A stretch of DNA of 64,000 nt, from contig OX393557.1 of assembly GCA_947650365.1 (NCBI GenBank), positions 29,823,359 to 29,887,358 on the forward strand. Direction: 5' to 3'. The stretch comes from Chamaelirium japonicum. Taxonomy: Eukaryota > Streptophyta > Magnoliopsida > Liliales > Melanthiaceae. The translations under genes and the position numbers were made by a program. Each line of letters opens with the position of its first letter. Position 1 is the stretch's first letter. Below the pieces are notes generated by a model that saw only the letters and a program-made list of their open reading frames with translations, ran no database searches and had not been told where the DNA came from. Below are positions 1-64,000 of this stretch, piece after piece.

Positions 1-500
1 TTTTAGGAAAATCACGGGGGTTCTATTCATGGCGCCCGGGCCCAAAGAAAATTTTTGAGTCACAATATCATGAGCTTAGTTTTCATAAAAAGAGGAAGAC
101 TCTTCCTCAGGAAAATAATATGGAAATGAAAGTTTGAGTTACAATATGTGTATGGAACTTTGAAATTGATCTCTGGATAGTTTTTTCTTTTTGGGGTACA
201 TAGTGGGCTCCTAGGTAGGGCCCAAGAATCTCCACATATGTACATGGTGGCATTGCCACAGGAGAAGGCTCACCTGGTTCAGTCGCTACCACCACAAGCA
301 GAAGTGAGCCACACCGTGCGTCGAAATGACCCACCTGGTCTCACAAAATCACCAGACAAACGAGCATGCCACACCGAGCGTAGGAAGGACCCACCTAGCA
401 CCTAAAAATCGCCGCACAAACAAGCGGGAGCACTACATCGAATTGAGAACAAGTATCGAACCCTGGATGACGCTAGTTAGGAGTGGTACCACTACCAACT
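1..500. other. Unassigned intergenic DNA with a two-copy 63-bp repeat
   Basis: I recognise no gene here. Two imperfect direct repeats of about 63 bp lie at roughly 304-428, each containing a CCACACCG motif followed by GACCCACCT. The open frames are short and overlap on both strands, so I treat them as chance. Confidence 0.5.
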
Positions 501-1358
501 AGGGGTGCAACTTGGGTCGGATAAAATCGAGAACCGACCCAACCCGACCTAAATGGTTGGGCAATTTGATTAAACGGGTTGGTTCGGTTCAAAGTTTTAT
601 GAAACCGACTAAATATGGGTCGGTTCTCGGGTTGGGTCAGACCGGGTTGGGACTCGGGTAGATCTGACCCAACCCGAGAACCGAACTCATATATATTAGG
701 CCACATATGTATGTCATGGGATGGACTTTTGTGTTACTGTAGACACACGAATTTCATCGGACCCGAACCCGACTTACGTGTGCCGACGCGGATGCAAACC
801 CGACACGCGGACCTGACTCGCCCGCACCAATGCGGACCCGGACCCGACTCGCACCTAGCAAAGAGGAGCGGACCCCATGCTTCAAGGGGGGCCGGCCCCT
901 ACTAGGGTCCGAACCCCATGGGGCCGGCCCCTACTAGGACCCGAGCCACATGGGGCCGGCCCTACTAGGACCCGAACCCCATGGGGGGCCGGCCGGCCCT
1001 GCAAGGAAGGAAAAGAAAAGGAAAGAAAAGAAAAGAAAGAAAAGAAAAGGAAAGAAAAGAAAATGAAAGAAAAGAAAGAAAAGGAAGGAAATACCGCCAT
1101 GCGCGGGGGGAGGTTGTGTATGACGTCTGCACACACGCGGATCTGCGCCGATCCCTCGATCCGACGCACAAGACGAAGCGCCCGATCGCCATCGATTTCG
1201 TGTGCGAAATCCAGCCATAATTGCCTCGCCAGAAAAGGAAAACAAATAAACGTTATTCCCCTCATCAATGGATGAATAAATCCAGGGTAATTATGAGAGA
1301 GATACAAAAGGGATTTAAAATTAAAAAGTTCCCATATCTCTCTCCCCACCCCTTTGCC

Positions 1359-1366
1359 TATAAATA
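1359..1366 (+). promoter_or_regulatory. TATA box of the solo LTR
   Basis: TATAAATA follows a CT-rich stretch and precedes the repeated part of the LTR. Its position, with AATAAA downstream at 3303, suggests the LTR transcription start. Confidence 0.55.
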
Positions 1367-1400
1367 GAGGGGGTGGGGGAATGAAGAAGAGGTCGAAGAT

Positions 1401-2290
1401 TGAAGACGAAGCGCGGGAGCTCTGCAGAAGAGGAGACGCTTCTTCATCGACCCAAGGCTTCACGAGGCACAGTCAAGCCTGTCCCGTCGGGCTCGGCTTA
1501 CTGAAAGCCCTCATCAACGTGAAGACCCTTGCACACGAAGATCATCCCTTCGACTCCGTGCACGAAGAAGAAAGCTCGGAGAAGAAGAACCCTTCGACTC
1601 CGAAGACGCCAGAAGCAAAGGCCGGAGAAGAAGATCGGAGCGGCACTACCCCGTCGTCTCCAACAAGCCTTCGACTCCGATCAAGCCCAAAAGCCCGGAG
1701 AAGAAGAGGAGCGGCACTACCCCGTCGTCTCCAACAAGCCTTCGACTCCGATCAAGCCCAAAAGCCCGGAGAAGAAGAGAAGCAGCGCTACACCCGTCAC
1801 CTTCAACAAAGCCTTCGACTCCGATCAAGCCCAAAAGCCCGGAGAAGAAGAGGAGCGGCACTACCCCGTCGTCTCCAACAAGCCTTCGACTCCGATCAAG
1901 CTCAAAAGCCCGGGGAAGAAGAACGAAGCGGCGCTACACCCGTCATCTTCAACAAAGCCTTCGACTCCGATTACGCCGAATATGCTCGGAGAAGAAGCCA
2001 ACGCCACAAGGGCCGGGGTCGAAGACTGAAGACGAAACGCCGGAGCTCTGCAGAAGAGGAGACGCTTCTTCACCGACCCAAGGCTTCACGAGGCACAGTC
2101 AAGCCTGTCCTGAGGGATCGGCTTACTGAAAGTCCTCATCAACGTGAAGACCCTTGCACACGAAGATCAAGACTTTGACTCTGTGCACGAAGAAGAAAGC
2201 TCGAAGAAGAAGACCCTTCGACTCCGAAGACGCCAGAAGCAAAGGCCGGAGAAGAAGCTCGGAGCGGCACTACCCCGTCGGCTCCAACAA
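1401..2290 (+). repeat. 626-bp tandem duplication containing 71-75-bp tandem repeats
   Basis: The segment starting near AGGAGACGCTTCTTC at 1431 recurs at 2057, a period of 626 bp. Inside the first copy a unit of 71-75 bp, recognisable by CTTCGACTCCGATCAAG, recurs at 1681, 1752, 1825 and 1896, with a diverged copy at 1971. Periods vary (71, 73, 71, 75), so reading frames across it are not conserved. Confidence 0.8.
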
Positions 2291-3302
2291 ATCCTCGATC
2301 CCGATCAAGCTCCAAAGCCCGGAGGAGAAGCGAAGCGTCATCACCCCGTCGTCTTCGACCAACGCCTGCGCCATCCACGAAGAAGAAAGCCTGGAGCAGA
2401 TCGTCTGAAGCGTCGCTACCCCGTCGTCTTCATCAACAAAAGCCGACGCTACAACCGTCGCACGGAGACCGTCGCTACCCTCGTCATCTTCATCAACAAA
2501 AGCCGACGCCACAACCGTCGCACGGAGATCGGTGCTACCCCCACTATCTTCGAAAGCATTCTTCGACTCCGATCACGCCAAAGAAGCCCGGAGAAGAAGA
2601 GAAGTCCAGTCGACACGCAAACCATTGAAGCACCGAAGAAGTAGCCCACGTCGTTCGAAGAAGAAGATCGAGTTGACGCTGAAGCTAAAGCCAACGCAAG
2701 AAGCCAAAGCAAAGCCCCAGTAAAGCCCGCGTCAAAGCAACGCAAGTGCCAAAGCCAAGCGACTACGCCGGCCACGAGCAAAAGCACCGCACGTTCTAGC
2801 CGATACGACGCGAAGTCCGGAAGAACGAAAGCATCGCAAGTCTCTCCCAGCTATGTCCAAGTGCAAGCGCCGAAGCAAAGCAAAAGCCATAGCCACGCCG
2901 GAGCCAAGCCAAAGCCAAAAAGCCAAAGCCAAAGCCAACGCCAAAAGCTCGATTGACGCCGCGAACCGACGATCAAGGACACCGAGGTCAAGCAAGGAAC
3001 GAGGAAGACGCGAAGACCGAGGAACGAAGCCGAAAACCCCCTAGCCGAGAAAGCGCGAAGCACGGAAGGGACAAAGCAACGGTGGACATTCCTTAGCCTC
3101 TCCAAAACCCTCTCCCTGTAAAGACCCCTATCCTGGGCAACTCCTTCAGAGCTCTCGCACGAACACCACGTGGAGACGCGGATCAAAGGGATCCCCCAGA
3201 AGATCTTTCCCACAATCCCCTGATCAAAACTCGTCGCAACCCGGACTCGCTACACCCGAGTCACCCGGGTCCCGACCACACTTGTAATCTCGTGTGATTC
3301 GC

Positions 3303-3308
3303 AATAAA
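3303..3308 (+). terminator. Polyadenylation signal of the solo LTR
   Basis: AATAAA lies 29 bp before the LTR end, after a GT-rich stretch (CTTGTAATCTCGTGTG). Confidence 0.4.
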
Positions 3309-3659
3309 GACGACCCGCGCTTTTTTCCGACTCCACAGTTACATCACACTAACACCCGAGTAAACATTAGCTGTTTGCGAACGTTAAAACCGACTACCAA
3401 GAGAATATAATGGATGGCTAAAGCCTAAAGCCTAAAGCCCTACGTGGACCTCCAGCTTACTAGTAAATAGCCGATGACCCTTATTTTTTTAGACCAACTA
3501 CCAACCCAAGAACCAATCCGACCTTACTGTGGGTTGGGTTGATTCGGTTTGGTTTTGGTTTCAATATGGTAGAACCGAACTAGTTTGGTTCGGTTCCGGG
3601 TTGGCTCAAACAGTCAAACCCAAACCAACCCGACCCGAGTTGCACCCCTACTACTAACT

Positions 3660-4600
3660 GTCCAAAGCAGCGGTGGTAGTATCTGGATGGATGGATCAAT
3701 ATCCGCATGCGGATCGGTATTGGATATTAGGTCACAGATGGTTGGACGAACAATATCTAATCCGATTACAACCCTACTAACCCCTCAATGTGAGTAATTT
3801 TTTTTTTGGTACTAGATCTGATGACTACAACGGTCATCAACTGGTGGGAGTCCCAAACGGACTCTCAGTGGTGCCACATGCTGGCGCAACAAGAGGACAA
3901 GGCCCCACCACACCGCCATTCCGGTGAACCCAACAACCACCACCACATCGCCACCACCGGCGGAGGACAACGCCACACAGGGCGGATCAAAATCCCCAAT
4001 AGAAAAGGAAAATAAAAACTTAAAAAAACCACACACAAAATAAATCCAACAAGAGCAAACCCAAAGCAGAGGTCGCCGGCGTCAGAAAACGTGCCCAAAA
4101 CAAATCGGTAGACACCACCGCCACCATCTATGGTAGCTCAGCCAAAATTAAGGAACACCACTGCCGCACCCACTATCATTGACTGCCGCCACCACCGCAT
4201 CACCGGAACCCGCGCCACTGCCCAGAGGAGGTCAGATTTGGAAGAACCATCGCTGCCAACTAGGGTCGTGGCTAGATCTGCACCCCCGACTGAAGTTGGT
4301 GAGGAACCACGCTTCCGACACCGATAGAGGACCGCTGATCAAGGAAGAGGGTGCCACACGTCTCTGTCGCTACGAACACAAAAAGTCATCGCCGGAGGAG
4401 CCCCTATGCACAAAGGGGGACAAGGGGGAGGACCAGCTCCTCCCCGAGAACGAGCCTCAATCGAGTGCCTGGCCTCCCCGGAGCCGTCGCCGGTGTCCGA
4501 AGAGGGCAAGAGGGGTTGCCGAAACCCTAGATCCGGAAGAGGAATAAAGGGAAAAGAAAGGGGCATCTGACATCATTCCTAATAACCTCTTTGAAAAACC
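3660..4600. other. Unassigned region, possibly a 5' fragment of a non-LTR element on the minus strand
   Basis: A poly-T run near 3797-3806 could be an A-tail on the minus strand. The minus-strand sequence from about 4540 includes CTAGGGTTTCGGCAACCCCT, a style seen at 5' ends of plant L1 elements. I found no matching target duplication and no recognisable domain, so the call is weak. Confidence 0.25.
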
Positions 4601-5058
4601 CTTGTGGATAGTTAGGTCATGCAACAACTAACTGATTTATAATGTCTAAAGCTTGTGAACGTATGGCATGATGTGGTGTTCACTCATGTTTTATATTTGA
4701 AGAGAGGACTTGAAGAAGCTGATGTAAGCTGAGATGTCAGTGCCTCAGCAAGAAAATCATACATAGTCCAATGTGGATTAGCACGGCAATAGCAACTGCT
4801 AGGATTTTTTTTTTTTTTTGGGAAAGGTGCATATGGTCAGTACATCACTTCTTAGTGTGTTGGTATAAGATAGACCAAGGATCGAAACTTGCTATAAAAG
4901 CGAGAAAAATACCTCGATTTTCAATAACTCCACAGGCAGGATTGGATCAATACATGTTGAGGCGTAAGATAGAAACAACAATTAAGATTTATTTGATACT
5001 TGATATATAAACATTAATAACATTGATTTCTATATAGCAAATAGTTTTTTTTTTTTTT
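4601..5058. other. No recognisable feature
   Basis: AT-rich DNA with two poly-T runs (about 4805-4819 and 5046-5058). No gene or bounded element is visible. Confidence 0.5.
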
Positions 5059-5059
5059 G

Positions 5060-6480
5060 GTTAGGAGAAGGAGATGACTAGGATTTGGAGAGGATAGATT
5101 ACTTCTCATTAGGAAACAAAGCTCAATATATACATCAATCTATACATGTAACCTGACACATCTAAATATATGTTAACATCCTTATTCTCAAACTTATAGT
5201 GGATTATATATCGAGAGTTTGCTAATAAAGTGACGGTAGGGTTCAATAATACGAAACTTCATGAGAAAGTCGACAGTCTGCTTCTTCGAGGGGATGAAAG
5301 GCAAGAAGATGGTGTGGAAGAGAAACTCTTGGCGAATATAGTGGCAGTCAACCTTGATATGCTTTGTTTGCTCGTGAAAAACCGGGTTGCTCGTAATTTG
5401 AGTAGCACTCCGGTTGTCACATAAAAGAGGTGTAAGCTTGAATATATCGACTCTCAAGTCTAGTAGAAGGTGGTGAAGCTAGATAATTTCTGCAGTGGTG
5501 AAAATCATAATCATGTATTCGACTTCCGTACTAGAACGAGCAATGGACTCATGTTTCTTGCTGCGCCAAGAAATAAGAGAGTTACCAAGAAACACATAGC
5601 AGTCAGTGGTAGACCGCCGGGTGGCAACATTTTCTGCCCAGTCTGCATCAAAGATAACAGAGTATCTGGAGTACTGTTTGTACAAAGCGGGGAGCCTAAA
5701 CGAACTGACTGACAATAGCAACAACATGGGTAATGTCTAATCTAGTCATAGTGAGATAGACTAGCTAGCATCCAAACTAGCCGCTGAATCTTGAGACGTT
5801 GTGAAGAACAAGCTTGCGCCCAGATCATAACTCTACGGGTGTAGTCAATACCAATTTTGATAAAATTGAGTTTAGAAGATATTGTGCAGTTTCCAATGTA
5901 TGTTCCCAAAAAAATGAAGGTAAACCAGAAAACTCATCATTGATCTCACCATATCTAATAAAGACTATTTGGCAATGCCATTTTGATGTGGTGTGCCTAA
6001 TAATGTCATCTAGAATACCCCCTCTCTCTCTGTTAAGTAGTTTAGAAAGTTACATAGAAAGTATTTTCCTCCTCGATCAGATCAAAGAACTTTAGGCTTT
6101 TGTTCGTTTGCTACTCCACTTCTATATGAAAGCCTTTGAACGTGTCAAAAGTCTCATATTTGTGCCCCACATCAGATAAACATAACCATACCTTTAGTAA
6201 TTGTCAATGGAGGTGACGAAGTACTCCTATCCTCCTTTAGCCTTGACATTAAACAAACCACAAACATCCAAGTACACCAACTCTAAGAAATATTTGTCTC
6301 GTTAATTTTGGAGAATGGTCTCTTGATCATCTTGCCTTCTAAACATGATTCATTGATCGATCGAAAGTGGTGAAACTTCAAGAGAGATCATAGGCCCGTC
6401 TTTCACTAGTCTTTGTATCCTACTTAGATGCATATGCTAGAGTCTTCCCTTTTCGAAGTTACCAACAATGAGTATTTGCA
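5060..6480 (-). mobile_element. Decayed Ty1/copia retrotransposon remnant (fossil)
   Basis: On the minus strand, from high to low coordinates, I read pieces of the GAG-pre-integrase and integrase region (about 6480-5830), then the RNase H region (about 5727-5200) with DADWAE and ARSSTEVEY motifs and a C-terminal CDNRSATQI / HEQTKHIKVDCHYIR stretch typical of copia. A polypurine-like stretch and an LTR beginning TGTTAACA (5178) follow. Most of the RT is absent, and many breaks are present. It is old and cannot be whole. Confidence 0.8.
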
Positions 6481-6523
6481 GATAACATGGATGAGAAGAT
6501 AGTCATGCTGAGTAGTTGCACCA

Positions 6524-7280
6524 TCACAAATCTCGATTCTTGCAAAAAACCCTATGGGGCTACTTCTATGTAGAGCTGCAAAAGGTCAATCTTGACTCAA
6601 CCCCAAGGTAAAAATGTCAACCCTAACCTAATTAACCCAACCCAACTCAACCTTGGGTTGAGAAAACCCAACCTGATGAGCCCAATCCTAACCCAACGTA
6701 GCCAACTCGAATTGGCTCGGCTTGGATTGGGTCCCACAAACGACACTATTATAGCTGACTGTATATCTATATAACATAAACTGAATGAAAGTGATGAGTA
6801 TATGGCCATAAACCTATTTCATAACCAATCTTCTATAGTCGTCTAATTGACTTGTTTCAATTAGATGGCTGTAATGTTGTGTTGTCCGAAAAAGGATTGA
6901 GGCTGACCATTCCGTCTCCTTTCTCTTCGCATAAAATTGGATGGGCATTGATGCGTGTGGTTGCGAGCATAGGTGAAATCAACCGTTGGGATTATATGTG
7001 GGATGATATCCACCGGTAGGATTATGTGTGATCGGCGAAACTTAAACTACCCAATCCAGCTGCTCGGGCTCGAGTTGAACCCAATATCTTAGCCCCAACC
7101 CAACCTGAGCCAAGCGGGGGGGGGGGGGGGGGGGGGGGGGGGGGAAGTATTTCTCGACCCTAACCCTAATCCTAACCCAAAGATTAAAAAAACCAAATCC
7201 AAATCGAAGCCTATAAAAACTTGGATTGGGCCATCCCTCACAAATCTTGATTCTTGCAAGAAAACCCCGTGGAGCTACTT
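6524..7280. repeat. AACCCAAC-rich repeat flanked by 42-bp direct repeats
   Basis: A block beginning TCACAAATCTCGATTCTTGC (6524-6565) recurs at 7238-7280 with few mismatches. Between them lies DNA rich in AACCCAAC and GGGTTGGG-type motifs, resembling a degenerate hAT-like element whose left end may be AGAGCTGCAAAAGG (about 6573). The long direct repeats could be a tandem duplication rather than a target duplication. Confidence 0.5.
7116..7144 (+). repeat. Poly-G tract of 29 bases
   Basis: An unbroken run of G lies within the AACCC-rich repeat. It can form G-quadruplexes, and its assembled length is unreliable because homopolymers are error-prone. Confidence 0.85.
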
Positions 7281-7750
7281 TTTTTTAGGGTAAATTACAC
7301 TTTGCCCCCCAAAGTTTAGCACAAAAACATTTACCCCCCTATAGTTAAAAAACTACATTTTGTCCCCCTTCAATTCAGCTTTGTTAAGATAAAAATTACC
7401 AAACGAGGAAATTAGATAGTTGACAAAAAGGGGTATATATTGTGCTAATATTTCAAACTTTAGGGTGTGATCTGGAACAAAATAGAGTCGATGGCCTACA
7501 CGAGCGCAATAGTAATTTTTGTATATAGCCCCCTACAAAATGATTTTTTATATAAACTCCTGTAATTTCTAACCGACAAGGGCAAAATGGTGTAAAAGTA
7601 GCCTTCGGAGTTTTTTTTACAAAAGAGAGATTGCTGAGGAGTTTAGGTAATTTGAAAAGACAAGGGTTTATATATAAAATAAATACATATAAGGGTTCTA
7701 TATGCAAAAATCTCAAAATAGAAAGAATTATAGAAGGAAAATTTTATTCA
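7281..7750. other. No gene; AT-rich repeat-like DNA
   Basis: The stretch opens with a GGGTAAATTACACTTTG / CCCCCC pattern often seen in dispersed plant repeats. I could not set boundaries or a family. Confidence 0.35.
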
Positions 7751-8143
7751 CGAGTAATGTTACAATAAGCTATGAGCTACAATAGAAGAAAATGAGCTAC
7801 GATCAAAAATGCCACCCTATAAGTTTTAGAATTTGTTAAAATTTGGTGAGTGTGCTTTCTAGGATAAGATGATCATCTTAACTAATTTTCAACAAATTCC
7901 AAAAATTCTAGGATCATTAGACGTTGCTAAGAAAATATAACGGTTACTATGGACGGTAGATAAAACGTCTACCATTTGATGACCCTAGAAGTTTTAAAAT
8001 TTGTTGAGAATTGATGAGAATGATCATCATACCCTGGACAACACACCCACCAAATTTTAACAAATTTCAAAACTTATAGGATGACATTTTTGATCGTAGG
8101 TCATTTTCCCCTCTTGTAGCTCATAGCTCATTGTAACATTCCT
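7751..8143. mobile_element. Foldback MITE, Mutator-like
   Basis: Long imperfect inverted arms make up most of the element: the left arm reads AATGTTACAATAAGCTATGA and the right arm is its complement ending TTGTAACATT. The 10-bp sequence ATTTTATTCA flanks it at 7741-7750 and 8144-8153. No coding sequence. Duplication length and long arms suggest a Mutator-like MITE. Its central sequence resembles the foldback element at 40147-40507. Confidence 0.75.
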
Positions 8144-8428
8144 ATTTTATTCATATCCCAAAAATCTGTAACTAGCTTCCGTCTCCCATCCGTTTCACAA
8201 TAACTTACTCACAAATTTTAAAATATCATTTATACCCTTATCTTATATCCCACATTCAACTAAAACCTAAAACACAACATTTTGGGCATCGACTCTAATT
8301 GGAAAGTAATTGAGCAGTGGCAACGGCATGGCTATGATGTCATTGGCAGCGACATTGGCAACATGGCTCGAAGATCTCATTTCTCCATACGAGATCTAAC
8401 CCCTCTAGCAATGGAGAAAGAAGAGGAA

Positions 8429-8465
<37 letters not shown>

Positions 8466-8723
8466 CAAGTCATCAATGAATGGCAAATAATCAAAATAAC
8501 CCTCCTCACATCCCTATACTTATGGTCTTCACCATCGAAAAGGGATGGGGTATGATCAAGATGGGGCTAGCATTTAACTCGGGTGGATTCAATGTGGGGT
8601 GTAAAATAGAGGGATGTTTTTGGGATAGAAATTGGGTATAATCAAAGAAAAAGGGGTGTGTTCAAGTTTGTTGGTAACATGGGCTAATTACATTTTTTTG
8701 GGGTATGAATAAAATTTCCCTTA
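8144..8723. other. No gene; contains a (TC)16 microsatellite
   Basis: A pure TC run lies at about 8431-8462. The rest shows no recognisable gene or element. Confidence 0.5.
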
Positions 8724-9008
8724 GGATCTGTTCTTTTAGTTTCCTCGAAAATAAAATAAAGAAAACAATTTATGTAGAAATTTATTTATGCAAAATTTCT
8801 TTCCATACCGTTTAATTTTCTTTATTCTTTTAGTAGAAAAATAAAAGAAATAAATCAAACGCAGTAAAAATCTATTTTTTTTTAGTAAAAAATTTTTTAA
8901 AAAATTCTACATATTTAGTAGGAAAATAATATTTTTCCTGTTCGCGGAAACCCAATTTTTGCTTGTTAATCCGTTCCCGCGGTTATTTTCCGCGCAAAAA
9001 ACAGACCC
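8724..9008. mobile_element. Short MITE with GGRTCTGTT termini
   Basis: The left end GGATCTGTTCTTTT and the right end AAAAAACAGACCC are inverted copies. TA lies on both sides, possibly the target duplication. At 285 bp and AT-rich it is non-coding. It sits just upstream of the host gene at 9185. Confidence 0.65.
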
Positions 9009-9083
9009 TATAGAATCCTTGCGCAATCTAATCGGAGCTTCGGTTTGGTCAAACTAACCGGCACCGAGACGCACCCATACTCA

Positions 9084-9089
9084 CACGTG
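9084..9089 (+). promoter_or_regulatory. G-box CACGTG upstream of the host gene
   Basis: CACGTG lies about 100 bp before the start codon at 9185, in GC-rich DNA that looks like a promoter or 5' leader. G-boxes bind bZIP and bHLH factors. No clear TATA box was seen. Confidence 0.4.
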
Positions 9090-9184
9090 AGCTGCACGCC
9101 CGCACCTCCCGCCCTCCGGCGGTTCATGGTTGTCCTCCGCGACTGCTCAGAGACGCTAGAGGCATAGAGGGGTGAAGATTCGAG

Positions 9185-12100
9185 ATGGGTGGCGGTAGCC
9201 CGGCCAGCAGCAGCGGAGAGGAAGACGGGGACGCCGATTGGAGGGCGGCGATCGATTCAGCCGCCGCCGTCGGGATCAGTGCCTCGGGCTCGAATGGGCC
9301 CACCCAGCCGCTTCCGGGCTCGGGCGGCTCGACCCAGGACGACCCCCACCACGAGCAGCAGCAGAAGGCAGAGAACCCCGGGCTTCTCAAGCTCTACCAG
9401 ATCAAGGTATTTCCCCATTCCCTCTCTTCTGTACGGAAGCAAAGCCGCAATAGCATGCTTGTAGGGTTTTTTTGATGATATTGATGGATCCTTGCCAAAC
9501 CCATGATCGGCAGCTTTGTTTGTCAGAGCCCATTTGGTTTATTTGGACAACTAGGGTTGAGCGGTAATGCGGTAGGGATGGTCATGATCCACGTAAAACC
9601 CACAATCATTGGGGTTATGGGTGATGCGGCCTGTTGTGTTGTTCAGCCAGCTATTAATAGTTTGTATTTGGTTATGGGGAATTAGTGGGTTGGATCACTT
9701 GTTTGGTTCTTGTTAGTAGCTTGTGTTCATGGTATGGGTGTTAGTGGGTTAGTGGTATGAAATGGGATGAAGAATGTGTTTTGTCCTTCTTCTGAAGAAA
9801 ATTCTGTCTTCACTACTCTTGGAGGTCCTTTCTCCTTCGATTGAACCATTAACGATATTTGTTATTGTAAATCTCAATCTCTAATCTAGGAATGAATGTA
9901 AAACTTCGTATTGGAGCCCGGTTAGATCTGGCGGATGGTGGATTTCAAAACACAAGAGTATGATCCATAAGCGCGAGCTCTTCAAGGTCATGTTCTTTTG
10001 GGAGGAAATGTCGGTGGAAATTAATCCACCTGTTGAAATGGGTTCAATTTTTGTTTAATCCCGTTAAGTGAATGAAAATGAATCCACCTGCAGAAATCAA
10101 AGCTTCCAAAAGGTGGATGTGAAGTCCTTCTAGAATAGGATGGGCATTTCCACTCCACCTGGGGAAACATATCAGGCGACTCAAGCGGACAGGATTCCTC
10201 TTTGTCTCCAGCCACCCGAGTGCCATGGTAACGATTCTGGCGAGCCGACCGCAAAACCACGAGTTCCAGCCCTTCGAGCCTCCTTTGCGAATATCCACCC
10301 CCCCCCCCCCCCCCCCCATTTTTTACGATTTTGTGTGGATCTCTCTGACTTGAGTTTCAGAGGTTCTTCCTATCACATTGATTTATTCTTGGATTGTTCA
10401 TAGCCTCTTGTAAGGTATATGTCATCACTTTATTCCTTTATGTGTTTCATTCGTTTTGGATTGTTCTTGCATTCCTATAGGTTTATCATTCGTTCTTAAA
10501 ATCTTAGGGCATCCAAATGAAAAGTTGTGAATGTTTGCCTAACCTTGGTGATTACTTATTTTAACTACATAGAATTCATGTGTATTACCCTATGCTATCA
10601 AAGTCGGGACTAGTCCCCGACTAGTCACTGGGCGGCATTTTGCCGACCGATTTATTTTGATTTTTTCATTGCTGGGCGGTAGCCCGACTAGTCCCCGACT
10701 AGACCCGACTAGCCCGACTAGTCCCCGACTAACGACTGCCGACTAGTCCCCAGGCAGCATTTTGCAAGCAAATTTTTTTTTGAAAGGAGTCTTTGCAAGC
10801 AATTTTGTTTGGATTTTTTTACATTGGCTCAAAGTCTTGAGTAGCAAGACTCACAACTATGGCTCTTCCCTGTAATCATCTGTTGAGCACCTGAGAATCT
10901 CCGATAAAAACATAGACAAATAATTAGTTTATTTGTTGATATTCATATAACCCTATAATCAAAATTGGGGTTGTTCACTGATTAAACATCATCAAACAAA
11001 CATTGTGATGAATTCTTAGTTCTGAGTCTTTTGGCATGGGCATGAAGCCAATACAACTGTGTTCTGTTAGACTGTTACTTATGTATTTATACCCATGTTG
11101 TGAAGTGTGAAGGTATGTATTGTTATTAACCGACTAATATCATATACTTATTGACATTTATACTAGTTCATATATCATATATGTTTAGGGAGGGGGGGGA
11201 GGGGTTAGAATAAGTTTTGGCCGACTAGTCCCGAATTAGTCCCGACTAGTCCCGACTAGTCCTAGTCGGCCCTTGGCCGACTAGGGCCGACTACCGACTT
11301 TGACTGCATAGGTATTACCATATTCACATGTTTTAATTACTAAATGTCATGCAACTAGTGATGCGGTAGTTATAGGATTTTGTGGTTGTCTTCTTTATAT
11401 GTTGTCAACAAACGAACTGCGGTAGTAAGAATGATAAACATTAGGATTGTTTGGCTTGTTTTGATTGAGAATGTGCAATTTTCATTTCCATTTCCTTTGC
11501 CAAATTGAACATGTGAAATAATACCGTACTTTACTTCCGCTCAAAAGAACATATAAGTTATAAGTGAGTGGAAATGTAAGTCAGTGGACACAAATCACTT
11601 AAGTGAGTGGAAATGCAAAGATTAGGTAGGGATTTTGCAACCGCCCTGGAGGCAATATTCAAATTACAACCAAAGTTAACAATGAGAGACCTCGAAGTCA
11701 ACGCTTTCGAGTGGAAGAGTCTAGAGTCTTCTTCAATAGGACCAAGTGGCTCTATCTGAACGAGAACAATTCTATTTGAATATTTTCCATCTTTACTAAT
11801 GAAAATTCTAATGGTTGGGCATATCATGCATAATACATTATCAATCTTGTATTTGCAGATCAAGTCAACAACTGTATATGATCAGATTTTATTTTTGATA
11901 AAATAATATTTCATGTTTTCCATGTTTAGACTGGTATGTATCAACACAACATACACAGAGATACAAGCTATGTAAACTCCATACCCCAAGAGAGTGCAGA
12001 AATGTAATTTACTTGTTCCAAAGTGTGTATCTGTGGGGGAGGATTTCGTCCGTCGTACGTAACCCCCCTCCAACAGTCGATTGAAGGTTTGACTCTTCGA

Positions 12101-15100
12101 GACGTGGCTTGCTGTGAAGTGCTAAGGGGTCGAGTGCTGAGCTGTCACACAGTCACTGTGGAGATAGAGAATTGACACAAGATGTGGTAATGAAGTTTGG
12201 CCGAAGCTTATGCCTTCGTGCGATAAGGCGCAACCTTTGAATCCACTATCACTTAGAAGAGCTAAGCTAGTCTCAACAGGCTGAGAAGTGCTTCTTACAA
12301 GTATACAGAGGGTAGAAAGGGTTTGGAAGTCTAAAGATCAGAAGACTCAGAGAGCTCTGGAAAACAAAAAGTGGAATAATTAATTTCGGTATGGATTATT
12401 TACAGGATTGACTATATATAAGGGTTTGAAAATATTCTAGGAATATTCCCTGAAACATCAGGAGTTTAGGTACTTATCCGGGGGATTTATCAATCTCCGG
12501 ATGGCATGTACGGACCCCAGACAGGGCTGCGGGTCCCACTGTCGTCTTCGTGGGCCCCAAGCGGGGCTGCGGGTTCCACTGTCGTCTTTGTGGGCCCTAG
12601 ACGGAGCTGTGGGTCCCACTGTCGTCTTCGTGAGCCCTAGGCGGAGCTACGGGTCTTGCTGTCGTCTTCGTGGGCCCCAAGTGGGGCTGTGGGTCCCACT
12701 GTCATCTTCGTAGGTCCCATGCTAGATTTATGATTATCCAGAGTTTTTCTGAAAAATTATGTTAAAAAATTTATATTTTCACCATTTCTAACAAACTGCA
12801 AAATTTCCAAACTCTAAATATTTCCAAGAAATATTTCTATATTCAGAGTTTCGAAATATTGGTCAAAATAAAATTTTTGAACCTTGATTAGTGGGATAAA
12901 GGACCACTCATTTTGATGCTCAAATGTTGAATCCCCGAAATGTTGTGACTGTAGCATGGTTTGAGTGTTCATTTGATTATGAACCGCTTTGAATTTTGGC
13001 TAATCCAAGCCGACACACCGATTCAAACCTAAATTGATTTAGATTTTGGCCGGTCTAACCAAAAAGCCTCACCAAACATGAAATATGATCTGATTAGGAT
13101 CCCATTCGTCCAAATCATCATTTTGAATTCAAAACAAGTTGAATAAGATCTGATTTAGTAGAGTCAGGCCAAAATCGGGCCTACATAGGCTAAATCAATC
13201 CTGAATCAATCTGAATTGGCTGAATCAGACCTAAATCAATAAATCAAACTCAAAGACCTTATTTAACAGAATCAGGCCTAAATCATGCCCAAATAGGCTG
13301 AATCGATCCTAACTCAACCTGAATTGACCGAATTAGACCTAAATCATGAATCGAACTCAAATCAGTCAAATTGGAAGTGATTTTATGATTTCTTATATTT
13401 TATAAATATGGTTGAATTCGGTCTTGCCTGAACCGACCGAATTGGTTCTTTTTTTCTCGATCCAAACCCGGCCCGACTCTTAAAGTTGGACTGCATTCAA
13501 CTTACCCCAACCTCAAGAAGAGAAGATCGAGTGTCCTTGATATTCCTAACAAGCTAAACCACCTGCTTTTCTAGGCCCTATACCTTTAAACCTTCCATCA
13601 AATATTTCACTCCAATAGAGATCACTGAAAGAAAGGATCATGATTTATGATATAATTGTGATGAGAAATTTCAACTCGACTACCTTTGCCAAGCCCAAAA
13701 GCTTTTCCTCATGGTAGGGGTTTGGGCGATGCATCTGAGGAGTTCACTCAAGTCAGGGAAAAAGAGAAGGTCCTTGTATGCAATGGTTGGAAGACACGAC
13801 CCTCGAACTATGGAACTACAAGGACAAGTTTAACACCAAACAATCACATATTGATTCTAGGAGTACCCACAATTTTGAGGACACCAATGTAGTTAAAAGA
13901 ACAGAAATTCAAGTTGCAAAGGGGGCAATTTGAAGTGATGGTGGCCAATGTAGATCGTTTACTAAGGAGGGTGTTTGTGCTTACCTTTAATCCTACAAGA
14001 CATTACCATCACTACTGACTTCTTTACTTTGCCGTTGGTGGGTGTGATGCAAACACCAATTGGCCCGATCTTAGGGAATTTCTCTCAGATGGTGAGCTTT
14101 GATAAGGAAGAAGGCATCACCTGTAGGGAATCAATTCAGACTAGTTGGATATGTTCGATGACAATAACTTTAAAAGAATGGTAAAAAAATATTGTAGGAG
14201 AGTTAATCTATTTAAATAGAGTACACAAGTAATACAGACAACAATAAGAATTTTCAAATGCCTTTAAGTACCAAAACTAATTCATCTTCCATTGGTTGAG
14301 GAAAGTAAACCAATAAATATATACCCTACCAACACCCTCATTAGCAAAAATTGAGATAGAGAAGTTCATTAAGAGATGCTTGAGTCAGGCATCATTCAAC
14401 CAAGCAACATCCCTATTTATGTTCAGTTTTAATGCTGCACAAATCTGACAAGAGTTGATGGATGTGTGTGGATTTTGAATAATTAAGCAATGTCACTAGC
14501 AAAGGCATTTACCCTATTCCAAGGTTGATGAGTTGTTGGCAAGGTCTTACATTTGGTTTCATGTATGGTTTCGGACCAAGCCGAAATTGAAATTTCAATC
14601 GAATGCTCAATTTTATTTCAAAATGGTAAAAAAATGGGGGTTTTGATATTTTTTGAATTTTTTAAATTTAAGTCTTATATAGTTGTGTTACTTGTGTATA
14701 CATATTTACATGAATTGTTTTAAGAAAACACACACCAAGCACATAGCAAGCTTGTACTATGAACCACGATAAGCTGGGTGGAATACCAAAAAACTAAATT
14801 TTTTTTTTGATAATCATCAAATTTTTATATATATTTACACGTATTTACGTTGATTTCATCACGAAGAAATTATAATCAATTCTACTATCGTCTAAGTAAT
14901 TTCGTCGAAATGCCCCCGAAATTTCGTTAAAATGGCCCGTGAAACCAACCCACATATTTTAAAACCACCTAGTTTTGGTGGGCCCCAGTTTTCGTTTAAA
15001 ATATTGTCGAAATTCACTCGAAATGCCGAAACCCAAGTCCAGGTTGAAACAAAAATATCTTGCCGAAATTTCACAATTTCGACCGAAATTTGAAACCATG

Positions 15101-18100
15101 GTTGTTGGTTGTATTGTATGGTGCATGCATTTTTTCAAGATTAGATTTACTTGGGTGCCCTTTTGATACATCTTTTGAATATTGCCCATTGTGGATTGTG
15201 TTATTACTATTGCCACAATTAGAGGTTTTTGCATTACGGTGTTAAATTGAAGTAGTGCTTTGTCTGCTAAACATGTAAGAAACCGCCTGTGATTATGAAT
15301 GCATTATAATTAGTCTAATCTTCAGTGCAGCAACAGATTTAACTATTTAAGTGATGAAATTTATTGTGATAACTGAAATTTGATCAATTGCTCCTCCAGT
15401 TAGGGTTTTTGAGAAGCAAATTCCAACATGGTTGAATGTTCTCAAAGCAAGTTCTGATCTTGGAACTCTGCAGTTTACGGCAAACTATTACAGAGGATCT
15501 CGCATCTAGCTTTTACTGTCTAATAAATTCGAGTGCATGAATATCAATTAATCAACCTGAGATCGTATCCATAGGCTTCAATTTGTTTGATTATTTTTGC
15601 CTTGTACTACATGAAGATTGCACCTAATAACCTTCAATTAGACCTGAAATTGCCTTAATTTGCTTGAATTTGCTCAAGTACATTATATCATAGTTAGAAG
15701 TAACCATTCTAGGCACAACTTCACAATAGAATTAATGTACCCAATGTGTTGAGGGTGCAAGTTACTGTCCAGTACTTAATTTAGTGTTGATATGTCGTGC
15801 TTTAGGCCACATTTATGGTGCTTTTTATTGTCTTCTGTTCTAGCTTCATATGATTGCATACATCAGATATATTCTAGTGTCATCTTGAGGGTCCCTTCTG
15901 TGTTATTGTGCAGTCCCAAGGGTTTTTGAGGTGTTAGGCTACTACTAATGTTATTACCTTGGTGGATCAGGGTGGTAGTTCTTTTGGGTGTGGGAAACCT
16001 CAATCTGGAGATGCGTGACATTTTCCACCGAGGCTAGATTAGAGGTAAAGGCTATCATGCTGACCATTACATTACCATTCAACTAAATCTATATTTTTAT
16101 AACAGTGGTATAGAACTGACAAAAAAATCAGAGAGATCGTGAGGATCACTGCACGTAGACACAAATTCCACAAGGAGTGCGTAATTGGTAGAATGAGAAT
16201 GATTTCTTTGAATCACGCTCAGAGTTTGATGTTGATGTCAGGGAGAAGCCATTTAGAGATGTTGGGTTTGGTTTCCCACCGGGAAGAGGTAGGCACGGTA
16301 GACACAGGTGAGTGCCATGAAGAGCCCATAATGGCCTAGAGGATAAGGTCATGCGAGTGGTTGAATGATCCCTAGATTTTGGGCTCGAGTGAAGGTAGAG
16401 GATTTTAGAGGTTGATCCAAATGAGGTCCTCGATTAGCTTTATCGTATGGAGATTTTGTTTTTCTAGCGGGAGGAACTCCAAGAGAGAAAATGTCATGTT
16501 CGTCATCGTTAAGCTGAAAGGTTGTATACTTTTATTAGTGTGGTGACGTGAATTTCATACTAGTACTGTCAAGAGAGGCAAAAAGAACTTATGGGCCAAG
16601 ATGAATTTTGGTATTTTTTGAACGGAGCCCGGATGCTTTATTTTATCGGTCTAGGTCAACCATAATGTATAGGCTCACACCCACCGAAATGCCCCCGAAA
16701 TATCGAAATTTTGTTGAAATGGTCACCGAAATCAACCCACAGATTTCAAAACTACCCGGTTTCAATGCCCCCCTCCCAGATTTCTACCGAAATTTTATCA
16801 ATATTTATGGAAATTCACTTGAAATGCCAAAACCCAACCGAAATGGCCAAGCTCCTCGTTTCGACCCTGCATTTCGTTTTGGTCTTGGCCATAACCGAAA
16901 TATTTTGCTGAAATTTCGCAGGTTCGACTGAAATCTGAAATCATGATGCCAACTACCTTGTCAGTTTGAGAGAGATGCTCTCTGGATTCTCTTCTAGGAT
17001 TTTTACTTTTTTTGTCATGCTCCAAGTGAAGTGTGGGTCCTTGCAACTTGAGATGCATAGTCCCAAGTACCTTACTTTGAATTAAGTGTTGTTTTGTAAT
17101 TTTGAACATTGCTTAGTTTCTAGTTTCACTTATATTGTTTTTATCAATGCCACTAACTGTACTTCTTTATTCGCTGAAATTTTGCTCTTTCGAATTTCGA
17201 CCGAAATTTAAAATCATGATGCCAACTACCTCGTCAGATCAAGAGAAATGCTCCCTGGATTCTCTTCTTGGATTTTAACTTCTTTTTGTCATACTCCAAG
17301 TAAAAGTGGGTCCTTGCAACTTGAGATGCGGTCCTAATACCCTATGTTTTGAATTAAGTGTTGTCTTGTAATTTTGAACATTGATTAGTTTCTAGTTTCT
17401 ACTGATATTTTTTTCTATTAATGCCACTAACTGTACTTTATTTCTATTAAGAGCAATGCTATTCAACTAGAAAGTTTTACAGAGTCCCTTTACGGACTAA
17501 TGAGGCATCCAATCACAACGCTTCATTGCCTGCTGGTTGGGGCTGAGTGTGATTCACCGGTCGGGGCTGGGCGCAACGGACGGCTGTGATTGGGACATAG
17601 TCTGTAAAGAGTGTATGTAAACCTTTCTGGTTGCATAATGTTTTCATTCTATTAAAGTAACCTTGGTGAAGAAGGAAGATGTCGATGCGTGGCCCTAACA
17701 TTAAGACTTAGTGTGTGCAATTAACCGTAAGTTACCATATGATTAAGAAGAGACTAAATGACTAAACAAACTATGAATGATTATACATAGACCATTCCTC
17801 CTGAAGTCCACTTTATACGTCTCAATTTGCTCTTTTCAACCCCTCCATCAAAAATTGCAGAATCTCATCTAAATAAGGGTAAAGCAGTACTGGTTTAAAA
17901 AGCCAAGACACAACTTGCACATTCTGCAACTGAAAATTCTTTGATTCTTCCACAAGTAGTTGTCATGTTTGACTTTGGTTTCTGCTAAATGTCTTCAGTG
18001 ATATCAATATACTCATATGGTACACTTCCACTATAATTATCAACAGATTAACTCTCTGAAAAATCGGAAACATAGGTTAATCTTTCCAGTACATATGGAA

Positions 18101-19218
18101 TCCCTTTGTAATGGACATTAAAAATTTGTGTTGAGGCTTAGTGAAAGTTTTAACTTTTAATGGTTGACGCCTTGACAGTACAAAATCTTTCTGAAATATG
18201 GGATTAAGTTACATAAAAAACAACTACTAATACTTCCACAATAGTCTGATTTTGAGAAAGACTACCCATAGCATTCAACACACCTACAATGAGACATGAA
18301 AATTGAATTGTCTTCTCGATCCAAGCAAAGCTCTTTGAATTACAATGACAGATGGAAGTTAGACCGAACTTTTGAATTAAAAAGCAAAGGTGCATGTTTA
18401 ACCAGGTACGTACCAGGCTCCTGCAAGATCAAAAATATTTTTTGTAAACTTAATCTTCAGTTATTTTCACACGAAACCTACAAATTCTACATTATAACAG
18501 TTTTCTTATTTAACTTTGCATCATATATTGTGATTCTTATATGACCAATCGCAGGCACAGAAACTTTTGGATGATCTCTTAGGCAAGAGTCTTGAGATGG
18601 TGACAAGTCCTATCCCGCTCTTGGACGAAAACCATCAAGTGAATGAAGGTGGCATTCGATTATTTAGCAAAGCACCTCCTGGCATGATATTAGATCCAAT
18701 TGGTAATGCGTGTTTCTTTAGTATCAATTATATCAGTGTGCAGGCATTTTGTGACAAACTCATTTTTGACCATAAGAGTGACTTAAAACTTGATGCTTGT
18801 TGCCAGATCTGCATGCACAACCAAGAAAGAGGCCAAAGATTCTTCCAGGAGAGGATATTGATGAGAAATCAAAGAAGGTTTTATTTAATTGTTTTCATAT
18901 TTGCATGCCCATAGGTTTATATCATGTTTCTAATATCCATTTCATTTTTATCAATCGTGTCAACACTGATTGAAGCAGTTCAAAAGCCAACTACGATCTG
19001 TTGCTGTTGATGGTGCTGATATAATGGCTGCAGCAAGAGATGCATGCCGGAGTTCACTATCCAGATTTGAAGCTAGAGGTGCTGCAGCAAAGGCAGCAGC
19101 CAAGAGAGAAGAAGAAAGAGTGGCAGAACTGAAAAAGGTTAGGGGTGAAAGATGGCTTCCTTCAATTGCCAGAAAAACGCAGGTCAGCTTTCAGTTTCGA
19201 AAAGGCTCCGTGACCTGA
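9185..19218 (+). CDS. Host protein of unknown function, four exons, about 226 aa
   Basis: Exons 9185-9406, 18555-18702, 18807-18877 and 18979-19218 join in frame with GT-AG borders at each intron. The ATG lies in a Gly/Ser-rich, GC-rich first exon (starts MGGGSPASSSGEEDG). Exon 2 encodes a helical stretch (AQKLLDDLLGKSLEMV) and a NEGGIRLF / APPGMILDPI motif. Exon 3 encodes a basic KRPKILPG patch that could be a nuclear signal. Exon 4 is Ala/Lys/Glu-rich, predicted coiled coil, ending GERWLPSIARKTQ before the stop. The exon-to-exon continuity and absence of stops mark it as a real conserved-looking gene, but I do not recognise its function. A GT directly after ACGCAG (near 19181) could be a donor to a further exon, so the C-terminus is uncertain. 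Intron 1 is 9.1 kb and full of transposons. Confidence 0.75.
9407..10581 (+). other. Start of intron 1, no recognised element
   Basis: Intronic DNA following the donor GTATTT. It holds a run of 20 C (10298-10317) and short chance frames only. Confidence 0.5.
10590..11311. mobile_element. hAT-like non-autonomous element, copy 1
   Basis: Ends are CTATGCTATCAAAGTCGG and its inverted counterpart CCGACTTTGACTGCATAG. A perfect 8-bp target duplication GTATTACC flanks it (10582-10589, 11312-11319), diagnostic of hAT insertion. Subterminal regions carry many CCCGACTAGT-type motifs, likely transposase binding sites. 722 bp, no transposase. A second copy lies at 21185-21871. Confidence 0.9.
11320..12030. 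other. Intronic DNA, no recognised element
   Basis: AT-rich intron sequence. I see no protein homology and no bounded repeat. Confidence 0.5.
12031..12990. repeat. LTR-like fragment with five exact-period 40-bp GC-rich repeats
   Basis: GTCGTCTTCG or a close variant recurs at 12541, 12581, 12621, 12661 and 12701, a strict 40-bp period (array 12521-12720). A TATATATAAGG motif near 12411 precedes it. The unit, with GTCTTCG, GGGCCC and GGGTCCCACT blocks, resembles the reverse complement of the 43-bp unit in the Tat LTRs at 43.5 and 55.8 kb. I infer a related LTR fragment but could not find its ends. Confidence 0.45.
13147..13362. repeat. Two-copy tandem repeat of about 108 bp
   Basis: A unit with AATCAGGCC, TAGGCTGAATC and GACCTAAATCA blocks occurs at 13147 and again at 13255, diverged by many substitutions. 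It lies just before a gypsy remnant and may belong to that element's untranslated region. Confidence 0.6.
13690..15250 (+). mobile_element. Decayed Ty3/gypsy remnant: protease and start of RT (fossil)
   Basis: Readable pieces include a protease-end motif (TDFFTLPLVGV, then GPILGNFSQM), the linker before RT and the RT start (PYSKVDELL, continuing after an insertion as LYGACIFSRLDL). The order matches chromovirus-type gypsy pol. A hAT-like element sits inside the RT. Many breaks; it is old. Confidence 0.7.
14540..15100. mobile_element. hAT-like non-autonomous element inserted in the gypsy RT remnant
   Basis: A perfect 8-bp duplication GTTGTTGG flanks it (14532-14539, 15101-15108), and gypsy RT homology resumes directly after it. 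The left end is CAAGGTCTTACATTTGGTTTC; the right end is the inverse of CATGGTTTCAAATTTCGG. Its interior is rich in CGAAATTTCG motifs. 561 bp, non-coding. A related truncated copy lies at about 16660-16942. Confidence 0.85.
15251..15990. other. Intronic DNA, no recognised element
   Basis: AT-rich intron DNA. No homology noticed. Confidence 0.5.
15991..16600 (+). mobile_element. Gypsy LTR end, primer-binding site and gag start (fossil fragment)
   Basis: TGGTATAGAAC at 16106 closely resembles the initiator tRNA-Met primer-binding site TGGTATCAGAGC. It is preceded by an LTR-like 3' end and followed by gag-like pieces (VEDFRG, DPNEVLD-like) about 280 bp downstream. This fits a gypsy 5' region. 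It is broken and isolated from the pol fragment at 13.7 kb. Confidence 0.55.
16660..16942. mobile_element. Truncated relative of the CGAAAT-rich hAT-like element
   Basis: The sequence repeats motifs of the 14540-15100 element (GAAATGCCCCCGAAAT, ACTTGAAATGCC) and ends in GAAATCATGATGCC, close to the family terminus. The left end is not clear. Confidence 0.6.
16900..17440. repeat. 273-bp tandem duplication
   Basis: ATGATGCCAACTACC occurs at 16943 and 17216. The downstream ~200 bp of each copy align by eye, including GCCACTAACTGTACTT. The duplication includes the end of the CGAAAT-rich element and its flank, so it happened after that insertion. Confidence 0.8.
17450..17645. mobile_element. Mutator-like MITE
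   Basis: Terminal inverted repeats: left GAGCAATGCTATTCAACTAG, right the inverse of GAAAACATTATGCAACCAG. Flanks TTTCTATTA (17441-17449) and ATTCTATTA (17646-17654) form a 9-bp duplication with one mismatch, the Mutator-superfamily length. Confidence 0.65.
17646..18554 (+). other. End of intron 1, no recognised element
   Basis: AT-rich intron DNA ending in the acceptor CAATCGCAG before exon 2. Confidence 0.55.
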
Positions 19219-19790
19219 TGCAGTAATAATATTAAAACTTGGAAGGCAAAAGAACCTGTGCCAAACTTTGCAATATTCAAGTACAATTAATGTATTGTCA
19301 TTCAGACCATTGAACTAATACACCGGCATACTGAGGATACTGAACGAATGAATCTTGAACTGCATTGGATTTCACCAGGATACAATTGGCATCAACCGTT
19401 TTTAAGCAATATGAGGACTGTTTAACATTTCATGCCATTTGATCAATATGTGGCTGTTTTGCAATTTAAAAGTGCAACTGAATTTTGTCATTGCAATTTC
19501 TTCTGCAATGGACCTTACCCTTTTGCAGCTTTGCTCCGCCTAAGAAATCGAGTCTTAGGCATAGGGATGAGAACTTGTTTGGCGTTCTATGTTCTTTTCC
19601 TTCTCCTCGTTTTTATTGTATTTATTCCTTTGAAAGTATATTACAGAAGCCAATGTCTAGTCTGTAATGGGAATTATGGGATCAAAGTTGAGACTCCTTG
19701 TTAACAAACTTAGAAGCTGTTGTATATTGGTTAATGTATGCTTTCAAGTGCTGATTTCATAAGGTGTTGACATTGACTGATAGGTAATGA
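19219..19790 (+). other. Probable 3' untranslated region or downstream intron
   Basis: Follows the stop codon of the host gene. Two pyrimidine-rich AG sites (near 19308 and 19531) could be acceptors of alternative last exons, but no protein similarity supports them. Confidence 0.4.
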
Positions 19791-19799
19791 GTTAAACCA

Positions 19800-20430
19800 T
19801 ATGCACGACCTTCAAGCTTTGTCCCAACTATTTGATCAGTCCTTCTCCAATTATTTTTGTTGGGGATATCATAACTGCAAGTATTTTCATTTTTTTTATC
19901 ACAAGTTCCATCATGTTATTTTAGATCTTTCCAATTTCTTTCTTACCTATTGAATACAAATAGGAGCCCATCTTCTTATCGGTGTTGTCTTATCTCTCTG
20001 GTTGCCCTATATTAGACCCTTATACTCATTTCTTACCTTATTCATAGTTTTTCAAAGCATGCACCTTAGTAAACTCATCTTTGTCAGAATAGTCTTATGT
20101 CCTTGTACCCTCTTTATTGCCCAGTGTTCTGAATAATTCAACATTGCATGGTTTAGGTACATACTATGCTAGCTTTTATTATATCCATCTGACTCTAGTT
20201 CTATGTCTTCGTCTATCTCTCTATACTTCTATTTAGTGGTCCCAAATAACAAAAATGATCACGTTATGGTGTCTTTTTGCCATTAATTTTGAGTGGAACA
20301 ACACTATCAGTTCTATTTCTAGTTGAATTGTATTCCATATCAAGAGTTAGTCATAGTTGCATCCTCCATACTTTAATTGCCCCAACTTGATATAAAAGCT
20401 TTAGATAAAACCAGCATGTAGAGATCTTGT
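19800..20430 (-). mobile_element. RTE-type LINE remnant (C-terminal region of RT ORF)
   Basis: The minus strand reads diverged pieces of the plant RTE C-terminal domain: a DHFCYLGP motif (compare DHFRYLGS), then DED..ESDGYNK-like, and later traces matching the region after the RT core. Several stops and frame changes show it is dead. 5'-truncated; no tail or target duplication identified. Confidence 0.6.
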
Positions 20431-20830
20431 CATCTTGAATGGTTTTTTGCATGTCACTTCCTACTTTTTCTATAGTTGTAGAGAACTGCTATTATCATTT
20501 TTTACAAATCAACTGCTACATTGTACCCTCAATTGCAATAAACGCATTATTTTTGAAATGATGAAGTACCTCTCTAAATTCCTTGCAACTTATTAATCAA
20601 ATGTTTTACTTTGACATTAATAGGATATGTGGTAATTTGTCATTATAAAAATTAGTTGTTTTGAAAATTAAATTAAAGGAATAATGTAGGTGTCAATATG
20701 CAAGCTGTTATAAGGGAGGTGGTTTTCTATAGTTACAACAAAATATAAGTGGTTATATGCAAAAAAATGATCTTGAATATTTGATTTTTATATGTTATTC
20801 ACTGATCTTTCTGATTAACTAGCTAGTTTA
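20431..20830. other. No recognisable feature
   Basis: AT-rich DNA between the LINE and copia remnants. Confidence 0.5.
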
Positions 20831-21184
20831 TGTTCATTGTTTAAGTGCTGAACTAGTTTGGAGGCATAGTTTGTTACTAGTAACTGAGAGAGAGAACCTC
20901 AAACTTATGATGGTCAAACATCGAGAGTTTGCTAAAAAGAAATTGAAACTTAGGAGTCGAGACTTCGTGAAGAAGTCACCGATCTGCTCTACGGAGGAAA
21001 TATAAGGGAGAGAGATAGTCTGGGTCTCATAATGTTGTCGGGTGAAGTAGCAATCGGTCTCAATGTGCTTCATCCTCTCATGGAAAACCAAGTTGCTAGC
21101 CATCTATATAGCCCTCCGGTTATCGTAGTGAAGAGCTATTGGTGCAGAAATCTCAACTCCTAGATCCCTAAGGAGACGCTGTAG

Positions 21185-21871
21185 TTATGCTATCAAAATC
21201 GGGACTAGTCGGCGACTAGTCCCCAGGCGGCATTTTGCCGACCGATTAATTCCGATTTTGTCATTGCTGGGCGGAATCCCGACTAGTCCCCGACTAGTCC
21301 TCGACTAGGTACTCCGACTAGTCCTCATGCAGCATTCTGCAAGCAAATTTTTTTTTTCAAGGAGTCTTTGTAAGCAATTTTGTTTGGATTTTTTTACATT
21401 AGCTTAAAGTCTTGAGTCGCAAGACTCACAACTATAGCTCTTCCCTGTAATCATCTGTTGAGCACCTGAGAATCTCAGATAAAAACATAGACAAATAATT
21501 ATTGTTTATTTATTGATATCCATATAACCCTATAATCAAAATTGGGGTTGTTCACAGATTAAACATCATTAAACAAATATTGTGATGAATTCTTAGTTCT
21601 GAGTCTTTTGACATGGGCATGAAGCCAATACAACTGTGTTATGTTACTTATGTATTTATACCCATGCTGTGAAGTGTGAAGGTTTGTATGTATTGTTATT
21701 GATCGACTAATATCATATATTTATTGACATTTATGCTAGTTCATATATCATTTATGTTTAGGGAGGGGGAGGGGTTTAAATAAGTTTTGGCCGACTAGTC
21801 CCGAATTAGTTTGGACTAGTCCTAGTCGGTCCTTGGCCGACTACGGCCGACTACCGACTTTGACTGCAAAG
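21185..21871. mobile_element. hAT-like non-autonomous element, copy 2
   Basis: Same family as 10590-11311: begins TTATGCTATCAAAATCGG, ends CCGACTTTGACTGCAAAG. Perfect 8-bp duplication CGCTGTAG (21177-21184, 21872-21879). 687 bp. It sits within the copia RNase H remnant. Confidence 0.9.
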
Positions 21872-21880
21872 CGCTGTAGG

Positions 21881-22324
21881 CAAGGTTCAAAATCACGGTA
21901 TCAGTCGGCCCCGAACCGGTAGGTACCGGCCGGTACGTACCGGTACCCATAGTTGTCAAGGCATCAAGGCGAGGCTAGGTGCCCGGAGGGAGCCTAGGAG
22001 CTTAGGCGCGCCTTATGTGCATAGGCATCCTTCAGGCACGGGTATATATGTATAGTTTATACTTGCAGGTATATATGTAATAGGCAGCAATATAACACTT
22101 TACTAACATGAAATTGTACATATTCTAGTCAAATGCATACAACACAATGACACATACATAGTATAAACAAATAAACAACAAAAGAAACAAATAGAATACA
22201 AACACTTGCTAACATAAAATTGAGCATATTCTAATCAAATGCATGCAACACAATAAACACAAGTACCAGTTTCGAATCGGGCAAAACCAGTACGTACTGG
22301 TATCGGTCGAGATTTCAAACCCTG
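21881..22324. mobile_element. hAT-like MITE with CARGGTTYRAAATC termini
   Basis: Left end CAAGGTTCAAAATCACGG; right end the inverse of CAGGGTTTGAAATCTCG. Flanks GCTGTAGG and AATGTAGG (8 bp, two mismatches). It inserted only one base beyond the target duplication of the neighbouring element. Inside are GGTACCGGCCGGTACGTACC palindromic motifs and a ~110-bp direct repeat (about 22095 and 22206). Confidence 0.65.
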
Positions 22325-22457
22325 AATGTAGGTGAATAATCTCCTTGGTGGTGAAGGCTATGACTCGAAACTCTGCCTCAGTTTTGGAGAGAGAAACAAC
22401 CTTCTACTTCTTGCTATGCCATGGATGAGGGAATCTCCAAGAAACAGATAGTAATTA

Positions 22458-22906
22458 GTAGGGGTAGCAATGGGTTGTGTCGGGTAGGGATTCGTGTCGT
22501 GTCTAGTTTCGGGTTGTGTCCAAAACCCCTAGACCCGGACCCGACCCGTTTAACTAACCATGTCTAGATCCTAAACCCGTACCCGACCCGTTTATAAACG
22601 GGTAGATCCGATAAGACCCGTTAGACAACACAGGTTTATTCAGTTGATCCGATCCCACTCGACCCGACCTAACCTGATTGACCCGCTGATACTATATATT
22701 ACAGTATCGGATTGCGGGTAGACCCGACCCGACACGACCCATTGAATATTAAACGGGTCTTCCCGGGTCTACCGTGTCCAGACCCTAAACCCAAACTCGA
22801 TCCGTTTATTAAACGGGTCTATCGTGTCGACCCGTTTACGACCTGAACCCGTTTAGCCCTGACCCAGACCCGCTAACTTCGTGTCGGGTCCAAATTGCCA
22901 GCCCTG
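22458..22906. mobile_element. hAT-like MITE rich in GACCCG motifs
   Basis: Left end TAGGGGTAGCAAT; right end ATTGCCAGCCCTG, inverted copies. Flanks GTAATTAG (22450-22457) and GTAAATTAG (22907-22915) match as an 8-bp duplication with one extra base. 449 bp, non-coding; copia homology resumes beyond it. Confidence 0.75.
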
Positions 22907-24689
22907 GTAAATTAGTAGTCGAGCATTGACAAATAGATAGTAGCCAGTAGCTGAGTGCTGAGTAGTCGGATCTGCAACGTAATCAGTATCAGAGTAGGTA
23001 CGTAAGACCAAAGGTGAGGTCGGGGGTAGGAAGAGTGACCAAATTATGGTGCCACGAAGGTACCAAAGAATTCAATAGAGGGCGTCGTAGTCGGCAAAAG
23101 GAGTTGCCTTGACAAATTGACTGATGATGCTGACTGCGTGGGCAATATTGAGCCTGGTGATACAGAGGTAGACCAACTGACCAACGATCTATCTGTACCG
23201 AATAGGATCTGAAAGAGGCTCGTCTGTAGGTCGGACCTTCACATGAAACTCGAGTGAAGTGTCTGTGGAGCACGATCATCAAAAAGAGCAGCTTGACTGA
23301 GTATGCTAGCTATGTATTTCTATTGGGAGAGCTAAATTCCTCGCTCGTCCTGGACAATCTCCATGCCAAGAAAGTAGCGCAAAGGATCGAGATCTTTCAT
23401 CTGACACTAGCTCCGGAGATGCTGATGAAAAGAGGCTATGGCACCTAAGTCGTCTACTGTGGCTGTAAGGATCATATCATCCACGCATAGGAGAAGGATG
23501 ACTCGGCCCTGCGGTGATGGCCGCACAAACTTAGAGTAATCCTCGGAGCTCTCAATGAAACATGCCTCTGTAATTGCTTGATGAAAGCTATCAAAGCAGA
23601 CTCGAGACACTTGTTTGAGCCCCTAGATGGCTCGGCCAAGGTGACAGACTTGTTGAGTAGTGTTAAAACCCTTAGGAGGTTGTATGTAGACAACCTCGGA
23701 GAGATCACCGTAAAGAAAAACATTCTTCACATCCATCTGAAAGGGGTCAACACTGAGTAGCAACGACTGCTAGTAGAGTCCGAACCATGGTCATCTGTGC
23801 CACGGGAGCAAAAGTATCATTGTAGTCGATCTCCTAGTTTTGAGTGAAGCCCCTGGCAATGAGGTGGGTCTTGTACCTCTCAATGGAACCATTTAGTCGA
23901 TGCTTGATCTTGAATACCCACTTACAACTAACAGTTTTGTGCTTGCCGGTAAGAGAATGATGTCCCATGTCTGCGTCTACTTCAAAGCCTGAAACTCCTC
24001 AGTCATGATTTGCTACCATTGGGGGGGCTGAAGTGCCTCTCGGTAGGATCGGGACTCCCAATCAGTGTAAAGGGCATTGAGGTAAGCATTGAACTGGGGA
24101 GAGTAAGTGGTGACTGTGGTAAAACCAAACCAATCGGGGAGACTAACTGAAATAGTTAGGTAGGCAACGCTCGCACTGGCGGCGGTGAGGAGAGTGAGGA
24201 TCCACATCTGCCAGAGGCGAGCATGTCGGAGTTGGTGAAGTACCAATGTAGTCACCCTCAGGTGGTGGCGAAGTAGGTGGTTGGGCAGTGGTGTGATGAC
24301 GAGACACGAGAGTACACTTGAGAAAAATGAGAGACTGGTGGACGAGTGGATGACGCAGGACATGTGCTGTCAGAGGAGGAAAAGGGAAATGAGACATGAG
24401 GAGCAGTAGTGGTCGCAGGAGGTAGAGGCTTAAGAAAGGGAGCATGAGGAGCGAATGTGGTGGAGGAAGGTGGTGGTAGCGCAGGGGGTAGAGGCGCGAG
24501 GAAGGGAGTAGGAGTCTCAAGAAATATGAGGCCCTGAGTCTCAGTAGAGTAATAGGGAACATTATTGGTAATATAAACATTAGGAGCAATGCGAAGATAG
24601 CGAGTCAAGGGTTTATAGCAGTGATAACCCCTTGTGCCTAGAACTGATCCCCAAGATAACTCACTTATCCCATATATATATTTTAACAT

Positions 24690-24795
24690 TTAAAAAAATT
24701 TATGGCCTAAGCCTCGCCTAAGCACTGCCTAGGTCACGCCTCGTGTATGTAGGCTTGACCGCTTAGGCATCGCCTGGCCGCCATGACAACACTGC
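24690..24795. repeat. Terminal fragment of a GCCTAGGCG-rich repeat
   Basis: A run of CCTAAGC / GCCTAGGC motifs ends in GCCATGACAACACTG, a style of terminus seen in plant hAT-like elements. A matching start (TAGTTGTCAAGGCATCAAGGC) appears near 21952 inside another MITE, but I cannot link the two. Confidence 0.4.
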
Positions 24796-25431
24796 GTTCG
24801 TTACACGACTCTTTCTTGATTTTTTGAATAAGTTATGATTTTGTGTAAAAATCATGATTTATGTGTTTTAATCTATGATTTGTAGACACGGACACGGGTG
24901 TCGAGTGTCGGCACGGACACGGGAGTCGGACACGGCTCCATCATAAAAGATGGATACGGAGACACGTGGGTATATACTATGAAGCACCGACACTCTCGGG
25001 ACCTTAACGTGTCCGTGTCCGACACGTGTCGGACACCGACACTCGTCCGACACTCTCCGACACGTGTCGGACACACCAAAAAACGTGTCTTCTATGAAGA
25101 GAGGTTGTCCGACACGTGTCGGATGCGTGTTGGAGCGTGTCGGATATTACCGGAGATGTTTTTTTCTCATTTGAAGATGTTAGGTTCTTGAGATTGCGAA
25201 TATTTCCATCAATGAGCCGGATATGGAGGCCGTGGTCTTCACGTCGATGGTGATGATGTGGTAACACTTGACGTTGGCCTTGATGGATGATGATTTTTTG
25301 CGTTTTCTATTTGTTTTTTTGTGTTTTGAAAGTTTGAAACTATACACTTGAATCATTTATGATGTTTGTTGGAGATTTTTTTAGTTAACTATTAGCATTA
25401 TGTTTGATTATAAATCATAATATAAGTCTTG

Positions 25432-25432
<1 letters not shown>

Positions 25433-25490
<58 letters not shown>
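25433..25490. repeat. (TA)n microsatellite
   Basis: Uninterrupted TA repeat of about 58 bp directly abutting the left end of the foldback element. Confidence 0.95.
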
Positions 25491-25493
<3 letters not shown>

Positions 25494-26151
25494 GTGTTAC
25501 GTTGCGCTGTGCGCTGTTGGGGAGCAAATGCGCTGTGCATCGGTGGCCGTCCGATCGGATTTGATCGACGGCAGATGGAAATCCCGCTCAAATCCCGCTC
25601 CACTATCTCGGCGTGAACCGTGACGGTCTGATCCCCTGGATCAGACGGTCTGATCCCCGTGCAGTGCACCCCGCCAGCCTATAATCCGTCGGTTCGATTT
25701 CCATCCGTTGGATCGATGGGAATCGAACGGACGAAATCGATTTTCGCTGTTACTGTAGCGGCTATAGTAACAACGAAATTCAATTTTGTCCGTTTGATTC
25801 CCATCGATCCAACGGATGGGAATCAACCGGCCTAATTGTGTGTTTATTCGATTCCCATCCGTTGGATTGATGGGAATCGAACGGACGAAATCGAATTTCG
25901 CTGTTACTGTAGCCGCTACAGTAACAGCGAAAATCGATTTCGTCCGTTCGATTCCCATCGATCCAACGGATGGGAATCGAACCGACGGATTATAGGCTGG
26001 CGGGGTGCGCTGCACGGGATCAGACCGTCTGATCCAGGGGATCAGACGGTCACGGTTCACGCCGAGATAGTGGAGCGGGATTTGAGCGGGATTTCCGTCT
26101 ACCGTCGATCAAATCTGATCGAACGGCCACCAATGCACAGCGCAACGTAAC

Positions 26152-26156
<5 letters not shown>
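25491..26156. mobile_element. Hierarchical palindromic foldback element
   Basis: Begins GGGGTGTTACGTTGCGCTGT and ends with the inverse (GCGCAACGTAACACCCC). The two ~300-bp arms are near-complementary over almost their full length. Each arm contains its own palindrome of about 130 bp around TTACTGTAGCNGCTAYAGTAA, so there are three levels of dyad symmetry. It is bordered by (TA)n on the left and (TC)n(TA)n on the right. No coding capacity. Comparable in setting to rice Micron elements, which lie within TA microsatellites. Confidence 0.85.

Positions 26157-26217
<61 letters not shown>
26156..26217. repeat. (TC)n(TA)n compound microsatellite
   Basis: TC repeat 26156-26185 followed by TA repeat 26185-26217, on the right side of the foldback element. 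Confidence 0.95.
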
Positions 26218-26219
<2 letters not shown>

Positions 26220-26331
26220 TTAAATGCGGTCCGTGCGGTCCGCACCTGCAGCTGTCCGATGCGGTGCACCGCACCGCGCGCGCGGCATCGGATGGCTGCG
26301 GATGCGGACCGCAGACTGCAGCGAAGCATGC

Positions 26332-26336
<5 letters not shown>
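26218..26336. repeat. GC-rich palindrome between TA microsatellites
   Basis: Arms TGCGGTCCGCACCTGCAG and CTGCGGATGCGGACCGCA, plus GTCCGATGC / GCATCGGAT further in, pair around a CGCGCGCG centre. About 115 bp with TA repeats on both sides. Possibly a second, shorter microsatellite-resident foldback element. Confidence 0.7.

Positions 26337-26370
<34 letters not shown>
26335..26370. repeat. (TA)n microsatellite
   Basis: TA repeat of about 36 bp to the right of the GC-rich palindrome. Confidence 0.95.
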
Positions 26371-26374
<4 letters not shown>

Positions 26375-26477
26375 TAAAATTAGGCGTGTCCCCTAACGTG
26401 GCTGTGTCCTGGTTTTTTGAAAAATATCGTGTCGGCGTGTCCGTGTCGTGTCCGTGTCCTGTGTCCGTGCTTCTTAG

Positions 26478-26479
<2 letters not shown>

Positions 26480-26565
<86 letters not shown>
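26480..26565. repeat. (TA)n(CA)n compound microsatellite
   Basis: TA repeat 26480-26536 and CA repeat 26537-26565 at the right border of the hAT-like element. Confidence 0.95.
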
Positions 26566-26568
<3 letters not shown>

Positions 26569-27540
26569 CAACAAAATTATGAAATTGATATAAATTAAAA
26601 ATTACTACCCCTTCGGAATTCAAGTCCTACACAGTCTACCATTTTCCTCTGTTCACTCACCTGGAGAAGGAAGAGACTTGCAACATTCGGTTTAATAACA
26701 TGGAGTGATGGTATCATGCCGTGTCGACACGGGTGGACATGGGAATCCGTGTCGACATGGGTTGACACGGCTCCGAGGGTTCAATTAGAGGTGTCCCCCA
26801 TATCATAGATTTTAATTCAGATTAATCATGTTTTAATCCTGTCATGACTCATGTGCTGCTCAAAAAACCTGTTGGAACTTTTATATATCAATATATTTTT
26901 AAATTCTACTGTTTGTTTTGAATATATGTTTTTTCCTTTCTTTTCTCCCCTCAACTCTATTTCTTGTATCTTGTTTTGGTTGTTTTGTCCCTCTTTTCTA
27001 TTGTTTGTCGGAAGACTCGGAACAAGTGCTAATGTGCTTGAGGGGTTGAGTGCTGGGGTCGTACACCTGAATATGGTCGGATTCTACATTGCAGACGTCC
27101 ATCGATTGACAAATAAGGACCGCCGGGCTCTACAACGCAGACATCCATCTATTCACAAATCATCTTGCTGTTCATTTTTTTTAGTATTTTCCAGTGATGG
27201 GTATTTTTGACATATCACATTATCAAATAGACTGTTAGACCCTCCAAAGTCTCCTGATGTGTTTATTTTCAAAACTGATCCTTTTTGGTAGTTTTGAAAG
27301 TTAAGTGGTCCTAACCGATAGTTTTCTCTAGTATGCCAAATTCAACAGATTAAACTTAATTAACAAATTAACTTTATTTATGTCCATACTTGTGGTTGAG
27401 CCACCCAAACCATGGCTTGCTACTGATTACCAAATTGTTTTATTTATATTTTTATATTTCATGACTTCCAGGCATTTTGCATACAAATAAATGTTCAGCG
27501 TGCCGGATGTTAAGATGGCGATTTCATTTTGTAGGAGCTG
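26566..27540. other. No gene recognised
   Basis: Near 26730-26780 there are GTGTCGACAC-type motifs, akin to the element at 25-26.5 kb but without clear ends. The remainder is AT-rich and unassigned. Confidence 0.45.
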
Positions 27541-28060
27541 CCATATCAGTAACAAACCATGGCTAGTCCTTCGGCGAGCAAAGTAAAGCCTGCAGAGAAA
27601 CTATACTCAATTGTTTCGATGGACCACCACCGGGTGTTCGTGGTTCGTGGGTTCTTTGAGCTACAACAGTGCTGTAAAGAATCAACAAGAAGGTTTGCAT
27701 GGTGCTCAACATAGTGAATGGTTGCAGAATCCAGAGTCCGGACTTTCCGAGAGATCTACAAGAAGGAACTGCTGCACTTTCCGAGAAATCTGTGTATTGG
27801 ATATTGGAGCGCATCGACATTTGAAACATCTTCTCTCTCATGATCTGGATGAGATATTCTCTCACTCGCTCGCTCGTATACTGACGAACTATAATCCTTG
27901 ATACCTTTGTTGAGATTGATTGATTTGTTTGATCACCCTGCATGTTAGTAAAGATCATATGCTGACTACTCTTGTGGATGTTCGATTTTAGTATTTCGGT
28001 CGAACACGGAGCAGTCGAGTTTTGATTGTATACGTTCAATATCAAGTTGATCAAGGCAAC
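27541..28060. other. Unassigned region with long overlapping open frames
   Basis: The minus strand holds a 163-codon frame (27563-28054) and the plus strand a 96-codon frame (27611-27901). I recognise no domain in either. The minus frame contains a plausible helical stretch (RVREYLIQIMREKMFQM). The composition resembles coding DNA of a retroelement more than intergenic DNA. It could be a gag-like fossil or an unknown host gene exon. Confidence 0.3.
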
Positions 28061-28989
28061 CCATTGGCCACCGATGCCCGCTTGAGCTCGTATAAGAGTT
28101 TGTCAAGGCGACAATACCCATATTGTCCCTCTTCGATCCTCGTGAGCATGAATGGGTAAGTATTCTTCATCATCGAAAGGTCCATGTTAAAATGCTGTGT
28201 TCAAATTGAATTTTTAGTAATGGTGAGTAAACAGGACGCTATCGCTAATTATAAGCCATTATTAAAATTTATTCCTTTCCATTTCCTATAATAGACGGTT
28301 TCGTGTGGCCGTCAAAGATCAGTTTCCAGAGCGAATGGATGATCTCAATGTGGTCACCTATTTACTGAATTTAATAGTTCTGTTTAGTTCTAATTTTATA
28401 ATTTGAATTGGCAGGTTTGTGATACAATAATTTGGCATAAGTAGGACAACTGTTGTTTGCTGATAGGCCGGATGGATAGTTGGAGACATGGTTATCGAGT
28501 CGAAAGTGGGGAAAAAATCGGTTAGGGGAAAAGTAAAAAAAATAAATAAAAAATAAAAAAAAGCTGGAAACAAACGGTAGAATTTTAAAATATACTTAAT
28601 AAATAGATGTTTAATTATTTTTTTGAGTAGTATATGACAGGGTTAAAATATGATTAGTCGAGATTAAACTGCATAAATCGGGATTAAAATATGAAAATTA
28701 TGACTTTTTTTTTCACAAATTATGATTTTTTTTTTTTTAAAAAATAGTAGTGTAGTGAATGTTTACTGAATAAGTCATATTTTAAATGCTATTTTTAAAA
28801 AATTAGACTTTTAGGTAACATGGGTTGGAGCAACCAGTATGGAACCATATTGATAGGAGCCTCTACAAAGGAAAATGTACAATTCATTGAAAGGATACTC
28901 TTTCACCACCAACATCACCACCAACATGTATGTCACGACCGGTTTCATCTTTTGTATTATCCATAACTTGTTAAGGAATAGTTATTGTT
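28061..28989. other. No gene recognised
   Basis: AT-rich DNA. A short plus-strand stretch at about 28300-28345 reads FRVAVKDQFPERMDDLNVVTY-like but cannot be placed. Confidence 0.45.
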
Positions 28990-29186
28990 AGGACTGCGAC
29001 GTAGGCGAGCAACCGAGCCTAACCCAAATTTGGACGGGCACGGGTTGGGATTTTACATGTATGGGTTGGGCTTGGATTGAAAACTTTCAAATCTAATCTT
29101 AATTCGGGTTGGGCTTGGGCAAAGGCTTCAGACAACCACACCTAACCCGAAACCTGTTCATTTCGTAAAGACTATTTTATATAACA

Positions 29187-29757
29187 CTAGTACATGCCCG
29201 TGTCTGTCAGTATTGCAATGGGCCGCCTTGCCCACAACACACCTGTCGGCACTGCAGTCGGTCGCCTTCGGCGGCAACACACCTGAATGCCTTCGGCAAC
29301 AAAACATTTTCGACGACAACACCGGCATTCATAGGGACACCCATTTCATCGCTCGTGCCGATTGGCATGAAACAGGCACCTTCGGTGCGACCAACTCTCC
29401 CTCCACCTATAATCGATCAATCACTGTTGTCTTTGTCTTTATTCGAACGGATTCCTCGAGATCAACCCGATGGTTTGGGGCTATCGAAATTTCAACAGGC
29501 GGGTTTATAGCTGTTGATGCGAACAACGATCACGGGATGAACGGTAAGGTTTAGTGCAGTTTCAATGGGCCAGGATTTTAGGGGTTTAGTGCAGTATAAA
29601 TGCGTTGGGATTTAAAACCAAGGAGAGATCGTGTGTTGATTTTTGAACGAATGGTTAGATTTATTCGGTTCATTTTTGTTCAGTTAACTTGTCCTAGTCA
29701 GCTTTTTTGTTTCATTTTGTCTAGTCAACACATAACCGACGTCCCTTGTTTTATAGA
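29187..29757 (-). mobile_element. Non-autonomous Helitron
   Basis: On the minus strand it starts TCTATAAAACAAGG after an A and ends CACGGGCATGTACTAG before a T, the A|TC...CTAG|T signature of Helitrons, without target duplication. 571 bp, no Rep/helicase. Same family as the array at 38721-39970. Confidence 0.8.
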
Positions 29758-30037
29758 TAACATTGAGTAGAAGCCATCCGATCATAATCCATCTGTTGAA
29801 TACAACTTGCGGTCGCACTGTAGTGAAGCTTTAATGGACATTTGTCCCGCTCGGACTGACCATTGTTGTATACGTATTTATCCACCCAATGGTGGACCAT
29901 CACCCATATAAGAATGCAAAGGACAACTTTATGTATTGCACTTTTACAAAGGGTGAGTTCTTTGATATCCATTGTTCACCCCTTCTCTAATAGCTCAAGA
30001 TTATAGATGAGTTGGTAAGTTAACAAAAGGATGTTAT

Positions 30038-30924
30038 TGTTACAAAAATTGGTTTTGATAGAATAATGAAAAAACCGGTTTTTGGTTTAGTCCCATATTG
30101 CCCGTGGGGAGATCTTTTAATGCGTTTAGAATGGAACTCCCTTCATTGGGCTTTGTAGCTTCCCAAGAGCTAGGCCATAGCCCACCACACACGCGCGCGC
30201 GCGCGCCGAGCCGGGCCGAGCTCGGGCCGCGGCTCGCGAGCCGCGTGGACGCGAATGGGATTCGGGCCTTGTTTTACACTAGGTTTTAATTTTTTAATGG
30301 AGATTTATTCCTTCCGTTACACTCTTCACGAGGCTGAGCTAGGTTCATTGAACCTGGACCTCTGCACTGTCACATGCAACCGTTTCACTTGACAGAGCAG
30401 TGAATGCTCATCAGTGCGTTGCATGCAATGGCTGTGAGTATGGGGACGTTATGGCTAAGGACCTCTATATAAGAGAGGGTCCGGTGAAGCCAGAAAAACA
30501 CCAAGCGAAGAGCTCTCTCCACTTTCTCTTTTCTTTCTCGTTCGCTCTTGTATGGAGTGTCTGGAGTACGCTGAGAGTCCCAAAGGGGTTCCCTTCGGTG
30601 CTGAAGAGGAGTCCAGTCGTTGTACCCTGGGGAGCGTTCGTCGGAGGCCTTGAAGCACCTACCGAGGCGGCGAAATAGCTTTCAGGGCATTGTGCTAGCA
30701 CAAGCCTCGACAACTGCTAAGTACCTTGTTCTTCTTCCTTCTTCCACCTCTTTGCCATATCTGTAGACAACCTTAGGACAACCTAAACCTTGTTTGATTG
30801 TTGTGCTCAACTTTGCATGCTAAACCCCTATAGTTTGTTCAATTACTTTTTGCACTAGATTTGTAACATCTCTATATTCTGTTAGTCATCGTTTGCTTGT
30901 CTTCATAGAGTAGAATACCCAACA
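30038..30924 (+). repeat. 5' LTR of the copia element
   Basis: Starts TGTTACAAAAATTGG and ends AATACCCAACA. Contains a (CG)n-rich tract near 30190-30240 and a CTATATAAG TATA box near 30470 followed by the probable R/U5 region. Confidence 0.92.
30470..30478 (+). promoter_or_regulatory. TATA box in the 5' LTR
   Basis: CTATATAAG lies in GGACCTCTATATAAGAG, GC-richer sequence on both sides; the expected transcription start is about 30 bp downstream. Confidence 0.6.
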
Positions 30925-31182
30925 AACTGAAAGCTATTTTCTACATTCTATTCTATTCCGTTTAGATCTAGATCTAATACGAGAGTGTTTAGATCTAGTC
31001 TCTTGTTAACTGTTAGAATTCCTTTGATTTTTCATAAGTTTGACGGTGTCGAGGAAAGCTTGACAAACCGGCATTAAATTGCCCTAGGAAGCTTGGTACT
31101 TAAGCGAGCCAAGTGCTCCACCTTCTTCCTGGAGCTGACCTGGCCGTCAAATTTTTAAAAATTCAAAAGAAACTCTTCCTAG

Positions 31183-34100
31183 ATGACTACTGAGATGGAG
31201 AGGAAACCTAGCAAGTCTAGTGAGAAGCCTGAACCATTCGATGGGAAGAACTTTAAGAGATGGCAGATGAAACTTAGGTTCTATCTGACTGTCCTTAAGG
31301 TTGTCGACCTTATCTCTTCCGAGAAGCCTACCCTTATCTCTAAGGATGATGGCTCATCTAACCAAACCGACTTAGACTCCCGGGAGAGGCAGGATTATCT
31401 GTGTAGGAACTATATCCTCAACTGCCTTGTCCCCGACCTATATGATGTTTACTTCACCTGCAAGTCCGCCAAAGACCTGTGGAACTCCTTAGAGAAGAAG
31501 TACGCCACAGAGGACGCCGGGTCGAAGAAGTTTGTGGTCGGGAAGCTGCTAGAGTTCAAGATGGAAGATGGGAAATCTGTAGTCTCCCAACTTGAGGAGA
31601 TACAGATTATCATCCATGAGGTCATTGCTGAGGGGTACAAAATCTGCAAGGGATTCCAAGTGGCAACTATCATAGAGAAGTTGCCTCCCTCGTGGAAGGA
31701 GTATAAGAACAGTTTGAAGCACAAGAGGAAGGAGATGACCTTGGAAGACCTTGTTGTCCGAATCCGTATAGAGGAGGACAATCGAGTGTCGGAGCAAAGG
31801 GAGCGAGCCTCTATGATAAAAGAAAAGGCCAACCTCCTGGAGGGGAAGTCTTCCAAAAAGAAGGCTCTTGCTCCTAAGCCCTGGGAGAAGAACAAGCAAT
31901 CCAAGCCCCAGTTCAAAAAGAAGCCGAAGGGAGACTGCTTCGTTTGTGGCAAGCCAGGTCACCTGGCTAGGGAGTGCCGCTTCAATGCAGCTAATCGGCC
32001 GAAGAACAAGTCCGAGGCGAACGTGGCACAGAGCGGCTACTTCTCGGCAGTGGTGACAGAGGTCAACCTAGTCAGCAACCTTGCAGACTGGTGGGTGGAT
32101 ACGGGAGCTACCCGACATATATGTGGGTCGAAGAGCTGCTTCTCCACCTACACACCTGCAGAAGAAGGCGAGTCGCTGTACATGGGGAACTTCTCAGTTG
32201 CTCAAGTTGCTGGGAAAGGGAATGTGATTATGAAGTTCACCTCTGGAAATCTTCTGACTCTGAAGGAGGTGCTTCACGTCCCAGACATCCGGAAGAATCT
32301 GGTCTCCGGAGCAATGCTGAGCAAGAAGGGCTACAAGCTTGTATTTGAGTCGGACAAATTTGTCCTGACTAAGAGAGGGTCTTTTGTGGGAAAGGGTTAT
32401 CTTGATGAGGGCTTATTTAAGCTGAATGTAACCTCTTTCAATAATGATAATAAAATATCTTCTTTTTCTTACTTGTGTGATTCTTTTGATCTGTGGCATG
32501 CTAGACTAGGACACGTTAACTCTAAAACCCTTAAAAGGTTAGTTAACTTAGGTAGTGTACCTAAATGTGTTCCATCCTCAAATGGAAAGTGTGGCATATG
32601 CGTAGAGGCTAAATATGCCAAGAAACCTTTTAAGAGTGTAGAGCGTAGCCTAGAAACCCTAGACTTGATCCACTCAGACGTGTGCGACCTTAAAGGTTAC
32701 ACTACGAGAGGAGGGAACAAGTACTTCATCACATTTATTGATGATTGTTCCAGACATTGTTCAATCTTTCTCCTTAAGAGTAAGGACGAGAGCTTGTCCA
32801 AGTTTAAATCCTATAAGTCTGAGATAGAAAACCAGTTAGGGAAGAGGACCAAAATCCTTAGGTCGGACAGAGGAGGTGAATATGAGTCCGGAGAATTCAC
32901 TAAATTTTGTAAAGACAACGGTATAATTCATCAGACCACTGCTCCATATTCCCCTCAGTCTAATGGAGTAGCTGAGAGGAAGAACAGGACCTTAAAGGAC
33001 ATGGTCAATGCCATGATGAGCAGTTCAGGGGTACCTACGAACCTGTGGGGGGAAGCTGTGCTCTCAGCAGCACATGTTCTTAATAGAATCCCATTTAAGG
33101 AATCTGAGCAGACTCCTTATGAGATTCTGAGAGGTAGGAAGCCATCGTATAAATACCTCAAAGTGTGGGGTTGTTTAGCGAAGGTATCCATACCTAACCC
33201 TAAGAGGACCAAGCTAGGTCCTAAAACAGTTGACTCTGTTTTCATAGGATATGCCCAGAACAGTAGTGCGTATAGGTTTTTAGTAATCCATTCTGAAAAC
33301 CCATACATAGATGATAATACCATCATCGAGACTAGGGATGCCAAATTTTTTGAAAATCGGTTTCCTTATAGAGAGAGGTCTGAAAAACCTCAGGAGCCCA
33401 GTACGCTTGAGAGGCCTGCTCCTAGACAGAGGGATGACTCTTCAGATAATGAAGATATCGAACCTAGAAGGAGCAAGCGAGCTAGGACTGGTACTTCATT
33501 TGTGCCTGACTTCATTACATATCTAGTGGAAGAGGATCCAACTAGTTATAATGAAGCCATGACCTTAGCTGACTCTATCTTTTGGAAGGAAGCTATAAAT
33601 AGTGAACTTGAGTCCATAATATCCAATAACACCTGGGAGCTAGTTGAGCTACCTCCTGGTTGTAAAACAGTTGGATGTAAATGGATATTCAAGAAGAAGC
33701 TTAGGGCAGATGGATCCATAGAAAGATATAAGGCTAGGTTAGTAGCTAAAGGATATAAGCAGCGAGAGGGAGTAGACTTCTTTGATACCTACTCACCAGT
33801 GACTAGGATTACATCCATTAGGTTGCTTATAGCTATAGCTGCTATCCATAACCTTGTAATTCACCAGATGGATGTAAAAACTGCATTCCTAAATGGAGAA
33901 TTAGAGGAAGAGATCTACATGGATCAGCCCGAAGGCTTCATAGTGCAAGGTTTGGAGAAGAAGGTTTGTAGACTAAAAAAGTCTCTTTATGGTCTCAAAC
34001 AGGCTCCAAAACAATGGCACGAGAAGTTTGACCATGTGTTAACTTCAAGTGGTTTCAGAATTAATGAATCAGATAAATGTATCTATACTAAGGTCAATAA

Positions 34101-35079
34101 CTTGACTTGTGTGGTCATATGTCTCTATGTAGATGGTATGTTGATCTTTGGAACCAACTTAGAAGTAGTGGTCAAGACCAAGGACTTTCTGAGTAGGCAC
34201 TTTGATATGAAGGACTTAGGAGCTGCAAATGTCATTCTTGGAATCAAAATTAAGAGAGATTCCAATGGCATAGCTCTATCTCAATCTCACTATATCGAGA
34301 AAGTGCTTAGGAAGTTCGGTCATATTGATTGTCTACCTGCTAGAACGCCATATGATCCTTCAGTACACCTGAAAAAGAATTTAGGGCCTAGTGTATCACA
34401 ACTAGAATATTCTAGGGTAATTGGTAGTCTCATGTATATCATGAACTGCACGAGACCCGATATTGCCTATGCGATAGATAGACTTAGTAGATACACTATG
34501 AACCCTAACCAAGAGCATTGGGATGCTCTAATCCGAGTTCTAAGGTACTTAAAACATACATTAGATTATGTCATTTTCTATGGTAGGTATCCAGCTGTCC
34601 TAGAAGGATACAGCGATGCTAATTGGATTGCGGATTCCTCAGGAACCAAATCCACTAGTGGGTATGTGTTTACCCTTGGAGGGGGTGCAATTTGTTGGAA
34701 ATCATCCAAACAAACATGCATTGCCCGATCCACTATGGAGTCGGAGTTCATAGCACTAGATAAAGCTAGTGAAGAGGGTGAATGACTAAGGAATCTCATT
34801 ATGGATATTCCTTTTTGGCCAAAGCCTATTCCTGCTGTCCCAATTCATTGTGATAGCCAAGCAGCTATAATGAGGGCCAGGAATAACTCCTATAATGGAA
34901 AGTCACGACATATTCGTCGTAGACATAACACTGTTCGACAGATGTTGAAAGATGGGATAATTACTATTGACTATATTAGGTCAAAGGATAATTTAGCAGA
35001 TCCCTTAACTAAAGGACTAGCTAGAGAGTTAGTTCTAAGTACATCGAGGGGGATGGGGCTGAGGCCTATAAATGAATAA
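31183..35079 (+). mobile_element. gag-pol coding region of the copia element
   Basis: Domains in order: UBN2-type gag (about residues 10-230); CCHC zinc knuckle [16 protein letters not shown] (about 252-267); aspartic protease with DTGATRHI (about 307); GAG-pre-integrase (about 425-490); integrase core with HSDVCD, DRGGEY and [11 protein letters not shown]; copia RT starting [13 protein letters not shown] (about 830); RNase H with CDSQAAI and KSRHIRRRHNTVRQ. About 1,300 codons, the usual copia length. It acts in virus-like particles in the cytoplasm before nuclear integration. Confidence 0.9.
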
Positions 35080-35643
35080 GTCTCCGATAACGGTAACCCA
35101 ACCTACGTGATTGGAGATCCCAAAATCGAGGTTCAATGGGAAAACAAGTTATTCGAGGGATTTGTGGGGGTGCTATCAAAATTCTCCCCTCCCTATGATG
35201 TGATAGTACATTCTGTATCGCTGAGAGGCTGAGTTTTAGACTCTTAATGCTAACTATAGCTGGCATACCAGTGGGGTGTATAGATACAGAGCACTCTTGA
35301 TAGTAAGCACCTATATGAGTGTAGAAGTGTGGCCGCTTCTATGAGAATTGAGGCTAATTCTCTAGAACACTCAAGAAAACTGGGGAAGGCTCATGGCCAT
35401 AAAGAGCACAACCGCATGTGACCCTATGATGTATATGAAAGTATGGGTGAGACTTGTGGACTAGACTTACAATATATAGCTATACAGTTCAAGACGTAAG
35501 TTCACTGTCAGCTAGTAAGTCCTGCAGTCTACACTAAGCAAAGGTTCAAGTCGAAAGACACCTTATGTCTATACATACTCTTATAAGTACTCCAGACTAC
35601 TTCTTTCGATTTGTTTTTCGATATTTTCATTATTGTGGGGGAT

Positions 35644-36541
35644 TGTTACAAAAATTGGTTTTGATAGAATAATGAAAAAACCGGTTTTTGGTTTAGTCCC
35701 ATATTGCCTGTGGGGAGATCTTTTAATGCGTTTATAATGGAACTCCCTTCAGTGGGCTTTGTAGCTTCCCAAGAGCCAGGCCATAGCCCACCACACACGC
35801 GCGCGCGCGCACCGAGCCGAGCCGGGCCGGGCCGAGGCCGCGGCTCGCGAGCCGCGTGGACGCGAATGGGCTTCGGGATTCGGGCCTTGTTTTACACTGG
35901 GTTTTAATTTTTAATGGAGATTTATTCCTTCCGTTACACTCTTCACGAGGCTGAGCTAGGTTCATTGAACCTGGACCTCTGCACTGTCACATGCAACCGT
36001 TTCACTTGACAGAGCAGTGAATGCTCATCAATGCGTTGCATGCAATGGCTGTGAGTGTGGGGACGTTATGGCTAAGGACCTCTATATAAGAGAGGGTCCG
36101 GTGAAGCCAGAAAAACACCAAGCGAAGAGCTCTCTCCACTTTCTCTTTTTTTTCTCGTTCGCTCTTGTCTGGAGTGTCTGGAGTACGCTGAGAGTCCCAA
36201 AGGGGTTCCCTTCGGTGCTGAAGAGGAGTCCAGTCGTTGTACCCTGGGGAGCGTTCGTCGGAGGCCTTGAAGCACCTACCGAGGCGACGAAATAGCTTTC
36301 AGGGCATTGTGCTAGCACAAGCCTCGACAACTGCTAAGTACCTTGTTCTTCTTCCTTCTTCCACCTCTTTGCCATATCTGTAGACAACCTTAGGACAACC
36401 TAAACCTTGTTTGATTGTTGTGCTCAACTTTGCATGCTAAACCCCTATAGTTTGTTCAATTACTTTTTGCACTAGATTTGTAACATCTCTATATTCTATT
36501 AGTCATCGTTTGCTTGTCTTCATAGAGTAGAATACCCAACA
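35644..36541 (+). repeat. 3' LTR of the copia element
   Basis: Preceded by the polypurine tract TGTGGGGGAT. 898 bp against 887 bp for the 5' LTR; the length difference lies in the GC-rich CCGAGCCGGGCC tract. Confidence 0.92.
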
Positions 36542-36743
36542 GTTATAAGTTGATTTTTTTTCTCTTCTATAGTGTTGAAACCGGCCAAACAGCCCACACA
36601 ACCCAACCAACCTAATCTTGTATTGGGCTTGGGCTAGGGAAGTTCAACCCGACCTTGGGTTGGATTGGACTTGAGCAGAGAGTTCGATCAACCCCTTGGG
36701 ATGTGTCTGGGTTGACCCCTCAACCCGCTCGAGTTGCACCCCT

Positions 36744-37380
36744 AGTTGTATCATCAATTTAGGTATTAAACCTATGAAACAATATGGAATTGTAGTCTTG
36801 AAAAAGGTATAGGCTTAATCAGGTATGGCATGAGAGGATGGAAATGAGTACTTGGAGCATGATTTTCTATTGGTGTAGGAAAACTTTCTATTTACAACTG
36901 AAATGGGTTGCTAATTGCTCTCTCTAAGTTTTCTGTAACACCACCCAGTGATCTAAGCGCTCCAAAAGGCCGATCTCTTGAAGGGAGGAGATCATAGCAG
37001 GTATATTAAGAGAGGCCACCCTGCTCCCTTTACCGATGTGGCTCATGTGGGACTATTCCGGTGGGATAGCCCCCCCTCCCTCACATGGTGGCAAGGCACA
37101 ATCAGGTAACGCTCTCGAAGCGGGCCCGGCTCGTATACCATGTCAACCAAGAAGAATAAAAAAGCTTCAACAACCAATAACATACTGAAAGAAGCTAAGT
37201 GAAAAGAGAGAACTAATTGCACTCATCTCTTTCTATTTTTATAATTATGTTTACATTTGCCAAGATAGGTGGGAATCTCCTATTAGAGGACTGTTTTAAT
37301 TTTCAAAAACAATTTTATTTCTTAAAAGGCCTTCCCACAAAGTCATTACATGATGCAAAATTCATGTAGAACATATTACC
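36744..37380 (-). repeat. Dispersed repeat with a tRNA-Met-like primer motif
   Basis: Minus strand, about 37160-36930, begins near ATGGTATACGAGCC, similar to TGGTATCAGAGC, and runs through a stretch with CCACATCGG, GATCGGCCTTTTGGAG and CACTGGGTGGTGT. This combination recurs in plant genomes as a dispersed repeat; I cannot decide between SINE-like and LTR-element 5' sequence. The rest of the interval is unassigned. Confidence 0.35.
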
Positions 37381-37462
37381 ATTCTCGGAAATCGTACGTC
37401 TCTTCAAGCTCTCTAAAAATTGCCTCTGTAAGCTCTCGGCTTGTACCTAGGAGGCTGCGTCC

Positions 37463-38372
37463 CTAGCTGTCCATGTCGGTGGTGGCAGCCTCATCCTCCG
37501 TCTTCAGCAATCTCCTCTTCCTTCCCCCCTTCCGCTCTGCTAGCATATTGAGCTCTAGCACCATACGCTCAAGCTCTTTGATGTATTCGATCGCGTCTCC
37601 AACAATTGAGGCCCTATCGACCTGGAGAGATAAGTAGAGTTGATCAATGTTGAAAGATTAAATGGAAATGATGCGCGTGCGCACGCTTGAGAGAGAGAGA
37701 GAGAGAGGGAAGAAGAAGAAGAAATGAGTAGGAGCGCAAATTGAAAGGAATAATCTTTTTTTTTTTTGGTACATTGAAGACTATCATGCATCTAATGAAG
37801 ATGGCGTGTGGATCATCCAATAACAAATTTGAGAAAGGTACAAGAAAGACTCCCAAAAGGCATCCACCGCGTGGAGACAGGTTTGCTTGGCCATCGCGAC
37901 TAACCCACCGAGAGAGTATGAAGTAGCCCTTGATCGACAACTACGAGCTAAAATGAAGACGATAACTGGTCTATACGATTGTATGTTAGCCCTGAAGTCT
38001 GGATGAAGACGCGCGACGCACGCGATGCATCGTCCCGAAAGGAAGAAATCAGTATACCTTGGTGGGGTTCGGAATCAATGACCGCAGAGTCCTATACTTC
38101 TCATTCAGCTGATGAATCCTATGCCTCTCTCGCGAGAAGCCGTCCGAGTGTGGGAGATGGAACGTGACCTCCAGCTCGGAGGGGTTGTTGGCGTTGGAGA
38201 CGCCCTCAACGGAGAGGGTGGAGGCTGTGATGTTCCCTTCAGTACCACTGCTGTTGCTAATGTTGTTGTGGCTATCAACCTGGGAGCATGGAATGGGCTT
38301 CGCGTCATTGGGGGGATCGAAATAGCGAGGCTCGTCGCACGTCTCCTTCGTTCTTGAATCGCTTAGTTCCAT
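37463..38372 (-). CDS. Short bHLH transcription factor, two exons, 157 aa
   Basis: Minus-strand exons 38372-38058 (105 aa) and 37621-37463 (52 aa plus TAG) join in frame across a 436-bp GT-AG intron. The bHLH spans about residues 79-135: basic part SRERHRIHQLNEKYR, helix 1 to RSLIPNPTK, loop, then DRASIVGDAIEYIKELERMV as helix 2. The NPTK-DRASIVGDAIEYI block is characteristic of the Arabidopsis bHLH10/89/91 and rice EAT1/TIP2 group, which control tapetum development in anthers. Those proteins are usually much longer with a C-terminal ACT-like domain, absent here. An in-frame stop lies just before the ATG. The gene may be a truncated paralogue or a small form that dimerises. The basic region retains Glu and Arg, so DNA binding is plausible. 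Confidence 0.75.
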
Positions 38373-38402
38373 CTTATCCTACTGGCTCTGTGTCTGCATC
38401 AA

Positions 38403-38690
38403 TCTGAAAGAATGGGTGAGATTCAGAACCTAACAATAAGAAAAGCGAAACCCAGAAAACATCAAGGTATCTTTCTTTAATTGGCATATGAGAGACCAAG
38501 ATGAGAAGGTACAGGCTACAAAATGGGTTGAGAGGAAGAAATGAGGATGAGATCGATCAGATGGAAAGGAGGGAAGATGGGTTGAATTCATAAAGAAGTG
38601 ATGGTGATGGTGATGTTGTGTTTTTCTTTCTTTCTTGTTTTGGTTGTTGATACGCATGCAAGAAGGGAGGAGTGCAGTTCAAAGGTGGTG
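38403..38690 (-). other. Probable 5' leader of the bHLH gene
   Basis: Minus-strand pyrimidine-rich DNA with a CATCACCATCACCATCAC run. A TTCTTTCAG acceptor-like site lies about 35 bp before the ATG, so a leader intron is possible. An upstream ATG frame ends before the gene. Confidence 0.4.
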
Positions 38691-38698
38691 GGTTTCTC

Positions 38699-38705
38699 AT
38701 TTATA
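38699..38705 (-). promoter_or_regulatory. TATA box of the bHLH gene
   Basis: TATAAAT on the minus strand, about 330 bp before the start codon, consistent with a transcribed leader. The Helitron array begins 16 bp further upstream. Confidence 0.5.
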
Positions 38706-38720
38706 TTGTGGGATTCCCAA

Positions 38721-39030
38721 TCTATATAACATGCCATGTCGGTTTTGTGCTGACTAGATAAAATGGAAGCTGATTAGGACAAACTGACTGGACAAAAACG
38801 AACCGAATAGATATAACCATTCGTTCAAAAATCAATGCACGGATATTTTTTCCCCGTCAACCAACTCCCTCCCATTGGTTTCAAATCCCGACCCATTTAA
38901 ACTGTACTAAACCACTAAAATCCCGACCCATTTGAACTTCACTAAACCTGACTGTTCATCCCGTGATCGTTGTTCGCATCAACTGCTATAAACCCGCATG
39001 CTGAAATTTTGGCCCCTTCAAACCATCGGA
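38721..39030 (+). mobile_element. Helitron, copy A (3'-truncated)
   Basis: Starts A|TCTATATAACATG and follows the family consensus until AACCATCGG, where copy B begins. The last ~200 bp including CTAG are missing. Confidence 0.7.
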
Positions 39031-39547
39031 TCTATATTACATGGCACCTCGGTTTTGTGCTGACTAACAAAAATGAACCGAATAAATCAAACTATTCATT
39101 CAAAAATTAATGCATGATCACTATTTCCCTGTCAACCAACTCCTTCTCTTTGGTTTCAAATCCCGATCCATTTAAACTGAACTAAACCCTTAAAATCTTG
39201 GCCCATTTAAAGTTTTAAACTTCACTAAACCTAACCGTTCATCCGGTGATCGTTGTTCGCATCAACGGCTATAAACCCACATGCTGACATTTTGGCCTCC
39301 CCAAACCATCCGGTCGATCTCGAGGAATCCGTTCGAATAGAGACAGCTGTGATTGATCGATTATAGGGGGAGGGGGAGTTGGTCGCGCCGAAGGCGCTCG
39401 CTTTGTGCCAATCGAGACGGGCGAGGAAATCGGTGTCCCTATGAATGCCGGTGTTGTCGTCGAAAGTGTTTTGTTGCCGAAGGCGCTCAGGTGTGTTGTC
39501 GTCGAAGGCGGCTCGCTGCAATGCCGACAGGCACGGGCATGCACTAG
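39031..39547 (+). mobile_element. Helitron, copy B (complete ends)
   Basis: A|TCTATATTACATGG at the start and GGCACGGGCATGCACTAG at the end, with a small TGCC-GACA-GGCA hairpin about 14 nt before CTAG. 517 bp, non-autonomous. Same family as 29187-29757. Confidence 0.8.
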
Positions 39548-39970
39548 TCTATATAACTTGGCACGTTGGTTTTGTGCTGACTAGACAAAACGGAAGCTGA
39601 CTAGGACAAGCTGACTGGACAAAAATGAACCGAATAGATCTAACCATTCGTTCAAAAATCAACACACGATCACTCCTTGGTTTCAAATCCCAACCCATTT
39701 AAACTGCACTAAACCCCTAAAATCTTGGCCCATTGAAACTGCACTAAACCTGATCGTTCATCCTATGATCGTTGTTCGCATCAACAGCTATTAACCCGCC
39801 TGCTGAAATTTTAGCCGCCCCAAACCATAAGGTCGATCTCGAGGAATTCATTCGAACAGAGACAATTGTGATTGATCGATTATAGGGGGAGGGGGAGTTG
39901 GTTGCGCCGAAGGCGCCCACTTCGTGCCAATCGGCACGAGCGAGGAAATGGATGTCCCTATGAATGCTAG
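39548..39970 (+). mobile_element. Helitron, copy C (joined directly to copy B)
   Basis: Its TCTATATAAC start follows the CTAG of copy B with no intervening base. Homology runs to CCTATGAATGC; a CTAG|T occurs there (39967-39970), which may be a de novo end, as the usual last ~100 bp are lacking. Confidence 0.7.
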
Positions 39971-40050
39971 TTACCCTATATTTCAAGATGGATAAATACA
40001 TGTATCAATTTTCTTATTACCTATATAGATGTATCAACTTCGACCTACTC

Positions 40051-41206
<1,156 letters not shown>

Positions 41207-41221
41207 AGTCCCTGATGTCTT

Positions 41222-41631
41222 TTTTTTTGAAAGGTAAAAATTTATTAAAAAACCAAAAAGGGGGAATTATAGTTCATGGCTTAACTCAGATTGAGCAAGC
41301 AAACCCAAAAACAAAGCGCTAACAAGTGAGCAACACACTAGTGAGCCCACACACCACACCCCGAAGTAAGTCTAGGAAAGCACTTAAACCATCTATACTT
41401 TACTAGCTTACACTAACTACACGAACCACAACCAAAGACAGAGCAAGAAGAAAGCTAGGTCCAGTGCAACCCTGAATTCAGCCACAAACACTCAACATAT
41501 AGATGTCCTAATCACACAGCACCCTTGCTCTAAGTAACTCTATCGGCCAAGATTCTTTAACACAAGAAGAGTCGACCGCTGCTCTACTAGATGCCGCCAA
41601 AGCATCCGAGTAACTCTATTGAATGTCCCCT
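41222..41631 (-). mobile_element. 5'-truncated LINE-type insertion
   Basis: Minus-strand insertion ending in an A-tail (the plus-strand T run at 41221-41230) preceded by AATAAATTTTTACC. Flanks TAGTCCCTGATGTCT (41207-41221) and TAGTCCCTGGTGTCT (41632-41646) form a 15-bp target duplication with one mismatch. About 410 bp, no coding sequence recognised. The tail and duplication length show L1-style target-primed integration; a retrocopied transcript is an alternative. Confidence 0.75.
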
Positions 41632-41646
41632 TAGTCCCTGGTGTCT

Positions 41647-43483
41647 TAATTACATTTCTGGTATATAGTTTTAAGAAACCATCATAACTTTCATCATTAT
41701 GATGGTTTCTTTTTCTTGGCGCGGACCATTATGATGCTATTGCAAAGGAGAACCTAACATTCTAAACTATCACAATATTAGTGGAAACCAAAGAAGCAAA
41801 GCTTTTAAAGTTTATGAAAAGTTAAGGATAACCCTTGGGTACAAAAATAATGGTTGTGCTAATGGAATCATGATGGGGTTCATTCTTAGATTCTATGCAT
41901 ACAAACTAGCAACCAAAAGGAAGTTGAGAAATGAAAATTATGCCTCTTCACAACCGCTAAACATGGGGAGGTTGAGAAATGCAAACCTTGCCCACTAAGA
42001 GAAGTTGAGAAATGCAAATCATGCCTCTCATCTCCCTATAATATAATTATCTAGTATGGATAAAATGATAAATAGACGTATAACTATTTCATTTAATGCA
42101 ATAACTGTATGGATAAAATTAAGTTTTTCAATGAGAAATGTTACAAACTTTGGAAATGCATTGATTAGAGTAACGAGGAGAAATGACATACATGATATAT
42201 ACATATACACAAAATGTTGCTTTTGCTGATATAATGTTGTATACTGTATAAATTTAAACTATTACTATCAGTTAGAATTACATTAAAATAATGAATTTTG
42301 TCCTTAATCCTTATGTCAACATTTTATATTTTAATTGAATATGTGTGGGTTTTTGCCAAACTGATAAGATAAGAGATACGAAAAAGGATCAACCACATGT
42401 ATCTTCTAGCGATTAAAGAGTAATAGAAAATAAAAGAATAGAAGGATAACACCTTGTTTCTTACATATGGCCGCATTCATTTTAAAATAATGATTTCAAT
42501 AAATTTATACCACCGGAAAAAAATTCTAAGGATCACACAAATTTTTTTTTTCATAGTGTGCAAAAACTTCAACAAATACTGATAAAATGTATTTAATATT
42601 TCACCAATAATTACATCTCATAGGTGACATGGTTGCTTTAACTCCTTATCAACATTAAATATGATTTAAAGTATCATAATTAGAAATGGAGAAAGCATTG
42701 AAAAGAAAATTTTATGATATTGTCAAAATCTCCTTATTCAAAATAATAATATAGACATCTCATACTATATAGTGAACTAAAAAATATATCAATTAGGCCT
42801 TTCAACTTATCAAGAATACTCAACACATGATAATTCACTGCAGCTACACTTAGTACATATGTTCTAACTAATTTAACTTGTAGAATTGTTTATACAATAA
42901 ATAGTTTTGATGAAACTGATACAAAAATTAATTCATATTCTAATTTTCACTTGTCTATGATCTTTCCTTCATATTTATCTCCACAAGTTATATTTTGAAA
43001 ATGTTAAAAAGAGCTATAAAGCTTAATAGAAAATAATCCCACATGAATATGATTTTATGATAGCAATCAAGATACATCTAATTCATATATTATTAAGAAT
43101 ATCAAGCCGAACAAACAATGTGCTAGTAAGGATTTAGTGTTAATAAATCCCTAGACGTTATGGTCATGCAATTCAACACACAATAATGCATGTATGATAT
43201 CAGCTTTAAAGGGTTATATGTAACACCTAGGGCTTTATAAATAATCATTTTTGAGATGATATAGTTCATAATTATACTAGTATGGTAGTATAGACGTGAT
43301 TTTTAAATCAGATGATGTAGTAAGTATAGGTAGGGGAAGCCAAATATGATATTATATACTATAATATATCAATAAATGTTTTATTATTTATTTATTTAAA
43401 AAATAAAAAATAATAATTATATAATAATTATCCATTCTAATTTTTTAAATCTTATTATTTACTTTTGTTATTTTTGAACCATC
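41647..43483. other. AT-rich DNA without recognised genes
   Basis: About 1.8 kb of strongly AT-rich sequence with no frame longer than 60 codons and no bounded repeat. Confidence 0.55.
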
Positions 43484-43488
43484 ATTAT

Positions 43489-44175
43489 TGTGGGTGCAAA
43501 TTTTGGCAAGAAATCTGCAAATCAGCGGGACCCACAGGCCCTGCCTGGTGGGCCCCCGAAGACTACAGCGGGACCCACCGGCCCTGCCTGGTGGGCCCCC
43601 GAAGACTACAGCGGGACCCACCGGCCCTGCCTGGTGGGCCCAAGAGCCTGTGGAATCCCCCCAGGAGACGGTAGCGGGGTCCACCAGCTTTACCTGGAGG
43701 ATCCCCAGATACGGCAGCAGAGACCGCCATTTACCCCGGAGTTCCTCCCCAGGAGTTCTATAAATAGCAGAACCTTCGAATGTAAAAAGGTCCGAAAATC
43801 CGATTTCCACTTCTGAGATCTGATTTTCAAAAACCAGAGCTCTGGATTTCAGTTTCCATCCCCTCACTTCCTCTCTTTGATCTTCTTCTTATCTTCGAAG
43901 AGATCAAAAGGGTTTCAGTGGTACTCGGCCTGTCGAGATCACTTCAATACAAGTGTTAGTGAATTCGGGTTGCTCCCTATAGCACGGAGACGTAGGCTTC
44001 GGCTGAACTCCGAAATCAGATCTCTCATGTCAACTCTCTGATCGCTTATCTCTCTCTGCTTGTGTATTGTGAAAGACAACTCCAATCGACAGATCGAACA
44101 TCGATCTTTTATTCGAACCTCCAAATTGACTAGTGCGGCGAAGTCTTCGGGTCGGCACGAAGATTTTCCCCCACA
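43489..44175 (+). repeat. 5' LTR of the Tat element (three 43-bp units)
   Basis: 687 bp, TGTGGGTGC to CCCCCACA. Three copies of a 43-bp GC-rich unit (CAGCGGGACCCACCGGCC...) lie near the start. A TATAAATAG box near 43759 precedes a leader-like region. Confidence 0.92.
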
Positions 44176-44342
44176 GTTTGGCACCGTCTGTGGGATCCGA
44201 ACGAAAAGTCAAGCTCTCTCTACTACTACTAGATCGGTTGAACAGACAACCGATCTTGATAGTCAAACTTCCTCGCCCCCCCAGTTGATCAGACAACTGT
44301 TCGGACATCAGCACTCTCGTTGTACCCTTCGCTCTCTACTAA

Positions 44343-46180
44343 ATGGCGAGAACTAAGCATCAGGGTCAACCAGAAGGAAGTAATACTCGACAACCTCGTC
44401 CTGAGACTCGTTCAATGAGTCAAAGGCTCAATTTCGGACAGCCCCTTGCTGTCCCCGATGTGGGGGTTCACTTAGGAAGTGGAAGATCAGTCGATCGACC
44501 GATCGCCCCTCTTCATCAATCAATTGGGCAGATTGTTCCTGCTGCTGAGAATCCTCCATCGATATATCAAATATCGACAGTCGATTTTCAACTGCTCCAA
44601 TTGGCAAAGAAAAACGCCACCCTCACCGCTGAGAGTGACACTCTCAAGAAAGCAGCTTCCGAGGCTGGGATCGCTCTTCCTATCCCCTCTACAAGTGAGA
44701 GGGTCGATCTTCCACGACAGTCAATCCATTCCGAGCAACGGAGGTCAATGGGCACTGCTGCCTTCGAGAGGATTCGTCGCGACCCAATTCCCTCCGCTGC
44801 CCCATGGAAGCAGAGTGTTTGGGATCGCCTCGACGATGAGTCCTCCCAATCCTCTTCTGGACGCAACTGCGACAAAAAAGCACCTTCAAAGCCTGACGTA
44901 CCGAGAAGACACCAGATGAAAGGAGCTCCTTCAAAGAGTAGAGTATCCCCTTCCATTCCACTTCAGCGTGGACTTGGATTGGACCTTCGCCACCGACTCC
45001 AACCTGCTGAGACTCAGAGGCTTGAACAAGACCTCTCGATCTTGCCTCTCGATCTGCACCCGAGTCGAGGACATGGTCGTAGAGAAGGCTATTCATCTGC
45101 CGGACCTCTCCATCGAAGCCTGTTCGAAACTACATTTCCAAGGGGATGGAGAACTCCCACTCTCCCCAAATTCAACTGCCTCAAGGGAGATCCGATTCTC
45201 CATGTACTCGCCTTCAAGCAAGCTTTGACGCCGCACGAAGAAGAGAATAATGTACTCTGTCGCACCTTCGCGGGAAGTCTCGACGAACCCTCTCTCGATT
45301 GGTACCATAATCTCAGAGCTGGGTCCATTACCCAGTTCAATATTTTGGTCAATCTTTTTGTGCAGCATTATCAGCTGAACATGAAGCCGAAAAAGAATCT
45401 CGACTCCCTATATCGATTAAGAATGGGTGTCGACGAGAGTCTCCGTAGCTTCACAAGGAGATTCCGTAACGAGCACGCCGCCCTCTCCGGGAGACATTTG
45501 GATGATGAAGCCATTATGTTGGCTTTCCAGAATGCTCTCCGCTTTGATCTACACATCTATAACGACTTCATTCGCAATCCCCCTCCTTCCCTGGGTTCAA
45601 TGTTTGATCGAATTCAGAGGGAGATTGAGGTTGAAGATAATCAAGTTGCCTGAAAAGGGCGAGAGTCAAAGCGAAGGCCTGCGGAGAGAGAGGCTCTGAA
45701 GTATGCTGCCAAAGCTCACAACGCTGAGGCAGCAGCCCCCCCTGCTAACAAACGGTCGAAGAACGATGGACGACGATCCCCGACGAAGACCACTTTCACT
45801 GAGTGGAATTTGCCGGTCGAACAGATCCTCGACCGCATTCAACATGAAGTATTCCTTCGAAGACCGAATCCTCTTCAACCGAATACTAAATTCATTGCTG
45901 ACAAAACGGTTTATTGCGACTTCCACCGAAGCCACGGCCATTCCACCGATCGGTGCTATCGGCTAAAATTTCACCTCGAAGACTTGTTGCGAGAGGGTCA
46001 TCTACAAGAATTCACCAAAGATGGGCAAGATCAACGCCGATCCTCCGCAAAAGGGAAAGAAGCATGCTGGGTCCATCAAATCTCTTCCAATCGATCTTCT
46101 CTTACTGTGAATGCCAACGTCTTCGGCATTCACGGATCATTGCACAATCAAGCGGTGACCGGGAAAGAAGTTGATCGGTA
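44343..46180 (+). mobile_element. gag region of the Tat element
   Basis: A long frame starts MARTKHQGQPEGSNTRQPRP. The retrotransposon gag core lies around 45150-45560 (FTRRFRNEHAALSG; DDEAIMLAFQNAL) and a zinc-knuckle-like stretch (CDFHRSHGHSTDRCYRL) follows near 45915. This is the capsid protein of the particle. Confidence 0.85.
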
Positions 46181-46249
46181 AGTTTGACGTATCTTCCATG
46201 TTCGTGCTGCTACGAACAAAGGGGACACATGGATCGAGAAGCCTATCGA

Positions 46250-46800
46250 GGGTTTAGCTTGGCCTTCCATCGTCTTCAACGACTCAGACCTTCAAGGAGT
46301 TCATACTCCACATCGAGACCCCCTGGTCCTAAAGCTCCTTGTTGATGGAAGCACTGTCAATCGAATCCTCATCGACACCGAAAGCTCCATCGACATTATG
46401 TTCTCAGACTGCTTCAAACGTCTGGGACATAAATATTCGACCCTTGATGTCGTCCCAACGGTGATTACTGGTTTCAACAGTGAACAAAGCATCACTATGG
46501 GCGAATCAAGGTTCACTCTCGATCTCAACCGAGAGACTCGAGTCTCGGTGAGATTTGCTATCGTCGAAGGAACATCCAGCTACAATGCCATTCTCGGGCG
46601 ACCATTTCTCCACCAGATAAATGCCATCTCTTCTCCTTATCATCAACTCCTCAAATTTGCAACAGGAGAAGGTATTATCTGTATACGAGGAGATCAACAA
46701 GCCGGGAGATCATGTGAAGCCGCTGCTGCAAAAACAGATCGTAAGATCAATATTGCCCCTCCAAAGCGGTCACGAGACGAAGCTGGCCCCTCTTCCAAAT
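46250..46800 (+). mobile_element. Protease region of the Tat element
   Basis: Retropepsin-type stretch with an active-site-like segment (ILIDTESSIDIMF) and the downstream YNAILGRPFLH motif shared by Tat elements. Confidence 0.8.
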
Positions 46801-46859
46801 AGCAATCAAAGGAGATTCCACTGATCGAGCCCCCACTAATCGAAAGGGAAGCCTCACCT

Positions 46860-48360
46860 TCAATTGAAGAAATCATCCCAATCAATATCGGCAGTGTAGA
46901 TCTCCATCGACAAACATTTATTGGTACCGGTCTTAGCGACGCAGAAGCGCGAGACATGGTATCCTTCCTTTAGTCCAACATCGATGTCTTCGCCTGGTGT
47001 TTTGAAGATATGCCAGGAATCAATCCAGATGATGCCTGCCACCGGCTCGCTATCAAAGAAGAAGTAAAACCCGTCAAGCAAAAGCCACGCACAATACGAC
47101 CAAAACTACAAATTGCAGTTCAAGAAGAGATCAGTAAACTACTCGCGTCAGGCTTCATCCGTGAAGTAGAGTATCCTACTTGGATCTCCAATATAGTTGC
47201 TGTTCCAAAGAAGAACGGGAAGGTCAGAGTGTGCATCGACTTCACCAACCTCAACAAGGCTTGTCCCAAAGATCCATTTCCTATGCCAAGGATAGATAGA
47301 CTCGTCGATGCCACTGCTGGCCACGAGTTACTATCTTTCATGGATGGATACTCCGGGTACAATCAAATTCCACTTCACTTTGATGATCAAGAGAAGACAT
47401 GCTTTGTGACTAGCCGGGGTCTTTACTGCTATAATGTAATGCCATTCGGTCTCAAAAATACTGGCTCTACCTATCAAAGGTTAGTCACAAAGATGTTCGA
47501 AAATCAGACCGGTCACAACGTCGAAGTCTACGTTGACGATCTCCTCACAAAGAGCTCCACTCGAGGAAAACATCTATCCGATCTGGCAGAAACCTTTCAA
47601 GTCCTTCGGAAGTACCGTATGAAGCTCAATCCAGCCAAGTGTGCTTTCGGAGTTCAATCGGGCAAATTCCTGGGTCATTTTGTGACCAGGAGGGGCATTG
47701 AAGCCAACCCCGACCAAATTCGAGCCATCCTTGACATGCCATCACCTACGAATCGAAAGGAAGTTCAGCGCCTCACTGGAAGGTTAGCAGCCCTCAATCG
47801 GTTAATCTTGAAGTCTTCTGACAAATGCAAACCACTCTTCGATAAACTACGAAAGGCGGATACATCTGGATGGAGTCCAAGTTGCGAAGAAGCTTTCCAA
47901 GACATCAAGAAATATCTGGTGCAAGCTCCTATCCTGACGGCTCCACTTCCAAAAGAAGATCTAGGGCTCTACCTTGCTATCATCGATCAAGCAATCAGTG
48001 CAGTCTTAGTCAGCAGAAGAGAAGGCATCGAGCGTCCGGTCTACTACATCAGCCATACTCTTCTTCCGACTGAAACTCGCTACTCAAAAACTGAGAGGGT
48101 CATTCTGGCCTTGCTTACTGCATCACGTCGCCTCCAACCCTATTTTGTCTCTCATCAGATTACTGTCATTTCAGAACACCCACTCAAAGATATCGTTGAC
48201 AAAGCTGGTCGAGCTGGTCGAATGACCAAATGGGTGATCGAAATGAGTGCCCTGGGGATTCAATTCGAACCTCGCACTTCAATCAAAGGACAGGCAATTG
48301 CTGATTTTCTAGCTGACTTTCCAGTTGAAGACCCCATAACCTGGGAAGAAGACATTGATA
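46860..48360 (+). mobile_element. Reverse transcriptase and first RNase H of the Tat element
   Basis: RT motifs in order: VRVCIDFTNLNKACPKDPFP, DGYSGYNQI, NVMPFGLKNTGSTYQR, EVYVDDLL, KFLGHFVTRRGIEANP. RNase H follows with KTERVILALLTASRRLQPYF and RMTKWVIEMSALGIQFEPR. Order and motifs match gypsy pol. Confidence 0.9.
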
Positions 48361-48419
48361 TGCGCCTTGAAGATGAAGTTGGTCCCCCGCTCGATCCGGT
48401 TATAAAAACCAATCCAAGC

Positions 48420-48890
48420 CTTGAGGCTATTGCTCCAATTCCTCCATGGAAGCTTTATACTGATGGAGCTTCAAGTGCGATCGGTTCGGGAACTGGGATA
48501 GTCTTGATATCCCCCGAACTCGATCATCTTCAGAAGGCTACTCTTCTCAGGTTCAATGCCACCAACAACGAAGCCGAATATGAAGCACTCATTTCCGGAC
48601 TCGAAATGGCTGAATCTCTGGGGGTAGATCGAATCATCGTCTACAGCGATTCCCAGCTGATTATAAGGCAAATCAACGGAGAATATACAGCTCGTGAAGA
48701 AAGAATGCAACTCTACCTGGCCTTAGTATGATGTCTTCAACAATGTTTTACTAATATTGATTTCGTTCAAATCCCAAGAGCAGAGAATCGAGAAGCAGAT
48801 GCCTTAGCCAATGCTGCCTCTGTTCTTGGAGACTCTCTCGGAGGAAGACAAATACAAATTGATTATCAAGAAGTACCCAAGACCACCCCT
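48420..48890 (+). mobile_element. Second, archaeal-type RNase H of the Tat element
   Basis: WKLYTDGASSAIGSGTGIVL, ATNNEAEYEALISGLEMA and VYSDSQLIIRQINGEY are the hallmarks of the extra archaeal-like RNase H that Tat-clade elements carry between the first RNase H and integrase. Downstream IPRAENREADALANAAS completes the fold. Confidence 0.9.
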
Positions 48891-48959
48891 GAACAATAGA
48901 TCCTTGCTACTACAAAAAGATCTGGGGGTGAAAATCAACTGATACTGAACCTTACCACT

Positions 48960-50213
48960 ACACGTGAGCTCGAGGATTGGAGACAGTCAATTTTCGACTT
49001 CTTCAAACATGGCAAAATGCCAGAAGATCCAAATCAAGCCCGAAAACTTCAAAGAAAGCTTCCATGCTATATCATTCAAGGAGAAGATATATACTTCAAA
49101 TCTCACAATGGGATGTTGCTCAAGTGCATTGGCCCTGAACAAGCAAAGGCAATCCTGATTGATATCCACTCTGGGGCCTGCGGGAATCATTCGGGAGGAA
49201 GATCACTTGAAGCCAAGATAAAATTGCAAGGTTACTACTGGCCAACAATGGCAAGGGATGCTCACCAACTGGTTCAAAGGTGCGAGGCATTCCAACGACA
49301 CGCTCGGGCTATCCATCTCCCTGCAGATGAGCTTCACCAACTGTCGAGTCCGTGGCCTTTCCATCAATGGGGATTCGACTTCTTGGGTCCCTTTCCTCTA
49401 ACCCCGAGCAAGAAGAAATATCTACTGCTGGCCACAGATTACTTCACCAAATGGGTCGAAGCTATGCCACTCTTCCGAGAGACCGACAATGAAGTGATCA
49501 AGTTCATTCGACACAACATCTTCTCAAGGTTTGACACACCTTAAATTCTTGTTGCTGACAATGGAGCTCAATTTGACTCCGACAAGTTCTGAGAATTCTG
49601 CCTGAACAACGAAATCAAGCTTTTTTATTCAACTCCAAGATATCCTTAATACAATGGTCAAGCTGAAGCCTCCAATAGAGCTATTCTTGGTATACTCAAA
49701 AAGAAACTCAACGACAAGAAAGGATTGTGAGAACAAGTCCTACCTGAAATTCTTTGGGGATATCGCACAACTCCGAGAAGATCAACAGGGTTCTCACCTT
49801 TCCGTCTGACATATGGATCGAAAGCAGTACTTCCGACAGAGAATATATCAAATACTTTGAAGACCAGAGCAGTTGAAGAAGGGATCAATAAAGAGCTTCG
49901 CGTCGATGATCTGGATTTCTCTGAAGAACTACGAGATCGAGCATCCCTTCGTGTGGCCAAGTATCAACAAAAGATCAAGCAAGCCTACGATCTAAAGGTC
50001 TACAAACGGCAATTCCCAATTGGCAGTCTGGTCCTCAGAGCAGTCTTCTACAACACGAAGGAGCACAGCAGTGGAAAACTAGCTCCCAACTGGGAAGGAC
50101 CCTACATTGTGGAATCAGTAGGAGGCAAAGGGTCTTACCGACTGATTTCACCAGAAGGAGAAAGACTGCCACGAGCTTGGAATGCTAGGCACCTCAAATT
50201 GTTCTATCCATGA
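48960..50213 (+). mobile_element. Integrase region of the Tat element
   Basis: Contains an HHCC-like N-terminal region (HSGACGNHSGGRSLEAKI, YYWPTMARDA), the catalytic core (WPFHQWGFDFLGPFP, YFTKWVEAMPL) and a C-terminal part ending WNARHLKLFYP at 50213, as in other Tat elements. Confidence 0.85.
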
Positions 50214-50324
50214 TGTAAATACCATGATGAATAAAGTTCTCTTTCAAATATTCAAGTGTGCAAATGTTCAGCTTTTCAATTCAAGTTCTGAAGCAGTTTC
50301 AAATCATCTACATTCAAATTACCA

Positions 50325-50665
50325 GGTCGTTTAACTAGTTTGGGTGTTTGAGTTGCGACTCGACCCCTTACAGGTAAATGTTAAACGATTTCGGGTTGTG
50401 CTACAACACAACCTTCAAATTACTACGTCTATTTAACAGGTTTGGGAGTTTTATGTTGCAACACTATCCCTTACTTATAACTGTTGAATGGCCTTCAATT
50501 TCAAATTCAATATCGTCTAACAGGTTTGGGTGCTTGAGTTATGACTCAACCCCTCACATACAAATGTTAACGATTTCAAGTTGTGTTATAACAACCTTCA
50601 ATTTTCGAGTTACTTAACAAGTTTGGGTGATCGAGTTGTGACTTGACCCCTTATATTCAAGTGTA
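50325..50665. repeat. Four degenerate repeats of about 95 bp downstream of pol
   Basis: A GTTTGGGTG..GAGTTGYGACTYGACCCCTTA block recurs at about 50338, 50438, 50522 and 50619 with considerable divergence. It separates pol from the 3' end of the antisense gene. Confidence 0.65.
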
Positions 50666-50845
50666 CGAATATTTAATCATTCCAATACTATCCAGAACAT
50701 AACATTCAAAGGATTCAATACCAGAGACATTCAATTTCGAACAACCAAAAAGATATCTTTATTATCAAAAAGGATCAAATACAAAGAGTGAGCTTTTGTG
50801 TGAAGAGTTTACAGGTACAACAAGCAAAAAAGAAGATAGAATACA

Positions 50846-53715
50846 TCAGGGTTTAGCCACACTATGAGCACATGACTTCTCTCCTTCAGATCCACCGCGA
50901 GCTTTGCTCGCCACAGAAGCCTTGGAAGATCGGACGCTGCTAGCATGGACCCTGAGGGCTTCCACCGCATTCTTGGCCGTCTCCCTATAACTCGCGCATT
51001 CAGCACGCATATGCTCCAGCTCCTTTTTGAGAGCCTCCTCCTTGGCAGTTGAGGCTGTCTCCTTAGCAGCAAGAGCGGCATCCCTTGCAGCAAGTTCAGC
51101 CTCCAACTCCTTTATTCGAGTCACGCGATTAAAGAATAAGTTCTCGATCTTGAAAAATCGATTCTTCAACTCCTCGAGCTCGTGACCCCGGGCCTCGTAA
51201 CTGTTCTGCCAGCCCTTGCTTTCGAGCTTCTCCTTGCGAAGAGTCTTGATCTTAGCTTTCAAGGCCTCCTTCTTGGAGAAGAGAAGTTCCCTCAGCTTAT
51301 CCTTCTCTTCGTTTGCAGCCTCCAATTCAGCTGACAAACGTGATACCTCAGATGAAGCTTCCCGTTCGCCTGCCTTCCTGAAGAGCTTGCTCGCAAATTT
51401 CAAAACTGCTGAGTTCTGCAAATAGACAGAAGAGTTAGAATTATTTTGAAGATACAACTCAATGATCGATCAAGCAGATGCACATACCACTACTTCAAGC
51501 CTGTCGAAGGCTTCATCCAGAGTAGCTTCCGGAAGGTTGCAGAGCTTCCGGATCACACTAGTTGGGTGGTTGATGTCAACCTCACCCAAGTTCTTTATTT
51601 TCTGAGTCATGCCAACAGGCGTACCTACAATCAACACCAAAGTTCAAAGAGTTAGAATAAATTCAAACTTTGAAGGCAAGACAATCAAGGCAAATTAGTG
51701 CGGATACTTGAGACATCGACTCGAGGAGCCTTTCCCTTCCCACGGTCGGAGCTCTTACCCCGAGGGGTCGACTTCTCCTTAGTGGGAGTTGGCTCTGGCT
51801 GGGGTTGGGGAGCCCCATCGCCCACACGGCTCTCTCTCTCCAAGTGAATAGGAGAAGGAGCACCCTGGGGAGGTGAGACCCCCCCTTCCTCTTGCTGCCC
51901 GCTTGGTTGATCGAGCCCCGCCATGAGAGCAGCAACTTCCTCAGCCAAAGAGCGCGAGGGGGGTGGAGGTTGCTTAACCTCCAAACCCCCGCTCGTAGTC
52001 GCACCTTCGATACGAGGAACTTCGGGAGGCATTTGATCGAGGGGCGTGGGGTTGCTTCCAACCCCACCACTCCCCGAGAATTTGATCTTTAAGCGCATCG
52101 GGCGCTTCTTCAGCTCCTCGAAGTGATAGGCGGGAACCACCTTGTGGCCGTCGCCTTCTGCATCCATCACCCCTTCCATGCGACGGGCCTTATCCTCATC
52201 GATGGGGATAGGTTGAGAGTCTTCTTCTTCTTCTTCACCACCAGTGGGGGTGGGAGGAAGGTCATCCCCACCACCCCCCTGTCCTTGGTCACCACCAGTG
52301 GGGGTGGGAGGAATTTCTTCCTCACCACCCCCATTTCCACCGTCCCCATCAGTGGGGGTGGGAGGAAGATCATCCTCACCACCCCCATCTTCATCATCAT
52401 CGTCGTTGCTGTTGCTACCATTTTCAGCATCTTCTTCTTCTTCTTCTTCTTCCTTGTTTTCCTTCTTCTTTTCTTCTTCCTCTTCTTCTTCATCTTCCTC
52501 TTTCTTCTTTCCTTGTTCCTCATCTTCCTTCTGCTTGATGAGGATTTTCCTCTTCTTCGCTGGGCCCCGGCGTATCACCAACTTCTCCTCAGTGGTGGGC
52601 AATCAGCGCCTCGCACCATAGGCCTTCTTCTCGACCCGAATCTTTCTGGTAATCTTGCCCGACTGAGGATCCTCCTCATAGTCGGAGTACAAGACTTCGT
52701 TGTCTTCATACCTGGTCTGTAATCGATGGAGGAGATTGGCGTTGCCATACCTGACTGGGCAGTTCGAAAACTGCTTCCATGATCTGGTACCACAGGTCAA
52801 TTCCAGGAACAGGTTGTCGATGGCCCCAACCCGCTCAGAAGGCCAAGCCAGCTCACCTCCTACATAGTACATCTTGATCTCCTTGTTCACGTCGGCGCGA
52901 GTAGTCTCGGGCACTGAAAGTGGAGTCCAGGCACCAGCAACTGAGAGCGGCCACTCAGTGAAGAGTTTGTCAGAAGGGACCGTGTCAGCGAGGGGGCGCA
53001 AGGCAGAAACACTTGTCAGGTTGAAGAAAGGGCTGTCTTTCCTCGAAGCCCATCTATAATGATAGAAAAAGTAGCCCAATTCAATCCGGGCCTCTTCGTC
53101 GTCCGGGATGCTGGAGTAGCACTCCCTTAGCTCCTTCTAGAAATCGGATTCTACGCGGCAGAAGGCGTAGATTATCCTCCATGCATTTCCGGTGAGCTGT
53201 CCTAGGCAAAGGCCGGAGGTATTTAGCAGCCTCGCGGCGAACGGCAGCAGTGGAAGACGCAGTCCGCAGTTCAACTGGCCCACTGAGACCACTGTCCCCA
53301 TCACCTACTCTATACTGGCAATATTAACGAACACTGTCCGTTTGTCGATGCCAAACCCGGACAGGACCCCTGACAGAGATGACTGGTTCTTCCCCTCTGT
53401 GAAGCACGCCAGCAGTTTTTACCACTTTGCCCTCTTCGTGTCGGTGAGCTGGCCACCCGTGTTGTAAACATAGGCAGGCTCCTCCGTCAGAGACAACAAA
53501 GGGCCCAAAACAAATTTCACCTTCGGAATATGCTCCGGCCTTGATGGAGCAGAGGCAAATCCAACCCCTATGTGCCTCTTGCCCAACTCGCCCAACTCCA
53601 TGAGCGCTGCTTTGCCCTTGCCGCGACCTTTGGGGGGGGATGATTCTTCAGCAATCTCCTTCCCCTTCCTCTTGGACGGAACTGCGTTCTTCTTCAAACT
53701 GCCAGAAGACGCCAT
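50846..53715 (-). mobile_element. Antisense accessory gene of the Tat element
   Basis: Minus-strand coding-like DNA runs from an ATG at 53715 to a stop at 50846, convergent with pol. Parts in order: a basic N-terminus (KRKGKE, KGRGKGK); a globular domain (GYFFYHYRW, GELAWPSERVGAIDNL, CGTRSWKQFSNCPVRYGN) reminiscent of the plant 'putative gypsy-type transposon' family (PF04195); a highly acidic stretch; a Pro-rich tract; and a 200-residue coiled coil rich in Glu, Lys, Ala. At least two gaps between open stretches have consensus splice borders, so it may be spliced. It has some breaks. Antisense genes are known in some Tat elements such as maize Grande; the function is unknown. Confidence 0.7.
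52236..52400 (-). repeat. 54-bp coding repeats in the antisense gene
   Basis: CCAGTGGGGGTGGGAGG recurs at 52241, 52295 and 52349, exactly 54 bp apart, giving an 18-residue repeat with a PPTPTGG core between acidic runs. Confidence 0.8.
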
Positions 53716-53816
53716 TTGACCGATCAAAAGAAAACAGAGAACGAGAGATTGGGAGCTAAAATTCTGGACTTCGAAAAATTTCTGAAAGCGTGAGGCGAAA
53801 ATGACAACCAGAGAAG

Positions 53817-53824
53817 CTTAAATA
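53817..53824 (-). promoter_or_regulatory. TATA-like box of the antisense gene
   Basis: TATTTAAG on the minus strand about 100 bp before the ATG at 53715. Confidence 0.45.
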
Positions 53825-53854
53825 TCCTGAGGGAATTGGCACACAAATCGATAG

Positions 53855-53903
53855 GACACGTGTCATCACCATATCAAATCATATGTTTTTGCAGGTACAC
53901 GTG
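53855..53903 (-). promoter_or_regulatory. Two G-box/ABRE-like sites upstream of the antisense gene
   Basis: GACACGTGTC (53855-53864, a perfect palindrome) and CCACGTGT on the minus strand (CACGTG at 53898-53903) lie 30-80 bp upstream of the TATA-like box, a promoter-like arrangement that could respond to bZIP or bHLH factors such as ABA regulators. Confidence 0.45.
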
Positions 53904-54169
53904 GCATCTATCCGTAGCAAGCGCAAAACCAGGCGAACCGTCGGACCAGATGAAGCGTCAGACCGCCGGTCCAAGTGAGCCACCGGTCCAAGCGAACCAC
54001 CCGTCCAAGTGAACCGGATTGCCGGTTCAAAAGGCTCACCTGTCCGATCAAACCAAAAATTTAAACAGAAAAAATCAAACTCCATCAACGTTCAAGACTC
54101 TGCCCGAAGATCACGAAGAAAAACAGGCTATACTACCGCCTCGACTGGGCAGGTTCGAAACTTAACCTC

Positions 54170-55680
54170 GAGTGACTGTATTTAACCGATCGATCAGACT
54201 TGACCGATCGGTCAAATTCATTCGATCGGTCGATTTTCTACTGGATCAAACAAAAAACTTTGCTTTTTGCCCGATCCCACCAACCTCGACCGGTTGAATT
54301 TAACCGATCGGTCAGACTTGACTGATCGGTCAAATTCATTCGATCGATCGATTTTCTACTGGATCAGGCAAAAAACTTTGCTTTTTGCCCGATCCCACCA
54401 ACCTCAACCGGTTGAATTTAACCGATCGGTCAGACTTGACCGATCGGTCAAATTCATCCGATCGGTCGATTTTCTACTGGATCAGGCAAAAAACTTAGCT
54501 TTTTGCCCGATCCCGCCAACCTTGACCGGTTGAATTTAACCGATCAGTCAGACTTGACCGATCGGTCAAATTCATCGGATCGGTCGATTTTCTACTGGAT
54601 CAGGCAAAAAAACTTTGCTTTTTGCCCGATCCCGCCAACCTCGATCGGTTGAATTTAACCGATCGGTCAGACTTGACCGATCGGTCAAATTTATCCGATC
54701 GGTCGATTTTCTACTGGATCAGGCAAAAAAACTTTGCTTTTTGCTAGATCCCGCCAACCTCGACCGGTTGAATTTAACCGATCGGTCAGACTTGACCGAT
54801 AGGTCAAATTCATCCGATCGGATGATTTTCTACTGGATCAGGCAAAAAACTTTGCTTTTTGCTCGATCCCGCCAACCTCGACCGGTTGAATTTAACCGAT
54901 CGGTCAGACTTGATCGATCAGTCAAATTCATCCGATCGGTCGATTTTCTACTGGATCAGGCAAAAAACTTGACTTTTTTCCCGATCCCGCCAACCTCGAC
55001 CGATTGAATTTAACCGATCGGTCAAACTTGACCGATCGATCAAATTCAACCGATCGGTCGAATTTCTACTGGATCAGTCAGAAAACTGTGTTTTCTGACC
55101 GATCACTCCAACCCCGACCGGTTGAAATTAACCGATCGGTCAAACTTGACCGATCGGTCAAATTCAACCGATCGGTCGAGATCAGTCAGAAAACTGTGTT
55201 TTCTGACCGATCACTCCAACCCCGACCGGTTGAAATTAACCGATCGGTCAAACTTGACCGATCGGTCAAATTCAACCGATCGGTCGAATTTCTACTGGAT
55301 CAGTCATAAAACTGTGTTTTCTGACCGATCACTCCAACCCCGACCGGTTGAAATTAATCGATCGGTCAAACTTGACCGATCGGTCAAATTCAACCGATCG
55401 GTCGAATTTCTACTGGATCAGTCAGAAAACTGTGTTTTCTGACCGATCACTCCAACCCCGACCGGTTGAATTTAACCGATCGGTCAAACTTGACCGATCG
55501 ATCAAATTCAACCGATCGGTCGAATTTCTACCGGATCAGTCAGAAAACTGTGTTTTCTGACCGATCACTCCAACCCCGATCGGTTGAAATTAACCGATCG
55601 GTCAAAATTGACCGATCGGTCAAATTCAACCGATCGGTCAAAATTGACCGATCGGTCAATTTTGACCGATCAGTCAGAAG
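54170..55680. repeat. 118-bp tandem array dense in GACCGATCGGTC palindromes
   Basis: About twelve and a half units. Unit landmarks (GACCGGTTGAA or variant) fall at 54288, 54406, 54524, 54643, 54762, 54880, 54998, 55116, 55224, 55342, 55460 and 55578: period 118, with one 108-bp unit. Two subtypes exist: the first seven units carry TTTGCTTTTTGCCCGATCCC, the last five carry TGTGTTTTCTGACCGATCAC. Each unit holds three or four copies of the palindrome or near variants. 118 is not divisible by three, so frames here are artefacts. Confidence 0.92.
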
Positions 55681-55817
55681 TTGGCCGATGAAAATCTTAT
55701 TTTCAAAACACTAACATTCAATAAAAACTCCTCTACATGTGTAACAGGGGTCATCAACTTTGCACCACGAATCCAAGCCAGCCAAAGTGGCCTCTTAGCT
55801 AACTTGGAGGGGGTAAC

Positions 55818-56590
55818 TATGGGTGCAAATTTTGGCAAGAAATCTGCAAATCAGCGGGACCCACCGGCCCTGCCTGGTGGGCCCCCGAAGACTACAGCGG
55901 GACCCACCGGCCCTGCCTGGTGGGCCCCCGAAGACTACAGCGGGACCCACCGGCCCTGCCTGGTGGGCCCCCGAAGACTACAGCGGGACCCACCGGCCCT
56001 GCCTGGTGGGCCCCCGAAGATTACAGCGGGACCCACCGGCCTTGCCTGGTGGGCCCAAGAGCCTGTGGAATCCCCCCAGGAGACGGTAGCGGGGTCCACC
56101 AGCTTTACCTGGAGGATCCCCAGATACGGCAGCAGAGACCGCCATTTACCCCGGAGTTCCTCCCCAGGAATTCTATAAATAGCAGAACCTTCGAATGTAA
56201 AAAGGTCCGAAAATCCGATTTCCACTTCTGAGATCTGATTTTCAGAAACCAGAGCTCTGGATTTCAGTTTCCATTCCCTCACTTCCTCTCTTTGATCTTC
56301 TTCTTATCTTCGAAGAGATCAAAAGGGTTTCAGTGGTACTCGGCCTGTCGAGATCACTTCAATACAAGTGTTAGTGAATTCGGGTTGCTCCCTATAGCAC
56401 GGAGACGTAGGCTTCGGCTGAACTCCGAAATCAGATCTCTCATGTCAACTCTCTGATCGCTTATCTCTCTCTGCTTGTGTATTGTGAAAGACAACTCCAA
56501 TCGACAAATCGAACATCGATCTTTTATTCGAACCTCCAAATTGACTAGTGCGGCGAAGTCTTCGGGTCGGCACGAAGATTTTCCCCCATA
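55818..56590 (+). repeat. 3' LTR of the Tat element (five 43-bp units)
   Basis: 773 bp. The 86-bp excess over the 5' LTR equals two extra 43-bp units. Otherwise nearly identical to the 5' copy. Confidence 0.92.
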
Positions 56591-56696
56591 ATTATTATTA
56601 TTGTAATGTCTTAGAATACTATGCAGCCTCAATCTGCATGTGCTCCTTGAAGCGTCAAAGCCGATGCTCCCCCTCCTCCCTCAAGTATTCTCATTA

Positions 56697-56725
56697 AGAC
56701 TCTCTCTCTCTCTCTCTCTCTCTCT
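56697..56725. repeat. (TC)n microsatellite
   Basis: Short TC repeat between the Tat element and the L1 remnant. Confidence 0.9.
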
Positions 56726-56749
56726 TCTAGCGGTAGAGATTTTATTTTG

Positions 56750-57640
56750 GGATACTAAAGAAGAAGATGAGGGATTCCTTTATTGATGAGGACATACATA
56801 TTAGAATAAAGATCAAAGATGATCTATGTGCTACTCTTGCTCTTGCAATGGAGGAGGAAATAATGTGGAAACTAAAGGCAAGATATAAATGCTTAAACTA
56901 GGGTGATCCTAACACGGTTCGAGTTCTTTCACTACTACATTTCCATTATTAGGAGTGCCAACCATATTACCACACTTGTACATGGACCACTATCACCTCT
57001 CTTCTTAGGTTGTCAATGTGCACTTCCAGACTTTTTTGAAAAGATATTGCCAAACTTCAATGTGCAGTGGCAGAGCTTATACCATGAACCTGTGGATCAG
57101 GCTACGGTCAAGGCTCTTTGGATATAGAGTTCACGAAGGAGGAAGAGATATGGAGGGCAATGAAGGATCTTGGAGCAGATAGAACCCCGGGTCCAGATGG
57201 GTTCTCTGTGAGCTTCTACTACTCTTTTTCGCCAACAATTAAACTAGACATTATCAGATTAATTAATTGCTTCAAGATTTTCATGCGCCCAAACCAGACC
57301 AACTCTGGATATATAGAACTAATTACTCTTGATCCATTTTCATTGCACTAATCCCTAAGAAGGAAGAAGCTAACAGAGTTGATGAGTTCATGTCTAATAG
57401 TTTGATCAATGGGATATGCAAGATCATCACAAAAACACTAGCTAATAGATTCAGCAACATTATTTATTGGAAACCGGGTGGACATTAATCAATCAACATT
57501 CATGAAGAACCGATCCATCCATGAAACTTTTGTTTGAGTCTAGGAGACACTCTTCATATGCTGAAAAGGCAAGAATCCAGCTATACTCCTGAAACTGGAT
57601 TTCAATAAAGCTTATGATTGCATTAGTTTTTATAAATACT
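56750..57640 (+). mobile_element. L1-type LINE remnant (ORF2, start of RT)
   Basis: Plus-strand pieces read GDPNTV-FFHYYIS, then FTKEEEIWRAMKDLGADRTPGPDGFSVSFY, then IPKKEEANRV and KIITKTLANRF, and QSTFMKNRSIHETFV. These match the linker and RT fingers of plant L1 ORF2 (compare KAPGPDGF and NRLSNII). Stops and frame changes are frequent, for example the TAG after the LKARYKCLN-like stretch near 56898. No endonuclease domain or tail is visible; it is a dead internal fragment. Confidence 0.75.
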
Positions 57641-57901
57641 AGTTGTCGCATATTAAACTACAATTTTTGACCGTCGTTTAATATGACCTAAATTCATTGA
57701 AATACGATCTCCCCCCCTTGATCTTTTGTTTCTCCCTCTTTCTCGTTGTGATTCCCTCCTCTGTCTCCCTCTAGCTCTCTGCGGTTTTTGACTGGCGTCT
57801 AGCATCTGGAGGGTGCAACGCCATCATATCAAAAGTACCCCTCTCTCTCTCTTTCTCTGCCATCACCCCCCACCACCTCCTCCTCCACCTGGCGCAACCC
57901 C

Positions 57902-57963
<62 letters not shown>

Positions 57964-58095
57964 GCCATCACCCCTCTAACAGCCGCGACCCCCACCGCTT
58001 CTTGAACTTGCCGCTGCCACCGCCGTCGCCACCTCCTCTACCTCCCCTATCACCGACTACCACCTCCTCCTCCCCCTAGCGCGACCCCCCTAGCC

Positions 58096-58152
<57 letters not shown>

Positions 58153-58280
58153 CTCTACCTCCCCTACCACCTACCGCCACCATCTCCTATACCTGCCGCC
58201 ACTACCACCACCTCCTCCATTGCTGCTACTACCATCTCTCTCTCTCATTCTCTCTCTCCCTTTTTTTTTGGGATCTGGTC
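57641..58280. repeat. Microsatellite-rich region
   Basis: TC repeats at 57841-57858 and 57904-57962 and a CA repeat at 58098-58149, separated by CCACCACCTCCTCC-type DNA that recurs as a loose ~100-bp unit (TCTGCCATCACCCC at 57855 and 57961). No gene supported. Confidence 0.8.
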
Positions 58281-59212
58281 TGTCTTTCCTATCTATCAGT
58301 CGACAGCGCATCAGAACTCCTCTGCCAATTCTTCGATCAACTTCTCCCCAAGCCCCTTTGGCAAAATCTTAGGTAAGGCTCTCTCTCTGAATGCCATCTA
58401 TATAGCATGCTAAGGGAGTTTGCGTTATTTACAAGTTTACCACAAAAAGGAGCGGAGACAAAAACGAACCGAACAATTTCGGCCATCGATCATGATAGCC
58501 AGCCTTCCATCAATGAATCACAATTTTGGCCAAACAAAATAAAGAGCAATCATCTGTGGTCATCGATCAAGAAATCCCAATCTAAATCTCATTCCTACAT
58601 ATTCTCCCAGCATTAATCACAGCTGCAGCCTAACATAAATAAGAGCAGCCCCATTAAACCGAAAATTTTTTAGCACATTCTGCTTACAATATAACCATGG
58701 GGCCCTAACCCATGTATCTTGAGTGGGGCCCACGTTTGTATGGAATGCATGTGTGCTGAAATTTTTTCCCATTAAGGGGGTTTTAGTTAATTGGGATTTA
58801 TCGAAGAGTTCTTTGTATTTAGGATTGTACTGTTAGTGGCTCCAAACTTACTTATGGTATTGTTGAGCTAGGCATTAGTGGTTGCGGAGTCCACGATGCG
58901 AACTCCATACACAGACATTAATCAATATTTTGTATGCCCTCGAACTCCTAAATTAGGTGTTAGTGGAATAATCCTAGAGGAGTCCACGTCTTCGTGAAAA
59001 TAAGGATTTTAAAACCCTAGTATATATACTTTTGACCCATCAAAAATTCCCCCACAAAGCTGGAATTTTGAATCCCGTTGGAGCGGCTCGCGAAATAAAA
59101 GATGAGGCTACACAATATCCCTCGCGAGGAACCCTCGGAACCCTAGCCGGCGATCATCTCCTTCTTGCTTGTGATCGAAGTCTCGGACATCCCTATCTCC
59201 TATCTCTGTTCT

Positions 59213-59299
<87 letters not shown>

Positions 59300-60260
59300 C
59301 TCACCGGCCGGATTTGTTGCCAATAGGGTGAGGGAGAACCCAACAATGCCCGACCCGGGCATCTGCCGTATTACGAACCCTATCTAGCGTCCCGCGGCTA
59401 TGCCGCACTACCATCGACGCCATGCCTTCCCATCGAGACATGTGTGGTTGTGCGATGTTGTCCCAGCAATAGAAATTTGAGAGGCATATGGTTACAAATG
59501 AGTACAGAGAGGGAGATGATGCGTTATCCCCTTGTCTCGATGGACTGAGAAACAGATGTTCCCACTTTATTTATCAAGAAACTTGGGAAGTTTATAGAAA
59601 TTGAGCAAATTACTATACAATTTTTTTCCTGTATATATAGATTTTTTTTCCTTTAGAGAGACAACTCCAAGTTGCAATTCCCATTTTGGGCTGTAATAAA
59701 CTTTATTACAACTCCCATTTGTCATATGTAATCACAGCTCTCCTCCAGAAGCCTTTCTTGGTATTGGTATTGAGGGGCAATAATTTGATTGGACTTTCTC
59801 CTTTGCTATGAGACCTAAAGTGTGCTGGGCTAGGGGGGTGCTGATTGAAGTTGTATGGGTGTTGAGGAACTGATGTAGTACTAGTTGTTTTGTAAAGGAG
59901 TTAGCTAGCTTGTGTTGGTGTGTTGTCTATAAGCCAGTGAAGCAATGTTATATGAGCTATCTTGTGTTGGTGTTTCCGTTAAAAAAAAGTGAAACGATTA
60001 GGCAGAAAAACATGCACTATCAAAGCTTGTTACAGAGCTGTAATTACAAATCCGTTTTATAGTAAAATTAACAGTGCTAACAGGTAGCAAGCAACCCGTT
60101 AACCTGACTCCATAGTTTTCTAGCATATGATCTTTCATCAAAATCTCTCCATTGTTTTATGCATGCTTTAATTATTTCAAATGAGGCCATTAAATATTCG
60201 AGTTTTGGTGTATTTTGGTTAATCGCATCCATGCATACAGTACATGTACTTCAAAGATAG
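58281..60260. other. No gene recognised; contains a TATA-like site and (TC)41
   Basis: A long TC repeat lies at 59216-59297. GTATATATAC near 59020 followed by GC-richer DNA with AACCCTAGCCGGCGA could be a promoter and leader, but no downstream reading frame supports a gene. A block near 58690-58750 (CCCATGTATCTTGAGTGGG) recurs near 62480-62580. Confidence 0.45.
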
Positions 60261-60374
60261 TTTATATATATGAGAACAAAAACTGCACTCAACTTTTATT
60301 ATGAATGCATACTTATTTTGCTCATTTGGGAATGTGGTATGTTCTTAATTATGAATGTACAATGTTTATTTCAG

Positions 60375-61714
60375 GTAAAAAATGAGACCACCTACCCAGG
60401 AGTTATTATCCCTTATGTACGGTGCATATTCTGTGACAATAATTATAGTTTTACATATAACAAGATCTCATGCACAACAAGCTGGACCGCGACATCTATC
60501 ACTAGTGCCGGTTATAGATATATAAATACAAAACTTGATGGTAATCCGATTGAATTCTATGAATTATATAGGATGTATCCAGATGTATTCCGAAAATTAT
60601 GTCAGATACTTAGAGAGAAATCTCTAATATCAGATACAAGATTCATCTGTGTTGAGGAGATGGTTGGAATATTTCTATTGACTGTTGGCCAAAACGATTG
60701 ATATAGAAATACTCGGGAGAGATTTGGACGCTCTAGATGGACTGCAAGCAAGAATTTCAACAAAGTCTTAAATACTTTGATCTTATTAGCACCAGATCTT
60801 ATGGCAACTCCTCCCACTTTAACTTCACCTGAAATCTTAAACAATCAATGATTCTTTTCTTATTTTCAGGTAAAGAGGTCTCTTACACATTTATGATTTT
60901 GTCATCGTATAATTTTGTTATTTCGCTCTCTTATAAATATATAATTTTTTGTGATAAGAATTGCGTTGGAGCTATTGATGGCACGCACATTCCAGCCATG
61001 GTTCCCGGGGAGAACATAATGAATTATCGGAATCACAAAGGTCAAATTTCTTAAAATGTATTAGCGGTTTGCACATTCGATCTCCGATTCATATATATCC
61101 TTAGTGGTTGAGAGAGCTCTGCAAACGATGCACGAGTCCTGCAAAATGCATTATCTCGGACTGATGGGCTTAAAGTTCCACGAAGTAAAATAATTATTAC
61201 TATATAATAATTAATAGTGAATATTCATAACTTTATATGAAATGATTTTTATATTTTTGTAGGAAAATTTTATTTAGTGGATGCCGGTTTTCCAAAATGA
61301 ATGCAGTTCTTAACCCCTTATCGTGGTGTTCGGTATCACTTGAGGGAGTATAGACCTAGATGACGCCCGAAGAATAAGAACGAGTTATTTAATCATTGTC
61401 ATTCGTCCCTACAAACTGCAATTGAGAGGATTTTTGGGGTGTTTAAATCATGGTTTACTATTTTTAAAGTTGACCCTACATTCCCTTACAAGACCCAAGC
61501 ATTACTAGTGATGACATGTGCAGTTTTGCATAACTATATATGTCGGGAGTGCAGCTTCGATGAGTTTCCTATTGATCCAACTGAGGAACTCTTAGGAAAT
61601 ATAGGGGATGAGCCTAATCCTGAAGATGTCTTTCAGACCCAAGATGAGAAACGTGAGACAGCAAAAGAGTGGCAAAACAATATTGCTCAAGCCATATGGG
61701 GGGGATCATCTTAA
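60375..61714 (+). pseudogene. PIF/Harbinger-type transposase, decayed
   Basis: Plus-strand segments match the HARBI1/ALP1-like family: an N-terminal part (NPIEFYELYRMYPDVFRKLC, RFICVEEMVGIFLLTVGQN), the DDE_Tnp_4 nuclease start (CVGAIDGTHIPAMVPGENIM then YRNHKGQIS), a middle part (VDAGFP, TPYRGVRYHLREY) and a C-terminal part (FGVFKSWFTIFKVDPTFPYKTQ, CAVLHNYICREC). Stops at about 60700, 60850, 61053 and near 61361 and a frame change near 61080-61100 break it; one gap (about 60845-60870, ending TTTTCAG) may be an intron. Both a Harbinger transposon and a domesticated ALP1-like gene remain possible; no TIRs were found. Confidence 0.75.
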
Positions 61715-62578
61715 TAGAAGGAATACTAATTAAGTTTCGACACATTTGTTTCCTCGATCCTATGTTAATTTTAATTTGTATGCTACTCTTAATTTGTTTG
61801 TTTTTATTTTTTTTTGAGAATCCTCTTAATTTGTTTGTTATTTATTGAAATAACGTCATTGATTGATGGTATATTAAAGCCGTTTGGTATGAAGTTTTTT
61901 TTACCATTTATCATATGTAAAACTTCTATCTTTTTCTGATATAAGGCAATATGCTCTATCTTTACATCATATGTATAACTTGAAAATTATTTTGATCTTC
62001 AAGAAGTTGTTTTTTATTTTCTTAGATATATAATGGCTTTTGAAAAATATTGGTTTACCCAAACTATTTATCCAACATGATGAGACAATCTTCGATGGCC
62101 TGATGATAAAAATCGAGTCTCGAATTTTTTCCATTGTTCTTGTACAATTATTTAATGGCAGATCCTTATTATTATTACTTTTTCTTGGGCCTTTAAAATC
62201 TATCAAAGTAGTTCTTTGAAGGTGTTAGTAAAATATGATTTCCAGCCTTTAAAAAAAAGATTTCATATCCAAGTGCACAAAAAAAGCCCAGGTGAACTCC
62301 TGTAAAAGGTATTTCTAATATAGTGAACTCTTCAAAAAAGTTTGTAGACTCCTAAAAAAAAATCTGCAGACTCTTCAAAAAAAGTCTGCGGACTCCCAAA
62401 GCCCACAAGTCCACAGACTCCTGAACAATGATTTTAAATCCCAATTGACTAACACCCCCTAAACACATCATTTGTGATCCGCTACCCATGTCTCATGAAT
62501 CGCAGTGGTCCCCACGGTTGTATGGTACATAAGTGTGCTGAAGCTACCCCATGTCTCTTGAGTGGGCCTCAAGGTTGT
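61715..62578. other. No gene; short GACTC-CAAAAAA repeats
   Basis: At about 62310-62425 a motif of GACTC(C/TT)(T)CAAAAAAAGTCTGC type recurs several times at 20-25-bp spacing. Remaining DNA is AT-rich and unassigned. Confidence 0.5.
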
Positions 62579-62587
62579 ATGGTATGC

Positions 62588-62763
62588 GAGAAATGCCATT
62601 CTTACCGAAAGAGTCTTACCAAATGACGTGGCATGATCATAACCGTCCATTTTCACCTATCTAGACAAGTGATTGCATACTTCCCGGAGCGGCAAGCTAA
62701 AAGGTGCACTGCGAATGGGTGCCCTGTCATTCGGTAAGACTTTCGGGATGAATAGCATGGCTC
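62588..62763. mobile_element. Mutator-like MITE with perfect 9-bp target duplication
   Basis: TIRs of about 40 bp: GAGAAATGCCATTCTTACCG at the left, inverse of GAGCCATGCTATTCATCCCG at the right. Flanked by ATGGTATGC at 62579-62587 and 62764-62772. 176 bp, non-coding. Confidence 0.85.
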
Positions 62764-62772
62764 ATGGTATGC

Positions 62773-63640
62773 AGGTTTGCTAAAATAATTTTCTAATAAA
62801 CACCCTCTCGATCCCTCGTGGGCCTCGCGATCCCTCTCAATGATAAATGCCTAAAATCCTCCCTACCCCCCCCCCCCCCCCCCCCCCACCCCCCACTCGC
62901 GCTCCCTCTTGACTATAATCGCCTAAAATCCCGACCTCCCCTGCCTTCAAATCCCGTCCTACCCCTTCCCCCCCTCCCTCTTAGAGATTTCGTCTGGAAA
63001 ACCCTCTTGGTGATCTTCGCCTAAAATTCCGGATTCCTCTGCAGTCTTGGGATTTAATCTTTCTCTATTAATGACTCTTCCAAATTTTTATGGGAAATTC
63101 TATTGGCCACCTAAACTGTCTCCAAATCTCTTATACTGAATGATGTGTCACTATCATAGCTCTTCGTTTCACCTAGTTCTGATCGGTGAATCGTAGTCAG
63201 TCAAAACCAGACCGGTAGGCAAAGGGGCGCTGTGAATGGATGCCACAATATTTGGTGTGAGAGAATCGATAAAATCTTTAGGTATGAATAGGAGTGCTGG
63301 TAAGAAACTCGAGCGCACAATGATTTAGGCATGCCACTTGGCATAGATGGCATCATTGTCGTCTGAAAGATTAAAATGTGTCAAGGCCTATCCCACAAAT
63401 TTCATTTTGTTAAATTTAAAGACATTACTATTTTATATATTTCCTTAAACTTTGAATAAACACATGTCTCTATTAGTGATTTGTTATCCATTATTTAATT
63501 TTGATAAATAATAATTATATTATTAAATTTAGCACATATGTCGTCAATTATTTCAAACAAAATATGGATAATGACACGGAAGATGACACCTGCATATTTA
63601 AACGGTGTTGCAAATTTTGTCACATTTGCAAATGCAAATT
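62773..63640. other. No gene recognised; poly-C tract
   Basis: A 22-base C run lies at 62866-62887 in CT-rich DNA. 63150-63300 loosely resembles the preceding MITE (GAATGG, GGTATGAATAG). No bounded feature. Confidence 0.45.
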
Positions 63641-63649
63641 TGGGAGGGT

Positions 63650-64000
63650 ATTGATTGGTTTTCATGTTCGTGTGTGAAGTGTCGAAATGGGCATGGCAAA
63701 AAGATTTTATAAATCGTCAGAGAATATTTAATCTTTAATGGTGTAGATAAGTCATACATCACATGGTTCTTTCATTGAGAGGCAATGCCAAGTTCATCTA
63801 CTTGTGCAGCTTTAGATATTACTTACAGAGGTGATAATCAACATAATGAATATTCGAGGATGGTCGATTTGGTGAACTCATTATTTCATGTTCAACCGGA
63901 TGATTTACATACTTGCATGGACGAGATAGCTCACGATGATCCTCATGATGATCAGATTTAACCAGCGGAGCGAGAGAGCTAGTACCAATAATTGATGAAT
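63650..64000 (+). mobile_element. Start of a CACTA (En/Spm) transposase, cut by the window edge
   Basis: The plus strand reads CVKCRNGHGKKI, then REYLIFNGVDKSYITWFFH, matching the transposase-associated zinc-binding domain at the N-terminus of plant CACTA transposases (CPCVKCxN ... HLxxNGFxxxYxxWxxHGE). An acidic stretch (MDEIAHDDPHDDQ) follows as expected. Stops after KKIL, after FFH and after DDQI show decay. Continues beyond the window. Confidence 0.6.

Follow-up and report, generated by a model that had tools for sequence, protein, structure and literature searches.

Antisense genes have been described in nearly every recently active Retand retrotransposon. In the accessible part of a 2025 survey of Retand elements with recent activity (Vicient, PMC11963269), every case has antisense coding regions in the interval from pol to the 3' LTR, an antisense ORF of the PF04195/TRP28 type is found in 97% of clusters, about half carry tandem arrays, and the antisense protein is suggested to bind DNA and to have a regulatory role. 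An earlier and broader survey, as far as its accessible text goes, reported PF04195 in 23% of Retand elements, described the extra ORFs as highly divergent, and gave a domain order for Ogre and Retand in which a further RNase H follows RNase H and precedes integrase (PMC6317226). Two further systems can be likened by description, from the accessible portions of their sources: the antisense ORFs of Silene Retand, with Transposase_28 in ORF4 (PMC7264820, PMC11728184), and the antisense gene of maize Grande (gene23), for which a 2020 review reports a promoter upstream of the gene and a nuclear product (PMC7264820).

We examined a gene that the earlier note on this DNA had described as accessory, antisense and situated within a Tat element. 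That account holds in outline, with the exception of four of its splice-like borders, its long coiled coil and its host origin. With a probability of roughly 0.85, judged from sequence, the gene is the antisense accessory gene (an extra ORF of the TRP28/PF04195 type) of a decayed Tat-clade Ty3/gypsy element, most likely of the Retand lineage. Antisense PF04195 genes at such a site have already been published, and this copy adds one decayed member to a widespread class of antisense retrotransposon genes without known function.

The element and its gag-pol frame

Within the window, by which we mean the whole 64,000-nucleotide stretch that was analysed, lies a 13.1-kb Ty3/gypsy element with two LTRs. 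The 5' LTR (43491..44173, plus strand; TG...CA) was delimited by blastn against the 3' LTR (55820..56588, plus strand), with the ends set by eye; the pair shares 98.9% identity over 651 aligned bp (blastn; seven mismatches, of which six are transitions), and a 43-bp unit is present in ~2.8 copies in the 5' LTR versus ~4.8 in the 3' LTR. No clean 5-bp target site duplication is found at the ends as set by eye (43491 and 56588): TATTG precedes the first, TAATT follows the second, and the flanks are AT-rich and repetitive. The whole element gave no blastn match to either flank of the window; when the antisense gene, the 5' LTR and the tandem array were searched apart within the window, the sole match was a weak one at 12609-12701, where the opposite strand resembles the LTR in its repeat part (75.8% over 99 bp, E=7e-7).

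The gag-pol frame (44343..50213, plus strand), assigned by Pfam searches of its pieces, contains 11 internal stops, versus 60 and 90 in the other two sense frames. Gag, reverse transcriptase (RT), RNase H, a second RNase H and the integrase zinc-binding domain score above the Pfam cut-offs, and the protease and the integrase core score under them. In addition to RT_RNaseH, the RT piece has a second RNase H (RVT_3, E=5.6e-11; RNase_H, E=1.3e-6) at its residues 494-581, so that the domain order is RT, RT_RNaseH, RVT_3, with Integrase_H2C2 in the next piece. The element thus has, by Pfam, a second RNase H, which would be the additional (archaeal-type) RNase H of the Tat clade; it is placed between RNase H and integrase as in Ogre and Retand. 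In viral contigs, 251 of 281 stretches were confirmed as relatives of the RT piece; each of the 80 listed falls within residues 477-582, which is the second RNase H, and they are therefore uninformative about the antisense gene.

The LTRs (683 and 769 bp), the internal region (11,646 bp) and the region from pol to the 3' LTR (~5.6 kb) are all inside the ranges that PMC11963269, in its accessible part, gives for Retand (315-1,194, 7,380-12,869 and 2,933-6,566 bp, respectively). The place of the antisense PF04195 gene, the long stretch from pol to the 3' LTR and the presence of an array are likewise shared with Retand elements that carry an antisense TRP28 ORF. The elements of that survey were chosen for identical LTRs, whereas in the copy described here the LTRs have diverged and there are 15 internal stops, and its array unit measures 118 bp as compared to 8-100 bp in the survey. 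We consider Retand the most likely assignment on the strength of the domain order, the antisense PF04195 gene and these lengths.

Reading frame and domains of the antisense gene

The gene runs on the minus strand from an ATG at 53715 to a TGA at 50848-50846, antisense to and downstream of gag-pol, between pol and the 3' LTR, which agrees with the accessory gene first proposed. Its proposed exon 1 (51708..53715, minus strand) was delimited by frame and stop counts, Pfam and composition. This frame contains four stops in 669 codons, versus 20 and 32 in the other antisense frames. The stops, at 53421-53419, 53307-53305, 53139-53137 and 52605-52603, are four of the borders, which the earlier note seems to have taken as splice-like, so that this reading of them falls away; the last two borders do resemble GT-AG introns.

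The piece at 53140..53304 (minus strand), flanked by two of the in-frame stops, matches PF04195 (Transposase_28) with E=6e-7 and 30.0 bits, above the Pfam gathering cut-off of 26.2; the match spans profile positions 1-46 of 69 and then meets a stop codon. The domain had been anticipated, and an HMM search of the open stretches, which the earlier note had proposed, found it above cut-off on this piece and no other Pfam family above cut-off on the other pieces scanned. A BAH match on the 177-residue piece (E=0.063, 13.6 bits) was rejected because it lies below its cut-off of 30.8, and the piece at 53084-53323, in a frame other than that of the gene, had no Pfam match. For the 177-residue piece, three stretches in viral contigs and 21 in prokaryote genomes fit the pattern and none was confirmed as a relative, which is unsurprising for a plant gene; it matched no solved structure at E up to 1. 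The single weak match of the C-terminal tail to a solved structure (E=0.04) was taken as chance.

Exon 1 thus contains, in addition to the PF04195 domain and the 177-residue piece, the basic N-terminus (18 K+R versus 9 D+E in 98 residues) and the acidic, low-complexity stretch (34 D/E in one tract of 60 residues, within a 305-residue piece) that had been noticed before; the low-complexity part is repetitive, with 54-bp and 39-bp repeats. The helix-prone C-terminal tail includes a run of 96 residues without P or G. Since 17 of 200 shuffles reached the heptad score of the tail, a coiled coil is possible there, and the long coiled coil of the earlier description is not upheld.

Candidate promoter and introns, decay of the copy, and other readings

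Downstream of exon 1, two candidate introns were called from sequence features. Intron 1 (51625..51707, minus strand; 83 nt) and intron 2 (51416..51487, minus strand; 72 nt) each begin with GT, end with AG and are 65% AT, and the phase stays open across both of them through to the TGA. Between them lies the proposed exon 2 (51488..51624, minus strand; 137 nt, 45 residues), open in the joining phase and without a Pfam match; the proposed exon 3 (50846..51415, minus strand), which encodes the tail, is open to the TGA, and it was equally open in 1% of 1000 simulations. That the phase is kept across intron 1 is weak evidence, because among 12 GT-AG pairs tested there, five do so. No open paper among the matches listed mentions introns of antisense Retand genes, and in the accessible text of PMC11963269 no word starts with 'intron'; we make no claim of novelty for such introns. 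A minus-strand AATAAA, starting at 50763, lies beyond the stop of the gene and is a candidate poly(A) signal.

The candidate promoter (53818..53903, minus strand) was likewise recognised by pattern matches. A TATA-like TATTTAA at 53824-53818 lies ~110 bases ahead of the ATG, and CACGTG sites are found farther upstream, at 53862-53857 and 53903-53898, as had been reported. The claim that the gene has its own promoter is borne out as to the motifs and has a precedent in maize Grande, whose gene23 occupies the same antisense place and, according to the accessible part of PMC7264820, has a promoter of its own, whereas motifs make it a candidate here. CACGTG occurs at nine sites in the window, which is not an enrichment (21 of 100 shuffles reach nine), and pairs of sites within 60 bp of each other number four versus 0.03 expected per window (100 simulations). 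Three of these four close pairs fall in one palindromic tract at 24963-25118, so such clusters arise in other ways too; the tract lies outside the element and contains four CACGTG sites and CCGACACGTGTCGG-like units. A bacterial promoter scan was set aside as unsuited to a plant gene.

From 44343 to 53715, with one frame kept per gene, there are 15 internal stops, 11 in gag-pol and four in the antisense gene. Taking the LTR divergence as a clock, six of seven changes as transitions and the codons as they stand, we would expect 0.3 to 0.6 new stops in the antisense gene, where four are seen, and 1.0 to 2.1 in gag-pol, where 11 are seen. This excess over what 98.9% LTR identity predicts may mean that the copy was defective before it moved or that its LTRs were homogenised later; assembly errors are another possible source of stops. 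Stops are similarly frequent in the two genes (4 in 904 codons of the antisense gene versus 11 in 1956 of gag-pol; Fisher p=0.79), so this copy gives no sign that the antisense gene was specially preserved, and the four internal stops of that gene mean that the copy as assembled cannot encode the full antisense protein.

This inability to encode the protein is one of the observations that would fit a role for antisense RNA instead, whereby the transcript would pair with the genomic RNA and either feed silencing or block reverse transcription; the promoter-like motifs upstream and the poly(A)-like signal downstream would serve such a transcript, and the accessible part of PMC7264820 offers regulation by antisense RNA as an alternative. 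However, only four stops in the 669 codons of exon 1 would be unexpected of a non-coding RNA, as would the retained PF04195 match, and we regard it as unlikely that the RNA rather than the protein is what matters.

Still less probable, to the point of being very doubtful, is capture of a host gene by the element (transduction), which is close to the host-derived regulator of the earlier note. The basic N-terminus, the acidic tract and the two intron-like interruptions are features that one might expect of a nuclear gene of the host. The sole Pfam match above cut-off in the scanned pieces, by contrast, is to PF04195, a domain known from retrotransposons rather than host genes and, in the accessible text of PMC11963269, without reported similarity outside transposable elements; the same text describes transduced genes as mostly sense-oriented. 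That the frames are chance openings in purine-rich, repetitive DNA is scarcely credible: although the acidic part is repetitive and the longest simulated open stretch, 344 codons, exceeds the observed one (305 codons were reached in only 1 of 1000 runs), each of 1000 first-order Markov simulations, which do not preserve repeats, had at least 11 stops even in the best of its three frames, as compared to the four observed, and the PF04195 match counts against chance for exon 1.

The palindromic array and a proposed role for intact copies

We therefore return to an antisense accessory gene of the PF04195 type, and consider how it might act in intact relatives. There a promoter of its own, directly ahead of the ATG, would drive transcription of the gene, and the pair of short introns close to the 3' end of the gene would be spliced; being antisense to the genomic RNA, such introns would survive transposition. 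The basic, PF04195-bearing protein would then enter the nucleus and regulate the element by binding DNA. Identity and mechanism taken together form the best explanation, and we hold the whole with confidence hardly below that given to the identity; a nuclear regulatory role taken by itself, for intact copies, is a tentative proposal at somewhat less than even odds.

A tandem array (54180..55639, no strand assigned; 118-bp unit, 12.4 copies by TRF) lies between the antisense gene and the 3' LTR. It is palindromic, and ACCGATCGGT occurs 25 times in 54180-55700 versus once elsewhere in the window. One speculation, which we rate as a long shot, is that the PF04195 protein recognises the element's own ACCGATCGGT array as a binding platform, for example against silencing; if so, the gene and the adjacent array would co-evolve as a self-recognition pair. 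The candidate introns and the presence of a palindromic array by the candidate promoter are small leads on the function of the class, and the present case settles nothing about it.

Two minor observations concern the same region. The CpG observed/expected ratio is 1.67 in the 118-bp palindromic array (54180-55639), as compared to 0.64-0.80 for the LTRs, gag-pol and the antisense gene; two stretches of the flanks give 0.41 and 0.59. At 53962-54015, close by the candidate antisense promoter on its upstream side, there is a second, small tandem array with a 17-bp unit and an ACCGGT core.
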